From contig NC_080164.1 in NCBI RefSeq assembly GCF_950295315.1, positions 109,202,447 to 109,266,446 of the forward strand: a stretch of DNA of 64,000 nucleotides, read 5' to 3'. The stretch's first letter is position 1, and each line of letters opens with the position of its first letter. Below are positions 1 through 64,000 of this stretch, in pieces. The notes beneath the pieces were generated by a model that was given only the letters and a program-made list of their open reading frames with translations, did not search any database and was not told where the DNA came from. The stretch is from Erinaceus europaeus. Lineage: Eukaryota; Chordata; Mammalia; Eulipotyphla; Erinaceidae. Position numbers and translations under genes: made by a program.

Positions 1-560
1 TGACCCTGCAATTCCTCTCCTGAAGATACATATCCTAAGAAAACAAATACACCCATACAAAAAGATCTGTGTATACCCATGTTAATAGCAGCACAATTTG
101 TAACAGTCAAAACCTGAAAACAACCTAGGTGCCCAAGAACAGATCAAGTAGCTGAGAAAGTTGTGGTCTAGATACTCAGTAGAATATGACTCAGCTATTA
201 AGTGAATTCACATTCACCTAATCTTGGATGGAGCTTCAAAGAGTTCTATGATATGAGATCAGCCAGAAAGAGAAGGATAAATATGAGATGATCCTACTCA
301 TAGACAGGAGTTGAGAAATAAGAACATAGGGGAAAAACACAAAGCAGAACTTGGACTGGGTTTGTTGTATTGCACCAAAGTAAAGGGTTGGAGGTTGGGG
401 TGTTCAGGTCCTGGAACATGATGGTGGAGGAGGACCTAGGTGGGAGGTTAGCGTGTTATGTGGAAAACTGAGAAATGTTACACATGTACAAACTACAGTA
501 TTTTACTGTTGACTATAAACCATTAATCTCCTCAATAAAGAAAAAAAGAAAAAAAACAGA
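1..560 (+). mobile_element. L1 fragment, ORF2 C-terminus plus short (type II) 3'UTR
   Basis: The start matches the end of L1 ORF2: 'agcagcacaatttgtaa', then 'caacctaggtgcccaagaacag'-like sequence as in the copy near 58340-58400. The 3'UTR follows, with 'agccagaaagagaagga', 'attgcaccaaagtaaag' and an end at 'ccattaatctcctcaataaag' plus an A-rich tail. The same 3'UTR occurs at 33955-34250, 39815-40255 and 58800-59112. The window edge cuts the element, so its 5' extent is unknown. The reading frame is decayed. Confidence 0.85.
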
Positions 561-1080
561 ACAGGTGGAATACTTAGCCCTAATTTGTTTCAACTAACAG
601 ATTTCCTCAAAAGTTTATTTGACTGTGTCAGCGAGATAACAGAAGCCAAAAAATGGTTGATTATGCTCTCATTCAAGCAGAAATGACTAATAGTTTATCA
701 CCTGGCTACAGGGTTTCTTTTCCTTATACAAAAGTTTCCCATAGCTTTGTACAAAATGCTGCAGGTTCATAAATGACCACTTCCACCATGCATCTGCATG
801 CAGGGAATTTATCATTTTGAGAATAGATGTATGCAGTTTTCTGAAAGGCTTCTTGTTCTTTCACAGCATTTAGGCAGAAGGAATGCCTGCCTTTGCCCAC
901 AATCAAACAAATGCAGTACTGGTTTTGAAGGATGATTATAGAGAAGATTTTAGATCATGGAGAAAGATGCTGTCTAGGCATCAACCATCAATCTAATATT
1001 TCAAAAAAAAAAAAAAAAGATTCTCATTTTAACAAGAGATGTTATTCACACAGCTTAGGCAAGGCCAGAAAATGTAACAC
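561..1080. other. No gene seen; AT-rich unique DNA
   Basis: I see no recognisable repeat or conserved ORF. Small open frames here are short and low in information. An A16-like run near 1000-1016 may be an old retroposon tail. Confidence 0.5.
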
Positions 1081-1084
1081 AGGA

Positions 1085-1283
1085 AGCACAGGTTTCACAA
1101 GTGGTGAAGCAGGTCTGCTGGTGTCTATCTTTCTCACTATCTCTTCATCCACTCTCAATTTCTCTCTGTCTTATCCAATAAAATGGAAAAAGTGGATACC
1201 AGGAGCATTGGATTCATAGTGCCAGCACTTAGCCTCAGAGATAACCTTGGAGGAAAAATCAGTCAATCAATCAATCAATCATC
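1085..1283 (+). mobile_element. tRNA-derived SINE, 5'-truncated, with (ATCA)n tail
   Basis: The SINE body 'cacaagtggtgaagcagg' and 'ctggtgtctatctttctc' is followed by the pyrimidine-rich stretch and the 3' module 'aggagcattggattcatag... ataaccttggagg'. It ends in a (ATCA)n simple repeat (about 1258-1283). The tRNA-like head is missing or very diverged. Confidence 0.75.
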
Positions 1284-1444
1284 AATAAAATGTCTTGTCT
1301 TCACTGTAATTCATATAATGAATTGTAATTCTATAAAAATAGTGAGTATTTATGTATAGACCCTAAGATACTGTCTTATGTTTAAAAAAAAGTGTGGGAG
1401 TAGAGTTATTATTCTTTTTCATGTTCATGCCTACTAATTAATGA

Positions 1445-1578
1445 ATCAATTTATTTATATTGCCACCAGAGTTCTGGGGCTTGGTGCCTGCACAACATAT
1501 CTGCTACTTCAGGTGTGTGTGTGTGTGTGTTTTCTGTTTTTTGATAGAGAGAATTTTGAGGAAGGAGTATGAGGGAGG

Positions 1579-1641
<63 letters not shown>

Positions 1642-1770
1642 CAATAGCATTGCTTCACCACTTGTGAAGCTTCCCCACCTGCAGCTGAAGAATGAGGAGG
1701 CTTAAACCCTGGTCCTTGTGCATGGTAGCATGTACTCTCTATTGGGTGTTCCACTGCCAGGCCTGCCTTT
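1445..1770 (-). mobile_element. tRNA-derived SINE, minus strand, with internal dinucleotide expansions
   Basis: Read on the minus strand it has the SINE head, the 'cacctgcag'-type motif and the 'cttcaccacttgtgaag' core, ending in the 'ggcttggtgcctgcac' module. The purine-rich body has been replaced or expanded by an AC array at about 1583-1640. A TG run lies at about 1515-1531. Confidence 0.75.
1583..1640. repeat. (AC)n microsatellite
   Basis: Uninterrupted CA/AC repeat of about 29 units inside the minus-strand SINE. It grew out of the SINE body rather than the tail. Open frames across it (poly-Thr-His or poly-Cys-Val) are artefacts. Confidence 0.97.
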
Positions 1771-1775
1771 TAGAG

Positions 1776-2850
1776 TGTGATAAAATAATAATAATAAAAA
1801 CCTCCCTAGCTTAACCTATCTCTTCTAATCTGTTCAATTTGCCTGAAGTGAAATAGAAGTTAAAATGAGCAAAAATGTTGCTTCCATTTCCTCCTTTCTA
1901 TACAAATGAACAAACTGGTCTCACACATATTAGGGTCACAAATTGAAAATTGAAATATTAATAAAAGAAGACAAGCAAATGTCACTATGAAAGGGTGAAA
2001 AGGTAGGAAATGTGTCATCTTCCAAGGAAAAGAAAATCAAAATAGATAAGAAAAAAAAATGACTGTTAGGACAAAAGCAATAAGCATGAAGCCTAGGTAT
2101 AAAAATGTTTAATGCCTGGACTACGCAGCTAGTCCATTCATATGCCTCTAGGACAGAAATGTGAAGATTGAGCTAGGCTTTTCAGCATATAAAGTAATAC
2201 CCACATTTTGGTTTGTTTTGAAAGTTCCTGGAGTCCATTTATTCTTCAAGAAAGTAATAAAATATGGTGGTAGCAGACTCCACATTCAGTGTTTTCCAAA
2301 TATTTTAGTGCTACCTATTCAGTTAACTAAGTGGCTTTATTTTCTTTAAAGACAAAGAAAGTAGTTATTCCAGAAAATCAAATCAGCTCTTCTTCCCAGT
2401 GCACCCAGTGACCATTCTAGTGCATTAATGGTGCCCTCCTAGGGTCAGTTTAGGTTAAATTAGGAGCTCTTATGCAGTCTCTGAGTGATGACTGGGTCAC
2501 AAAGTCTAGAAATGTCTTAAGATCTGTAGGCTTCATATTGAATTTTGATTCTACCATCTTGGTGGCTGACTGTTTGGAGGTTTATCATTTCTACAGCATT
2601 CCCTGCTGAGTACAATACCTTGGACTCAGGAAACATGTCCTGAGCAGAGTCTTGGGGCAAACATTCAATAAAGTCTAACTCCAAAGAGAAAGTAACAATT
2701 TGCACCGACAAAGCACTTAGTCAGAAAAGGACTTTTTTCAGATGTCATTATAATCACTGAAACATGCCATTCTAGCTATAAAAGTCAAGGGTGCTTTACA
2801 ATTAACACAATATCCATCACTTTCTGTGTATTGTAAGCCCTTTGGATGTG
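1776..2850. other. No gene seen; AT-rich unique DNA
   Basis: Low-complexity AT-rich sequence with no SINE core, L1 motif or convincing coding pattern. Open frames at 2161-2349 (+) and 2517-2711 (-) are about 60 codons and resemble nothing I know. Confidence 0.5.
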
Positions 2851-2853
2851 TGA

Positions 2854-2855
<2 letters not shown>

Positions 2856-2906
<51 letters not shown>
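2856..2906. repeat. (GA)n microsatellite
   Basis: Pure GA repeat of about 25 units. Confidence 0.97.
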
Positions 2907-2908
<2 letters not shown>

Positions 2909-3034
2909 TTACACAATGCTAGAGACTTTAGACGGATCTTACAGAATGATGTCCCTTGGGTACCTTGAAATTGTACTACCTAAAGGCTGACCCATTCAAA
3001 AGCTGCCATTTTGTTGCCAACATTCTTTTGTATG

Positions 3035-3515
3035 TGTGTTTTAATTTTTTATAAGTGATTTAATGTTGACTTACAAAACTACAAGACAACAGGGGTACCA
3101 CTTCACACCATCCCCACCACCAGAGTTTTGGATCCCTATTCTCTCCATTAGAAGTTATAGCAGTTCTCCCAAGGTTGTATAGATATGGGTTAACTATTAT
3201 TTCTTCAACTATATGCTATATTTGTATATATTTTCCTCTTTTTCCCTCTATCTTCCATCTTCATCTTTCCAAGTCACACCTCCAAATGTCTTTTTTTCCC
3301 TCCTTTATTTTCAGGTCCTGATGGAGTTGGAGTTTAGAGCCCTCTGATAATCTTCCCACTATCACTTCTCTCACATTGGGATTTTGAACCAAAATTCTTT
3401 ATGGGGTGCAGAATGAGGGAGTTCTGGATTTTGTGATCTGGGCATTAGCAGGTTGATCCATACCCCCAGCCTGTTTTTTGTCTTTCCCTACTGGGGTGGT
3501 TGCCAACATCCATTA
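3035..3515 (-). mobile_element. L1 3'UTR remnant (type I-like), minus strand, old
   Basis: The reverse complement resembles the end of the type I 3'UTR. 'aggggtaccacttcacacc' corresponds to the 'gtggagttgtacccctc' region, and 'atccatacccccagcctg... tccctactgggg' to the 'ctagggaaagagagaggcag... gggagtatgga' region. It is strongly diverged from the copies at 33050-33440 and 59700-60055. Confidence 0.65.
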
Positions 3516-3851
3516 AAGCAAAAAGACCCCTAAAAGAAAATACCGTGTAGAGCAGTTGAAATTGCATGGCCTAGCCTAAGTAGTAGAATCGATCTCAATT
3601 CTCACATTAAAGATGAAAGCTGCATCAAGGAGAAAGCACTGAATTCATTTCACCCATCAACAATGGAACGAAAATGTAAGAATAGGTTTTACTGGTTCTA
3701 CTTTAATTGCACATGCAACCTTTAAGCCTAATGATCAGACAAATAAATAGGAAGTTAGTTTTCTTTGCTTTTTTAATACTATAATTTCATAGGAGAAATA
3801 TTCATTATTTTTATTTTTTCTTGCATTTTCTCCATCTTTTCCTTTCTATTA

Positions 3852-4027
3852 TTCTTGATAGGACAGAAAGATATTGAGGAGGGGAGGGGAGAGAGACAGA
3901 GACACCTGTAGATCTACTTCTCCATTCGTGAAGCTTTGTCCCTGCAGGTGGGGAGCAGGGGCTTGAATGTGGGCCTTTGCACATTATACTAATGTTCCCT
4001 TAATCAGGTTCACCACCGCCTAGCCCC
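3852..4027 (-). mobile_element. tRNA-derived SINE, minus strand
   Basis: Contains 'gataggacagaaag', 'gagacagagacacctgtag', 'ctgcaggtggggagcaggggcttgaa' (split B-box region) and ends 'caccaccgcctagcccc'. This is the reverse complement of the SINE head and body, and it is diverged. Confidence 0.8.
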
Positions 4028-5060
4028 CTGATTTTTCTTTTTTATGTTAGCTCTTATTATAAATATGTGTGTTCTTGTGCATACATGGCTTCTTTTCTTT
4101 CTTTCTTTCTTTCTTTTAATTGGGAGTGTAGTTTCATACCCACAGCTTACATCAAGAGTCTCTGGGTCTCCATTAGTTGTTTTTCTAAAGGGATATTATT
4201 CATTGTTAATTTGTGATCTTATAGAAAGAGGCAATTATTAGTTTCCCATATGGCAGAAGGAGTAAAATAATCCCCAGAATTCTTTACATGTGTGTATCTT
4301 GAAGATGCAGAATAAGGAGTTTAAAGCCAGAAGAGTCTTCAGGCATTAGCCATTTCTTTTACTCAAGGTAGTGAAGAGACTCATACAATACTATACAGCT
4401 TGGCATTTTCAAGAGACAAGACACCTGCTCTTTATCACTCTCATGTAACTCTATGTGAAATAAATACATCTTTAAAACAATCATTCAGATGAAGAAAACA
4501 CTGTTGCCAGAGTGTCTTTCTATCTCTCTATCTCTAACTCTATCTTGGAAAAAAAAACTATTTTTATTGCTTTTATTTGCTTAGTTTAAAAAATGCAAGA
4601 AATGTTTTCCAGAATACAAATACCTAGATCAAACTCTATAAAAATGCCACAGAATTTATATGGGCATTATCATTGGAAGTCTGGATTACACAACAAATTG
4701 TTATCACAATTTCAGTATTAGAACATAAGTAATAAGCAATTCCAATGACATAACTCAAAGGAACTCTGAGTTGTTAATAGTAATAAATTTTGTTCTAGCA
4801 AAATTCTAAAATTAGTTCTGATACCATTATTACATATAAATTATTCCATGTAACACAGAGATTGATTGGATTTGTATGTGAGGAATTGCTTCAGACACAG
4901 ACATATGAAATTTATTTTTATAAAATATATTTAAGTTATACAATATGTATAATTATATATAATAGGTACATGAGACCTGGAATGCACAGCATACAGCATA
5001 ACATATATAATGTAAACTATATACTATATAGAGTTATATAATGACACCAGAGCAAAGTTT
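4028..5060. other. No gene seen; AT-rich unique DNA
   Basis: Contains a short (TTTC)n near 4092-4118 and AT-rich runs at 4915-5040. No conserved ORF or repeat family was recognised. Confidence 0.5.
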
Positions 5061-5064
5061 CATG

Positions 5065-5215
5065 GCCAAAGCTATGGAGATAGCATAGTGATTATTCAAA
5101 AATGGTGCTTATTCCTGTGCTTTTAAGGTCTCAGCTTCAATCCTAAGCACCACCTTTAGCTAGAGCCAAGCAGTACTCCAGTACTCTGGTAATAAGCCAA
5201 GAAACAAATAAAAAC
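5065..5215 (+). mobile_element. Second SINE family (tRNA-derived, 'gagatagcatagtg' type)
   Basis: The head 'ctatggagatagcatagtg' and the B-box-like 'ctcagcttcaatcctaagcac' are followed by 'ccaagcagtactccagtactctgg'. This matches the better preserved copy at 49143-49310. It is distinct from the abundant SINE, which carries the 'CTGCAGG' core. Confidence 0.6.
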
Positions 5216-5650
5216 AGTAAAAGTTGAAATGCTAGACAGGTATTAACTAGGGTTGATTAGTGCAATGATGAGCAGATGTGTCAGCTCTCACCTTAAGGAA
5301 AGTCTGATTGATGATGATACTGTAATTCAAATGGAAATGCTACTTTTAGCATGTTTTATCTCCTAATCTTGCAAGCAGCAAATCAGAGATTACCAATTAT
5401 CTCAACAGAGTGTTCCTTCCATTCCTAGTTCTCTATTCATGACTTGATCACACTCATTTATAACTACCTTGGTCACTTGCCAGGGCTTCCCTATTTCATC
5501 CAGTGCTACCCTCCTTTATCCAACACCAACACTAGCCACTTGAGAGAAATTCAACTCTGCAGTCTGGTGTGGAATGCCCTTCAAAAGGTGAAACAATTCT
5601 TCCAGGACTCTAAATCCAGCCACTCTTACAGCGAGGTCCTAGCACAGAAA
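5216..5650. other. No gene seen; unique DNA
   Basis: A 90-codon open frame (5444-5716, +) runs from here into the next SINE. It has no recognisable domain and its end is SINE-derived, so I treat it as chance. Confidence 0.45.
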
Positions 5651-5654
5651 GTCT

Positions 5655-5949
5655 TACACAGGGAGGCCAAATGGTGGCACACTGGGGTGAAGACATATAC
5701 TACCATGCACAGGTAACCAGGTTTGAGCATCCACATCCCACATGCAGGAGGAAAGCTTCAGGAGCAATGAAACAGATCTTCAGGTGGCTCTCTTTCTCCG
5801 TCTCTGTCTGTCCTTTCTCTCTCAAATTCTTTCTGTTCTATCAATATAACAGAAAGAAGGAGAAAAAAAGAAGAAAGAAAAATGGCCAAAAATGGCCACT
5901 TGGTAGCAGTGGATTTGTAGTGTTGGCACAAGCCTCAGCAATAACCCTG

Positions 5950-5957
<8 letters not shown>
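5655..5957 (+). mobile_element. tRNA-derived SINE with 3' module
   Basis: The head 'aaatggtggcacactggggtgaa' and B-box-like 'gtttgagcatccacatccc' lead to the 'catgcaggaggaaagc' core and a pyrimidine body. The 3' module is 'tagcagtggatttgtagtg... cagcaataaccctgatgg'. Its tail seeds the purine microsatellite block immediately downstream. Confidence 0.8.
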
Positions 5958-5999
<42 letters not shown>

Positions 6000-6194
6000 A
6001 AGAAGAAGAAGAAGAAGAAGAAGAAGAAGAAGAAGAAGAAGAAGAAGAAGAAGAAAAAGAAGAAGAAGATGATGATGATGAAGGAGAAAAAAAGAAGGAA
6101 AAGAAGAAGAAGAAGAAGAAGAAGAAGAAGAAGAAGAAGAAGAAGAAGAAGAAGGAAGGAGGGAAAAGGGGGGAGGAAAGGAAAACAAAGAAAG

Positions 6195-6237
<43 letters not shown>
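5956..6237. repeat. Compound homopurine microsatellite: (GA)n-(AAG)n-(GA)n
   Basis: A (GA)n run at about 5956-5995 is followed by a long (AAG)n at about 5998-6153, broken by a short GATGATGATG patch near 6069 and G-rich purine patches. A second (GA)n lies at about 6199-6236. The + strand is almost entirely purine. Long open frames (poly-Arg/Lys/Glu on +, poly-Ser/Leu/Phe on -) are artefacts. Confidence 0.97.
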
Positions 6238-6239
<2 letters not shown>

Positions 6240-6729
6240 AGCCTACAACCTTCCATGGCTCCTTGCTTTCTGAAAGTGCAGTTCTAATGAGATCCACCTT
6301 GGCTATCTAAACTGAGTTTGTTCTAAATAAACTGGGATTGTTCTTATTGCATAATAAAATAATCACATGGGGTTTGAAAACATGAAAAAGTAAAGAATCC
6401 TGTCAAATTCAAAGGCCTTTATAAGTTAAGTGGGAAAAAGCATTTATATGTCTTAGGAGTTTAAATAAAATTTAAACCCAGTCATGTCATGTTAAACTGT
6501 GGGATAATTCAATAACTAGCATAATTAATCAGAGAAACACATCACACAAGTCCTTCTACTTTAAAGAGTTATGTTAAAGATTATTTCTAGGCCTCAAAAT
6601 ATTTCATAGTAATCCTGAACAAAAGTCTATTAATATCTTTGTTATGTATTCAAAAATTGCTTGGGATTACTTTATTATTACTTTCATGGGTAAGATGCTT
6701 TCAAGTCTATAAAGATTTTAAACTAATAA
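6238..6729. other. No gene seen; unique DNA
   Basis: AT-rich, with no recognisable repeat. Confidence 0.5.
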
Positions 6730-7950
6730 AAAGTTCAGATCAAAACAGAGCCAAGATGTCAACTTGAGAGCAGCAGCTGCTGTGAGCTCCAAGAAGCAGC
6801 AGTTTGCAACCTGGGATTCTCTGGATAGGGTAGGATACTGGGCTGTCGGTAGGAGGGCGAACACAGGTTGGCCAGGGTGGCACAATAACAGAGTCCCATA
6901 ACTCACATTTGGGCTGACAAACGGAGGCCAAGGGGATAAAGAAAGGAAATCATTAGATTATTTCTGAGATCACCCCTCCCCCCATGCCAGAACCAGCCCC
7001 CAGGGGCTGGACAACCCCTTCTAGCAGGCTTCTCCCTGAGCTGTTTTCTTTACCAAGATTCCTGGTACACCAGGAGTGTCATTCCAAGCCTTTTACTTTT
7101 TGTTTAAAATTCTCTATCTCTTTTTTTTTTAGGTGTCGGGAGCTCTTTTTGAGTGACAAAATATCTAACCAATCAGAGCCTCATCCCTGCCTGAGAAAGA
7201 CTACATGGAGGGTCTTCTTTCTTTCTTTCTTTCTTTTTTTTGATACTTCTTACAATTGGCTGTCTTTGCTCAGGCTGCTTGCTGCCAATACAGAGAGATC
7301 CAAGCTGCAGACTGACTGTTAGGGTTTTTATTCTATGTTATTTTATTATTACTATTATTATATACATGTGTCCTTTTCCCTCCTCCTTCTTCAGGTTGAC
7401 CAAAATTAGCTGTTGTTTTTTCTGTTGCTAGGAGACTAGGTGTCCTATCCATTGTGAGAGAAACTTGTTTCTCCCTCTTCTCTCCACTGTCCTTTTCCCT
7501 CCTCCTAACTAATGAAAAAAAATTCTTTCACTCCTCTTTTTTTAAAAAAAATTCTTTTCTTCCTTTCTCCTTCTTTTGCTTTCTGAATTCACTGATAAAC
7601 GTGAATTATTTGGGGGAAGAAATCTGACACAGACTGGACTGTGTGTGTGTGTTTGTGTCTCTTTTCTACTTCCCTTTCTCCTTTTTCTATTCATAGAATT
7701 TAGAGTGGACAGTAGATTTGCATAACTGTCTATTCTTGATTTCGCTTTTTACCTTTCTCGTTATTTTTATTTTGGACTTGGTTGCTATTTTTTCTTGGAC
7801 TGGAGGTGTTGTTTGACTAACTGGTATTGGCTGAACTGCATCAATCCTTGCTTCAGTTACTATTGTTGTAATTTCTGATGTTGGTGACTACATTTGTCAT
7901 AAAAGTATTTAGTATAGTGTGGCTTGTACCCAAAACAAAACAAATGAAGA
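6730..7950 (+). mobile_element. Type I L1 5'UTR
   Basis: Opens with 'cagagccaagatgtcaac', like the start of L1-A (11584), followed by 'agcagctgctgtgagctcc'. Shared landmarks with L1-A include 'ttaccaagattcctgg', 'caggttgaccaaaattagct', 'gaattcactgataaacg', 'tttagagtggacagtag' and 'acatttgtcataaaagtattta'. This region would have held the internal Pol II promoter. It runs directly into the ORF1 remnant. Confidence 0.85.
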
Positions 7951-8945
7951 ATGACAGAGCAGAAAAATAAAAAACACATCAATTAAAAAAAAAAAAGGTT
8001 AAATCGAGAGCAAATAAAGCTGCTACCACAGTGAATCAGGACAGGAGCCCAGAAGAAACTCCAAATCAATCAGAAGTAACCATAGATAAGAAAAGTATGC
8101 AAGCAATAATAAACCTAATAATCACAGAAATGAAGACAACTATGGAGGGAAGGGCTATAAGAATTAGGGAAAAAAACAGATGAGACCCTCAAAGAAAATA
8201 CAAGCTACCTCAAGGTAATTAGAGAAATGAAAGCTGAAATAGCTGAGGTAAAAGGCCAATTAGCAGAACAAGCTAATACTATAACTGAACTGAAGAAAGA
8301 AGCTGAAGGAAGGGAAAGCAGGCTAACAGAAGTCGAAAACAGAATTAGCCAGACAGAGAATGAGCTAGAGAAAACTGAGAAAGAGGTAAAAGAGCTCAAA
8401 AAGAGACTGAGACAATGAAAAAAACAGGTTCATATGGGATGATCTCAAAAGAAGTAACATTTGTATAATTAGCCTACCAGAGGAATAAAGAGACGATGGG
8501 AAGTAAACATTCTAGAGGATATAATGGAAGAAAACTTCCCAGACCCAAATAACAAAAAGGACATTAAGATTCAAGATGCCCAGAGAGTCTCAAACAGAAT
8601 CAAGCCAGACCTGAAGACACCAAGACACATCAGAGTTACAATGAAAAGAAGTAAGGATAAACAAAGCATCCTAAAGGCTGCAAGAGAAAAACAAAAAGAC
8701 ACATAGAGGGGAAAACCCATAAGAATATCAGCAGACTTCTCCACTCAAACTCTAAAAGCCAGAAGAGAATGGCAAGATATCTATCATGCCATGAATGAAA
8801 AAGGGTTTCAGCCAAGGATAATATATCCTGCTAGACTTTCATTCAAACTAGATGGAGTCATCAAAACTTCTCAGACAAACAACAGTTAAGGAGGCAACCA
8901 TCATTAATCCTGCCCTGAAAGAGGTACTAAAAGACCTCTTATAAA
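7950..8945 (+). pseudogene. L1 ORF1 remnant (RNA-binding protein)
   Basis: ORF1 encodes the L1 nucleic-acid chaperone, a coiled coil followed by RRM and C-terminal domains. Here the coiled coil is visible at 8227-8418 (ELKKEAEGRESRLTEVENR, heptad-like, Lys/Glu-rich). The RRM region is in another frame at 8524-8706 (KDIKIQDAQRVSNRIKPDL). The C-terminal part continues to about 8943, with 'aatgaaaaagggtttcagcc' and 'gaggtactaaaagacctc' before the stop. At least two frame breaks and in-frame stops make it non-functional. It is followed directly by a few codons of ORF2. Confidence 0.85.
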
Positions 8946-9510
8946 CAAGAACATGACTATAATGCTTATCATATATCAGATCAAATAAAAAATTGTTGAA
9001 TAATGGCATCACAATACATTAAATCAATAATATCAATAAATGTCAATGGCTTAGACTTAGATATCCTTCTCACCTACTTCCTATTACAGTTCTCTCACTC
9101 ACTCCAAAGCTAACCTTATCAAAGCAAGGACTGCAAAGGCTGAATAAAGGCAAGAGATTGGAATTCTTTAATGATGACTCTTTAGACACTATCAGGCCAC
9201 CCCATCAGCTGGGGCCTTATTCTGAGAGTTCTGAGATTCCCGATCAGATATGATGGACCTAGACCTCAAATAAATCCCTCTCTCCATTGTTACTGGTCAT
9301 CTCTATCAGGAACAACAAAACAGACCCTTTTGTGGGCCCCCCATAGGACTTTGCCCTCAACTTGGATCAACAACAGTAGAGAATGTTCCATCCTCTGAAG
9401 GGAGGATGGACTCTGTGCAACATCTGAGGAAGATGGGTCAATATTGCGGCAGATTGGAATTTTCCTAGTCATGACCACAGAATGTGAGCTCAGATCTACA
9501 GGGATGCAGA
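8946..9510 (+). mobile_element. L1 with internal deletion: ORF2 start joined to 3'UTR module
   Basis: After ORF1 the start of ORF2 is present ('atggcatcacaatacattaaatc' region, about 9002-9050). At 'aatggcttagacttagata' (about 9045-9062) it jumps into the type I 3'UTR module seen also at 35700-36180 (minus) and 55975-56430 (+), with landmarks 'cactcactccaaagctaac', 'catcagctggggcctta' and 'agaatgtgagctcaga'. Nearly all of ORF2 is missing. 'CTTA' is shared at the junction. Confidence 0.8.
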
Positions 9511-9519
9511 GATAAAGGT

Positions 9520-9668
9520 GAGATAAGGTGGTTCAATTTCATTCTTCTGCATGTTACAACAGTTTTCCCAGCACCATTTATTGAAGAGAGCCTCCTTCTT
9601 CCATTTAATACTTTAGGCCCCCTTATTAAAGATTAGATGTCCATATGTGTGGGGTATACATTAATTTT
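9520..9668 (-). mobile_element. Inverted L1 ORF2 fragment
   Basis: The reverse complement matches L1-A at about 16925-17055: 'atggacatctaat', 'aagggggcct', 'aaatggaagaaggagg', 'aataaatggtgctggg', 'gaatgaaattgaaccac'. It sits in opposite orientation inside the 3' part of the 6.7-9.9 kb L1. Confidence 0.85.
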
Positions 9669-9870
9669 TAAAGCCAAAATAACTTCTCCATGCACTCTTC
9701 TGCACAAAATGACCCTTAGAGGCAGCAATGTGTCAATATTAAACAATATTTAACATAGGTTAAATAATTTTTGTATATAACAGCAATCGAACCCCTTTAT
9801 ACCACAGTCTTGTCAATCATTATTGAATAACTAATAAAAATTTAAAAAGGTAAAATCACAAACCAAAAAC
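9669..9870 (+). mobile_element. L1 3'UTR end, variant
   Basis: Ends with 'aacccctttataccacagtcttgtcaatcattattg... taataaaaattt', resembling the end of the type I 3'UTR and especially 41400-41455 ('gtgtcaatcattattaaatca'). Confidence 0.5.
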
Positions 9871-10380
9871 ATAAAACTAAAAAACTAGCTCAATAAACAA
9901 TTAAAATTTTTAAAAATAAAAGATGCTGTTTGAAAGGTACATTGTTAGTGTCTTTTAAAGTGTAACATTTTAATGAAGGGTAATGAATTATTGAAAGAAT
10001 TTAAATTATAAAGATATTCACTTTTCAGAAAGGAAAAAAATGATGATTTTGCTGCTGCTCATAGCCCCACCTCTGGAAGTCTCAAAAATGATGATTTTAA
10101 AGAGTTATTTGAATGTTGAAAATCCAGACAATGGTAGGAACTGGAACAGAGTTTCTTGTCAAACATGATGTTTGTAAATATTTGCCTACTATGTTGTTTA
10201 TTGATCTAATATTATGGAAGATGAGTTTTACACTTTGATGAAGTCCAACTTCTCTGTTTTTGTCTTTTGTAGCTGGAGTTTTTTTTTTTTTTTTACTATA
10301 ACTCAGTCAATCAGTTAATCATTTAGTTATTACATAAATTAAAATAGACAAACATGCAAAGTTTAAAAGAATTAAAATAC
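9871..10380. other. No gene seen; AT-rich unique DNA
   Basis: An AT-rich stretch with a T17-like run near 10279-10295. 'tgctgctgctcatagccccacctctgg' at about 10051 resembles a short piece of type II L1 5'UTR near 25515-25545, but is too short to call. Confidence 0.45.
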
Positions 10381-10384
10381 TGTT

Positions 10385-10540
10385 ACACTGCCAGGAGCAG
10401 TAGATTCATAGTGCTGGCACTGAGCTCCAGCAATCACTCTGGAGGCAAACAAAAATAAAGAAAGAAAAAAAGAAAGAAAGAAGAAAGAAAAAGGCAGGAA
10501 AAAAGGGAGGAAGTGAGAGGGAGAGAAAAAAGAGAAAATA
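10385..10540 (+). mobile_element. SINE 3'-module fragment with purine tail
   Basis: 'gccaggagcagtagattcatag... gagctccagcaatcactctggaggc' is the 3' module seen at SINE ends elsewhere, for example 31655-31700. It is followed by an (AAAG)n-rich tail. Confidence 0.7.
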
Positions 10541-10615
10541 CAAAGAGAAACCATAATTAGTATCACTCCTCACCTGCTAGGACTACAATAATAATAACAA
10601 TATAGGGAGAAATCA

Positions 10616-11110
10616 TGCTATTAATGATATGACAAAATTGAAACCCTTGTACAAATTTCTGGTGACAATGAAAAAAATAATATATTTCTCCATAAGGGAA
10701 AAAAACATTTTGGTGTGCTTCCAAATTTCATAATTGCAATGATTAATTCCACACCTAGGTACATAGCCACAAGAAATGAAAAATATGGCCCCACAAAATA
10801 GGGACTAGGTGGTTAGCGTGTGCTGTGAAGCAGTGCTATAGGTTTCTCTCTTTCTCCATGTGTCTCTCCCTTTCCCCTCTCAATTTCACTCTGTTCTATC
10901 AAAATAAATACATATCAACCTGTTTATACAAAATTTCACAACACCACTATATATAATGCTACAAAAGTAAAAACACCAAATGTTCTTTGACTAGTCACAG
11001 TGGTACTTCCACACAATAGTATTTAGCAACCAAAAGGAATGACATACAGGTAGTTTGTACTTGATTAAGTGGAGCATGAATTTTGACAGCAATTTTAAGA
11101 AAGAGTTGTC
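10616..11110 (+). mobile_element. Ancient L1 ORF2/3' end, interrupted by a SINE
   Basis: 'attccacacctaggtacatagcc' and 'acaatagtatttagcaaccaaaaggaatgacatacagg' resemble the end of mammalian L1 ORF2 and are much more diverged than the other L1s here. A SINE fragment splits it at about 10796-10916. Confidence 0.5.
10796..10916 (+). mobile_element. SINE fragment
   Basis: 'ggactaggtggttagcg', 'gtgaagcagtgctataggtttctctc', a pyrimidine body and 'ctctgttctatcaaaataaata'. It has an internal deletion of the B-box region. Confidence 0.7.
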
Positions 11111-11129
11111 AGTCAAAAAAAAAAAACCT

Positions 11130-11398
11130 GGGAGTTGGGCAGTAGTGCAGTGGGTTAAGTGCAGTTGGCACAAAGCGCAAGGACCTGTGTAAGGAACCCC
11201 ACTGGAGCCCCTGGCTCCCCACCTGCAGGGGGGTCATTTCATAAGCGGTGAAGCAGATCTGCAGGTATCTTTCTCTCCCCCTCTGTCTTCCCCTCTTCTC
11301 TCCATTTCTCTCTGTCCTATATCAATAACATCAATAATAACTACAATAATAAAACAAAGGCAACAAAAGGGAATAGGTAAATATATATATATATATTT
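11130..11398 (+). mobile_element. tRNA-derived SINE, near full length
   Basis: Head 'gggagttgggcagtagtgcagtgggttaagtgcag', B-box region, 'ccccacctgcaggg', 'gcggtgaagcagatctgcagg', pyrimidine body and the tail 'aataataactacaataataaaac... gggaatag'. It ends in a short (TA)n near 11380-11396. The A box is at about 11143-11154. Confidence 0.9.
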
Positions 11399-11583
11399 AA
11401 AAACCTACCATTTGTATTTCTAGTAAATATTTGGAATAAACTTACTCATGGAAAAAAGTATAGAAAACTAAAATTTGACTTGCTAAAGTCTGAGGATGGG
11501 AGCTATAGTGATTACTATTGGAAACAGTATATTGGTGTGTATGTGGGGGGATGTTGAAATTATCCTTAAGATAGATAATTATG

Positions 11584-12930
11584 GGGGGGCGGAGCCAAGA
11601 TGACAACTGAAAAGCAGCTGCTGGCATGAGCTCTGAAAACAACTGCTAGAAAGCCTTAGAGATCCTGGCCAGTCACTTTCAAAGCCAGCAATAAGCAGCT
11701 CCTGACAGCTTTCAACCTGATCTGTTGACTGGCTATGGAAGAAGGGCAAATGCTAGAAGAAGAAGAAGAAGAAGAAGAAGTGGGACAAGGAAGGAAGCGT
11801 TCTAAACATGAGACCAAGGAAGTGACTATAATTGTATATGGGTTAAAAATTACAGCAAAAAGAAAGGAAATTTTTTGATTATTTCTTTCTGCCCCCCTCT
11901 CCCCATAACCAGACACTGGGGATAGGGAGCTGCTGCTAGCAGTCTCCCCACTGAGCTCCTTTCTTTACCAAGATTCCTGGCTCATCAGGGGTGCCATTCC
12001 AATTCTGCTTCTTTCTAAATACCTAGGCTATTTTTTTTTTTCTCTGAGTAAGGGACTTAGGCCCAATTGGAGTGACAATCAGATGATAATGCAGGCCTCA
12101 CCCAGCCTGGGAAAGACTGCTTGGAAGTTTATTTATTTATTTAGTTAGTTAGTTTTGTTTTTTTCTTTCTCAATCAGTTGTCTAGACTCATACATGTGCT
12201 AACTGGGAGCTGTCCAAGCTGCAGACCCACTGATTGGGCTTTTTACTCTGCTCTATTTTATTATTACTATTATATATACACGCATATCCCTTTGCCCCAC
12301 CTCCCTCAGGTTGACCAAAATTAACTCTTAGTATACTTTCCATTGTTGAGCGACGAGATGTCTTACTCATTGTGAGAGAAACTTGTATCACTCTTCATAC
12401 CTCCTCTATCCACTCTCACCCTTCTCCTGCCTCCAACCCAATTAAAAAAAAAACAAACTTTCCTTTAACTGCTTTTATTTACTGCTTTCATCTTTTCTTT
12501 TCTCTCTTTTTTCCCACTGTCTTCCTTTCTTCATTCCTCCTTCCTCTGCTTTTTGAATTCACTGATACACATTTGTGAACTATTTCCGGGTAAAAATATG
12601 ACTCAGAGTGGACTCTCTTTGAGTGTGTCTCAGCTCTGCTTCCATTTCTTCTCTTGCTACGCCTATAATTTACAGTGGACAGTATATTTACATAATTGCC
12701 TATTCTTGCTATCCCTTTTTTTCCTTTCTCTTTCTTTTTCATTTGGATTTGGTTGCTAGTTTTTCTTCAACTGGAGACATTGTGGGGCTAACTGGTATTG
12801 GTTAAACTGCTTCAGTCCTTGCTTTAATTACTATTGTAATTTCAGAGGGTGGTGACTACATTTGTCATAAAGGTATTTAGTACAACAACTGAGGAAAAAC
12901 AGAACATAAAAATAAGAAACATATTAAAAA
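11584..12930 (+). mobile_element. L1-A: 5'UTR of a near full-length type I L1
   Basis: Begins 'ggggggcggagccaagatgac', strongly reminiscent of mammalian L1 5' ends, then 'gcagctgctggcatgagctc'. A short (AGA)n lies at 11757-11777. It shares the landmarks listed for the 6.7-kb copy up to the ORF1 start. L1-A runs from here to about 19360. Flanking 'AATTAT' at both ends is a possible but weak 6-bp TSD. Confidence 0.88.
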
Positions 12931-13685
12931 ATGGTAGATCAAGAGCAAATAAAACTGCTGCTACAATGAATGAAGACAAGAGCCCAGAAGAAAGTACAAA
13001 TAAGCCAGAAGTAACCATACATAAGAAAAGCATGCAAGCAATGATAAATTTATTAATCACAGAAATCAAAAACAACTTTGGAGGAAAGGGCTAGCAGTAT
13101 TAGGACAACAAGAGATGAGACCCTCAAGGAAAATACTAACTACCTTGAGGTAATCAGAGAACCGAAAGCTGAAATGAAGAAAGCAGCTGAGGGAACAGAA
13201 AGCAGACTAGCAGAAGCAGAAAAGAGAATAAGCCAGACAGAGAATGAGCTAGAGAAAACTAAGAGATATGTGAAAGAGCTCAAAAAATAGATTGAGAGAC
13301 ACTGATCTCAAAAGAAGTAACATTCGTATAATTGGCCTGCCAGAGGAAGAAAGAGAGGAAGGGGAAGCAAACATTTTAAAGGAAATTATAGAAGAAAACT
13401 TTGCAGACCTGAACAACAGAAAGGATATTAAGATCCAAGAGGCTCAGAGAGTCCCAAACAGAATCAATCCAGACCTGAAGACACCAAGACACATCATAGT
13501 AACAATGAAAAGAGGTAAGGATAAACAAAGCATCCTAAAGGTTGCAAGAGAAAAACAAAAAGTCACATATAGGGGAAAACTCATAAGAATATCAGCAGAT
13601 TCTCCACTCAAACTCTAAAATCCAGAAGAGAATGGCAAGATATCTATTGAGCCCTGAATGAAAAAGGGTTTCAACCAAGAATAAT

Positions 13686-14038
13686 TGTTGGTATGCTTCT
13701 TAATTTTGCTTCTAAGACACCTTCTGTTTCATTGGTTTAATCCCCCCTGCTTAACACTGTATTCTACTTACATAACTACTTTTAACTAAACACTGCCCTG
13801 CCTCCAGGGCATTGGTTTAATCCTCACTGTTTTGCAAGCTTTTTCCTTCTCCCTACCCCCATCTGATATACATCCTCTTCGGACCTGATTCTTCCGCCTC
13901 AGGATATATAAGGACAAGATTGTGATTAGAGATAGCTTAGATTGCACTGTGTTCCACATGAATAAAGACTGAACTGCGTACCACTAAAGTATGAGTCCCT
14001 GGTCATCTCTCTCTTCCACCTGAGAAGCTAGCCCGACA
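13686..14038 (+). mobile_element. Solo LTR inside L1-A ORF1, 6-bp target duplication
   Basis: Starts TGTTGG and ends CCGACA, giving canonical TG...CA termini over 353 bp. It is flanked by AATAAT (13680-13685) and GATAAT (14039-14044). The intact L1-C copy reads GATAAT here, so the TSD is 6 bp with one later substitution. It has a TATA-like 'tatataag' (13905-13912) and a poly(A) signal AATAAA (13961-13966). There is no internal viral sequence, so it is a solo LTR left by LTR-LTR recombination. TGTTGG and a 6-bp TSD fit class II (ERVK-like) elements; class is inferred. Confidence 0.88.
13905..13966 (+). promoter_or_regulatory. LTR TATA-like box and poly(A) signal
   Basis: 'tatataag' at 13905-13912 lies about 50 bp upstream of AATAAA (13961-13966), the spacing expected of U3 and R. 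Two copies of 'attggtttaatcc', 80 bp apart in U3 (13731 and 13811), carry inverted CCAAT motifs. Activity is unknown. Confidence 0.55.
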
Positions 14039-14218
14039 GATAATATATCCTGCTAGACTTTCATTCAGACCAGATGGAGGAATCAAAATCTTCTTAGACA
14101 AACAACTGTTAATGGAAGAAACCATCACCAAACCTGCCCTGAGATTCTAAAAGATCTCTTATAAACAAGAACATAAATATAATATTTGAAACATATCAGA
14201 AAAAATTAAAACTTGAAC

Positions 14219-17200
14219 AATGGCACTACAATACATTAAATCCATAATATCATTGTCAATGGCTTAAACTCACCCATAAAAAGGCACAGAGTGGGAGGAT
14301 GGATCAGAAAACATAACCCAACCATATGCTGCTTGCAAGAACCCCACTTGAACCAACAAGATAAACACAGACTTAAAGTAAAAGTATGGAAAACTATCAT
14401 ACAAGCTAATGGACCACAATAAAAAGGCAGGAATAGCCATTCTCATCCTTGACACCATAGATTTTAAATTAAATAAAGTAATAAAGATAGGCAAGGTCAT
14501 TACATAAAGATTAGAGGATCAATCAGCCAAAAAGACTTAACAATTATTAACATCTATGCAACCAATGAGGGACCATACAAATACTTCAAGCACCTACTCA
14601 AAGAACTTCAAAAATACATCAATAGTAATACAATAATAGTGGGAGACTTTAACACCCCACTCTCACACTTAGACAGATCAATAAAACAGAGAATCAACAA
14701 AGAAACAAGAGAATTAAACGAAGACAAGAACAGACTAGACCTCCTGGACATTTTCAGAGTTCTTCACCCAAAAAAACTGGAATACACCCTCTTTCTAAAT
14801 CCACACAACACATACTCAAGAGTAGACCATATGTTAGGCCACAAAGACAGCATCAACAAATCCAGGAAAACTGAAATCATCCCAAGTATCTTCTCAGACC
14901 ACAGTGGAGTAAAACTAACATTTAAAAACAAACAGAAAATTACTAAAAGACACCAAATTTAGAAACTAACAACATACTGCTTAAGAACCACTGGGTCAGA
15001 GAGACACTCAAGCAAGATATTCAAATGTTCCTTGAAACAAATGAAAATGAAGACACAAGCTATCAAAATATTGGGACACAGCTAAAGCAGTATTGAGAGG
15101 GACACTCATACCATACAATCAAATATTAAACAACAAGAAAAAGCTCAAATAAATGACCTTACTGCAAACCTTAAAGACTTAGAGGAAGAGGAAGAAAGGA
15201 ATCCTAAAGCAATCAGAAGGACAGAAATCACTAAAATTAGAGCAGAAATAAACAACATCGAAAATAAGAGAACCATACAAAAGACCAATGAAGCCAAATG
15301 TTGGTTGTATGAAAAGTCAAACAAGATTGACAAACCCCTAGGCAGACTCACTAAACAAAAAAGTGAGAAGACTCAAGTTAATAGAATTGTAAACTATAGA
15401 GGAGATATTGCAACTGACACCACAGAAATCTAGAAAATCATGTGAAACTTCTATGAAGAACTATATGCCACCAAACTAGATAATCTGGAAGAAATGGAAC
15501 AATTCCTAGAAGCAAATGTTCCAAAACTGAACCAGAAGAACTACAAAACCTAAATGCACCAATTACAGACAAAGAAATCAAAACTGTTTTTAAGAATCTC
15601 CCCAAGAACAAAATGGCTTCACAAACGAATTCTACAAAACCTTCAGGAAACAGTTAATACCCATACTTCTAAAGCTTCTCCACAAAATCGAAGAAACTGG
15701 AAAACTCCCTTCCACCTTCTATAAAGCCAGCATCACTCTGATACCAAAATCAGATAGAGACACAACGAAAAAGGAAAACTACAGACCAATATCTCTGATG
15801 AACATAGATGCCAAAATATTAAACAAGATCTTGGCCAGCCGGATACATCAGCATATCAAAAAGATTGTTCATCATGACCAAGTGGGATTTATCCCAGGAA
15901 TGCAAGGCTGGTTCAACATACATAAGTCAACCAATGTCATTCACCACATCAATATAAGCAAAGCCAAAAACCACATGATTGTCTCAATAGATGCACAGAA
16001 AGCCTTTGACAAAATCCCACACCAATTCATGCTCAAAACTCTACAAAAAATGGGAATAGATAGGAAATTCTTCAAGATAGTGGAATCCATATATAGCAAA
16101 CCTACAGCCAACATCATACTCAATGGACAGAAGCTGAAAGCATTCCCCCTCAGATCAGGGATTAGACAGGGCTGTCCACTATCACCATTACTCTTCAAGA
16201 AAGTATTGGAAGTTCTTACCATAGCAATCAGGCAAGAGAAAGAAATCAAAGGAATACAGATTGGAAGGGAAGAAGTCAAGCTCTCACTATTTGCAGATGA
16301 TATGATAGTATACATAGAAAAACCTAAAGAATCCAGCAGAAAACTACTACTGGAAATTATTAGGCAATACTGGAAGGTGTCAGGCTACAAAATCAGTGTA
16401 CAAAAATCAGTGGCATTTCTCTATGCAAACACTAAAACTGAAGAAGAAGACATCCAGAAATCACTCCCATTCACTGTTGCAGCAAAATCAATAAAATACT
16501 TAGGAGTAAAGCTGACCAAAGAAGTGAAAGACTTGTATGTTGAAAAAAATGAGTCACTATTCAAGGAAAAAGAAGCTGATACCAAGAAATGGAAAGATAT
16601 CCCATGCTCATGGATCGGAAGAATAAAAATCATTAAAATGAATATTCTCTCCAAAGCCATATACAAATTTAATGTGATACCCATCAAAGTTCCACCAAGC
16701 TTCTTTAACAAAATAGAACAAACACTACAATCATTTATCTGGAACCTGAAAACACCTAGAATTGCCAAAACCATCTTGAGGAAAAGAAACAGAAATGGAG
16801 GCATCAAACTCCCAGATCTCAAACTACAATATAAAGCCATCATCATCAAAACAGCCTGGTACTGGAACAAAAATAGGCACACAGACCAGTGGAACAGAAT
16901 TGAAAGCCCAAACTAAACACTCACACCTATGGACATCTAATTTTTGATAAGGGGGCCCAAAGGATTAAATGGAAGAAGGAGGATCTCTTCAATAAATGGT
17001 GCTGTGAAAACTGGGTTGTAACATGCAAAAGAATGAAATTGAACCACTTTATGTAACCAGAAACAAAAATCAACTCCAAATGGATCAAGGTCCTGGATGT
17101 CAGACCGGAAACTATCAAATACTTAGAGGAAAACATTGGTGGAACACTTTCCCATCTAAACCTCAAGAGCATCTTTGATGAAACAAACCCAATTGCAAGG

Positions 17201-18062
17201 AAGACTAAAGCAGAAACAAACCAATGGGACTACATCAAATTGAAAAGCTTCTGCATATCCAAAGAAACTATTAAACAAATAAAGAGACCCCTCACAGAAT
17301 GGGAGATCTTCACATGCCAGACATCAGACAAGAGACTAATCACCAAAATATACAAAGAACTCAGCAACCTTAGCACCAGAAAAGCACATGACCACAACCA
17401 AAAATGTACAGAGGATATGAACAAGACACTCACTTCAGAGGAGATCCAAAAGGCTTACAAACATTTGAGAAACTGCTCCAGGTCGCTGATTGTCAGAGAA
17501 ATGCAAATAAAGACAACACTGAGATACTACCTCACTCCTGTGAGAATGGCATACACAAAAAGGTCAGCAGCAACAAATGTTGGAGAGGCTGTGGGGACAG
17601 AGGAACCCTTCTGCACTGCTGGTGGGCATGAAAATTGGTCCCGCCTCTCTGGAAAGCAATCTGGAGAACTCTCACAAGGCTAGACATAGACTTTCCATAT
17701 GACCCAGTAATTCGTCTCCTAGGGATATACTCCAAGGATTCCATAATTCCCAACCAAAAAGATATGTCTACATCTATGTTCATAGCAGCACAATTCATAA
17801 TAGCTAAAACCTGGAAGGAACCCAGGTGCCCAACAACAGATGAGTGGCTGAGAAAGCTGTGGTACATATATACACAATGGAATACTATGCAGCTATTAAG
17901 AAGAATGAACCCACCTTATCTGACCCATCTTGGACAGAGCTAAAAGGAATTATGTTAAGTCAGCTAAGCCAGAAAGATAAAGATGAGTATGGGATGTCCC
18001 CACTCAGGAACAGAAGTTCAGAAAGAAGAATAGAAAGGGAAACTAAAAGCAGGATCTGATCA
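14219..18062 (+). pseudogene. L1-A ORF2 (endonuclease-reverse transcriptase), broken
   Basis: ORF2 nicks target DNA and reverse-transcribes L1 RNA there. The start 'atggcactacaatacatt' is at 14219. The AP-like endonuclease end is open at 14639-14962 with GDFN and the SDHSG catalytic motif. The reverse transcriptase is open at 15798-16916 (372 codons), including FADD (16290-16301) and the [18 protein letters not shown] segment. Two frames then carry the C-terminus (17240-17683 and 17635-18059), ending near SQKDKDEYGMSPLRN. Multiple stops and frameshifts mean it is dead. An intact family member is about 1,270 residues. Confidence 0.92.
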
Positions 18063-19360
18063 AATTGTGAGCAAGGGGTGAAGGGGAGGGTGGCCATTGG
18101 GCTTCCCAGTCCAGGGGGGGGGGTTTAGGGGGGGAGTGAAGTGGGTGGTTGGGATGGGACACAGTCTTTTGGTGGTGTGAATGGTGTTTATATACACTCC
18201 TATTAAAGTGTAGACATATAAAGCACTATTGAATTAATATGAGAGGGGAAAAATTCATCATATGACTAGAACTTCTAAAAACACAGACTGAGTCTTTTTC
18301 ATACATAGGCTGTCTTTGATATGTTGACTCTCTCAAAAGCCTAGACTAGGGAGAACAGAAGCAACTGGTAGCACAGCTATATACAAGATGCTGGGTATTA
18401 TACCTCAAACCCTAACAAAGGGACTTTCCAAAGTTAGCCCAATCACCAAATAATGTGATGATAACAGTAACTATCCATTGTCTTCTTGAACCCTAAGCCA
18501 GCAGGAACCTCTCATTTCCACTATAAAGACTATATTTTCCCCAGTCCTGGAAACTCAGGGTGGGTGGGGCCCACTTTTCTTCATGCTTCTCTCAATTCAA
18601 ATCAAATAATACTGCATCCGTAGATCGCAACCCAATCAACGCAATGAGTGCCACCCCAGCATGCTTCACTTCAGACTGTGTCCAGAGACTTCCAGTGTGA
18701 AATGACAACCCTTCAGTTTCATCACTCGGATGAGACCTTTTCTTTCATAGTATTCTCTAATTCTATTCCAGGTGTTCCACTCCCCAATAAAGTCCCCAAA
18801 CGTAGATGTAGTCCAGGTCCCCTGAGATAGAGCATATGTTCACACATGCCCATAAACTAGGGAAAAATATATACCCGAAAGCTGAAGTAAGCAAGAGCCT
18901 GCAGGGAATACCCCCCAACACTTCATCTGCACTATCCCAGTCTTTAGGTCCATGGTTGTTCAACAATTTGTTTGGCTTTGTATGTTAACTCTCTTTTCAG
19001 CCACCAGGTTCTGGACGCCAGCACGATGCCGACCAGACTTCCCTGGTCAGATGACCCCACCAATGTGTACTGGAGCTCCACTTCCCCAGAGACACACCTT
19101 ACTAGGGAAAGAGAGAGGCAGACTGGGAGTATGGATCGACCACTCAATGCCCATGTTCAATGGAGAAGCAATTACAGAAGCCAGACCTTCCACCTTTTGC
19201 AAGCCACAACAACCCTGGGTCCATACTCCCAGAGGGATGGAGAATGGGAAAGCTATCAGGGGAGGGGATGGGATATGGAGATCAGGTAGTGGGAATTGTG
19301 TGGAAATGTATCCCTCTTATCCTATGGTTTTGTTAATTTCTCAAATAAAAAAAATTATAC
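18063..19360 (+). mobile_element. L1-A type I 3'UTR (short variant) and A-rich tail
   Basis: Holds a G-rich patch at 18113-18137, 'acagtcttttggtggtg', 'cacagactgagtctttttca', 'gccaccaggttctggacg' and 'ggaattgtgtggaaatgta', ending 'gttaatttctcaaataaaaaaa'. Compared with 34670-38165 (minus) it lacks the roughly 800-bp module containing 'catcagctggggcctta'. Open frames here (18952-19377 and 18763-18966) come from UTR sequence and are not genes. Confidence 0.88.
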
Positions 19361-20518
19361 CTTTACCCACATACTGACTATACAATGAGTCAGAATCTCC
19401 AGGTTAGATAGTTAAAATAAAGATCACTTGGCTTCAAAATAAAAAAATAAATAAAAAATATAGAGAATGATGAGGACTGAATGACTATAAATAATATAAG
19501 CACTAGATTTTACATTAATAAAAGAAAAGAATATAGTAGTGGCATTATAGCTCCATAAAATTACTATATGCTTCAAACTGAACTTGTTTGAGGAGTGTAG
19601 TAGATTCTTCTCAACAAGTAAACAAAAATGAAAGCTCAAAGGCTAGATTCTATGGTACATACATATTATTTCTTCCTGGAAAGCAAAATTATTTCTCAAG
19701 ACTCTAACCCTGCAGCAAGGGACAGCCTTGATGCTCAGCCAGTATCTTCACCAAAGGGACACATTTCTTTTAAAATGCTTCAAAATGTCCCAATTCTTTC
19801 TGGAAGATAGTCAATAGAGATTAGAAACACTAGTCTCACAATCAGCACAATGCTCGCTGTCTGTGACCATTCCAAAAATTTACAGTGAACTTAAAACAGT
19901 ACAAAAAATTAAAGAGTTATGAAAAAATTCATGGCAACTCTTATTCTATGAAAACTGCTTACTCCTATACCTCTTTCCACTCTCCCCCAACTTCAATCCA
20001 GGACCTCACGAATGCTCTCTACTGCTCAGCAGACTCCGTCAACATTTTCCATTTGTATATGAGAAACACTAAAACATCATTGCATCATCCACTTAGTTGT
20101 ATCTGTCTCTGTCCTTGGGGTTTCTGTTTAGTGTCCAGGATCCCAAACTTGACCTCACAGAGGAAAGGTATGCCTTCTACCAATAAAACCACACCCCCCA
20201 ACTGCATGTGTTCTTTTACACTGTTAATGTCTTTCCACGAAAAAATATCTTAATAATCATGCTAATAATTATTAAACCATTAATTAAAAAAATATGTACA
20301 TTCTTAAAGATTTTCATTAAGCATATGCAGACATCAAAATGAGTGAGAAACAGGTAAGGAAGAAGCAGCCTCCCATAGGATCAACAAAATGTGCTTCCTT
20401 TTTGACAGTGTGCCAAAAAAGAGTCTGGGGAGTGATGCTCTTGTGCACTGTACATTTGTTCAGGGGAGATGAGAACATTTCCTTTTTATTTTTTTCCTTT
20501 CTTTAAAAACAAAAATTG
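19361..20518. other. No gene seen; unique DNA
   Basis: AT-rich DNA. A 122-codon open frame at 19885-20253 (+) has no recognisable domain, signal peptide or motif, and I treat it as chance. Confidence 0.5.
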
Positions 20519-20519
20519 G

Positions 20520-20742
20520 GGGGAGATGGGTGGTGTCACAGCAGTTAAGCACACGTGGCACAAAGCTCAAGGACCTTATAAAGATCCCAGTTATAGCCGC
20601 CGAATCCCCACCTGCAAGGGAGTGATTCACAAGCTGCGAAGCAGTTCTACAGGTGTCTATCTTTCTCTCCCCTCTCTGTCTTTCCCACCTCTCTCCATTT
20701 CTCTTTGTCCTATCCAACAACAACAAAACTAATAACAACTAC
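20520..20742 (+). mobile_element. tRNA-derived SINE, abutting truncated L1-B
   Basis: Head 'ggggagatgggtggtgtcacagcagttaagcacacg', core 'cacctgcaaggg... gaagcagttctacaggtgtc', body 'ctttctctcccctctctg', tail 'ccaacaacaacaaaactaataac'. The tail joins L1-B sequence directly at about 20743. Confidence 0.88.
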
Positions 20743-23345
20743 ATGTTCCAGTACCAAGCAGTTTTGAGAACAATGGCCTATAATACAATTTGATATCTGG
20801 GAGTGTGATGCCTCCTATTCTGTTCTTTCTTCTGAAGATTGTTTTGGCAATTCTAGGTCTTTTCTGGTTCCAGATAAACATTTGCAGCATTTCTTCTATT
20901 CTCCTAAAAAATGTGGTTGGGATCTTGATGGGGATAACATTAAATCTATAGATGGCTCTGGGTAGTATATTCATTGGGATGATGTTAATTCTACTGACCC
21001 ATGAACATGGAATATCTTTCCACTTCTTTGTGTCTTTTTCAATTTCCTTGAGTAGTGACTCATAATTTTCAATATACAAGTCTTTCACATCTTTGGTTAG
21101 GTTTACTCCTAGGTATTTTATTGTTTTTGTTGCTATAATAAAAGGAATTGATTTCTGGATTTCAACTTCTTCTAACTTAGTGTTTGCGTAGAGGAATGCC
21201 ACTAACTTTTGAATATTAATTTTATAGTCTGTGTTCCCTGATGATTTCAAAAACTTCTTGCTGGATTCCTTAGGTTTTTCTATGTATACTATCATGTCAT
21301 CTGCAAATAAGGAGAGTTTGACTTCTTCTCTTCCCAGATGTATCCCTTTAATTCCTTGCTCCTGCCTGATTGTTGTGGAAAGAACTTCCAACACTATGTT
21401 GAATAGTAATGGTGATAGTGGGCATCCCTGTCTAGTGCCTGATCTGAGGGGAAATGCTTCCAGTTTCTCACCATTGAGTATGATGTTGGCTGTATATCTG
21501 CTATATGCAGACGCCATTATCTTCTGGAATTTTCCATCTATTCCTATTTTTGTAGTGTTTTAAACATAAAGCGATGTTGTATTTTGTCAAAGGCTTTCTC
21601 TGCATATATTGATACGACCATATGATTTTTGGTCTTGCCTTTATTGATGTGGTGGATCACAATGATTGATTTATGTATATTAAACCAACCTTGCATCCCT
21701 GGGATAAACCCTACTTGGTCATGATGAACAATATTTTTAATATACTGCTGTATCCAGTAGGCTAGAATTTTATTCAATATTTTAGCATCTATGTTCATCA
21801 GAGATATCAATATGTAGTTTTCTTTTTAGGTTGTTTCCCTGTCTGTTTTTGGTATCAAAGTCATGTTGGCTTCATAGAAGGGAGTATTCCAGTGTCTTCA
21901 ATCTTCTGGAAGACTTCTAAAAGTAGAGTTATTAATTCTTCTTTGAAGGTTTTGTAGAATTCATTTGTAAAACCATCTGGTCCAGGACTTTTATTTCTGG
22001 GAAGGTTTTTGATAACTGTTTCAATTTATTACCTCTGATGAGCCTGTTCATGTTATTTAGTTCCTCTTTACTTAATTTTGGAAGTTTGTAGGTATCTAGA
22101 AAACCGTCCATTTCTTCCAGGTTCTCTAGCTTGGTGGCATATAGTTGTTTATAGATGTCTCACATGATATGTTGAATTCCTGCAATGTCTGTTGTTATAT
22201 CTTCTCTTTCATTTAGTATCTGATTTATTTGGGTCTTCTCCCTTTTTTTGTGTGAGTCTAGCTAAATAAAGCTTTGTTGATTTTGTTCACTCTTTCAAAG
22301 AACCAACATTTACTTTCATTGATCTTTTATATGGTTTTCTTATTTTCAGTGTTATTTATTTCTGCCCTCCATTAGAGATTTATGTCTGTCTGGTTGTTTT
22401 AGGGTTCCTTTGTTCTTCTTCTAGGTCTTTAAGATGTGCAATCAGACTGTTTATTTGTGCTTTTTCTTGTTTCCTAATGTGTGCTTGTATGGCTATGAAC
22501 TTCCCTCTCAGTACTGCCTTAGTTGTGTCCCAAATATTTTGATAGCTTGAGTCTTCATTTTCATTGAACTCTTGAAACATTTTGATTTCTTCAATAATTT
22601 CCTCTTTGACCCAGTAGTTATTAAGTAGTGTACTGTTGAGCTTCCACATTTTGGGACTATTACCAATCTTTTGTTGATTGTTAAAGTGTTAGTTTAATTC
22701 CACTGTGGTCTGAGAAAATGCTTGGGACTATTTCAATGCTCTTGAATTTGCTGATGCTGTCTTTGGGACCTAACATATGGTCGATCCTTGAGAATGACCC
22801 ATGTGGACTGAAGTAAAATGTGTATTCCAGTTTCTTGAGAATGAATGACTCTGAAAATGTCCAGTAGTTTTAGTTTATCTATCCCCTCATTTAGCTCCAT
22901 TCTGTCTTTACTGATTTTCTTCCTAGATGATCTGTCAAGTTGAAAGAGTGGGGTGTTGAAGTCCCCTACTATCACTGTGTTGCTGTTAATATATTGCTGT
23001 AGCTCTTTCAGTAGATGTTTGATGTATTTAGATGGCTTCTCATTGGGTGCATAGATGTTAATAATTGTTAAGTCCTCTTGATTGACTGATCCTCTGAGCA
23101 TTAAGTAGTGTCCATTCCTATCTTTTTTAATCTTATCTGTTTTAAAGTCTATCATGTCAGGTATGAGAACAGCTGTTCTTGCCCTTTTTGCTGGGCCATT
23201 GGCCTGTATGATATTTTTCCATCCTTTCACTTTGATTCTGTGTTTGTTTTGTTGAGTTAGGCATGTTTCCTGTAGAGAGCATATTGTTGGACGTGTTTTC
23301 TGATCCATCTTACTACTCTGTGTCTTTAAATAGGTAAATTCAGGC
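20743..23345 (-). pseudogene. L1-B ORF2, minus strand, broken and 3'-truncated
   Basis: Read on the minus strand, the endonuclease is open at 23308-22733 (TRPTICSLQETCLTQQNK..., IVGDFNTP). The linker is at 22649-22380. The RT follows at 21810-21544 ([18 protein letters not shown]) and 21517-20743, with FADD at 21296-21307. The frame ends at the SINE junction, so the C-terminal ~380 residues and the 3'UTR are missing. Frameshifts and stops separate the blocks. Confidence 0.92.
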
Positions 23346-23444
23346 TATTGACATTTATTAACATCAAAGATGGAAGATATTTTAACGCCTATCTTGTAGA
23401 GTTTTAGTGTGTTCTGATATATGGCATATTTATGGTGGTCTGAC

Positions 23445-24395
23445 TGTTTATAGGAGACCTTCCAGAACTTCTTTCAGGGCAGGCTTGGTGATAGTTGATT
23501 CCTTCAACTGTTGCTTTTCTGAGAAGGTTTTTATGCCTCTATCTAGTCTGAATGACAGTCTAACAGGATACAGTTGTCTTGGTTGAAAGCCTTTCTCATT
23601 GAGTATGTGATAGATATCTTGCCATTCTCTTCTGGCCTGTAGTGTTTGTATGGAGAAATCTGCTGCTAATCTGATGGGTTTTCCTCTGTAGGCAACTGTT
23701 TGTTCTCTTGTAGCCTTCAGGATCCTTTCTTTATCCTCATTCCTTTCCATTCTAAGTATGATGTGTCTTGGTGTCTTTAAGTCTGGGTTAATTCTGTTTG
23801 GGACCCTCTGGGCTTCTTGAACCTTTATGTCTTTGATGTTGTCTAGATTAGAGAAGTTTTCAACTATTATGGCCTGAAGAATGCTTTCTTCCTCTCCCTC
23901 TCTTTCTTCCTCTGGTAAGCCAATAATGCATATATTATTTCTTTTGAAGTCATACCATAGGTCTCTGTCATTGTTTTCAGTATTTCTTCATCTCTTTTTG
24001 AGATCTCTTACTTCTTTTTTAGTTGTCTCTACTTTGTCCTCGATCTTGCTAATTCTGTCTTCAGCCTCATTGATTCTATTCTCTCTCCCCTCTACTGTTT
24101 TCTGAAGTTCATCTATTTTGTTCCCCTGTTCCGATACTGTTTTAGCTTGTTCATCTAGTTGTGTTCTTAGCTCAGCTACTTCAGTGTCCAGCTCTCTAAT
24201 AACCTTGAGATAATTAGTGTCTTCTTCCAGAATCTCATTTGTTGTTTCTTCATTTCTGATGACAATTCTTTCAAACTTTTTACTCACTCTTGTGATTATT
24301 TCCTTAACTAATGTTTGAATGTTGACCTCACTATTTTTTGCTTCAACCTTTGGGGGGCTTTTAGCAGGACTCTTGTCCTGGTTCATTTCTCCAAT
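23445..24395 (-). pseudogene. L1-B ORF1, minus strand, broken
   Basis: The N-terminus and coiled coil are open at 24386-23988 (MNQDKSPAKSPPKVEAKN; QLDEQAKTVSEQGNKIDEL; ends EVRDLKKR). The C-terminal domain is open at 23750-23448 (ARREWQDIYHILNEKGFQPR, ends EVLEGLL). The RRM region between them is in another frame. The N-terminal sequence differs clearly from type I ORF1 (MGRSKTNKTATPMNEDKSPE). Confidence 0.9.
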
Positions 24396-25062
24396 ATTCT
24401 TCTTGGTGGTTTAACCATTTTTATATATTATGTTATGAGGTCCCTCTCTCAGTACTTTTCAAAATACTGATCACTATATTGCCTGGATTGACTTGTGTCT
24501 AAGTAAGGTAATTAAAGGGTTCACAGTTGTGGAAATTGACAGTTGTTTAAATAGTATTTTAATCCCTGAGTTGGAACTTAAAAGGATTAAGAGGTTTAAA
24601 AACCTCTTTTGTTCTTTTCCTTCCCTGTAGGCTATGGGAGCATGAGGCCTTTAAACTATAAGTAGGTTTCTTAACTTAATCACTGACTCCTGACCAACAG
24701 ATAAAGTATAGTGTGGCAGAGATAATGCTGTGGTTATGCAAAGAGACTCAGCCCACCACTTGGCCACCTAGGTATAGATCTTCTCAGTTTCCTGGTTAGT
24801 TCTCTGTCCCCTGGTGTCAGCACTGGACCTCCCCCCACACTGCTCCAGTTTCTGAGAGCAGTAGCAATGGAGACTCACAGGTGTATTTGGTGAGTCTTAG
24901 GGGAGTCCTCTCCTTCCTTCAGCTGTCTTGTTGTTGATGAAACAGACAGCAGGTGGTATCTCAACTGGTAAACTGCAGGACTGTTACCAGCCACTTACTC
25001 TCTCCCTAGGCCCTCTCTGTCCATGAGCCACACGTGTTTGCACTCACTGGTGATTTGATGGG

Positions 25063-25413
25063 TGTTACTGAGGAGTTATTCTGATGCAGTCTCCGCCCCC
25101 AGGTTTTTCTACGCCCCGCAAAATCCTAGAGTGCCCCCTTTAACCAATCCTGGCCCTACACGTCACCCCTGGTTGTCGCCCAATAAAAAGCCCCCTCACC
25201 CCCCCCCCCTGGGCTCTCAGCTCTCTCTCTCTGAGGTCTTTCTCCCTGCTCTCCCCCCGTGGTCAGGTAGTGGGGACGGCCATTGCCGGCTGGCTCCACG
25301 TGGTCTGAACCAAACCCCCCCCCAACCTATAATAAAGATTTGTGTACCCCTTTGCTCTGGACATCCGCTCTCTTCTCCGCAGTGCAGCCTGACACCAGAC
25401 CACCACAACAACA
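25063..25413 (+). mobile_element. Solo LTR in L1-B 5'UTR, 6-bp target duplication
   Basis: 351 bp, from TGTTACTG to ACAACA. It is flanked by GATGGG at 25057-25062 and 25414-25419. A CCAAT box lies at 25144-25148, a TATA-like AATAAAA at 25192-25198, an expected cap site near 25211-25213 and a poly(A) signal AATAAA at 25331-25336. It is GC-richer than its surroundings. There is no internal viral sequence. A 173-codon open frame (25062-25583) spans it and is not a viral or host gene. Its R and U5 resemble the LTR-derived insert at 60866. Confidence 0.88.
25144..25336 (+). promoter_or_regulatory. LTR promoter and poly(A) signals
   Basis: CCAAT (25144-25148), TATA-like AATAAAA (25192-25198), predicted transcription start near 25211-25213 ('gggctctcag') and AATAAA (25331-25336). 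The start is supported by the 5' end of the related retrocopy at 60866, which aligns to this point. Current activity cannot be judged. Confidence 0.55.
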
Positions 25414-25608
25414 GATGGGTTCCTGAAGTCATTCTAGTCCTGTCTTGTTGCAGTCCCAGGTGGTCTCCTTTGGTATTTCTATTTTACCCAGGAGAGGAGA
25501 GAAGAGAAACACAGCTGCTGCTGCTCCGTAGCCCTGCCTCTGGAACACCAAGAACATTCCTTTGTACAGTCCTGAGACAATGAAAGGAAGTGTGATTTAA
25601 GCCCAACT

Positions 25609-25953
25609 TTTTTTTTTTTTTTTTGCCTCCAGGGTTATCGCTGGGGCTCGGTGCCTGCACTATGAATTCCCTGATCCTGCAGGCCATTTTTCCCATTTTG
25701 TTGCTCTTGTTGCACTTTTTGTAGTTGTTATTGTTATTTCTGTCATATCTGTTTTTGTTGGATAGGACAAAGAGAAATCAAGAGCAGGGGAAGACAGAGA
25801 GGAGGAGAGAAAGATAGACACCTGCAGACCTGCTTCACCACTTGCAAAGGGAGCCCCTGCAGGTGGGGAGTTCAGGGCTCAAACTGGGATCCTTATGCTG
25901 TTATTTTTGCTTTGCACAATGTGAGCATAACCTGCTGTGCCCAGCCCCCTTAA
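25609..25953 (-). mobile_element. tRNA-derived SINE, minus strand, full length
   Basis: Starts with T16 (the tail), then 'gcctccagggttatcgctggggctcggtgcctgcac' (3' module). The body follows with 'ttggataggacaaagagaaatc', 'agatagacacctgcagacctgcttcacc', 'gcccctgcaggtgggga' and the head 'taacctgctgtgcccagcccc'. Confidence 0.9.
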
Positions 25954-27360
25954 AGCCCAGGTTCTAAGTGGTAATACTTTTTCTCCATTACTGCTTGATG
26001 CACCTCAGTCTCACAATTAGTTTTTTTCCCCAAGACAGACAAGTAACAATTATCTCCTTAGTGTAACTCACAAACATAAAACAACAGTGAATGCTCATAA
26101 TCTCCATTTAGTCTCAAAAAATGACACTTCCCTAAGCCCTTTCCAACTGTAAACTTAAGCCACGCCTCTCTCCAGAGCTTGATTCCATTTAAAGAGTGAT
26201 GTGTCTTAATTACTCTTCTGTGAGTGTTGCCCTTCCTCATGTATAAACTACCGCACCTGTGTAGTGGCCAACAAGAATAATTTGGCCCAAACAGGCTAAG
26301 CATTCTCATTTAATTCCAAGGATTTTAATTTTCAGTATTAGAGCAGTGATTCTTTGCAAGGTAGAATTATTAAAGAAACTTTGAAAAAAGTCTCAAGTTT
26401 CAGAGCCTAGACACTTTGACTTAATTGACTTGGGGTGGGCATCAGTCACCGGGTATTTTTCAGCAGTCCCACAGCTGATTATAATTTCAGTACAATAAAG
26501 TTCAAAAATCACTGCCTTAAGTTTAGCATAATTTTATTCTAGACATGAACACTCTGGAGTTTTCCTTAGCTGAGAAAATTATCCTGAATTATGTCTGGGT
26601 ATGACCCTGAATTAAAAGATAGTGTCATATTAATTTTTTTTTTTGATTTCAAAATTATGTACCTGTAGGAAATATGGTTTCAGGAAATAGATTCTTTCAT
26701 TACCACAGTTTTATAATGTTCGACTATAAAACTTGGATTTCCCCTCATCAGTTAAAAATAGGCACTAGGATGAGAGAAATATTTCACTCACTTCTCCATC
26801 AATCTAACAAAAAACATGGGCTGCCAACACCTGGCAATAAAAATTCCTTTATTATGCCCCTAATTCTCTGAGACACTGGATATACTTTGTTCAGTGATAT
26901 ATATATTAACAAATGTACCAGCTATCACTTTAGGTATAAGACAATAATTTAACAACTTTCTGACTCTTTATTTATTCTCTGCCTTCATTGACACAATTGT
27001 ATATTCTGTGATCCTGCTCACCAAACTTAAATTAAATTAAACCATGCAAGAGATGGGGGGGGGATCATGAAATCTGCACATACTTGGAGTCTATTTTCAT
27101 TTCACAAAAGTCATGGTTAAAGATCCTATTTGAAGTAATGATATAATTCAATAAAGCCTTGAATTCCTGTATCCAATAGATCTTTTCTAGTTTTATGAAC
27201 TGAATGTCTGTACATACCTAAAAATATCATATTCTGATACCCTAATCCCTAAAGTGATTGCACCAAAAAAGGCATTTCTCAAGACATGATAAAAGCTGAA
27301 TAAGATTAAAACATATATTGTGTTTTTACAAGAAGAGATACCAGGTACATGCACTCATCA
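25954..27360. other. No gene seen; AT-rich unique DNA
   Basis: Open frames (26058-26309 on -, 26674-26871 on +) are short and unlike any known protein. 'gataccctaatccctaaagtgattg' near 27236 looks like a very old dispersed repeat that I cannot name with confidence. Confidence 0.5.
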
Positions 27361-27363
27361 AAA

Positions 27364-27364
<1 letters not shown>

Positions 27365-27400
<36 letters not shown>

Positions 27401-27430
27401 TATATACATGTATATAAATATATATATATT
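27365..27430. repeat. (TA)n / (TACA)n microsatellite
   Basis: Alternating TA repeat with TACA variants. Confidence 0.95.
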
Positions 27431-27654
27431 ATTAGTAGCATGAAAGTAGACATTGACAGCAACACTATAAAGAATGAAAATCTTAGAACACTAGCTTTGT
27501 CAATAGTTAGATCATACAGACCACCAAAAAATGAAAACATAATGACCTTAAATAAAGTAATTAATCAAATATACTTAAAGGATATGCACAGAGATTTCTG
27601 TTCCTAAAGAAGTGAATATACATTTGACTCAAATATGCATACAATGTTCTTTCT

Positions 27655-28072
27655 CTTACTTTTTAATTTTATTAATTTTTATATGACAGAGAGAAATTGA
27701 GAGGGGAGGAGAAGACAGAGACTAAGAGATGGGGACTGGGTAGTGATGCACCTGGTTGAGCTCACATGTTACAACATACAACAACACAGGTTCAAGCCCC
27801 TAGTCCCACCTGCAGGGGGAAAGCTTTGCGAGTGGTGAAGCAGTGATGCAAATGTCTCTCTCTCTCTCCCTCCTTCTCCCCCTTCCCTATTGACTTCTGC
27901 TTGTTGCTATCCAATAAATAAATAAAGATAATAAAAAGAGAGAGACAGAGAAAGAGAGGAAGAGATAACAAAGACACCTATAGCACTGTTTACTACTTGG
28001 GACCTAGGTGTTTGAACCCAGGTCCTTACATGGCAACATCTGCACTTAACTGGGTTCATCATCACTCTATCA
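27655..28072 (-). mobile_element. Old minus-strand SINE split by a plus-strand SINE
   Basis: The left part (27655-27725) has 'tatgacagagagaaattgagagg' and the right part (27938-28072) has 'cacctatagcactgtttac... gtttgaacccaggtcc... catcatcactct'. Together they make a minus-strand SINE interrupted by the copy at 27726-27937. Confidence 0.7.
27726..27937 (+). mobile_element. tRNA-derived SINE nested in an older SINE
   Basis: Head 'ggggactgggtagtgatgcacctggttgag', B-box-like 'aggttcaagccccta', 'cccacctgcagggggaaagctttgcgag', pyrimidine body and tail 'tatccaataaataaataaagata'. Confidence 0.85.
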
Positions 28073-28384
28073 TGAAAAACCAGTTTCAACAAATATATGG
28101 TGATTGAAATCGCAGCCATCTTTGATTCCAAGCTAGAATGAACAACAAAACATTCAAGGATCTCAAACATGTACTGCATTAGCACATTCCTGAAAAAGTC
28201 AAAAAAGACACCAAAAAAAGATATAAAAAATTACATGGAGAGCAACAGAAATGAAGAGAGACATTACAAGATCATATGGAATGCAAGAAAAGTTGTGCCA
28301 AGAAAGAAGTTCATAGAAATGTAGGTCTACATCAATAAATAAGAAATATATTATTTTAAAAAACTGAACTTTTTAAAAAAATAG

Positions 28385-28641
28385 TTTTAATATTTATTTA
28401 ATTTGTTTATTTATTCCCTTTGTTGCCTTTGTTGCTTTATTGTTGTAGTTGTTATTGTTTTCATCGTTGTTGGATAGGACAAAGAGAAATGGAGAGATGG
28501 GAGAAGACAGAGAGGAGGAGAGAAAGATAGACACCTGCAGACCTGCTTCACTGCTTGTGAAGTGACTCCCCTGCAGGTACCCGGGTACTTGCACTTCCTG
28601 CCACCTACACTTAACTTACTGTACTACAGCCTGACTCCCTA
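28385..28641 (-). mobile_element. tRNA-derived SINE, minus strand
   Basis: Tail 'ttatttattccctttgttgcc... gttgttggataggac', body 'agatagacacctgcagacctgcttcactgc', head end 'cttactgtactacagcctgactccc'. The B-box region is altered ('gtacccgggtacttgc'). Confidence 0.88.
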
Positions 28642-28830
28642 AAATCTGAACTCTTAAAGAACTAGAATAAGAACAAAAATAAAAGTTAGTGATGAAAGAA
28701 AAATATAAATGGATGCAATAAAAAAGAATGTAAAAGATCAATAAAACTAGGAGTTTACTTAAAAGCATAAAAAAAGTATGCCTAAAATAGACTGAATGGT
28801 TTCACTAATAAATTCCTTTAAAATTTCAAA

Positions 28831-29007
28831 AGGAGTTAGGCAGTGCTACATCTGGTAGTGCATACATGTTAGTTTTCATGTGCAAAGTCCCAGGTTCTAG
28901 TGCCTGGCCCCTGCCTGCAAGGGGAAAGCTCTATAAGTTGTGTAGCAAGACTACAGCTGTCTATCTTCCCTCTCCATTTCTCTCTGCCTCTATCCAATAA
29001 ATTAATT

Positions 29008-29008
<1 letters not shown>
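28831..29008 (+). mobile_element. tRNA-derived SINE, plus strand
   Basis: 'aggagttaggcagtgctacatctggtag', B-box-like 'aggttctagtgcc', 'cctgcctgcaaggggaaagc', body and 'tctatccaataaatta'. It is diverged. Confidence 0.75.
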
Positions 29009-29042
<34 letters not shown>

Positions 29043-29070
29043 TACATATACATATATGCATATACATGTA
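29008..29070. repeat. (ATACAC)n microsatellite
   Basis: Hexanucleotide ATACAC repeat with TA-rich ends, between two SINEs of opposite orientation. It probably grew from the SINE tail. Confidence 0.93.
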
Positions 29071-29072
29071 TT

Positions 29073-29398
29073 TGCCTCCAAGGTTATTGGTGGGGCTCAG
29101 TGCCTGCACTACAAATCCACTGCTACTGGAGGCTATTTTTTGCTTTTGTTACCCTTGTTTATTGTTGTTATTGCCATCGTTGTTGTTGGACAGGACAGAG
29201 AGAAATCGAGAGAGGACGGGAAGACATAGAAGGGGAGAGAAAGATAGATACCTGCAGAACAGCTTCACCGCCTGTGAAGCGACCCCACTGCAGGTTGGGA
29301 ACCGGGGGAGGGGGGGGCTGGAACTGGGATCCTTACGCTGTTCCTTGAGCTTTGCACCATATGTGCTTAACCTGCTGCACTACGCCAGCCCCCATAAA
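29073..29398 (-). mobile_element. tRNA-derived SINE, minus strand, full length
   Basis: 'gcctccaaggttattggtggggctcagtgcctgcac' (3' module), 'ttgttgttggacaggacagag', 'agatagatacctgcagaacagcttcaccgcc' and the head end 'taacctgctgcactacgccagcccc'. A G-rich patch lies near 29306-29318. Confidence 0.9.
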
Positions 29399-29439
29399 AC
29401 ATATCTTTAAATAGAAGTAAATGATCAAAGTAAAGAAAT

Positions 29440-29442
<3 letters not shown>

Positions 29443-29483
<41 letters not shown>
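29443..29483. repeat. (AC)n microsatellite
   Basis: Pure AC repeat of about 20 units. Confidence 0.96.
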
Positions 29484-29485
<2 letters not shown>

Positions 29486-29530
29486 ACATCACTATAAATC
29501 AGTGTATCTAATGCAGATAATTTTAAAACA

Positions 29531-30000
29531 AGATCTCAACTGAGCTAGTTTTGCCATGTATGTGACCCAGGTTCAAACCCAGTCCCCACCACACTGGAGG
29601 AAGTTTCAGTGCTGTGATATTTTCCCCTCTTTTACCTCTGTTTCCTTTTTTTTTATTAATTTTTTAAAAATATTTTATTTTATTTATTCCCTTTTGTTGC
29701 CCTTGTTGTTTTATTGTTGTAGTTATTATTGTTGTTGTCATCGTTGTTGGATAGGACAGAGAGAAACGAAGAGAGGAGGGGAAGACAGAGAGGGGGAGAG
29801 AAAGATAGACACCTGCAGACCTGCTTCACCGCCTGTGAAGCGACTCCCCTGCAGGTGGGGAGCCGGGGTTCGAACCGGGATCCTTATGCCGGTCCTTGTG
29901 CTTTGCGCCACCTGCGCTTAACCCTCTGCGCTACAGCCCGACTCCCCCTCTGTTTCCTTTTAAGTAAAAAATATCAGCCGGGAGCAGTGAAACCCCAGAG
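29531..30000 (+). mobile_element. Third SINE type ('gaagcttcagtgctgtg'), split by a young SINE
   Basis: 'ttgccatgtatgtgacccaggttcaaacccagtccccacca' and 'ggaagtttcagtgctgtgat' are followed, after the 29650-29946 insertion, by 'aaaatatcagccgggagcagtgaaacccc'. A minus-strand relative lies at 38690-38815. Confidence 0.65.
29650..29946 (-). mobile_element. Young tRNA-derived SINE, minus strand, 15-bp TSD
   Basis: Near-consensus copy with intact B box (GGTTCGAACC at 29867-29876) and many CpGs retained. It is flanked by CCTCTGTTTCCTTTT at 29635-29649 and 29947-29961, a perfect 15-bp duplication. This is LINE-type retroposition into an older SINE. Confidence 0.95.
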
Positions 30001-30430
30001 ATGGCAAAACAAACAAACAAACAATCTCTCAGCAAAATGTTTGCCAATAAAATCCAGCAATACACAAACAGCATCATGACCAAACTGGACTCACTCAAGG
30101 GATGCATGGATGGTTCAATATATGCACCAATTTGATGCATCACATCAACAAAAGGAAGAATAATTATATTAATAGATTTGGACAAAGCACACATGCCAAA
30201 GTTCAGCATTCAATTTATGATAACTTTGGGATATAAATATGGACCTCAAAAAAATAAATAAAGCTCTGAGTTTGCCTTGCATGGCTAACTCACAGCTTAT
30301 ATCACACTAAGCAGTGAAAATCAACATAACTACATATTAGATAAATCTTCATAATATGGACATTATATATTTTCTAAATGAATTGCTTCCACTAATTTGG
30401 GAAAAAAAAAGTTCTTCAGGATGTTTACAA

Positions 30431-31029
30431 TGTAGTTAATTAGATTAAAAAATCAAAATGAATCAAATGAAGATTTGTTAAATCTTGTATGAAATTACAT
30501 AAACTCCAACTATTATAAGTGGAGATTTTATTTTAAAAATCATTAGAGATTTAATATGAGTTTACAGAACATAAGATTGCAGGGGTATGGCTCCACACTG
30601 CTCTGCCACCCTCCTCCTTCTCCAGCCCCCTCCTTTCCTTGCAAGAGGACAACCACCACAGTTTTCACAATCTTCAGCATTGCTTGGCTACTTTTTTTTA
30701 CGCATATGTATTTTAGTTATTTATACTGTACATATAGGCAAAACCACCAGGCAACTGTCCTTGAGAAAAATGAAGGTCATTGGTAACACTCTTATAACTC
30801 TAGCAATAAGAGTGCTTGTACACAAATAAAATTACAGAGCCTCAAGATTATAATATTGGTATATGATAATAAGTAAGAGAAAACAACAAAAAGATATAAG
30901 ATTAAAAAGTACCAGTAAATAATGACATCATTTAAAAAGATATAGAGCACATCATGCATGTAAATGTGTTACACATAAACTATTATGTATATAATTTATA
31001 TATATGTTATATTTAAGTACATTTAAAAG
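30431..31029. other. AT-rich DNA; possible old minus-strand L1 3' end
   Basis: 'atgagtttacagaacataagattgcaggggtatggctccacac' near 30556 looks like a decayed reverse complement of an L1 3' end, comparable to 3060-3110. The rest shows nothing recognisable, and the open frames at 30556-30829 derive from it. Confidence 0.4.
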
Positions 31030-31236
31030 AGCTTTTTATTATCTTTATTTGTTTATTGGAGAGAGACAGAAATCAAGAGGGAAGGGGGAGATAGGTAGAG
31101 AAACAGAGAGACTCTTGCAGCCCTGCTTCACCACTCACAAAGCTTTTCCCTTGCAGGTGGGGACCAGGGGCTCAAACCTGGGTCCTTGTGCACTGTAACA
31201 TGTGTACTCAACCAGGTGCACCACCAGCAGGCCTCT
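31030..31236 (-). mobile_element. tRNA-derived SINE, minus strand
   Basis: 'tctttatttgtttattggagagagacagaaatcaagagg', 'cttgcagccctgcttcaccactc', 'cttgcaggtggggaccaggggctcaaacctgggtcc' and 'ctcaaccaggtgcaccacc'. It belongs to the '-ggttgag-' head variant. Confidence 0.88.
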
Positions 31237-31384
31237 AAGAGAGTCCTTTTAAAACTGTTCTTGTTTCATAATTCTTTGCCTGAACATTTTCTATCCAGTA
31301 AATGGAGGTTATAAGTTTTATTTTGGTACATTGGAACAAGGTCTTCTACTCTGTATCTCTCTCACTCTCATTAAAAGAACATAA

Positions 31385-31735
31385 ACAGGGAGCTGGACAG
31401 TAGCTCAGCGGGTTAAACTCACATGGTGCAAAGGGCAAGGACCAGCATAAGGATCCTGGTTCCAGCCCCTGGATCCTCACCTGCAGGGAGGGTCACTTCA
31501 CAGGTGGTGAAGCAGATCTGCAGGTGTCTATCTTTCTCTCCCCCTCTCTCAATTTCTCTCTGTCCTATCCAACAACAACAGTAACAACAACAATAATAAT
31601 AACAACAATGATAAACAACAAGGGCAACAAAAGGGAAAAAAATGTTCCCCAGGAGCAGTAGATTCATAGTTCTGGCAAAGAGCTCCAGCAATAACCCTAA
31701 AAGGAAAAAAGAAAAGAAAAAAATAAATAAATTAA
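31385..31735 (+). mobile_element. tRNA-derived SINE with 3' module
   Basis: Head 'gggagctggacagtagctcagcgggttaaactcacatgg', 'ggttccagcccctggatcc', core 'cacctgcagggag... gaagcagatctgcaggtgtctatc', then 'ccaacaacaacag... aaaaggg', then the 3' module 'aggagcagtagattcatag... cagcaataaccct'. It abuts the inverted L1. Confidence 0.9.
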
Positions 31736-32503
31736 AATATTTTTTTTAATATCTGAACTAATTGGGTTAACTTTGAAAAGTCCCTTTAATAGGGTTTGCT
31801 GTATAATATACCCAGTATCTTGTATATAGCTGTGCCACCGGTTGCTTCTGATCTACCTGGTCTAGACTTTTGAGAAAGTCCTCATATCAAAGACTCAGCC
31901 TATACATTAAAAAGACTCAGTCTGTGTTTTAAAAAGTTCTAGACATATGATCAATTTTTCCCCTTTCATATTAATTAAATAGTGATTTATATGACTACAC
32001 TTTAATAGGAGTATACATAAACACCATTCCCATCCCCAAAAGACTGTGTCCCACCCCACCCACCTACCCCCCACCCCCACCATCGACCCCCTCCGGCCCA
32101 GGAAGCCACATGTCCACCCTCCCCCTCACCACAGGGTTTTTACTTTGATGTCCTACTTTCAATTTAGTCAGATCCTGCTTTTAGTTTCCCTTTCTGATCT
32201 TCTTTCTCAACTTCTATTGATGAGTGGGATCATCCCATACTCATCTTTATCCTTCTGACTTAGCACACTTAATATAATTCCTTCTAGCTCTGTCCAAGAT
32301 GGGTCAGAGAAGGTGGGTTCATTGTTTTTAATAGCTGCATAGTATTCCACTGTGTATATATACCACAGCTTTCTCAGCCACTCATCAGTTGTTGGGCAAC
32401 TGGGTTGCTTCCAGGTTTTAGCTATTATGAATTGTGCTGCTATGAACATAGGAGTACACATATCTTTTTGGTTGGGTGTTATGGAGTCCTTGGGGTAGAT
32501 CAC
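31736..32503 (-). mobile_element. Inverted 5' part of an L1 insertion (ORF2 end and early 3'UTR)
   Basis: On the minus strand this starts in the ORF2 C-terminus (32503-32207: CPTTDEWLRKLWYIYTVEYY, ending near SQKDKDEYGMIPL). It continues through 'acagtcttttgg' and 'cacagactgagtcttt' to 'gggacttttcaaagttaacccaatta'. The + strand segment starting at about 32504 resumes at the same point of the consensus, so both are one L1 insertion with a 5' inversion. Confidence 0.88.
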
Positions 32504-33440
32504 CAGTTAACCCAATTAATCAAATTAACCCAGTTAACCCAATTACCAAATAATGCAATGATACCAATAACTATCCATTGTCTTTTTGAACCCTAAGAAA
32601 GCAGGAACCTCACATCTCCACTATAGAGCCTATTTTTCCCCCAGTCCTGGAACCTTAGGAGAGGGCCCACTTTCCCACATGTTTCTCCCAAGTCATATCA
32701 AATAATATTGCATCCGCCGATTGCAACCTAATCAATGCAACGAGTGCCACCTCCACATGCTTCAGCTCAGACTGTGTCCAGAGACTTCAGGTGTGGAATG
32801 ACAACCCTTCAGCTTCATTACTCAGGTAAGACCTTTCCTTTCATAGCATTCTCTAATTCCATCCCAGGTGGTTCACTTCCTAACAAAGTCCCAAAACCTA
32901 GATATACACCAGGTTCTGTATGATAGAGCATATGTTCACACGTATCCATAAACTAGGGCAAAATATATACCTGAAAGCAGAAGTACACTAGAGTTTGCAG
33001 TGAGTACCCCCCCCAACACTTCACCTCCACTATTCCAACCTTTGGGTCCATGAGTGTTCAACAATTTGTTTGGCTTTCTATTTTAACTCTCTTTTCAGCC
33101 ACCAGGTTCCAAATGCCATTAGGATGCCAGCCAGGCTTCTCTGGACTGAAGACCCCACCAATGAGTCCTGGAGCTCCGCTTCCCCAGAGATCCACCTTAC
33201 TAGGGAAAGAGAGAGGCAGATTGGGAGTATGGATTGACCAGTCAATGCCCATGTTCAGTGGGGAAGCAATTACAGAAGCCAGACCTTCCATCTCCTGCAA
33301 CCCACAATGACCCTGGGTCCATGCTCCCAGAGGGATAGAGAATGGGAAAGCTATTGGGGAGGGGATGGGATATGGAGATTGGGTGGTGGGAATTGTGTGG
33401 AGTTGTACCCCTCCTATCCTATGGTTTTGTTAATGTCTCC
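32504..33440 (+). mobile_element. Forward 3' part of the same 5'-inverted L1
   Basis: Continues the type I 3'UTR forward from 'agttaacccaatta' through 'ctatccattgtctttttgaaccctaag', 'gccaccaggttccaaatg' and 'ggaattgtgtggagttgtacccc' to 'gttaatgtctcctttctta'. Three copies of 'ttaaccca' mark the inversion junction (32504-32550). Like L1-A it lacks the roughly 800-bp 3'UTR module. Confidence 0.88.
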
Positions 33441-33445
33441 TTTCT

Positions 33446-33447
<2 letters not shown>

Positions 33448-33503
<56 letters not shown>

Positions 33504-33550
33504 TATATATATATGTGTCTATATATATATGTCTATATATATATGTATAT
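33448..33550. repeat. (TA)n microsatellite with TATG variants
   Basis: Long TA repeat (33451-33500) followed by 'gtctatatatatat' units. It occupies the tail position of the L1 insertion. Confidence 0.96.
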
Positions 33551-33555
33551 GAATT

Positions 33556-33950
33556 AGTTTGCAATCTACAGCAATCAAAACAATTTCTGTAAAATAAAAT
33601 AAAAGTAATCCTCACAGATCAAAATGCTGTGTGCATTTACTAGCAGATCAAAGACCAAGCAAAAGAATAATCTGGAGAAGTGAGTCCAACCTCTTTGAGA
33701 ACAGGAGTTTCAAGGAACCCATAGCTCCAGGGCCTGTCTCTAAGCCCCACTCCAATGTCAGTTTTGAGTCAGGATACAGTGATCCACACCCTTGTCCTTC
33801 CTGTGCCACTAATGGAATGAAATGATAGCACTGTGGTAATGTGTATCCCCCCCCACATAAAACTATCATTATGTTACTTTTTGCTTGAGGCATACAGTGA
33901 CAACGCCCACCTATCTTAAGAGGATGCCCTGAGACAGAACCTGTTATAAA
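33556..33950. other. No gene seen; unique DNA
   Basis: Contains open frames of 64-109 codons on both strands with no recognisable features. Confidence 0.45.
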
Positions 33951-33954
33951 AGAA

Positions 33955-34250
33955 TGATAAGTGAGAAGGATGAACACAGGATGATCTCACTCATGGACAG
34001 AAATTGATAAATAAGAACTGAAGGGGAAACACAAAGCAGAATTTTTATGGGGTTGGATGTATTGCACCAAAGTAAAGGACTCTGGAGTTGTGGAGGCTTT
34101 CAGGTACTGGTGCTTGATGGTGAAGGAGGACTTAAGATAGGTGTGAGAGTGTTTTGCAGAAAACTGAGAAACTGTACACATGTGCCAACTACTGTATTTA
34201 CTACAAGCCATTAATCCCCCAGTAATAATCATAATAATATGAAGTTAGAA
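33955..34250 (+). mobile_element. L1 short (type II) 3'UTR, 5'-truncated
   Basis: 'gagaaggatgaacacaggatgatctcactcatgg', 'attgcaccaaagtaaaggactctgg' and 'ccattaatcccccagtaataatc'. Same family as 1-560 and 58800-59112. Confidence 0.85.
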
Positions 34251-34669
34251 GCAAAACTCAAAATATGCTCATCAGAAAGCTTAAGGTCAAATAATAAAAA
34301 AAAAGTTATTTTGTCAATGCTTAAAGGTTAAAAGGGTCTAATTCACATCATATCAGACATAATTTTACTATGAACTTACTTGTATAAAATCCAATTACAG
34401 TCTATCAAATAAAGAAGTTGACTTTGTGAAAATGACAGTACCATTAGTGTCACTGTAGTATACAAATTACTTAAAACTTCCTGGTTCTTACTGAAACATA
34501 ATAAACAATAATTACAGGTATTATATTCATTGTTGTATGTGGTCAGAATTGAAATAAGTACAAAAGAATCTAATTTTGTTTACATGTTCCAGTGACGCTC
34601 TTTGTGGATTTCAGTAACTAGGTCCTGAAGCTGGGAACAAAAATCTCTTCTTAGCTCAATTTCAGTTCT
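34251..34669. other. No gene seen; AT-rich unique DNA
   Basis: No repeat or coding signal recognised. Confidence 0.5.
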
Positions 34670-34795
34670 TTTTTTATTTATTTATAAAAAGGAAACATTG
34701 ACTAAACCATAGGATAAGAGGGCTACAACTCCACACAATTCCCACCAAAAGAACTCTGTATCCCATCAACCCCTCTGATAGCATACTTTCTTTTT

Positions 34796-35064
34796 ATTAT
34801 TATTATTTATTTACTTTTTGTTGCCCTTGTTTTTATTGTTGTCATAGTTATTATTGTTGATGTCGTTGTTGGATAGGACAGAGAGAAATGGAAAGAGGAG
34901 GGGAAGACAGAGAGGGGTTGAGAAAGATAGACATCTGCAGACCTGCTTCACAACCTGTGAAGTGACTCCCCTGCATGTAGGGAGCAGTGGCTCGAACTGG
35001 GATCCTTATGCCAGTCCTTGCACTTTGCACACATGTGCTTAACCCGCTGCACTACCACCTGACT
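34796..35064 (-). mobile_element. tRNA-derived SINE, minus strand, with TSD
   Basis: Near-consensus body ('gttgttggataggacagagagaaatgg', 'agatagacatctgcagacctgcttcac', head end 'aacccgctgcactaccacctgactc'). It is flanked by related copies of 'CTGATAGC...TTTCTTTTT' at about 34775-34795 and 35065-35081. One copy has 'ata' extra. Confidence 0.88.
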
Positions 35065-36635
35065 CTGATAGCTTTCTTTTTCTTTAACCTTCTGGGAGTA
35101 TGGACCCAAGCTCATTGTGGGATGCAGAAGGTGGAAGGTCTGGCTTCTGTTGCTTCCCCACTGAACATGGGCACTGACAGATCCATACTCCCTGCCTGCC
35201 TCTCTCTTTTCCTAGTGTGGTGGGGCTCTAGGGAATCAGAGCTTCAGGACACATTGGTGGAGTTGTCTGTCCAGGGAAGTCTGGTCAGCATCATGCTAGC
35301 ATCTGGAACCTGGTGGTTGAAAAGAGAGTTAGCATACAATGCCAAACAAACTGTTGACCAATCATGGACCTAAAGGCTGGAATAGTGCAGATGAAGAGCT
35401 GGGGAATCCTCCATTTTATAGATAGCTAGTAAGCCTATTTTAGTTCTATTCCAAAGGGCGTGTGGATATATTAGTTGTTTCTTTTTTTTTTTCTTTTTTC
35501 CCCTGAGCTTGAAATCTGATATGCAGGTAGATCCAAGTTATTGTCTGGGGAGATGATGTCATGTCTGCAAAAAGGACCAAAAAGCTGTATCAGGGAAGAG
35601 AGTAGCTCCCTAATATGGGAAAGGGGGATACATATTGTTGACTGTAAACCCCATCAATTTGGTGTGATCTGGGGCCCATATTCAGCTTAGGAGTCTATGT
35701 GATCTCTACATCCCTTTAGATCTGAGCTCACATTCTGTGGTCATGAGTAGGAACATTCCAAGCTGCCCCAATATCAGGACCCATCTTCCTCAGATGTAGC
35801 ATAGAGTATGTTGTCTATCCTCACATCAAAGGATGGAACATTCTCTACCATTTTTGATCCCAGTTGAGGGCAAGGTTCTATGGGGGCCTACGAAGGGGTC
35901 TATTGTGTTATTCCTGATAGAAATGACCAGTAACAATGGAGAGAGGGATTTATTTGAGGTCTAGGCCCATCATGTCTGTTTGGGAATCTCAGGACTCCCC
36001 GATTAAGGCCCCAGCTGATGGGGTAGCCTGATGGTGACTAAAGAGTCATCGTTAAAGTATGCAGTCTCTTGTCCTTATTCAGCTTTTGCAGTCCTTGCTT
36101 TGCTAAGGGTAGTTTTGGAGTGAGTGAGAGAACTGTAACAGGAATTAGGTGAGGAGTGTATCTAAGTCTAAGTAGACAGTATTTCATTATGAACTTCATA
36201 CTGATTCACTATAGACTATTGTGTATTTTTGCTTTCAGGTAGATATTTTGCCCTAATTTATGGATACATGTAAACAAATGCTCTGTGTTATGGGACGTGG
36301 TCTTTATTTAGGTTTTGGGACTTTGTTAGGAAGTGAACTGCCTGGAATAGAATTAGAGAAAATTATGAAAGGAAAGTTCTCATGGGAGTAATGAGGGTGA
36401 AGGGTTGACATTCCATGCCTGACATCTCTAGACACAGTCTGAAGTGAAGCATGCTGAGGTGGTACTCCTTACATTGATTATGTTGGGATCAGTGGATGAA
36501 ATATCATTTGGTATGAATTGAGAGAAGCACGCAGGAAAGTGAGCTTCACCCTAGAGGTTTCAGGACTGGGGGAAATATAGGCTCTATTGGGGAAGTGGGA
36601 GGTTCCGGCTGTCTTAGGGTTAAGAAGACAATAGA

Positions 36636-36940
36636 CGGGGAGTCGGGCTGTAGCGCAGTGGGTTAAGCGCAGGTGGCGCTAAGCTCAAGGACCGGCGTCA
36701 GGATCTCGGTTCGAGCCCCTGGCTCCCTGCCTGCAGGCAGGTCCCTTCACAGGCGGTGAAGCAGGTCTGCAGGTGTCTGTCTTTCTCTCCCCCCTCTCTT
36801 TCTTCCCCTCCTCTCTCCATTTCTCTCTGTCCTATCCCACAACAACGACATCAATAATAACTACAACAATAAAACAACAAGGGCAACAAAAGGGAGTAAA
36901 TAAATAAAATAAAAATAAAATAAATTAAAATTAAAAAAAT
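36636..36940 (+). mobile_element. Young tRNA-derived SINE, 16-bp TSD
   Basis: Near-consensus head 'gggagtcgggctgtagcgcag', B box GGTTCGAGCC (36708-36717), core and (AACAACGAC)/A-rich tail. It is flanked by TTAAGAAGACAATAGA (36620-36635) and TTAAGAAAACAATAGA (36941-36956), differing at one base. Inserted into the minus-strand L1 3'UTR. Confidence 0.94.
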
Positions 36941-37137
36941 TTAAGAAAACAATAGATAGTTATTGCTATAATCACATTATTTAGCAGTTGGGTTAACTTG
37001 AAAAATACCTTTGTTAGGATTTGCTGTATCATACACAACATCACCATAATTTATGTCCCTTGACATTATTTGTATATAGCTATGCCACTGGTTGCTTCTG
37101 TTCTCCCTGATCTAAGCTTTTAAGAGTCAACATATCA

Positions 37138-37911
37138 CCCATCTTGGACAGAGCTAGAAGGAATTATGTTAAGTGAGCTAAGTCAGAAAGATAAAGATGA
37201 GTATGGAATGATCCCACTCATCAACAGAAGTTGAGAAAGATGATCTGAAAGGGAAACTAAAAGCAGGATCTGACTAAATTGAAAGTAGGGTGTCAAAGTA
37301 AAAACCCTGTGGTGAGTGGTAGACATGCAGCTTCCTGGGCCAGTGGGGGGTTGGGGGTGGGTGGGTGGGATGGGACAGAGTCTTTTGGTGGTGGGGATGG
37401 TGTTTATGTACACTCCTAGTAAAATGTAGTCATATAAATCACTAGTTAATTAATATGAGAGGGGGAAAATTTATTGTATGTCTCGATGGTTTTAAAACAC
37501 AGACTGAGTCTTCTTAATATATAGGCTGTGTATTTGATATGCAGACTCTCTCAAAAGCCTAGACCAAGTAGATCAGAAGCAAACAGTGGTACTGCTATAT
37601 AAGACACCGGGTACTATACAGCAAACCCTAACTAGGGAAAGAGAGAGGCAGACTGGGAGTATGGACTGACCAGTCAACACCCATGTTCAGCGGGGAAGCA
37701 ATTACAGAAGCCAGACCTTCCACCTTCTGCAACCCACAAAGACCGTGGGTCCATGCTCCCAGAGGGATAGAGAATGGGAAAGCTATCAGGGGAGGGGATG
37801 GGATATGGAGATTGGGTGCAGGGAATTGTGTGGAGTTGTACCCCTCCTACCCTATGGTTTTGTTAATTTATCCTTTCTTAAATAAAAAATAAATTAAAAA
37901 AAAGAAAAAAA
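37138..37911 (+). mobile_element. 5'-truncated type I L1, 16-bp TSD, with internal 3'UTR deletion
   Basis: Starts in the last codons of ORF2 ('catcttggacagagctag... gataaagatgag') and ends 'gttaatttatcctttcttaaataaaaaa'. It is flanked by AAGAGTCAACATATCA at 37122-37137 and 37912-37927, a perfect 16 bp. At 'caaaccctaactagggaaag' (about 37622-37642) it skips about 650 bp or more of the 3'UTR present in L1-A. Nested in the older minus-strand L1. Confidence 0.93.
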
Positions 37912-38165
37912 AAGAGTCAACATATCAAAGGTTCAGCCTATGTTAAAAAGATTCAGTCTGTTCTTTAAAAAGTTTGACACATTCAATCAATTTTCCCCTC
38001 TCATATTAATTAAATAATGATTTATATGACTACAAATTAATAGGAGTGTACATAAACACCATTCCCACAACCAAAAACTATGTGTCATTCCACCCCCCCA
38101 CACACACACTCCAGCCCTGTGAAGCCAAACACTCACCCTCAGCCCAGGGTTTTTACAGTTCTACA

Positions 38166-38580
38166 TGGAAATGTAACCTGAATTTTAACAGCAATGCGAG
38201 AGATAAATGTAGCAGGAATTATCTGTCTTCATATGTCAGATACTCATTTAAAGGGACATAAGACAAGATGTTTTCTAAATGACCTTGCATAAGCACATTC
38301 ATGTTTATGACCTGAGACCACTTTTAGTCACCTTTAGGTTTCTATTTTATAGCAATTAAGATGTCTTTCTCTGCCATGATGAAGAATTACTGTCACAAAC
38401 TAAGAACAGCCAGTTTTTGAAAGATACAGTAATGTGTAACACTTTAAAAAGGATGTTATCTGTATAGCTGTTTGTCACATTCTTTTCAAATTACCTAAAG
38501 TATCTAAAAGATAAAAGAATAGAAATTAGCAGTATATAGAAGTAAATACTGCCAGTCAACTAGACTTTTAGGAGATGATT
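38166..38580. other. No gene seen; unique DNA
   Basis: No repeat or coding signal recognised. Confidence 0.5.
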
Positions 38581-38609
38581 CATTATTTGTCACTCAATAG
38601 AGAAGTATG

Positions 38610-38815
38610 AAAGTAGAGAGAGAAAGGGGTTAAAGAAAGAGATAGATAGATAGATACATAGATAGATACATATATAGATACATAGATAGATAGACAGATC
38701 ACAGCACTGAAGCTTCCTTTGATGTAGTGAGAGCCCTGGTTTGAACCCAGATCATGAACACATGGCAAAGCAGTACATTTATCCAAGTGAGCTATTTCAC
38801 CAGCCCACCAATGAA
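38610..38815 (-). mobile_element. Third SINE type, minus strand, with (GATA)n tail
   Basis: The reverse complement reads 'gggctggtgaaatagctcacttgg', then 'gatctgggttcaaaccagggctctcac' and 'gaagcttcagtgctgtgatc'. The tail has become a (GATA)n/(GATACATA)n microsatellite at 38640-38697. Confidence 0.7.
38640..38697. repeat. (GATA)n microsatellite
   Basis: GATA repeats with GATACATA variants. Confidence 0.94.
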
Positions 38816-38819
38816 AAAA

Positions 38820-39814
38820 CTGAGAGATATACACAGGGAAGTAAGGCAAATTACCTAGTTAATCTGACAATTGTTACATTCAAAATGAAATGAGTAATCA
38901 CTGAAGGCATTCAAAATCTATGGGAAGAGATTATTAAACTATTTTGGAGTTAAATATCCATTTAGGTTTCCATAGAATAACATACCCTGAAAAAAAAAAA
39001 GCTTAGGTGTATTCAAAAGATTAACTGTATATCTTCAAATCACAAAGTGGGTGGAGAAGGCTGATTCCTTGCCAGAGAAGCCATAATTCTCTTGGGTTGT
39101 TGGAAATGTCATTAGCCTTTTTTGTTTCTTTTCTTTCTTTTTTTTTTTGCATAGAAAAACAGAATAAAAGAATATGTCACAACTTTTCCAACAACACATT
39201 ATAAAACTTAATAGGAAATGAGTCAGAAGAAAAATAATTTGACTGTAATAAATGTACTGCTCTCTGGAAGTCAAAACAAAGTAAACTTAAAAGAAAATCA
39301 TATGTTAGAGAAATATTTAGAAGAAATATGACGAGGGTAAGTACCCATCACTTTGAAAGCTATTACAAATGATGATAAAAATACTAGATTTGAAAAAAAA
39401 ATAACATAAATGAGAAGAGAATATGCATAGCTTAAAATTTAGAGGAAAATGAATGCCTATTTGACACTAATAATAATAGAAATGCAAATTAATCTCACTT
39501 TCCCCTCTCCAGTTATGGAACATTTACGACAATATTCCTCTCAGCCCTGATAAGTACACTAAAGAGTTTGAGTTTGTAAACAGGCACTATCATAAAAGCT
39601 AGAGAAGTGGAAAAACATATTGAAGAAAATAGCTGAAAATAACATTTTAAAACGGAGAGCACTGTACACCACAGTAGAGCAATTTATTTTTTCAAACTCT
39701 ATTGAGTGCATTTATCTACCACAAGACTGTAGAAGGTAAAAGAAAAAGCTAAATGGTGAAAACATCATGATACTTGCCTAATTTATATAATGGCTATTAA
39801 ATATGTTTGTGTGT
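38820..39814. other. No gene seen; AT-rich DNA
   Basis: 'atagaaatgcaaattaatctcac' near 39477 hints at a very old L1 ORF2 remnant, but the evidence is thin. Confidence 0.4.
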
Positions 39815-40255
39815 TAACCTGGAAGCAAGCATATGTCCAGCAACAGATGAGCGGTTGAGTAAGTTGTGTTACATATACACAATAGAATACTATGCTACTC
39901 AGCTATTAAAAATAGTGAATTCAACTTCTTCACTTTGAAGGAATCACATGAAGTGAATCAGCCAGAAAGAGAAGGATGAGTATGGGGTGATCTCACTCAT
40001 AGACAGAAGTGAAAAATTAAAACAGAGAGGAAAACACAATGTAGGATGTGGACCGGAATTGGTGCACTGCACCAAAGTAAAGGACTCTGGGGTGGGAGTG
40101 AGGGAGTGTTCAGGTCCTGGAACATGATAGTGGAAGAGGACCTGGGTGGGGGGTTAAAGTGTTATGTGAAAATTTGAGAAATGTTACACATGTACCAACT
40201 ACTGTACTTTACTGTTGACTGTAAATCATTAATCCCCCCATAAAAAAATAATAAT
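39815..40255 (+). mobile_element. L1 ORF2 end plus short (type II) 3'UTR
   Basis: 'gcaagcatatgtccagcaacagatgagcgg' and 'acaatagaatactatgctactcagctatta' (ORF2 end), then 'attgcactgcaccaaagtaaaggac'-like sequence and 'ccattaatcccccc'-type end with an A-rich tail. The ORF2 frame is decayed. Confidence 0.85.
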
Positions 40256-40483
40256 AATATCACTACCTGGGAAAAAATTATATATAGTACTACTAGCAGA
40301 AATAGGAAATATTCTGAACAATACCCACCTTCTCCAATAGAAGGGAGATGGGTTTTAGCAGCACACAACAGTAATCAGTCATTACAGACTTGTGAGTTAA
40401 GAGAGGTAATTGATTTAGTTTTCAACTTAGTTGCAATGTAGAGATAACTATATTGTGGTCAATTGTAACAACAGTATCCATAA

Positions 40484-40543
40484 CACATGCACACACACAA
40501 GCACACACACACATGCACACACACAGATACACATGAACACACA
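40484..40543. repeat. Imperfect (AC)n microsatellite
   Basis: ACACAC interrupted by ATG and AGAT. Confidence 0.9.
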
Positions 40544-40687
40544 TTTATGTGCTTATAGTTACAGGTTTGCAAAATTTCATAGGAGAACAATCATCTTAAT
40601 GCTAGTAGGTTGTCATCCAAAATATTCTGACTGTGTGTGATACTAACCCTTTTTTCTAAGCTTTTTAAAAGGGATAGGCCAGTCTCA

Positions 40688-40689
<2 letters not shown>

Positions 40690-40727
<38 letters not shown>
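40690..40727. repeat. (AC)n microsatellite
   Basis: Pure AC repeat of about 19 units. Flanking DNA (40256-40915) is otherwise unremarkable. Confidence 0.96.
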
Positions 40728-40728
<1 letters not shown>

Positions 40729-40917
40729 TTAACGTTTCTGTAAATGAAACAGGATAATTAAAACATTGCAGAATTATTTGAAGAGCAATAAACTTAAATG
40801 CATTTGAATTATTTTTCTTCCAAATTAGACTGGATGGAGCATTAAAAGACACTCTCTTGAACTATCTTCATGGATACTCACATCATATCTTCGACTTTTC
40901 ATTAAAAGATGGTTTCA

Positions 40918-41460
40918 AATTGATGGGGTTTACAGTTAAAACTATTTACATACTTTTCCCATATTTGGGAACTACTCTACACCCTTATCAAGCTTTTTAG
41001 TTCTATTTCCAACTCTGACACCATTTCCCTGGACAATACCTTTATCCCACCTGCATTTTAGTTGTTGGGCTCAAGAAAAAATTAGTAAAGTCATGGGCCC
41101 TTTGGAATATACCTAAAATAGATTTCCTAGATTTTTCCAAAATGGACACCCCAAATCTCATCTACTATATTCTTGCCTTTAGGCTCCTGATTATTAAACA
41201 ACTTGCCCTGATTTATATCATAATGCTTTTCAGCCACCAAGTTGCAGATGATTCCATGATGCCAACCTGACTTACTTGGGTAGATAACCTCACCAATATG
41301 CCCTGGAACCCCACCTCTCCAGAGCCCTGATAAAATAGAGAAAGATAGAAACAGACTGGGAGTATGGAGTGACCTGCCACTCTGCTGGTAGGAATTGTAA
41401 TTGTACCCTTCTTATCCTATGGTCGTGTCAATCATTATTAAATCATTTCTTAAAAAAAGT
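40918..41460 (+). mobile_element. Type I L1 3'UTR, old and 5'-truncated
   Basis: 'gatggggtttacagttaaaac', 'cccatatttgggaactactc', 'gggccctttggaatatacc', 'cagccaccaagttgcagatg', 'gactgggagtatgga' and the end 'cttatcctatggtcgtgtcaatc'. It is more diverged than the copy at 47060-47710. Confidence 0.82.
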
Positions 41461-41738
41461 AAAAAATATATTATTTCAAAAATCCATATTTACAGAAGTC
41501 ACTGATGAGGGCTGTCATTTGGAGGCAATGCTTTTAGACAGAATGGCTAACATTGTGACTAGTCTGTTTTATCATCCCAATAGAATACTTAAAGCCTGCT
41601 TTGATTACTTATATAACTTAGCCAACATGATAATTAAGCCCCATGAATTTTCCCCAGAACTGAATTTCCATTGAAATGTATGAAAACTTTAGGTTTTAAT
41701 AACCCCTGGGCAATATGCTTTGTTAGGAAAAAGTCATT
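41461..41738. other. No gene seen; unique DNA
   Basis: An open frame (41369-41674) begins in L1 3'UTR and has no known motif. Confidence 0.45.
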
Positions 41739-43536
41739 GGGGGGGATTCCAGAAAATGGCGGAATGAGAAGCTGCTAGTGGCTTGAGCTCCGACCACATC
41801 TACTGGAAATGGTAGGATTTTTTGCCTTTAGTAGGCCAGTCAATAAGGGGTCCTAGCAGTAACACCAAGGAGGCGACTATAACTCAATTTGGAGTAGAAA
41901 ATAGAGTAAAAAGAAAGGGAAAAAAATTTTCTTTTAAATTATTATTCCCGAAGCCTCCCCCCCCCCCCCGCCTCGCATAACCAGTCCCTGGGGACCAGAG
42001 ATCTGCTCCTAACAGGCCTCCCTGCTGTGATTCTTTCATTACCAAGATTCCTGTCCCACCAGGGGGTGCCATTCATTCCAATTCTATTCCCTTCTGAAAC
42101 CTTTGGCCTTTTTTCTTTCTATGTAGCCAGTCAGCTGCCTCTGCTCAAGGGGCCTGAGGCAATCTGAAGCCATCCAAGCTGAAGACAGAACAGGGTTTTT
42201 TACTCTGTTCTATTTTATTATCAATACAAGATAAATGTGTACTCCTTTCCCCCTCTCCTTCAGGTTGACCAGAATCAACTCTTAGTGTATTTTCCATTGC
42301 TAGGGGACTGGGTGTCTTATTCACTGCTAAAATAACTTACTTTACTTTTCCTACTGCCCCTACCCATTCTCTCCCTTCTCCACCCCCCCACATAGCTAAT
42401 TAAATAATAAAAAAATAAATAAATCTTTCCTTTCACTGCTCTTTTATTACTGTTCTTTTTCTTATCTTTTTCTTTTTTTTCTCTCTTTTTTTCTTCCTTT
42501 TCTCATTCTTGTCATCCTTTCTTCCTTCCTCCTTCAGCTTTCTGAATTCACTGATACACATTTGGGTATTATTTTGGGGAAGAAATCTGACTCAGAGTGG
42601 ACTCTCTGTGTGTGTATCTCTGCTCTACTTCCCTTTTTCCTTTATCTACCCCTAGAATATACAGTGGATAGGAGATTTGCATAACTGTCTATTCCTGCTA
42701 TTCTTGTCTAATCCTGAGGTGTTGTTGTGTTTGTTTTTTTTTTTTTTCTTTCTTAACAGTCAGCTACCTCTACTCAGGAGGCTTGAAGCAACCTGGGACA
42801 GGTTTTTTACCCTGCTCTATTTTATTATTAATGTTATATAAAGATGTCTATCTTCCCACCCTCCTTTAGGTTGACCCAAATTAACTCTTAGGGCATCTTT
42901 CATTGCTAGGGGACTGGCATCTTATCCATTGTGAGAGGAACTTGTCTCATTACTCCTACCTCCTCTATAGACTCTCCCGTTTTCCCTCCGCCTAGCTAAT
43001 TAAAAAAATAAGATAAAATAAAAAATTAATCAATTGAAAAACTCTCCTTTAACTGCTCTATTACAGCTCTTTTTCTTAACTTTTTTCTTTTCTCTCTCTT
43101 GTTTCTCTTTTTTTTTATCTTGTCTTCCATTTCTTCCTTCCTTCTTCTTTGTCTTTCTGAATTCACTGATATTCATTTGTGAATTATTTTAAGACTCAGA
43201 GTGGACTCTCTATGTGTGTATCTCTGCTCTACTTCCCTTTCTCCTCTTGCTACCCCTAGAATATACAGTGGATAGTAGATTTTCTATTCTTGCTATCTCT
43301 TCTTTCTCTTTCTTCTTCACTTGGACTTGGTTGCTATTTTTTCACAGACTGGAGACATTGTTTGGCTAACTGGTAGTGATTAACCTATTTCAATCCTTGC
43401 TTCAGTTGCTATTGTAATTCCTGAGGTTGGTGATTGCAATTGTCATAAAGGTATTTAGTACAGTGTTGCTTGTACTCAAAACACAACAACTGAGGAACAA
43501 CAGAACATAAAAATAAGAAACACATAAATCAAAATA
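41739..43536 (+). mobile_element. L1-C type I 5'UTR with a duplicated ~605-bp unit
   Basis: Starts 'ggggggattccagaaaatggcgg', then 'gagctccgaccac'. Landmarks appear twice: 'caggttgaccagaatcaactcttag' at 42263 and 'aggttgacccaaattaactcttag' at 42869; 'gaattcactgata' at 42543 and 43158; 'atacagtgga' at about 42659 and 43263. L1-A and the 6.7-kb copy have each landmark once. The second unit ends at the ORF1 start. Confidence 0.85.
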
Positions 43537-44443
43537 ATGGGAAGATCAAAAACAAATAAAACTGCTACTCCAATGAATGAAGACAAGAGCCCAGAAGAAA
43601 CTACAAATCAGGCAGAAGTAACCATAGATAAGAAAAGTATGCAAGCAATAATAAACATATTAATCACAGAAATGAAAAAAACATTGGAGGAAAGGAACGG
43701 CAGTATTAGGGAAACAACAGTGGAGACCCCCCAAGGAAAACACTGATTATATCAAGGCAATTAGAACTGAAAGCTGAAATAGCTGAACTGAGGAAAGAAG
43801 CTGAGGGAAGGGAAAGCAGACTAACAGAAGCAGAAAACAGAATTAGTCAGACAGAGGATGAGTTAAAGAAAACTAAGAAAGAAGTGAAAGAGCTCAAAAA
43901 GAGATTGAGAGACACTGAAAACAACAGAGAAATATGGGATGATCTCTAAGTAACATTCATATAATTGGCCTCCCAGAGGAATAAAAAGAGGAAAGGGAAG
44001 GAAATATTCTAGAGGAAATAATAAAAGTAAACTTCCCAGACCTGAATAACAGAAAGGACATCAAGATTCAAGAGGCCCATAGAGTTCCAAACAGAATCAA
44101 CCCAGACCTGAAGACACCAAGACACATCATAGTCACAATGAGAAGAAGTAAGGATAAAGAAAGGATCCTAAAGGCTGCAAGAGAAAAACAAAAAGTCACA
44201 TACAGGGGAAAACCCATAAGATTATCTGCAGACTTCTCCACTCAAACTCTAAAAGCCAGAAGAGAATGGCAAGATATCTATCGAGCCCTGAATGAAAAAG
44301 GGTTTCAACCAAGGATAATATATCCTGCTAGACTTTCATTCAAACTAGATGGAGGGATCAAAACGTTCTTAGACAAACAACAGTTAAAGGAGGCAACCAT
44401 CACCAAACCGGCCCTGAAAGAGGTTCTAAAAGACCTCTTATAA
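43537..44443 (+). pseudogene. L1-C ORF1, best-preserved N-terminus, still broken
   Basis: The start codon at 43537 reads MGRSKTNKTATPMNEDKSPE and stays open to 43746. The coiled coil ('gaagctgagggaagggaaagc' region, 43795-43915) is frameshifted. The C-terminal domain is open at 44138-44443 (MRRSKDKERILKAAREKQK; REWQDIYRALNEKGFQPR; ends EVLKDLL). Between these, stops break the RRM region. This copy defines the type I start used for L1-A. Confidence 0.9.
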
Positions 44444-44504
44444 ACAAGAACATCACAATAATACTGGCAATATATCAGAGCAAACAAAAAACTTTTTTTG
44501 AACA

Positions 44505-46974
44505 ATGGCACTACAATACATTAAATCCAAAATATCAATAAATGTCAGTGGCTTAAACTCACCCATCAAAAGGCACAGAATGGGGGCATGGATCAGAAGT
44601 CATAACCCAACCATATGCTGCTTGCAAGAATCCATCTAACACAACAAGATAAACACAGACTTAAAGTGAAAGCATGGAAAACTATCATACAGGCTAACAG
44701 ACCACAAAAAAAAAAGGCAGGAACAGCCATTCTCATCTCAGACACAATAGATTTTAAATTAAATAAAGTAATAAAAGATAGGCAAGGACATTACATAATT
44801 ATTAGAGGATCAATCAGCCAAGAAGACTTAACAATTATTAACATCTATGCACCCAATGAGGGACCATCTAAATACATCAAGCACCTACTGAAAGAGTTTC
44901 AAAAATACATCAATAGTAATACAATAATAGTGAGAGACATTAATACCCCACTTTCACACCTAGATCAACAAAGCAGAGAATCAACAAAGATACAAGAGAA
45001 TTGAATGAAGAGATTGACAGACTAGACCTCTTGGACATTTTCAGAGTCCTTCACCCCCCAAAACTGGAATACACCGTCTTTTCAAATTCACAGAACACAT
45101 ACTCAAGGATAGACCACCTGCTAGGCCACAAGGACAGCATCAATAAATTCAAGAGCATCGAAATCATCCCAAGTATCTTCTCAGACCACAGTGGAGTAAA
45201 ACTAACATTTAACAACAAACAGAAAATTATTAAATGTCACAGAATTTGGAAACTAAACAACATACTCCTTAAGAACCACTGGGTCAGAGATTCACTCAAG
45301 CATGAAATTCAAATGTTCCTGGACAAATGAAAATGAAGACACAACCTATAAAAATATTTGGGACACAGCTAAAGCAATACTGAGAGGAAAACTTATAGCC
45401 ATACAATCACATATTAAACAACAGGAAAAAGCTCAAATGAACGACCTTACTGCACACCTCAAGGACTTAGAGGAAGAGGAACAAAGGAACCCTAAAGCAA
45501 CCAAAGGACAGAAATCACTAAAATTAGAGCAGAAATAAACAACATCGAAAATGAAAGAACCATACAAAAGATCAGTGAAGACAAATGTTGGTTCTTTGAA
45601 AGATGAAACAAAATTGACAAACCCCTAGCCAGACTCACCAAACAAAAAAGAGAGAAGACTCAAATTAATTGAATTAAAGGAACAATTCCTAGAAGCATAT
45701 GCCCTTCCAAAACTGAACCAAGAAGAACTACAAAATTTAAATGCACCAATTATAGACAAAGAAATTGAAACTGTTATTAAGAATCTCCCCAACAACAAAA
45801 GTCCTGGACCAGATGGCTTCACAAACGAATTCTACAAAACCTTCAGGAAACAGTTAATACCCATACTTCTAAAGCTTCTCCACAAAATCGAAGAAACTGG
45901 AACACTCCCTTCCACCTTCTATGAAGCCAGCAGCACCCTGATACCAAAAACTGATAGGGACAGAACAAAAAAGGAAAACTACAGACCAATATCTCTGATG
46001 AACACAGATGTCAAAATATTAAACAAGATCTTTGCCAACCAGATATAGCAACATATCAAAAAGATTGTTCATCATGACCAAGTGGGATTCATCCCAGGAA
46101 TGCAAGGCTGGTTAAACATCGTAAGTCAATCAATGTCATTCACCACATCAATATAAGCAAAGCCAAAAACCACATGATTATCTCAATAGATGCAGAGAAA
46201 GCCTTTGACAAAATTTAAATGCACCAATTATAGACAAAGAAATTGTCGTTCATGCTCAAAACTCTACAAAAAATAGGAATAGATGGGAAATTCCTCAAAA
46301 TAGTGGAATCTATATATAGCAAATCTACAGCCAATATCATACTCAATGGACAGAAGCTGAAAGCATTGCCTCCTCAGATCAGGGACTAGACAGGACTGCC
46401 CACTGTCACCATTACTCTTCAACATAGTATTGGAAGTTCTTGCCATAGCAATCAGGCAAGAGAAAGAAATCAAAGGAATACAGATTGGAAGGGAAGAAGT
46501 CAAGCTCTCACTATTTGCAGATGATATGATAGTATACATAGAAAAACCTAAAGAATCCAGCAGAAAACTACTGGAAGTTATTAGGCAATATAGCAAGGTA
46601 TCAGGCTACAAAAATCAATGTACAAAAATCATTGGCATTTCTTTATGCAAACACTAAATCTGAAGAAGAAGACATCCAGAAATCACTCCCATTTACTGTT
46701 TCAGCAAAATCAATCAAATACCTAGGAATAAAGTTGACCAAAGAAGTGAAAGACTTGTATGCTGAAAACGATGAGTCGCTACTCAAGGAAATAAGAAACT
46801 GATACCAAGAAATGGAAACATATCCCATGCTCATGGGTTGGAAGAATAAATATCATCAAAATGAATATTCTCCCCAGAGCCATATACAAATTTAATGCAA
46901 TACCCATCAAAGTTCCACCAAGCTTCTTTAAGAGAATAGAACAAACACTACAATCATTTATCTGGAATCAAAAA
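44505..46974 (+). pseudogene. L1-C ORF2, broken, with deletions and a templated patch
   Basis: The start 'atggcactacaatacatt' is at 44505. The endonuclease is open at 44615-45004 (LTIINIYAPNEGPSKYIKH; the GDFN-equivalent is RDIN, a change of the conserved Gly) and 45001-45330 (IFSDHSG). The RT has FADD at 46514-46525 in a frame open at 46430-46657. About 115 bp are missing near 45670 relative to L1-A. A 38-bp segment of the same ORF2 has been pasted in at 46208-46245. The C-terminal part is absent beyond about 46974, where a tandem array takes over. Confidence 0.9.
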
Positions 46975-47061
46975 AGATACAGTAAAAAAGATACAGTAAA
47001 AGATACAGTAAAAAAGATACAGTAAAAGATACAGTAAAAAAGATACAGTAAAGATACAGTA
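46975..47061 (+). repeat. Tandem array of AGATACAGTA units, alternating 14/12 bp
   Basis: Seven units start at 46975, 46989, 47001, 47015, 47027, 47041 and 47052. Spacings of 14, 12, 14, 12, 14 and 11 give a 26-bp higher-order repeat. It begins inside ORF2 at the point where intact copies read 'aaaagacatagaatt', so it was seeded by L1 sequence. Confidence 0.93.
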
Positions 47062-47710
47062 GCACCCATATTTGGGTGCTACTCTATTCCTTGATCCAGC
47101 TTTCTGGTCCTTTGCCCAACCATGACACCATCTCCCCAGACAATAGCTTGGATCTACCTGCTTGGATCTTCAGGCTCAGGGAAAAAAAACAAAAACAAAA
47201 AACTAGTATAGCCACAGGCCCTTTGGAATAGAACTAAAATATGCCTACTAGCTATCTACAAAATGGAAGCCCCCCTCTATTTTTGTCTCTGCACTATTCC
47301 AACCTTTAGGCTCATGATTAGTCAACAATTTGTTTGGCTTTATATGTTAACTCTCTTTTCAGCCACCAGGTTCCATATGCTAGCATGGTGCCAACCAGAC
47401 TTCCCTGGACAGACAACCCCACCAATGTGTTCTGGAACTCTTGATTCCCCAAAGCCCCACCCCACTAGGGAAAGAGAGAGACAGGCTGAGAGTATGGATC
47501 TGATAGACCTGTCAATGCCCATGTTCAGCGGGGGGAAGCAATTCCACCTTCTGCATCCCACAATGACCTTGGGTCCATACTCCCAGAGGGTTAAAGAATA
47601 GGAAAGTTATCAAGGGAGGGAATGGGATATGGAGATTGGGTGGTGGGAATTGTGTGGAGTTGTACCCCTCTTAACCTATGGTTTTGTCACTGTTTCCTTT
47701 TTATAAAGAA
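47060..47710 (+). mobile_element. L1-C type I 3'UTR (late part) and tail
   Basis: Resumes at 'cccatatttgggtgctactc' and runs through 'ttggaatagaactaaaatatgcc', 'gccaccaggttccatatgc' and 'gtgtggagttgtacccctc' to 'gttttgtcactgtttcc' and an A-rich tail (47700-47755). The ORF2 C-terminus and the first half of the 3'UTR are missing. 'AAAGTCA' near 41730 and near 47746 is a possible weak TSD. Confidence 0.85.
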
Positions 47711-47714
47711 AAGA

Positions 47715-48070
47715 AAAGAATATAAAACATAAAAAATGAAATAAAGAAAGTCAAACAACTATTAATTAATGCTGGACTGAAAGCTGAGCTTAGGGTATAG
47801 GACAATGATTTATGTTTGACTATTTTGTAAAAAGCACATGTCCTCACAGATAAGGGCCATTGGAAATTTAAGAATAAAAATCAGCTGATGCTTCCTCCTT
47901 TTTCCTGCCTTTTAATTTAAATTCAAGCTGCTTTAATGTAGTGATAGAAGGAAATCACCCTTTTAAGTTGCAAATTTCAGATAAGTAAGAAAACATCTAG
48001 ATGGTCTTCCCAGTGAGTGTTATGTTAATAGTTCACTATTTGCATTCATTACAGATTTCTCTTGACTTAA
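47715..48070. other. No gene seen; unique DNA
   Basis: Nothing recognised. Confidence 0.5.
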
Positions 48071-48074
48071 AAAA

Positions 48075-48447
48075 AAATACAACATAATAACACTGATTCC
48101 AAGGGATCTATGCATCCCCATGTTCATAGTGACTCTAGTCACAATAGCAAAAACCTGAAAATAAACAAAATGCCCATCAACAGATGACTGGATAAAAAAG
48201 TTATGGGACATATACTCAACAGAGTATTATGGAGCAATAAAAAGGGATGATAGTGTGTTCTTTAGAATAAAGTAGATGGATTGAAGATGATACTAGAATG
48301 ACTTCAGGAATGTACCAAATCACTGGTGAGTGCAAACACATGTGGCTCATGGAGAGAGAGGAGCCAAAAGCAACTGTGAGTCATCATTGTTACTGTCCTC
48401 AGAATCTGGAGCAGCAGAGGTCCTGTGTTGACACCAGGGGACCCATT
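48075..48447 (+). mobile_element. L1 chimera: ORF2 end joined to a type II 5'UTR fragment
   Basis: 48075-48290 matches ORF2 C-terminal sequence ('ctatgcatccccatgttcatag', 'aaaacctgaaaataaac', 'tatggagcaataaaaaggg'). From about 48290 it matches the type II 5'UTR ('actagaatgacttcagga', 'gagtgcaaacacatgtggctcatgga', 'gttgacaccaggggac'). These parts lie at opposite ends of a normal L1. Confidence 0.75.
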
Positions 48448-48655
48448 TTTTATAATCTTTATTTATGTGTTGGGTAGAGACAGCCAGAAATGGAGAGGAG
48501 GGGAAAAACAGAGGAAGAGAGGTAAAAAGATACCTGCAGCCCTGCTTCACCACTTCCAAAGCTTTTCCCCTGCAGGTGGAGACAGGGGGCTCAAATGGGT
48601 TCTTGTGCACTGTAACATGTGTGCTCAACCAGGTGTGCCAATACCTGGCCCTCTT
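48448..48655 (-). mobile_element. tRNA-derived SINE, minus strand
   Basis: 'ataatctttatttatgtgttgggtagagacagccagaaatgg', 'cctgcagccctgcttcaccacttcc', 'cccctgcaggtggagacaggggg' and 'gtgctcaaccaggtgtgcc'. Confidence 0.85.
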
Positions 48656-48778
48656 TGGACAACAGGTACATGCTCAGTAGTTACTACCCAGTAGAGGTAA
48701 TCATATTATCATCCAAAATGTATTATTCATAAAATGCTATAAAAACAAAAGAGAAACTTAACATTAAATTTTAAATAT

Positions 48779-49050
48779 GGGGTCAAAGGTTGGTACAGCT
48801 ATTAGATCACACACATTACCATGTGCTAGGACCAGTGTTCAAGCCCCTGGTTTCTACCTGCAGGAGGGAAGTTTCATGAAAAGTGGTACAGTGATGCAGC
48901 TGTCTTTCTTTCTCTACCTTTCTCTCACTCTCTCCTCTGCTCTCTCCATCAAATGAAAGAAAAAAGAAAATGTCTGCTGGGAATGGTGGAGTTGTCATGT
49001 AGGCACTAAGCCCCAGTGACAATCCTGTGGCAGTAAATTAATAAATAATG
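48779..49050 (+). mobile_element. tRNA-derived SINE, plus strand, with 3' module
   Basis: 'gtgttcaagcccctggtttctacctgcaggaggg', 'gtacagtgatgcagctgtctttc' and the 3' module 'ctgggaatggtggagttg... gccccagtgacaatcctgtgg'. It is diverged. Confidence 0.78.
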
Positions 49051-49142
49051 TTTTATAATATCTCATAATGCTTCTGTTTTAGCATGTGATTATTAGCAGT
49101 AACATTTTTAGCTGAAGATGAAAGTAGTAAATACAAGACTGA

Positions 49143-49310
49143 GGAGACAGTACAGTTGCTCTACAAAATGGCATTCAAGCTTGAGGCTTTGAGGTCTCGG
49201 GTTTAATTCCGAGCATCATCATAAACCAGAGCTGGGTAGAGCTCTAGTCTTTTTTTCTATGTCTTTTGAACTGTATCTCTCTGTCACTCAAGTAAAAGCA
49301 ATTAAAATAT
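49143..49310 (+). mobile_element. Second SINE family copy
   Basis: 'ctgaggagacagtacagttgctctacaaaatgg', B-box-like 'gggtttaattccgagc', 'accagagctgggtagagctctagtc' and tail 'ctctctgtcactcaagtaaaag'. It matches 5065-5215. Confidence 0.68.
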
Positions 49311-49344
49311 CTTAAATAAATGAAATAAAAGTTAAACAAAAACA

Positions 49345-49503
49345 CTTCTCTCTCCTGCCCTTTAACATGGTTGAGAAAGCTCTACTTAATCTTGATTTAT
49401 CCAGTCTACGTTGGTGTAAATCATTATTAGTCTTTAATGCCTGTGGGAGGAGAAGAATTCAGTCTTCTTTCTTTTTGGATGCCATCTTGAACCAGAGCTT
49501 TTT
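49345..49503 (+). repeat. Diverged unnamed repeat, related to 59240-59440
   Basis: Shares 'gaaagctctactta', 'aaatcatt...agtctt', 'gagaag...attc...tctt' and 'ttttggatgccatcttgaaccagagc' with 59283-59425 in the same order and orientation. I cannot name the family. An old LTR is possible. Confidence 0.55.
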
Positions 49504-50395
49504 TTTTCTTTTAACTTTCATTTTATTTATTTAATATATTTTTAAAGAGCTAAAAGTTATATTAGATGAGAGCTCAGTTCCCAAGTTAAAATCATTTGTT
49601 GTCTTCTGAATAATTCTTCCATTTCCAATTTGCTTTGGGAAATATGCATTAATACAACACTTTTTAGGAGAGATAAATAAATATGACATTTTTCCCATAC
49701 ACACACACTTACACAGAACATTTGTCTTTGAGGAAATGAAAATGCATTGACTCAAATTGGATCATGGCTCCAAATGCATACAATTAGACTTTCTTAAATG
49801 TCTAAGCCTGGGACTGAAAGATTTCTCATCTTAGTTTTGTATATAGATTCATAGCCAACTTGAATGAGGCAAAAGGAGAAATCTGCAAGCAAAATATTTC
49901 AAATACATTGCAATTTCAACCCACAAAAGCTACATTTAGTCAGGTACTCCAGGGTAACAACACTTTGCACCACTTCTGATAAAGAATTTCCCCCTCTTAA
50001 CACTTAAAAAGCAACAATCCAGCTAAAATTTTGATTTCAGGTTTCGTGTCTCCAGAACTGTGAAACAATAAATTCCTGTTGTTAAAGCTAAAAAAAAGAA
50101 CTTCTGGAACACATGTTTGGTAGATCAACACTTCTCTCTTATATTATGAGTATCACTTGATTTTCCCAGGGTGATTATATTCGTTGAGATCCATTCATTT
50201 AATAATGAAACCTTTCAAGTTATACACTAAATTAATCACAAATATCTAAGAATTCTTTTAAAATGAGATTAATTTCTATCTTTTGATGTAATAAAAGAAT
50301 CCACAAATTTTATTTTAGTTTATTGCATAACATAATAACCCTGATGGACATGTACCTACAAATGAGGGGTGCTTCTAATAAGTATAATATTTCCT
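49504..50395. other. No gene seen; AT-rich unique DNA
   Basis: Open frame 49531-49755 (-) has no known motif. Confidence 0.5.
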
Positions 50396-50397
50396 TC

Positions 50398-50622
50398 CTT
50401 TTTTTTAAAAGTGTGTATTTATTTATTATTGGATAAAGACAGAGAGAAATTGAGAGAGGAGGTAAGATAGAGAGGGAGAGAGACAGAGAGACACCTGTAG
50501 CCCTGCTTGACCACTCCTGAAGCTTTTCCCCTGCAGGTGGGGACCACAGGTTTGAACTTAGGTCCTTGAGCACTGTAAGTGTGTGCTTAATCAGGAAATC
50601 ATGTACACCACTGCCTAGCCCA
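50398..50622 (-). mobile_element. tRNA-derived SINE, minus strand
   Basis: 'tatttatttattattggataaagacagagagaaattg', 'acacctgtagccctgcttgaccactcctg', 'cccctgcaggtggggaccacaggtttgaac' and 'caccactgcctagccc'. Confidence 0.87.
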
Positions 50623-50624
50623 AA

Positions 50625-51125
50625 AAGTTCCTTACTGTACTTGAATCTGCTCTAATTAACAAAACCACCTCCAATAATTTAAAATAGCATTTCCATTTCC
50701 AAACATTTTCCTCTTTGGACAGAACTATATACAAACTTAGTTTATAGCTCAACTATAGATGACTCCAGTTGTCATTTTTCTTTTGGTTTTATTTTATTTT
50801 ATTTTTTAGAATTATTTACTTACTGAGACTTGCATCTTTAGAGTTAGACAATTTCAGTACAGTACTGTGATTCTCCTGTACAAGGCTGAAGTTACACATA
50901 TTCAGACTGCTTCAAGATGCTCAGAGTTGGTCTCTCCTGGATATATCTCTTTAGTATGCAAATTATTTTAAACCAAGGGGAATCAAGTCCCTAGCAGCTC
51001 AAGAAATACTTCTGTCCTGTTTCTAATCATACAAATAGCTACCAGCACTCAAGTCATTGTTCTCTCCCTTAATCAAAACACAACACATTGCCATAAGCAA
51101 GAACCCAGAATCAAGCTGCTAGTCC
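50625..51125. other. No gene seen; AT-rich unique DNA
   Basis: It may include the extreme 5' end of the L1-E 5'UTR, but I cannot place the boundary exactly. Confidence 0.4.
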
Positions 51126-52030
51126 CTATCTGTGGGGGTAGAGGGGGACATTAAGAATAGTGAAGCAGAGACTACAACAAGACAGAAGTAGAACAACTTT
51201 GGGAACCCAGAAAATCACAGATGAGTGCAAACATGTGTGGCTCATGGACAAAGAGAATCCCAAGGAGAGATTCCTGGGGTGAAATACCATACTCTGGAGT
51301 GGCTGGTAACAATCTGGCAGTTTACAGGTTGAGGCACCAGCTCCAGGCTGTTTTACTAACAAAAAAACTGAAGGGAGGAGAGAACTTGCCTAAGGCTCAC
51401 CAAATGCAACTATGAGTCTGCATCACTATTGTGTCTCAGAGGCTGAAGCAGCAGCCAGGAGGCCACATGCTGACACTGGGGGGCATAGAACTGGCCAGGA
51501 AACTCAAGAGAAGATCTATACCCTGGTGGTCTGGAGGTGGGGCTGTATAGCGAGAACCTTTCCACATTTTTCTCCTGATGAATTGGGGAGACATGGTGAA
51601 TAACTGCCACAGAACCCACAGAGTATAAATGGGACTTTTTTGAAAAATAACAGGGCCAATTACTTTCAATTTGGCTCTGGCTGCTGGAAGAGCAGATGAA
51701 TTGAGCTTGGTTTTGGATCCTTGGGGCATCTCTGTGCATAACCACTGTGTTATCTTTCCCCACCCTGATTTATCTCTTGGTCAAGAGTGAGGGATTAAGC
51801 TAAGAAGCCTATCAAAAGTCTTCAGGCTCCCATAGCCTACATGGAAGAAAAAGAACAAAAGAGGTTTTAACAGTCACATTGCTTCAACTCAGGGATTGAC
51901 ATAATATTAATTTCTAAAACTATAAACTTTTTAAGTGTTTTACATAGACACAAGTCAGTTCAGGTAAGAGTGATCAGTAATTTGAAAGTACTGACAGACA
52001 GACCTCATAACATACTATTTATAATGGTTA
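51126..52030 (+). mobile_element. L1-E: type II L1 5'UTR
   Basis: Matches the reverse complement of the L1-B 5'UTR: 'tacaacaagacagaagtag', 'gatgagtgcaaacatgtgtggctcatgga', 'gtggctggtaacaatctgg', 'gaagatctatacc' and 'tagacacaagtcagttcagg'. It has about 190 bp extra (about 51546-51745) compared with L1-B. Open frames here (51410-51763, 51412-51603) are UTR noise. L1-E extends to about 59112. Confidence 0.85.
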
Positions 52031-52039
52031 AACCAAGAA

Positions 52040-53025
52040 GAAATATTGGAAAAATGAACAAGGCCAAAAGTCCAGATAAAAGTTCCCCCAAAGGTTGAAG
52101 CACAGAACAATGAAATCAACATCCAAAATCTAGTTAAGGAATTAATCACAGGAGTGAGGAAATAATTTGCAAGTATAGTCATCAGAAATGGGGAAACAAA
52201 AACGAAAAAAGAAATGGGGAAACAACAAGTGAGACTCTGGAAGAAAATACTAATTATCTCAAGGTAATTAGAGAGGTAAAAGCAGAAATAGCTGATCTAA
52301 GAACACAACTAGCTAAACAACCTAAAACAGTATCAGAACAGGGTAACAAAATTGCTGAGCTACAGAAAACAGTAAAGGGGAGAGAGAATAGAATAAATGA
52401 GGCTGAAAACAGAATTAGCAAGATCAAGGATGAATTAGAGACAACTAAGAAATAAGTAAGAGATCTCAAAAAAGAGATTAAGAGATACTAAAAATAACAC
52501 CAGAGTCCTATGGGATAACTTCAAAAGAAGTAACATATGCATTATTGGCTTACCAGAGGAAGAAAGAGAGGGAGGGGAAGAAAGTATTCTACAGGATATA
52601 ATAGCTGAGATCTTCTCTATTCTAGACAACATAAAAGACATAAAAGTTCAAGAAGCCCAGAGGGTGTCAAACAGAATTAACCCAGACTTAAAGACACCAT
52701 AACACATCATATTTAGAATAGAAAGTAATCAGGATAAAGAAAGGGTCCTAAAGACTGCAAGAGAAAAATAAAGATTCACCTACAGAAGAAAACCCATTAA
52801 GATTAGCAGCAGATTTCTCCACATAAACACTACAGGCCAGAAGAGAATGGCAAGACATCTATTGACTGTTCAATCAGAAAGGCTCTCCACCAAGACTACT
52901 GTATCTGGCTAGACTGTCATTTAGACTAGATGGAGGCATAAAAACCTTCTCAGACAAGTAACAGTTGAAAGAATCAACTATCACCAAGCCTGCCCTGAAA
53001 GAAGTTCTGAAATGTTTTCTATAAA
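52040..53025 (+). pseudogene. L1-E ORF1, broken
   Basis: It begins near 'aaaatgaacaaggccaaaag' and has the type II coiled coil ('ctagctaaacaacctaaaacag', 'gaaaacagaattagcaagatc'). The RRM region follows ('cttaccagaggaagaaagagagg', 'aagaagcccagagggtgtc'). The C-terminus ('gtctgaaatgttttctataa'-like) ends near 53025. Numerous stops and frameshifts leave no long frame. Confidence 0.85.
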
Positions 53026-53369
53026 CAGTCATACCACCATAAATAGGGCATATACCAGAACACTATAAAAAATAATAATGGAAATATCTTAAAATATCTT
53101 CAATATGTGATATCAATAAATACCAATGGCCTGAATTCACCTATTAAAAGACACAGAGTAGAATAGATGAGAAAACACAACCTAACAATATGCTGTCTGC
53201 AGGAAAACCACCTAACACAACAAGATAAACACGGACTCAAAGTGAAAGGATGGAAAACTATTACACAAGCCAATGCCCCACAAAAATGAGCAGGAACAGC
53301 AATTCTCATATCAGACACAATACATTTTAAAATAAATAAAATTTAAAAAGATAGGGATGGACATTCCTT

Positions 53370-53961
53370 CTTCTTCTAGCGTTTGCCCTTCCTCCGTAGC
53401 CAGTCAACAGCGTCAGGTTGAGCCTGATGTAAAGTTTCGAGACCTCCTTTGAATCTGGAGAGGTGGCAGTCGTTGACTATGTGGGTCATAGTCTGTCTGT
53501 AGCCGCAGGGGCAGTTCGGGTCATCTCTGGCTCCCCAGCGATGGAACATAGCGGTGCACCGGCCATGGCCTGTTCAATAACGATTGAGGAGGGCCCAATC
53601 ATAACGTGCTAGGTCAAAGCCGGGTTGACGCTTGCAGGGGTCTGTGATGAGGTGTTTGTTCTTTACCTCAGCTGACTGCCAACTCTGTTTCCAAGAGACT
53701 GGAACAGAGAAGTTCAGTGTAGGCATAGGGGACCAGATTGGGTGACGAGACGTCAAGCGTTGGACAGGGTGGGCGAAGATATCCGCGTATATTGGCAGGT
53801 CCAGTCGAGTGTAGACGTGGGAAATGAACTTAGATGATGTCGCATCCCGACGAATATCTGGAGGGGCGATGTTGCTAAGAACTGGCAGCCATGGAACCAG
53901 GGTGGAACGGATGGTTCCAGAAATTATCCTCATGGAGGAATGTAATTTAGAATCGACCAAG
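53370..53961 (-). mobile_element. Non-L1 non-LTR retrotransposon fragment, CpG-rich, 12-bp TSD
   Basis: On the minus strand one frame runs 53960-53574 (128 codons) and, after a single TGA, continues in the same frame to a TAG at about 53376-53378. Visible motifs are NIAPPDIRRDATSSKF, DLPIYADIFAHPVQRLTSR, a C-x-C-x7-H-x4-C motif (CPCGYRQTMTHIVNDC) and GGLETLH near the end. This layout is typical of the region after the RT in jockey/CR1/RTE-like elements, not L1. The stop codon is followed at once by a (GAA)n-like tail, with no poly(A). The flanks are TGGACATTCCTT at 53358-53369 and 53962-53973. About 28 CpGs in 592 bp contrast with almost none in the flanking L1. It is 5'-truncated. Confidence 0.85.
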
Positions 53962-55850
53962 TGGACATTCCTTAATGCTCAGAGTATCAACCAATCAAGA
54001 GGTCTTAGCAATTATTAATATCTATGCACCCAATGAGAAGCCATCTAAATACATCAAACATCTACTGAAAGAGCTACAGCAATATATTAACAGCAACACA
54101 ATAATAGTAAGTGACTTCAACACCCCACTCTCTCAACTTAACAGATCATCCAGGTAGAAAATCAGTAATGAAATGAGGGAGCTAAATGAGGAGATAGGTA
54201 AACTAGAACTATTGGACATTTTCAGAGTCATTCACCCAAAGAGACTGGAATACACATTTTACTCAAGTCCACATGGGTCATTCTCAAGGATGGATCATAT
54301 CTTTGTGATGCCACAAAGACAGCATCAGCAAATGCAAGGGCATTGAAATCATCCCAAGCATCTTCTCAGACCACAGTGGAATTAAACTAACACTTAACAA
54401 TAAACAAAAGATTAGTAATAGTCCCAAAATGTAGAAGCTCAATAGTATACTATTTACCAACTACTGGTTAAAAGGAAAAATAAAGGAAGAAATCAAAATG
54501 TTTCGAGAGTTCAATGAAAATGAAGACACAAGCTATCAAAATATTTGGGACACAGCTAAGGTAGTACTGAAAGGGAAGTTCATAGCCATACAAGCACACA
54601 TTAGGAAACAAGAAAAATCTCAAATAAACAACCTGATTGCACACCTTCAAAACCTAGAAGAAGAAGAAAAAAGGAGCCCTAAAGCAGCCAGAAGGACAGA
54701 AATAACTAAAGTTAGGAAAGAAAAATAACACTGAAAATAAGAAAACCATACAAAAGATCAACAAAAGTAAATGTTGGTTATTTGAAAGAGAACCTGGAAG
54801 AAATGGAAAAGTTCCTAGGTGCCTAAAAACTTCTAAAATTAAATAAAGAGTAACTAGATAATATAAACAGACCCATCACAGCCAACGAAATTGAAACAGT
54901 TATGAAAAACCTTCCCAAGAATAGAAGACATGGACCAGATAGTTTTACAAATGAATTGTACAATAAATTCAAGGAAGAGTTAATACCTCTACTTTTAAAT
55001 GTCTCAAGAAAATTTAAGACACAGGAATACTCTCTTACAGCTTCTATGAAGCCAACATCACTCTGATATGCAAGGATGGAATAATATATGTAAATCAGTC
55101 AGTGTGATCCACCACATCAATAAGTAAAAGACCAAAAACCATATGGTTATATCAATAGATGCAGAGAAAGCTTTTGACAATATCCAACATCCCTTTATGA
55201 TCACTACAAAAACACTACAAAAATAGTAATAGATGGAAAATCCCTCAAAATAGTGGAGTCTCTCTCTATATATATAGCAAACCTACAGCCAACATCATAC
55301 CCAATGGATGGAAATCTGGAAACATTTCCCCTCAGATCAGGTACTAGACAGGGATGACCACTATCACCATTACTATTCAACATAGTGTTGGAAGTTCTTG
55401 CCATAGCAATCAGACAGATGCAAGGAATTAAAGGGATACAGATTTGAAGAGAAGAAGTCAAACTCTCCCTATTTGCAGATGACATGATAGTATACATAGA
55501 AAAACCTATGGAATCCAGCAAGAAACTTTTGGAAATCATCAGGCAATAAGTAATATGTCAGGCTAAAATTTAACATTCAAAAGTTAGTGGCATTCCTTTA
55601 TGAAGCACTAAGTTAGAAGAGCATGAAATCCAGAAATCAATTCATTTTACAATAGCAAAAAAAAAACAAACAATAAACCTAACCTAAAAAGTGTATACCT
55701 GTATACTGAAAATTATGAGTCATTACTCAAGGAAACAGAAAAAGACACAAAGAATTATAAAGATACTCTGTGTTCATGTGTTGGAAGAATTAAAATCATT
55801 AAAATCATTAAAATGAATATACTACCCAGAGCCATATAAAAATTTAATAT

Positions 55851-57230
55851 TCTATCTCATGACCATATGTTGACTTATATCCATAAATTAGAGCAAAATA
55901 TATACCTGAAAGCAAAAGTACACAATAGTCTGCAGTGAGTAAGTCTAAAGTCCATAATGAAACTGTACACTTAGACTTAGATACATGCCTCACCTAATTC
56001 CTATTACACTTCCCTCACTCACTCCAAAGCTAACCTTATCAAAGTAATGACTGCAGAAACTGAATAAGACCAAGAGATTGGCATACTTTAACAATGACTC
56101 TTTAGTCACTATCAGGCCACCCCATCAGCTGGGGCCTTAGTCGGGGAGTCCTGAGATTCCCAAACAGCCATGATGGGCATAGACCTCAAATAAATCCCTC
56201 TCCCTAATATTACTAGTTGTCTCTATCAGGAACAACACAATAGACCCCTTTGTGGACCCCCAAAGGGCTGTGCCCTCAACTTAGATAAACAACAATAGAG
56301 ACTGTTCCATCCCCTGAAGGGAGGATGGACAGCATACATTATGATATATCTGAGGAAGATGGGTCAATATTGGGGTAGCATGGAATGTTCCTACTCATGA
56401 CCATAGAATGTGAGCTCAGAACTACAGGGATGCAAAGGTCACATAGGCTCCTAAGATGAATATGGGTCCCAGATTAGATCAAATCAATGGGGTTTACAGT
56501 AAACAATATTTATACGCCTTTCATATATTTGGGAGCTACTCTCTTCCCTGATCCAGCTTTCTGGTCCTTTTTCCAACCATGACATCACTTCCCCAGATAA
56601 TAATTTTGATCCACCTGTATATCAGATGTCAGGCTCATGGGAAAAAAAAAAACTGGGAAAACATGGGAAAAATAAAACATGGGCCCTTTGGAATAGAACT
56701 AAAATAGGCCTACTAGCTATCTATAAAATGGAGACCCCTGAACCCTTCCTATGCACTATTCCAGCCTTTAGGTTCATGATTAGTCAACAACTTGTTTGTC
56801 TTTGTATGATAACTCTCTTTTCAACCACCTGGTTCCAGATGCTATCATGCTGCCAACCAGATTTCCCTCTACAGACAACCCCACCAATGTATCCTAGAGC
56901 TCCCATTTCACAGAACCTCACCCCACTAGGGAAAGAGAGAGGCGGGCTGGGAGTATGGAAGGACCTGTCACCACCCATATTTAGCAGGGAAGCAATTACA
57001 GAAGCCAGACCTTCCACCTTCTGCATCCCATAATGACCCTGGGATCATACTCCTAGATGGCTAAAGAATAGGAAAGATATCAGGGGAGGGGATGAAATGG
57101 GGAGTACTGGTAGTGGGAATTGTGGAGTTTTACCCCTCTTATCTTATGGTTTTGTCAATGTTTCTTTTTTATAAATAAAATAATAATAATAATAATAGTC
57201 AAAGAATATAAAATGCCCCCCCCAAACAAA
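55851..57230 (+). mobile_element. 5'-truncated type I L1 3'UTR inserted in L1-E ORF2
   Basis: Begins 'attctatctcatgaccatatgttg', contains the long 3'UTR module ('catcagctggggccttag', 'agaatgtgagctcaga'), and runs to 'cttatcttatggttttgtcaatg' with an A/(AAT)n tail at 57170-57200. The ORF2 sequence on either side ('ccatataaaaatttaat' and 'aataatgctatcaccatcaag') joins up when this is removed. The open frame 56626-57033 is UTR noise. Confidence 0.85.
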
Positions 57231-58512
57231 ATAATGCTATCACCATCAAGATCCCCACCAAACTTTTTAGGAGAATAGAACAAATGCTACAAATGTTTAT
57301 CTGGAACCAGAAAAGACATAGAATTGCCAAAACAATCTTGAGCAGAAAGAACAGAACTGGAGGAATCACACTCACAGATCTCAAATTGTATTTTAGGACC
57401 ATTGTAATAAAAACTTCTTGGTACTGGAACATGAATAGACACACTGACCAGTGGAATAGAACTGAGAGCCTAGAAGTAAGCCCCTATACCTATGGAAATT
57501 TAATCTTTGACAAAGTTGCACAGACTATTAAATGAGGAAATGTGAATCTCTTCAACAAATGGTGTTGGGAAAAATGGTTGAAATATGCAGAAGAATGAAA
57601 CTGAGCCACTATATTTCACCAAACACAAAATTAAATTCCAGCTGGATCAAGGACTTGGATGTTAGACCAGAAACTATCAGATACTTAGAGGAAAATACTG
57701 GCAGAATTCTTTTCTGCATACATTTTAAAGATATCTTCAATGAAACAAATCTAATCACAAAGAAGAGTAAGGCAAGCATAAACCTATGGGATTACATCAA
57801 ATTAAAAAGATTCTGCACATCAAAGGAGATCAATACCCAAAGAAAGAGATCTCTCACAGAATGGGAGAAGATCTTTATATTCCATACATCAGACAAGAGT
57901 TTAATAACCAAAAAGTATAAAGAGCTTGCCAAACAACAACAAGCAAACAAATGACCTCATCCAAAAACGGGGAGAGGAAATGGACAGAATATTCACCACA
58001 GAATATATCCAAGAGGCTGAGAAATACATGAAAAAATTCTCCAAGTCTTTGTCAGAGAAATGCAAACAAAGACAATAATGAGATACCACTTCTGTTAGAT
58101 GGTCATACAACAGAAAAAGTAGCAGCAACAAGTGTTGGAATGCTTTTGGGGACAAAGGAACCCTCCTGCGTGGCTGGTGGAAATGTAAATTGGTCCAGCC
58201 TCTGTGGAGAGCAGTCTAGAGAATTGTTAGTAGGCTAGAAATGGATCTACCCTATGATCCTACAATTCCTCTCCTGGGGATATATCCTAAGGAACCCAAC
58301 ACATCTATCCAAAAAGATTTGTGTGTGTACTTATGTTCATAGCAGCACAATTTGTAATAGCCAAAACCTGGAAGCAACCCAGTTGTACAACAACAGATGA
58401 GTGGCTAAGTTGTGGTATGTATACACAATGGAATTCTACTCAGCTATTAAAAAATGGTGATTTCACAACTTTCAGCCCATCTTGGATGGAGCTTGAAAAA
58501 AATCATCTTAAG

Positions 58513-58798
58513 AGAGTCGGGCTGTAGCGCAGCGGGTTAAGCGCAGGTGGCACAAAGCAAAAGGACCGGCATAAGGATCCCGGTTCGAACCCTGGCTCCC
58601 CACCTGCAGGGGAGTCGCTTCACAGGTGTTGAAGCAGGTCTGCAGGTGTCTATCTTTCTCTCCTCCTCTCTGTCTTCCCCTCCTCTCTCCATTTCTCTCT
58701 GTCCTATCCAACAACAACAACAACAATAATAACTACAACAATAAAAAACAACAAGGGCAACAAAAGGGAATAAATAAATAATTTTTTTTTTAATTTTT
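58513..58798 (+). mobile_element. Young tRNA-derived SINE, 16-bp TSD
   Basis: Near-consensus copy: 'gagtcgggctgtagcgcagcgggttaagcgc', B box GGTTCGAACC (58582-58591), core 'ggggagtcgcttcacagg', body and tail '(CAA)n... aaaagggaataaataaat'. It is flanked by AAAAAATCATCTTAAG at 58497-58512 and 58799-58814, a perfect 16 bp. It splits L1-E ORF2/3'UTR and shows that L1-E predates recent SINE activity. Confidence 0.96.
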
Positions 58799-58814
58799 AA
58801 AAAATCATCTTAAG

Positions 58815-59112
58815 TGAAATAAGTCATAAATAGAAGGATGTATATGGGATGATCTCACTCATAGGCAGAAGTTGAAAAACAAGATCAGAAGAGAAAATAC
58901 TAAGCAGAACCTGGACTGGAGTTGGTGTATTGCACCGAGGTAAAAGACTCTGGGGTGTCGGGATGGGGGGAGAATATAGGTCCTGGAAAAGGATGACAGG
59001 GGACCTAGTGGGAGTTGTATTGTTATGTGGAAAACTGAGAAATGTTATGCATGTACAAATTACTGTATTTACTGTCCAATGTAAAACATTAATCCCCCAA
59101 TAAAGGGAAAAA
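58815..59112 (+). mobile_element. L1-E short (type II) 3'UTR
   Basis: 'tatgggatgatctcactcataggcagaagttg', 'gtgtattgcaccgaggtaaaagactctgg' and 'cattaatcccccaataaaggg'. About 300 bp, ending with AATAAA. It links the type II 5'UTR to this 3'UTR in one element. Confidence 0.88.
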
Positions 59113-59136
59113 ATACTCAACACATCTGTAGTGGTT

Positions 59137-59455
59137 ACCATTCTTTAATCTAAGATGAAACAATTGTAATTCTTCAAATTCTTTCCGTTGGACACTCTGT
59201 GAGCTACCTTCTATAATGCACCATGGAGTTTCTTCCTTGTGAAGTGCTTCTCTGTCTCTCCAATACTCCTCTCTGCCATCCTTTTAGACCTTGGTGTGAA
59301 AGCTCTACTTATTAGCTTAATTATCTGCTTATTAGCTCTTTGTCTGCACAAATCATTTCCAGTCTTCCCTGTCTATAAGAGAAGGGAGATCCATTCTTTT
59401 TTGGACATCATCTTGACCAGAACTCCTCTCTGAATATATTACTTCCATCTTCAAT
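59137..59455 (+). repeat. Diverged unnamed repeat, related to 49345-49503
   Basis: Contains 'gtgaaagctctacttattagc', 'caaatcatttccagtcttcc', 'gagaagggagatccattctttt' and 'tggacatcatcttgaccagaact'. The open frame 59239-59433 is not convincing. The family is unknown. Confidence 0.5.
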
Positions 59456-59524
59456 TAAAAATGTTGTTGCCATTAGTCACATGAAGAAATAGAAATATCA
59501 TGAGGCATTATAAAGCATTTAATA

Positions 59525-59690
59525 TTCATTTATTTATTGCCAAAGGGTTATCACTAGAGCTCAGTGCCTACATGATGACTACATCATTCCTGGCAGCCAT
59601 TTTTCTTCCTTTAATTTGAGACAGAGATGAAAAAAAAAAAAGGCAAGAGAAAAAGAGACAACTGCATCACTGTTCCCTCACTTCTGAACC
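59525..59690 (-). mobile_element. SINE remnant, minus strand
   Basis: 'ccaaagggttatcactagagctcagtgcctac' is the 3' module, followed by a decayed body 'gagacagagatg... aaagagacaactgcatcactg'. The head is missing. Confidence 0.65.
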
Positions 59691-59699
59691 CTGTATTTT

Positions 59700-60055
59700 T
59701 TAAATTAAAAATATTAGTGATTTAAGAATGATTAACAAGATTGTATAATAACAGATACAATTCCACACAATTCCTACACCTCAAGTTCTGAGTCCCATGC
59801 CCTCCATTGGAAGGTTCCCTATTCTTTACCCCTCTGGGAGTATGGACCAAAATTCTCTATGGGTTGCAGAAGGTGGAAGTCTGGCTTCTATAATTGCTTC
59901 TCCACTGGATATGGATATCAACAGGTGGATCCATACCCCCAGCCTATTCCTATCATTCCCTAGTGGGGTAGGGTTCTGGGGAGGTGGGGTATCAGGACAC
60001 ATTGGTGAGGTCATCTGCCCACGAAAGTCAGGATGGTGTCATGGTAACCTAAAGC
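59700..60055 (-). mobile_element. Type I L1 3'UTR end, minus strand
   Basis: The reverse complement gives '...agaagccagacttccaccttctgcaaccc', 'tccatactcccagaggg' and 'gtgtggaattgtat'-like sequence. 5'-truncated. Confidence 0.82.
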
Positions 60056-60849
60056 GTTAATTCTGGATTTGAAATCTATCTCTCCCTGAGAAGGACACTT
60101 GCGTATCACTGTCGCTCAGCCATGCATGTGATTAAACTGATTTCCCTTTGATAGCCTGCCAGATGCTGTTTTGACTATTCCTCCTGGGAACTGGAAGGAC
60201 TAGGGTAATTTCCCCCTCTGCTCTGACAATGCTCCATCAGTCACACCTAAACCAAAATTCTTTTTCTCACCTGAAGAAATTTCTTGTCAAATGAACCACT
60301 GTGCACTTTTTCTATTGGCCTGAAAAATAAATCACATAGATTACTGTCCAGATGCAAATTGACACTGAAATCTCACATTGTGTTAGTCTGCCTGATGTCT
60401 TATACCTGGTATGTTGCCATCATTTGTGCAAAGGAAAGAGATTTATGTCATACGTTCTACCACATAGGAATGGAGATATTTTTCTTCCTCTAATCTTCAC
60501 TATCTCATTAATGCTTTTAAATCTCTGGACTTGGAGGTGAGACTGTAAATCATGCTCTTTATTTCAAGTTCTAGTGCCCCTAATTCTCCTCTCCTTTTGT
60601 GATTTCTTCCCACCAAAGAGATGCGAGCTGTCCCATGTGATGCACAGGTATCTTAAGTCTCTCCAATCCCCCCACCCCGAGAACTCCATCATGTCAGCAT
60701 AACCTGTAAACATGATTTAAATCCTCTGAGTAGTCTTAAGGAATAGTTATTACTATTATTCATATTTACATGCAGAAAAATTGAGACTTCTGATGTTTTG
60801 TAGCGGTCAAATCAAAGAGTTGGTAAAAGAAAAAGTCAAAATTTCAACA
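60056..60849. other. No gene seen; unique DNA
   Basis: No repeat recognised. Open frames 60284-60540 (+) overlap each other and have no known motif. Confidence 0.5.
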
Positions 60850-60865
60850 AAGAAGAATGTGCCTG

Positions 60866-61200
60866 GCTCTTTCTTTTCCACATCCCGACCTGGAGAAGGG
60901 CTGGCGTGCATAGTGGGATGCGCCATTTTGCTAGCTCCACGTAACCTAAACCCACTGTGCTCACACCCGACTCTGGGGTATCGGCGTAAATAAAGATTTG
61001 CATTCCCACTCTACCATGAGTTCCTGGTCTCTTCTCTCTCCTGTGATGCAACCCGAAAGTCAATCAGACAGAGAAGCAGAACAACAACAAAGAGACCACA
61101 ACACCAAAGCTTCCTTCAGTGAGGCTCACTCCTGGATGAGCTGTCCTTCTGGCCCTGTGTGTGTAATCACTGTAAATAAAACATTTACAATAAAAAAAAA
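60866..61200 (+). mobile_element. Retrocopy of an LTR-initiated read-through transcript, 16-bp TSD
   Basis: It is flanked by AAGAAGAATGTGCCTG at 60850-60865 and 61202-61217. It ends with AATAAA (61175-61180), 11 bp, then a poly(A) run (61192-61200), so it is an L1-type retroposed RNA. Its first ~240 bp (60866 to about 61106) resemble R and U5 of the LTR at 25063: shared 'gctagctccacgt'-like, 'aataaagatttg' (60989 versus 25331), and a pyrimidine-rich U5 ending '...accacaacacca'. The distance from its 5' end to AATAAA (123 bp) equals that from the predicted start of the 25-kb LTR (about 118-120 bp). The last 85 bp are not LTR. No protein is encoded. Confidence 0.8.
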
Positions 61201-61329
61201 GAAGAAGAATGTGCCTGCAGAAAATAATGTACTCTTCCACATTATAACATATTAAGTCAAATGTTAGAAGATAACAGTGAACTATAAATATCAGTCATTT
61301 TTAATGAGTTCAATTAAAAAACCTAAAAA

Positions 61330-61532
61330 ACTAGTTATCTTTATTTCTTGGATTGAGACAGCTAGAAATTGGAAGTGAAGGGGGAGATAGAGAAGAAGAA
61401 AGACAGACACCAGCAGCACTGCTTTACCCCTCCCAAAGCATTTCCCCTGCAGGTGGACACTAGGGGGCTCCAACGGAGGTCCTTGAGCATTGTAACATGT
61501 GTGCTGAACCAGGTACACTACCACCCAGCCCC
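61330..61532 (-). mobile_element. tRNA-derived SINE, minus strand
   Basis: 'atctttatttcttggattgagacagctagaaattgg', 'cagcagcactgctttacccc', 'cccctgcaggtggacactagggggctccaac' and 'gctgaaccaggtacactaccacccagcccc'. Confidence 0.86.
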
Positions 61533-62265
61533 TTTGTAATGAGTTTGTAGTTTTCTAAGTCCTTTCATTTTGCTTAGAATAATCAATCTAATAATTTTGC
61601 TTGGAATAACCAATCACCTATTTAGATTTCTCCATGAAGACTTGTAAATAAATTGCATTTAACTAGCAATCATGAACACACTGTAAACAAAACAAAAGAA
61701 AAGAAAAGAAAGGAAAGAAGAAAATAAAATAAATTGCATTTAACATTATGTATATAATAATGTTAAATAATTGATTATGTTTATTATAAGGTAGGTATTG
61801 AAGATAAGAAGGGTATAACTACATGTTTAATTTTGAGAAATGCATTTATGGGAAATGTCAGTTTACAAGACTATTATTGTCACAGGTAGAAGGTCTCCCA
61901 TCTGCCCATGACACATATTCACTTTTTATAAATAATGTAGCTTGCCAACAAGCAACTAATGTGCAAAGACTAAATTATCATTTAATGAAAAAAGGGGAAA
62001 AATTGCTTATTTGGGTTTCTTTCTGCTCCAGTTCTTCTCATCACAAATTGATAATATAGCCACAACCAATCAGATTTCCATTCGTTTCTTTGTAGTTCTT
62101 CTTTCTTTCTCTTAGGAAGTTTTTCCCTCCTGTCCACATAGGCAATGGTCCAAAATAAATCTGATTGAGGTATTAAATGGATTTTCTGTGTAAAACCATA
62201 TTGTCGTCTTTAATTGTTTTTAAAACTATGTGCATGTATTCATTACCTCACTGTTTTTTAAAGTT
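61533..62265. other. No gene seen; AT-rich unique DNA
   Basis: An A-rich patch lies at 61686-61735. A 78-codon open frame (61823-62059, +) has no signal peptide, known motif or repeat match, and chance is likely. Confidence 0.5.
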
Positions 62266-62267
62266 TT

Positions 62268-62572
62268 CTTTTTTTACTATTATCTTTATTTATTTATTGT
62301 ATAGAGAGAGTCAGAAATCAAGAAAGGAGGGATGAGATAGGGAAGGGAAAAAAGAGAAGAGAAGAGAAGAGAAGAGAAGAGAAGAGAAGAGAAGAGAAGA
62401 GAAGAGAAGAGAAGAGAAGAGAAGAGAAGAGAAGAGGGAGTGAAACCTGCAGCTCTGCTTCATGACTTGCAAAGCTTCCCCATGTGGGTAAGGACTGAGG
62501 GCTCGAACCTGGGTCCTTGCACATTGTAATATGTGAGCTTAGCAGAGTGTGCAACCACCCACTCTCCATTAA
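62268..62572 (-). mobile_element. tRNA-derived SINE, minus strand, with internal pentanucleotide array
   Basis: 'ttatctttatttatttattgtatagagagagtcagaaatc', then the (AGAAG)n array, then 'tgcagctctgcttcatgacttgc', 'ctgagggctcgaacctgggtcc' and the head end. The array is inside the SINE body. Confidence 0.85.
62353..62437. repeat. (AGAAG)n pentanucleotide array
   Basis: About 16 near-perfect AGAAG units within the purine-rich body of the SINE. Confidence 0.96.
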
Positions 62573-62574
62573 TT

Positions 62575-63080
62575 CATTCTTTAAGTACTTAATGAGCAGC
62601 TAATAAATATCACACTTTGGGTGTGTAGTTTGTAGGAAGCAAACGTTTTTTCAGGAAGTTACTTGATAATGAAAAAAAAAGGCACATTTCAAAACTAAAT
62701 TCACACACACAGAGACACAAAGACTATAAATGAGTAGATTCATCACATTTACTTCTTTAAATATACAAAAATACACCCTTATATATGCAAACATACTCAC
62801 CTAAAGAAATCACAGGAATAGCTTTATATGAAAGAATTAGGGCCACTGGCTTGAAACAACTGGAGTTGAGAAGCTTATCTAAGACATCATAGCCCACAAA
62901 ACAAGCTTCAAAGAAGAGGAAGCAGGGACTTAATTTTAGAGGGAGAAGAGCTACAGTGCTATAGTTACCTACAAATACCTAGCAGCTTTCTAGAAAAATT
63001 TAATGCATATTATAAAGTGGAAAGGTAGGCAGATTAAAAATACATAAAGAAAAATCATACAGTACATGCTTAGAAAACAT
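62575..63080. other. No gene seen; unique DNA
   Basis: Nothing recognised. Confidence 0.5.
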
Positions 63081-63083
63081 CTG

Positions 63084-63285
63084 GGCTGGGTAGTGGCACA
63101 CTTGGTTGAGCACACACGCTACAATGTGTAAGGACCCAGGTTCAAGCCCCTGGTCCCCACCTGCAGGGAGAAAGCTTTGTAAGTGGTGCAGCAGAGCTGC
63201 AGGTATCTCACTCTCCTTCTCTACCACCCCACTCCCCCCTCAGTTTCTCACTGACAATTAATAAAGATAATGATAAAAAAAGTTG
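63084..63285 (+). mobile_element. tRNA-derived SINE, plus strand
   Basis: 'gctgggtagtggcacacttggttgagcac', 'aggttcaagcccctggtccccacctgcaggg', 'gtggtgcagcagagctgcaggtatc' and tail 'acaattaataaagataatg'. Confidence 0.88.
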
Positions 63286-63290
63286 AAGGA

Positions 63291-63582
63291 ACTATCAGGT
63301 GGTGGCACATCCCATTAAGCACACATATTACTAAGTGCAAGGGCCTGGATTTAAGCTCCAACTCCCAACCTGCAGGGTGATGCTCCACAGGTCAAGCAGG
63401 GCCACAGGTGTCTATCTTTCTCTCCCTCTTGATCTCCCTATGCTCTCTCAATTTCACTACGTTTTATCTAATGAAAAAGAAAGAAGGAAAAAAAAAACTG
63501 TGAGCTGTAGATTCATAATTCTGGCACTGAGCCCCAGCAAGAACACAGACAGCAATAAAATAAAAATAAAGAAAGAAATTAC
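63291..63582 (+). mobile_element. tRNA-derived SINE with 3' module
   Basis: 'aactatcaggtggtggcacatccc', 'gatttaagctccaactcccaacctgcaggg', 'caagcagggccacaggtgtctatc' and the 3' module 'gtgagctgtagattcataattc... gagccccagcaag'. It lies head to tail behind the previous SINE. Confidence 0.82.
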
Positions 63583-64000
63583 ATCATCTATGGGTTGAGG
63601 AAGACTCCACTGTGGGGTGGGGTGACACTTGTCAGAAAGGTTCTGTCTTGATCCAATAAAGGACAGGAGAATTTAACCATATGGCCCTTCCTAAGGAGGG
63701 ACTGACTGTCTTACCATCTGACCCACCAGCCTCCAGCCGGGTCTTAATTTTCTTGACCAGAGAATTCATTTCAGATTTACTCAAGGACAAAAGGTTTACA
63801 AAGTTGAAAAAAGTATTGATGATATACAGACATCTATACTTTTAGTTTGTGAAAAGTATTGTGAGGGTACATTATAGTAATTAAAAAAAACTTGTGGGGG
63901 CTTTGAGTGGGGTTTACACAAATAGGAGGATTATTACTTCACAGGTTATTTAGGTACAGAAAATAGACAAAGGGGCAAAGATGGGCTAGTCATGATCGTA
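63583..64000. other. No gene seen; unique DNA to the window edge
   Basis: No recognisable repeat or coding signal. Confidence 0.5.

Follow-up and report, generated by a model that had tools for sequence, protein, structure and literature searches.

The window, the whole 64,000-nucleotide stretch of hedgehog DNA that was analysed, carries a host L1 whose ORF2 frame is interrupted by a minus-strand insert. The insert is the 3' end of a non-L1 LINE, bounded by a target-site duplication. The features of this locus are:

53347-54157, plus strand: frame of the host L1 ORF2 endonuclease region, split by the insert (from the frame and the reconstructed empty site)
53358-53369, no strand: left copy of the target-site duplication, TGGACATTCCTT, 12 bp, perfect
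53370-53961, minus strand: 5'-truncated LINE copy, equivalent to positions 2487-3078 of the 3078-bp full-length reference copy
53370-53375, minus strand: GAA-type tail, merging with the duplication (begins AAG on the minus strand)
53376-53378, minus strand: TAG stop codon directly before the tail, leaving no real 3' UTR
53379-53961, minus strand: C-terminal part of the single LINE frame, with a C-x-C-x7-H-x4-C motif
53571-53573, minus strand: in-frame TGA of the insert, CGA in 28 of 39 readable copies
53962-53973, no strand: right copy of the target-site duplication, TGGACATTCCTT, 12 bp, perfect

The original prediction described a 592-bp minus-strand insert with a perfect 12-bp duplication, and this description is borne out. 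The 12-mer TGGACATTCCTT occurs in the window only at the two sites listed (0.03 occurrences expected from shuffles), and rebuilding the empty site from the flanks and one copy of the duplication restores an open L1 ORF2-like frame (...DRDGHSLMLRVSTNQEVLAIINIYAPNEKPSKYIK...) that crosses the site. Also confirmed is the composition, predicted as about 28 CpGs and even GC inside a CpG-poor L1: the insert has 28 CpGs, a CpG observed/expected ratio of 0.72 and 52% GC, versus 0.03 and 35.5% in the flanks (52801-53357 and 53974-54500). The minus-strand frames 53574-53978 and 53376-53573 are in the same phase, with one TGA between them. This position is readable in 39 of 40 copies, with CGA in 28, GGA in 5, TGA in 3 (including the window copy) and CAA in 3. 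Because CGA is the commonest codon there, the TGA of the window copy is likely due to CpG decay, the explanation first offered for it. The motif was correctly placed in the minus-strand frame, as was the stop immediately before a GAA-type tail. A Pfam search of the C-terminal part of the frame that lies in the insert returned no significant domain.

The insert was rightly called a fragment, but it is not a lone 592-bp unit: 592 bp marks a point of 5' truncation in an element of about 3.08 kb. Its reading as the 3' end of a recent, jockey-like, non-L1 LINE stands, and the proposed horizontal transfer is plausible. Features that go beyond that first description are the many copies, the complete element, the predicted 5' ribozyme and a short internally deleted partner in the same window.

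Copies, anatomy and age of the LINE family

A search with the insert covered the genome it comes from (2.72 Gb, 1172 contigs). All 40 scored matches, the window copy included, are 97-100% identical and 36 span all 592 bases; this set is ranked by coverage of the query and is no unbiased survey of length. The preliminary candidate figures of the genome searches (2797, 2376 and 1049) are not copy counts. Every one of the 39 other copies extends further upstream than the window copy, which rules out a family of fixed 592-bp units. A fixed unit of about 798 bp was ruled out as well, as the L002/L009 copy alone begins there within this match set.

A longer copy led to the endonuclease end of the element. 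Used as a query against the genome, this end yielded 40 scored candidates in 41 matched pieces, with the query copy among them. Twenty loci were cut from the result, and the 5' boundary of one (L070) is common to the 19 others within about 6 bases. Complete copies, extended with adjacent sequence (n = 10), are 3063-3079 bp long; the frame is open throughout in one of the ten, with 995 codons counted from the upstream stop. The layout comprises a leader of 91 nt with the HDV-like fold at 1-74, an ATG at 92 and a single frame to a TAG, directly followed by the GAA repeat, so that there is almost no 3' UTR. The encoded protein of about 1000 residues consists of an AP endonuclease, a reverse transcriptase (RT) and a terminal CCHC-like motif (Pfam RVT_1, 5e-29; Exo_endo_phos_2, 5e-12; Exo_endo_phos, 3e-11). 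An ncbifam search of the protein returned general RT and exonuclease families only, and the solved structures most like it, at low similarity, are the RTs of L1 and R2.

Target-site duplications were evaluated with a strict test, passed by 14 of 43 copies and by 2 of 835 swapped-flank controls; the other 29 copies fail it. Most duplications are close to 12 bp. Among the 14 passing copies, the duplication is 12 bp long in 7, T is found at -2 in 13 and A at +1 in 12. The nick preference is T(C/T)↓A (arrow, nick), unlike that of L1, whose target site is TT↓AAAA. In L060 and L061 the 5' portion of the element is inverted relative to the 3' portion that it adjoins, the pattern of twin priming. The inverted portion reaches position 1 in both loci, an independent mark of the RNA 5' end that would place it at the predicted ribozyme cut. 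Two further loci, L065 and L073, were ruled out as 5' inversions since both parts lie on one strand. L065 is a LINE copy broken by an insertion of about 280 bp, and L073 has an internal deletion between reference positions 1001 and 2183, so other internal deletions arise too. The element is a LINE, with AP endonuclease and RT domains, target-site duplications, 5' truncation and two 5' inversions.

Could the sequences derive from a parasite or prey organism that contaminated the assembly? A metagenomic protein (P0039, see below) carries the same LINE family, as such a source would predict, but the scored copies of three genome searches are spread over 24 numbered contigs, many of them chromosome-sized, the window copy interrupts host L1, and many copies are bordered by duplications of the sequence around them. 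We consider contamination extremely improbable.

The element had been described as recent, in agreement with an identity of at least 97% in all 40 scored matches and a mean non-CpG divergence of about 0.6%. Measured from the column majority, this divergence has a mean of 0.0061 over the 40 3' copies and is 0.0096 in the window copy. The 5' set of 20 has a median of 0.0102 and a mean of 0.0369, the latter raised because L060, L061, L067 and L073 are not collinear after about 1 kb. The mammalian neutral rate is about 2-4 per billion years per site. At this rate the family would be a few million years old, an estimate from sampled best matches that lean young. LINE copies met by chance in the window and in the fetched flanks share 93-97% identity with the reference copy, a figure that counts CpG sites.

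Relatives and origin

The closest database protein is the metagenomic fragment P0039 (95% identity over 43% of the query). The next relatives are also metagenomic proteins, and the best full-length one is 58% identical among the best 120 of 174 matches listed. Named relatives within the same 120 are 38-43% identical and come from Cordylochernes (pseudoscorpion), Phlebotomus (sandfly), Diaphorina (psyllid), Petrolisthes (porcelain crab) and the fish Diretmus. In a tree of 44 rows the LINE falls within a metagenomic clade of 17 rows (SH-aLRT 100), separate from the six rows that represent named arthropods and fish. This tree holds database relatives, without reference clades of I, Jockey or others. 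The element likely belongs to the I/Jockey group, a label that draws on its relatives and on recall.

P0039, on a contig of 2072 bp, is 94-97% identical to six of ten copies, those matched in one piece. It was rejected as evidence of a donor, being as close to the copies as the copies are to each other; it is probably host DNA in a metagenome, with a donor also possible. Three protein scans of viral contigs and two pattern scans, run for a viral carrier or relatives, gave no useful lead. In a scan of genome contigs the only match, at 30%, was a protein encoded by a Flavobacteriales bin contig (L088), which is probably eukaryotic DNA that strayed into this bacterial bin.

The LINE was likely acquired horizontally from another animal lineage. 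The relatives and the tree fit an outside origin but name no donor, the nearest named relative being 43% identical. The same LINE and its short partner could instead descend vertically from an ancient mammalian I/Jockey lineage kept at low copy, with a burst in the host lineage only. Relatives that span arthropods and a fish indicate an old clade, and the 4,476 I-Jockey copies in a table for the African hedgehog, in the available text of PMC12026660, suggest that the family may predate one species. Against this, no more diverged LINE copy was found in the window or fetched flanks, where chance-met copies keep the high identity given above, and no mammal is named in the best 120 of 174 protein matches listed (a weak point, as such proteins are often masked). 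We regard vertical descent as unlikely while giving it real weight, and proceed with horizontal acquisition as the preferred origin.

The 5' leader and the short internally deleted partner

We predict that the LINE leader contains an HDV-like ribozyme, cut 5' of P1 at the first base of the element. The nested double-pseudoknot pattern P1-P4 with the presumed catalytic C in J4/2 is found as a sequence pattern: P1 pairs 1-7 with 30-36, P2 11-16 with 65-70 and P3 17-19 with 27-29, P4 lies around 44-46/55-57, and J4/2 reads CTGA. HDV-like ribozymes are described in R2, R4, L1-type and RTE LINEs in the available text of PMC3774820. In an Rfam search of a 121-base stretch from one LINE copy, RF00094 was the best of 4227 families (23.3 bits, E 0.082); the alignment covers the whole model (1-89) and puts the cut site at the LINE 5' boundary. 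Scans of seven of the ten fetched copies of the short partner (below) gave RF00094 the highest bit score in all seven (21.6-24.0 bits), at E-values of 0.9-2.6, with another, chance-looking family at a lower E-value in two of the seven. Every RF00094 score is below the gathering score (50), and Rfam scans of five whole loci, with E-values up to 1 listed, did not bring up HDV.

Run over 553,512 letters of locus sequence, a strict HDV-like descriptor has 13 matches, each at a 5' end of the family (one copy is counted twice, L048 being L058); it has 0 in the window or in 300 kb of order-1 random sequence. Ten of the 20 5' loci match it; the others fail mainly via changes in P1. Pairs were counted over 20 leaders (18 LINE and 2 short copies, after 2 LINE copies with indels were dropped). 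Each position of P2 and P3 is paired in 19-20 of 20, and the CTGA of J4/2 is present in all 20. Several of the 5' loci have P1 mismatches at positions 1-3, and the first base is not G in 4 of the 20 leaders counted. When one leader was shuffled 200,000 times by mononucleotide, no shuffle had P1, P2 and P3 jointly paired at their fixed positions. The descriptor, the pair list and this shuffle test were designed after the sequence had been seen, and the leader copies are too alike for real covariation.

The leader might be no ribozyme, its GGGATGC...GCATCCC being an internal promoter or packaging signal that merely resembles the HDV fold. The weak Rfam scores are compatible with such a signal, as is the minimum-energy fold of one LINE leader, an extended P1 hairpin without P2; a leader of the short family shows no better folding than shuffled sequence (z -0.98). 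Moreover, leaders of the Pr77 type can be promoter and ribozyme at once, according to the available text of PMC4748587. But the four helices, the CNRA motif and the cut position all coincide with the element boundary, and the two post hoc tests (descriptor matches nowhere else, no shuffle with P1, P2 and P3 paired) point the same way. We judge a leader of this other kind improbable and retain the predicted ribozyme.

The descriptor scan also matched inside L003 and L032, and the short element was found in this way. The copy in L003 is about 193 bp long and joins reference positions 1-143 to 3029-3078, followed by the GAA tail; other short copies join the leader to 3027-3078, with at most one base left over at the junction. 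The family, of about 190 bp, is thus the ribozyme end fused to the last ~50 nt of the LINE plus the tail. A genome search with the short element gave 40 scored matches (the query's own place included), all at least 98% identical, beginning at position 1-3 and crossing the junction. The junction and a diagnostic missing base are common to all ten fetched copies, in which target duplications, judged by eye, are clear in seven and doubtful in one, with the tail off the fetched stretch in two. Folding of the terminal 53-54 nt, in two short copies, revealed no distinctive structure. The window itself holds one copy:

11669-11780, plus strand: 5'-truncated short-partner copy, leader part and LINE 3' end meeting at about 11712-11714
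11754-11756, plus strand: TAG of this copy, after which the GAA tail runs to about 11780

The junction and the GAA tail of this copy match those of the copies across the genome; no target duplication was recognised by eye for it. Elsewhere, a LINE 3' fragment is nested in a short-partner copy in opposite orientation (L032, 98-1164), and about 225 bp separate a short copy from a truncated, oppositely oriented LINE copy (L003, 686-2092).

The short element is a SIDE: it has both ends of its partner LINE, lacks machinery of its own and has its own target duplications. Its SINE-like length and repeated presence would also suit an ordinary pol III SINE that had merely borrowed the LINE tail. That reading is highly unlikely, given that the 5' part is the LINE's own leader (the same 1-143) joined to the LINE 3' end and that no tRNA-like head was noticed on visual inspection. 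An unclassified SINE-type consensus of 196 bp, UnS-2_aAlb from Atelerix, is listed in Table A1 of PMC12026660 (as available) and has about the length of the short partner.

The observed core consists of near-identical copies, a sharp common 5' end, an endonuclease-RT frame, a stop followed by a GAA tail, duplications and a short family with the two ends of the LINE. We think it probable that a young, multicopy LINE of about 3.08 kb, likely of the I/Jockey group and likely acquired horizontally, gave rise to the insert as one of its 5'-truncated copies; this LINE has a predicted ribozyme-cut 5' end and a derivative of about 190 bp that it likely mobilises. The family would have come from another animal lineage. 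The LINE would be copied out of read-through transcripts, its RNA being freed by the ribozyme in the leader; its endonuclease would nick T(C/T)↓A sites, and its enzyme would recognise the GAA tail and the last ~50 nt. The short element may borrow this machinery.

In a mammal one would expect a short repeat to be a pol III SINE that rides on L1. The LINE and SIDE pair would follow a different logic, that of a foreign LINE with its own target choice, GAA tail and ribozyme leader, and of a SIDE that would be a parasite reduced to the two ends required by the LINE machinery. The broader claim, which we hold in even balance, is that a mammal has a recently, perhaps still, active arthropod-type LINE, gained by horizontal transfer and relying on an HDV-like ribozyme, and that this LINE spawned a multicopy 190-bp ribozyme-headed SIDE needing neither a pol III promoter nor L1. 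If the ribozyme works, the genome would have many copies of a self-cleaving RNA and be a natural system for the spread of ribozyme-led retrotransposons. The young age and the host make the dates and donors of horizontal transfer directly testable.

Comparison with known systems

Arthropod jockey-like LINEs (from Phlebotomus, Diaphorina, Cordylochernes and Petrolisthes, with the fish Diretmus) also combine an AP endonuclease and an RT in one protein of about 1000 residues with a CCHC-like end. They differ in being only 38-43% identical, and the hedgehog LINE lives in an L1-bearing genome. The I-Jockey elements of the African hedgehog Atelerix, with 2.23 Mb listed for the copies counted above, are likened by class label alone; the available text of PMC12026660 has I-Jockey once, in that table, and the words "horizontal" and "transfer" 0 times. 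"Hedgehog" and "Erinaceus" have 0 occurrences in the main text of a vertebrate survey (PMC7070016). RTE1_Sar of the common shrew is likewise a LINE horizontally transferred into a eulipotyphlan, but it is an RTE, likely from nematodes, and its authors found none in hedgehog reads (PMC6542046, available text).

Self-cleaving RNA has precedents in mammals, one of them in a LINE. The CPEB3 ribozyme is an example (PMC8233481), unlike the present one in occupying a single intron, and the human LINE-1 ribozyme (PMC11620745) lies in a mammalian LINE but is twister-sister-like and belongs to L1. In the available text of these papers, neither ribozyme is said to form the leader of a non-L1 LINE accompanied by a SIDE. 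No HDV-like leader of a mammalian non-L1 LINE and no mammalian SIDE appears in the titles and opening parts of abstracts of the literature surveyed on ribozymes and SIDEs, a body mostly without subscription papers and preprints.

SIDEs were called rare in a 2019 paper that adds Lepidoptera to the hosts named before, which it gives as fruit flies, a mosquito and a trypanosome (PMC6740152, available text). The lepidopteran pair Persaeus/Zenon resembles ours in the success of an internally deleted partner of a LINE; it is unlike ours in being CR1, and "ribozyme" occurs 0 times in the same available text. In trypanosomatids, L1Tc and NARTc/SIDER are a LINE and a short derivative with a common HDV-like leader of about 77 nt (PMC4035085, available text), whereas that leader is also a promoter (PMC4748587, available text) and L1Tc has an RNase H. 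The R2 elements of Drosophila insert at a 28S rDNA site and belong to another LINE clade, unlike the hedgehog LINE at its dispersed sites, but R2 and its SIDEs share with the hedgehog pair a 5' HDV-like ribozyme and a short partner made of the ribozyme and the 3' end (PMC3414825, available text).
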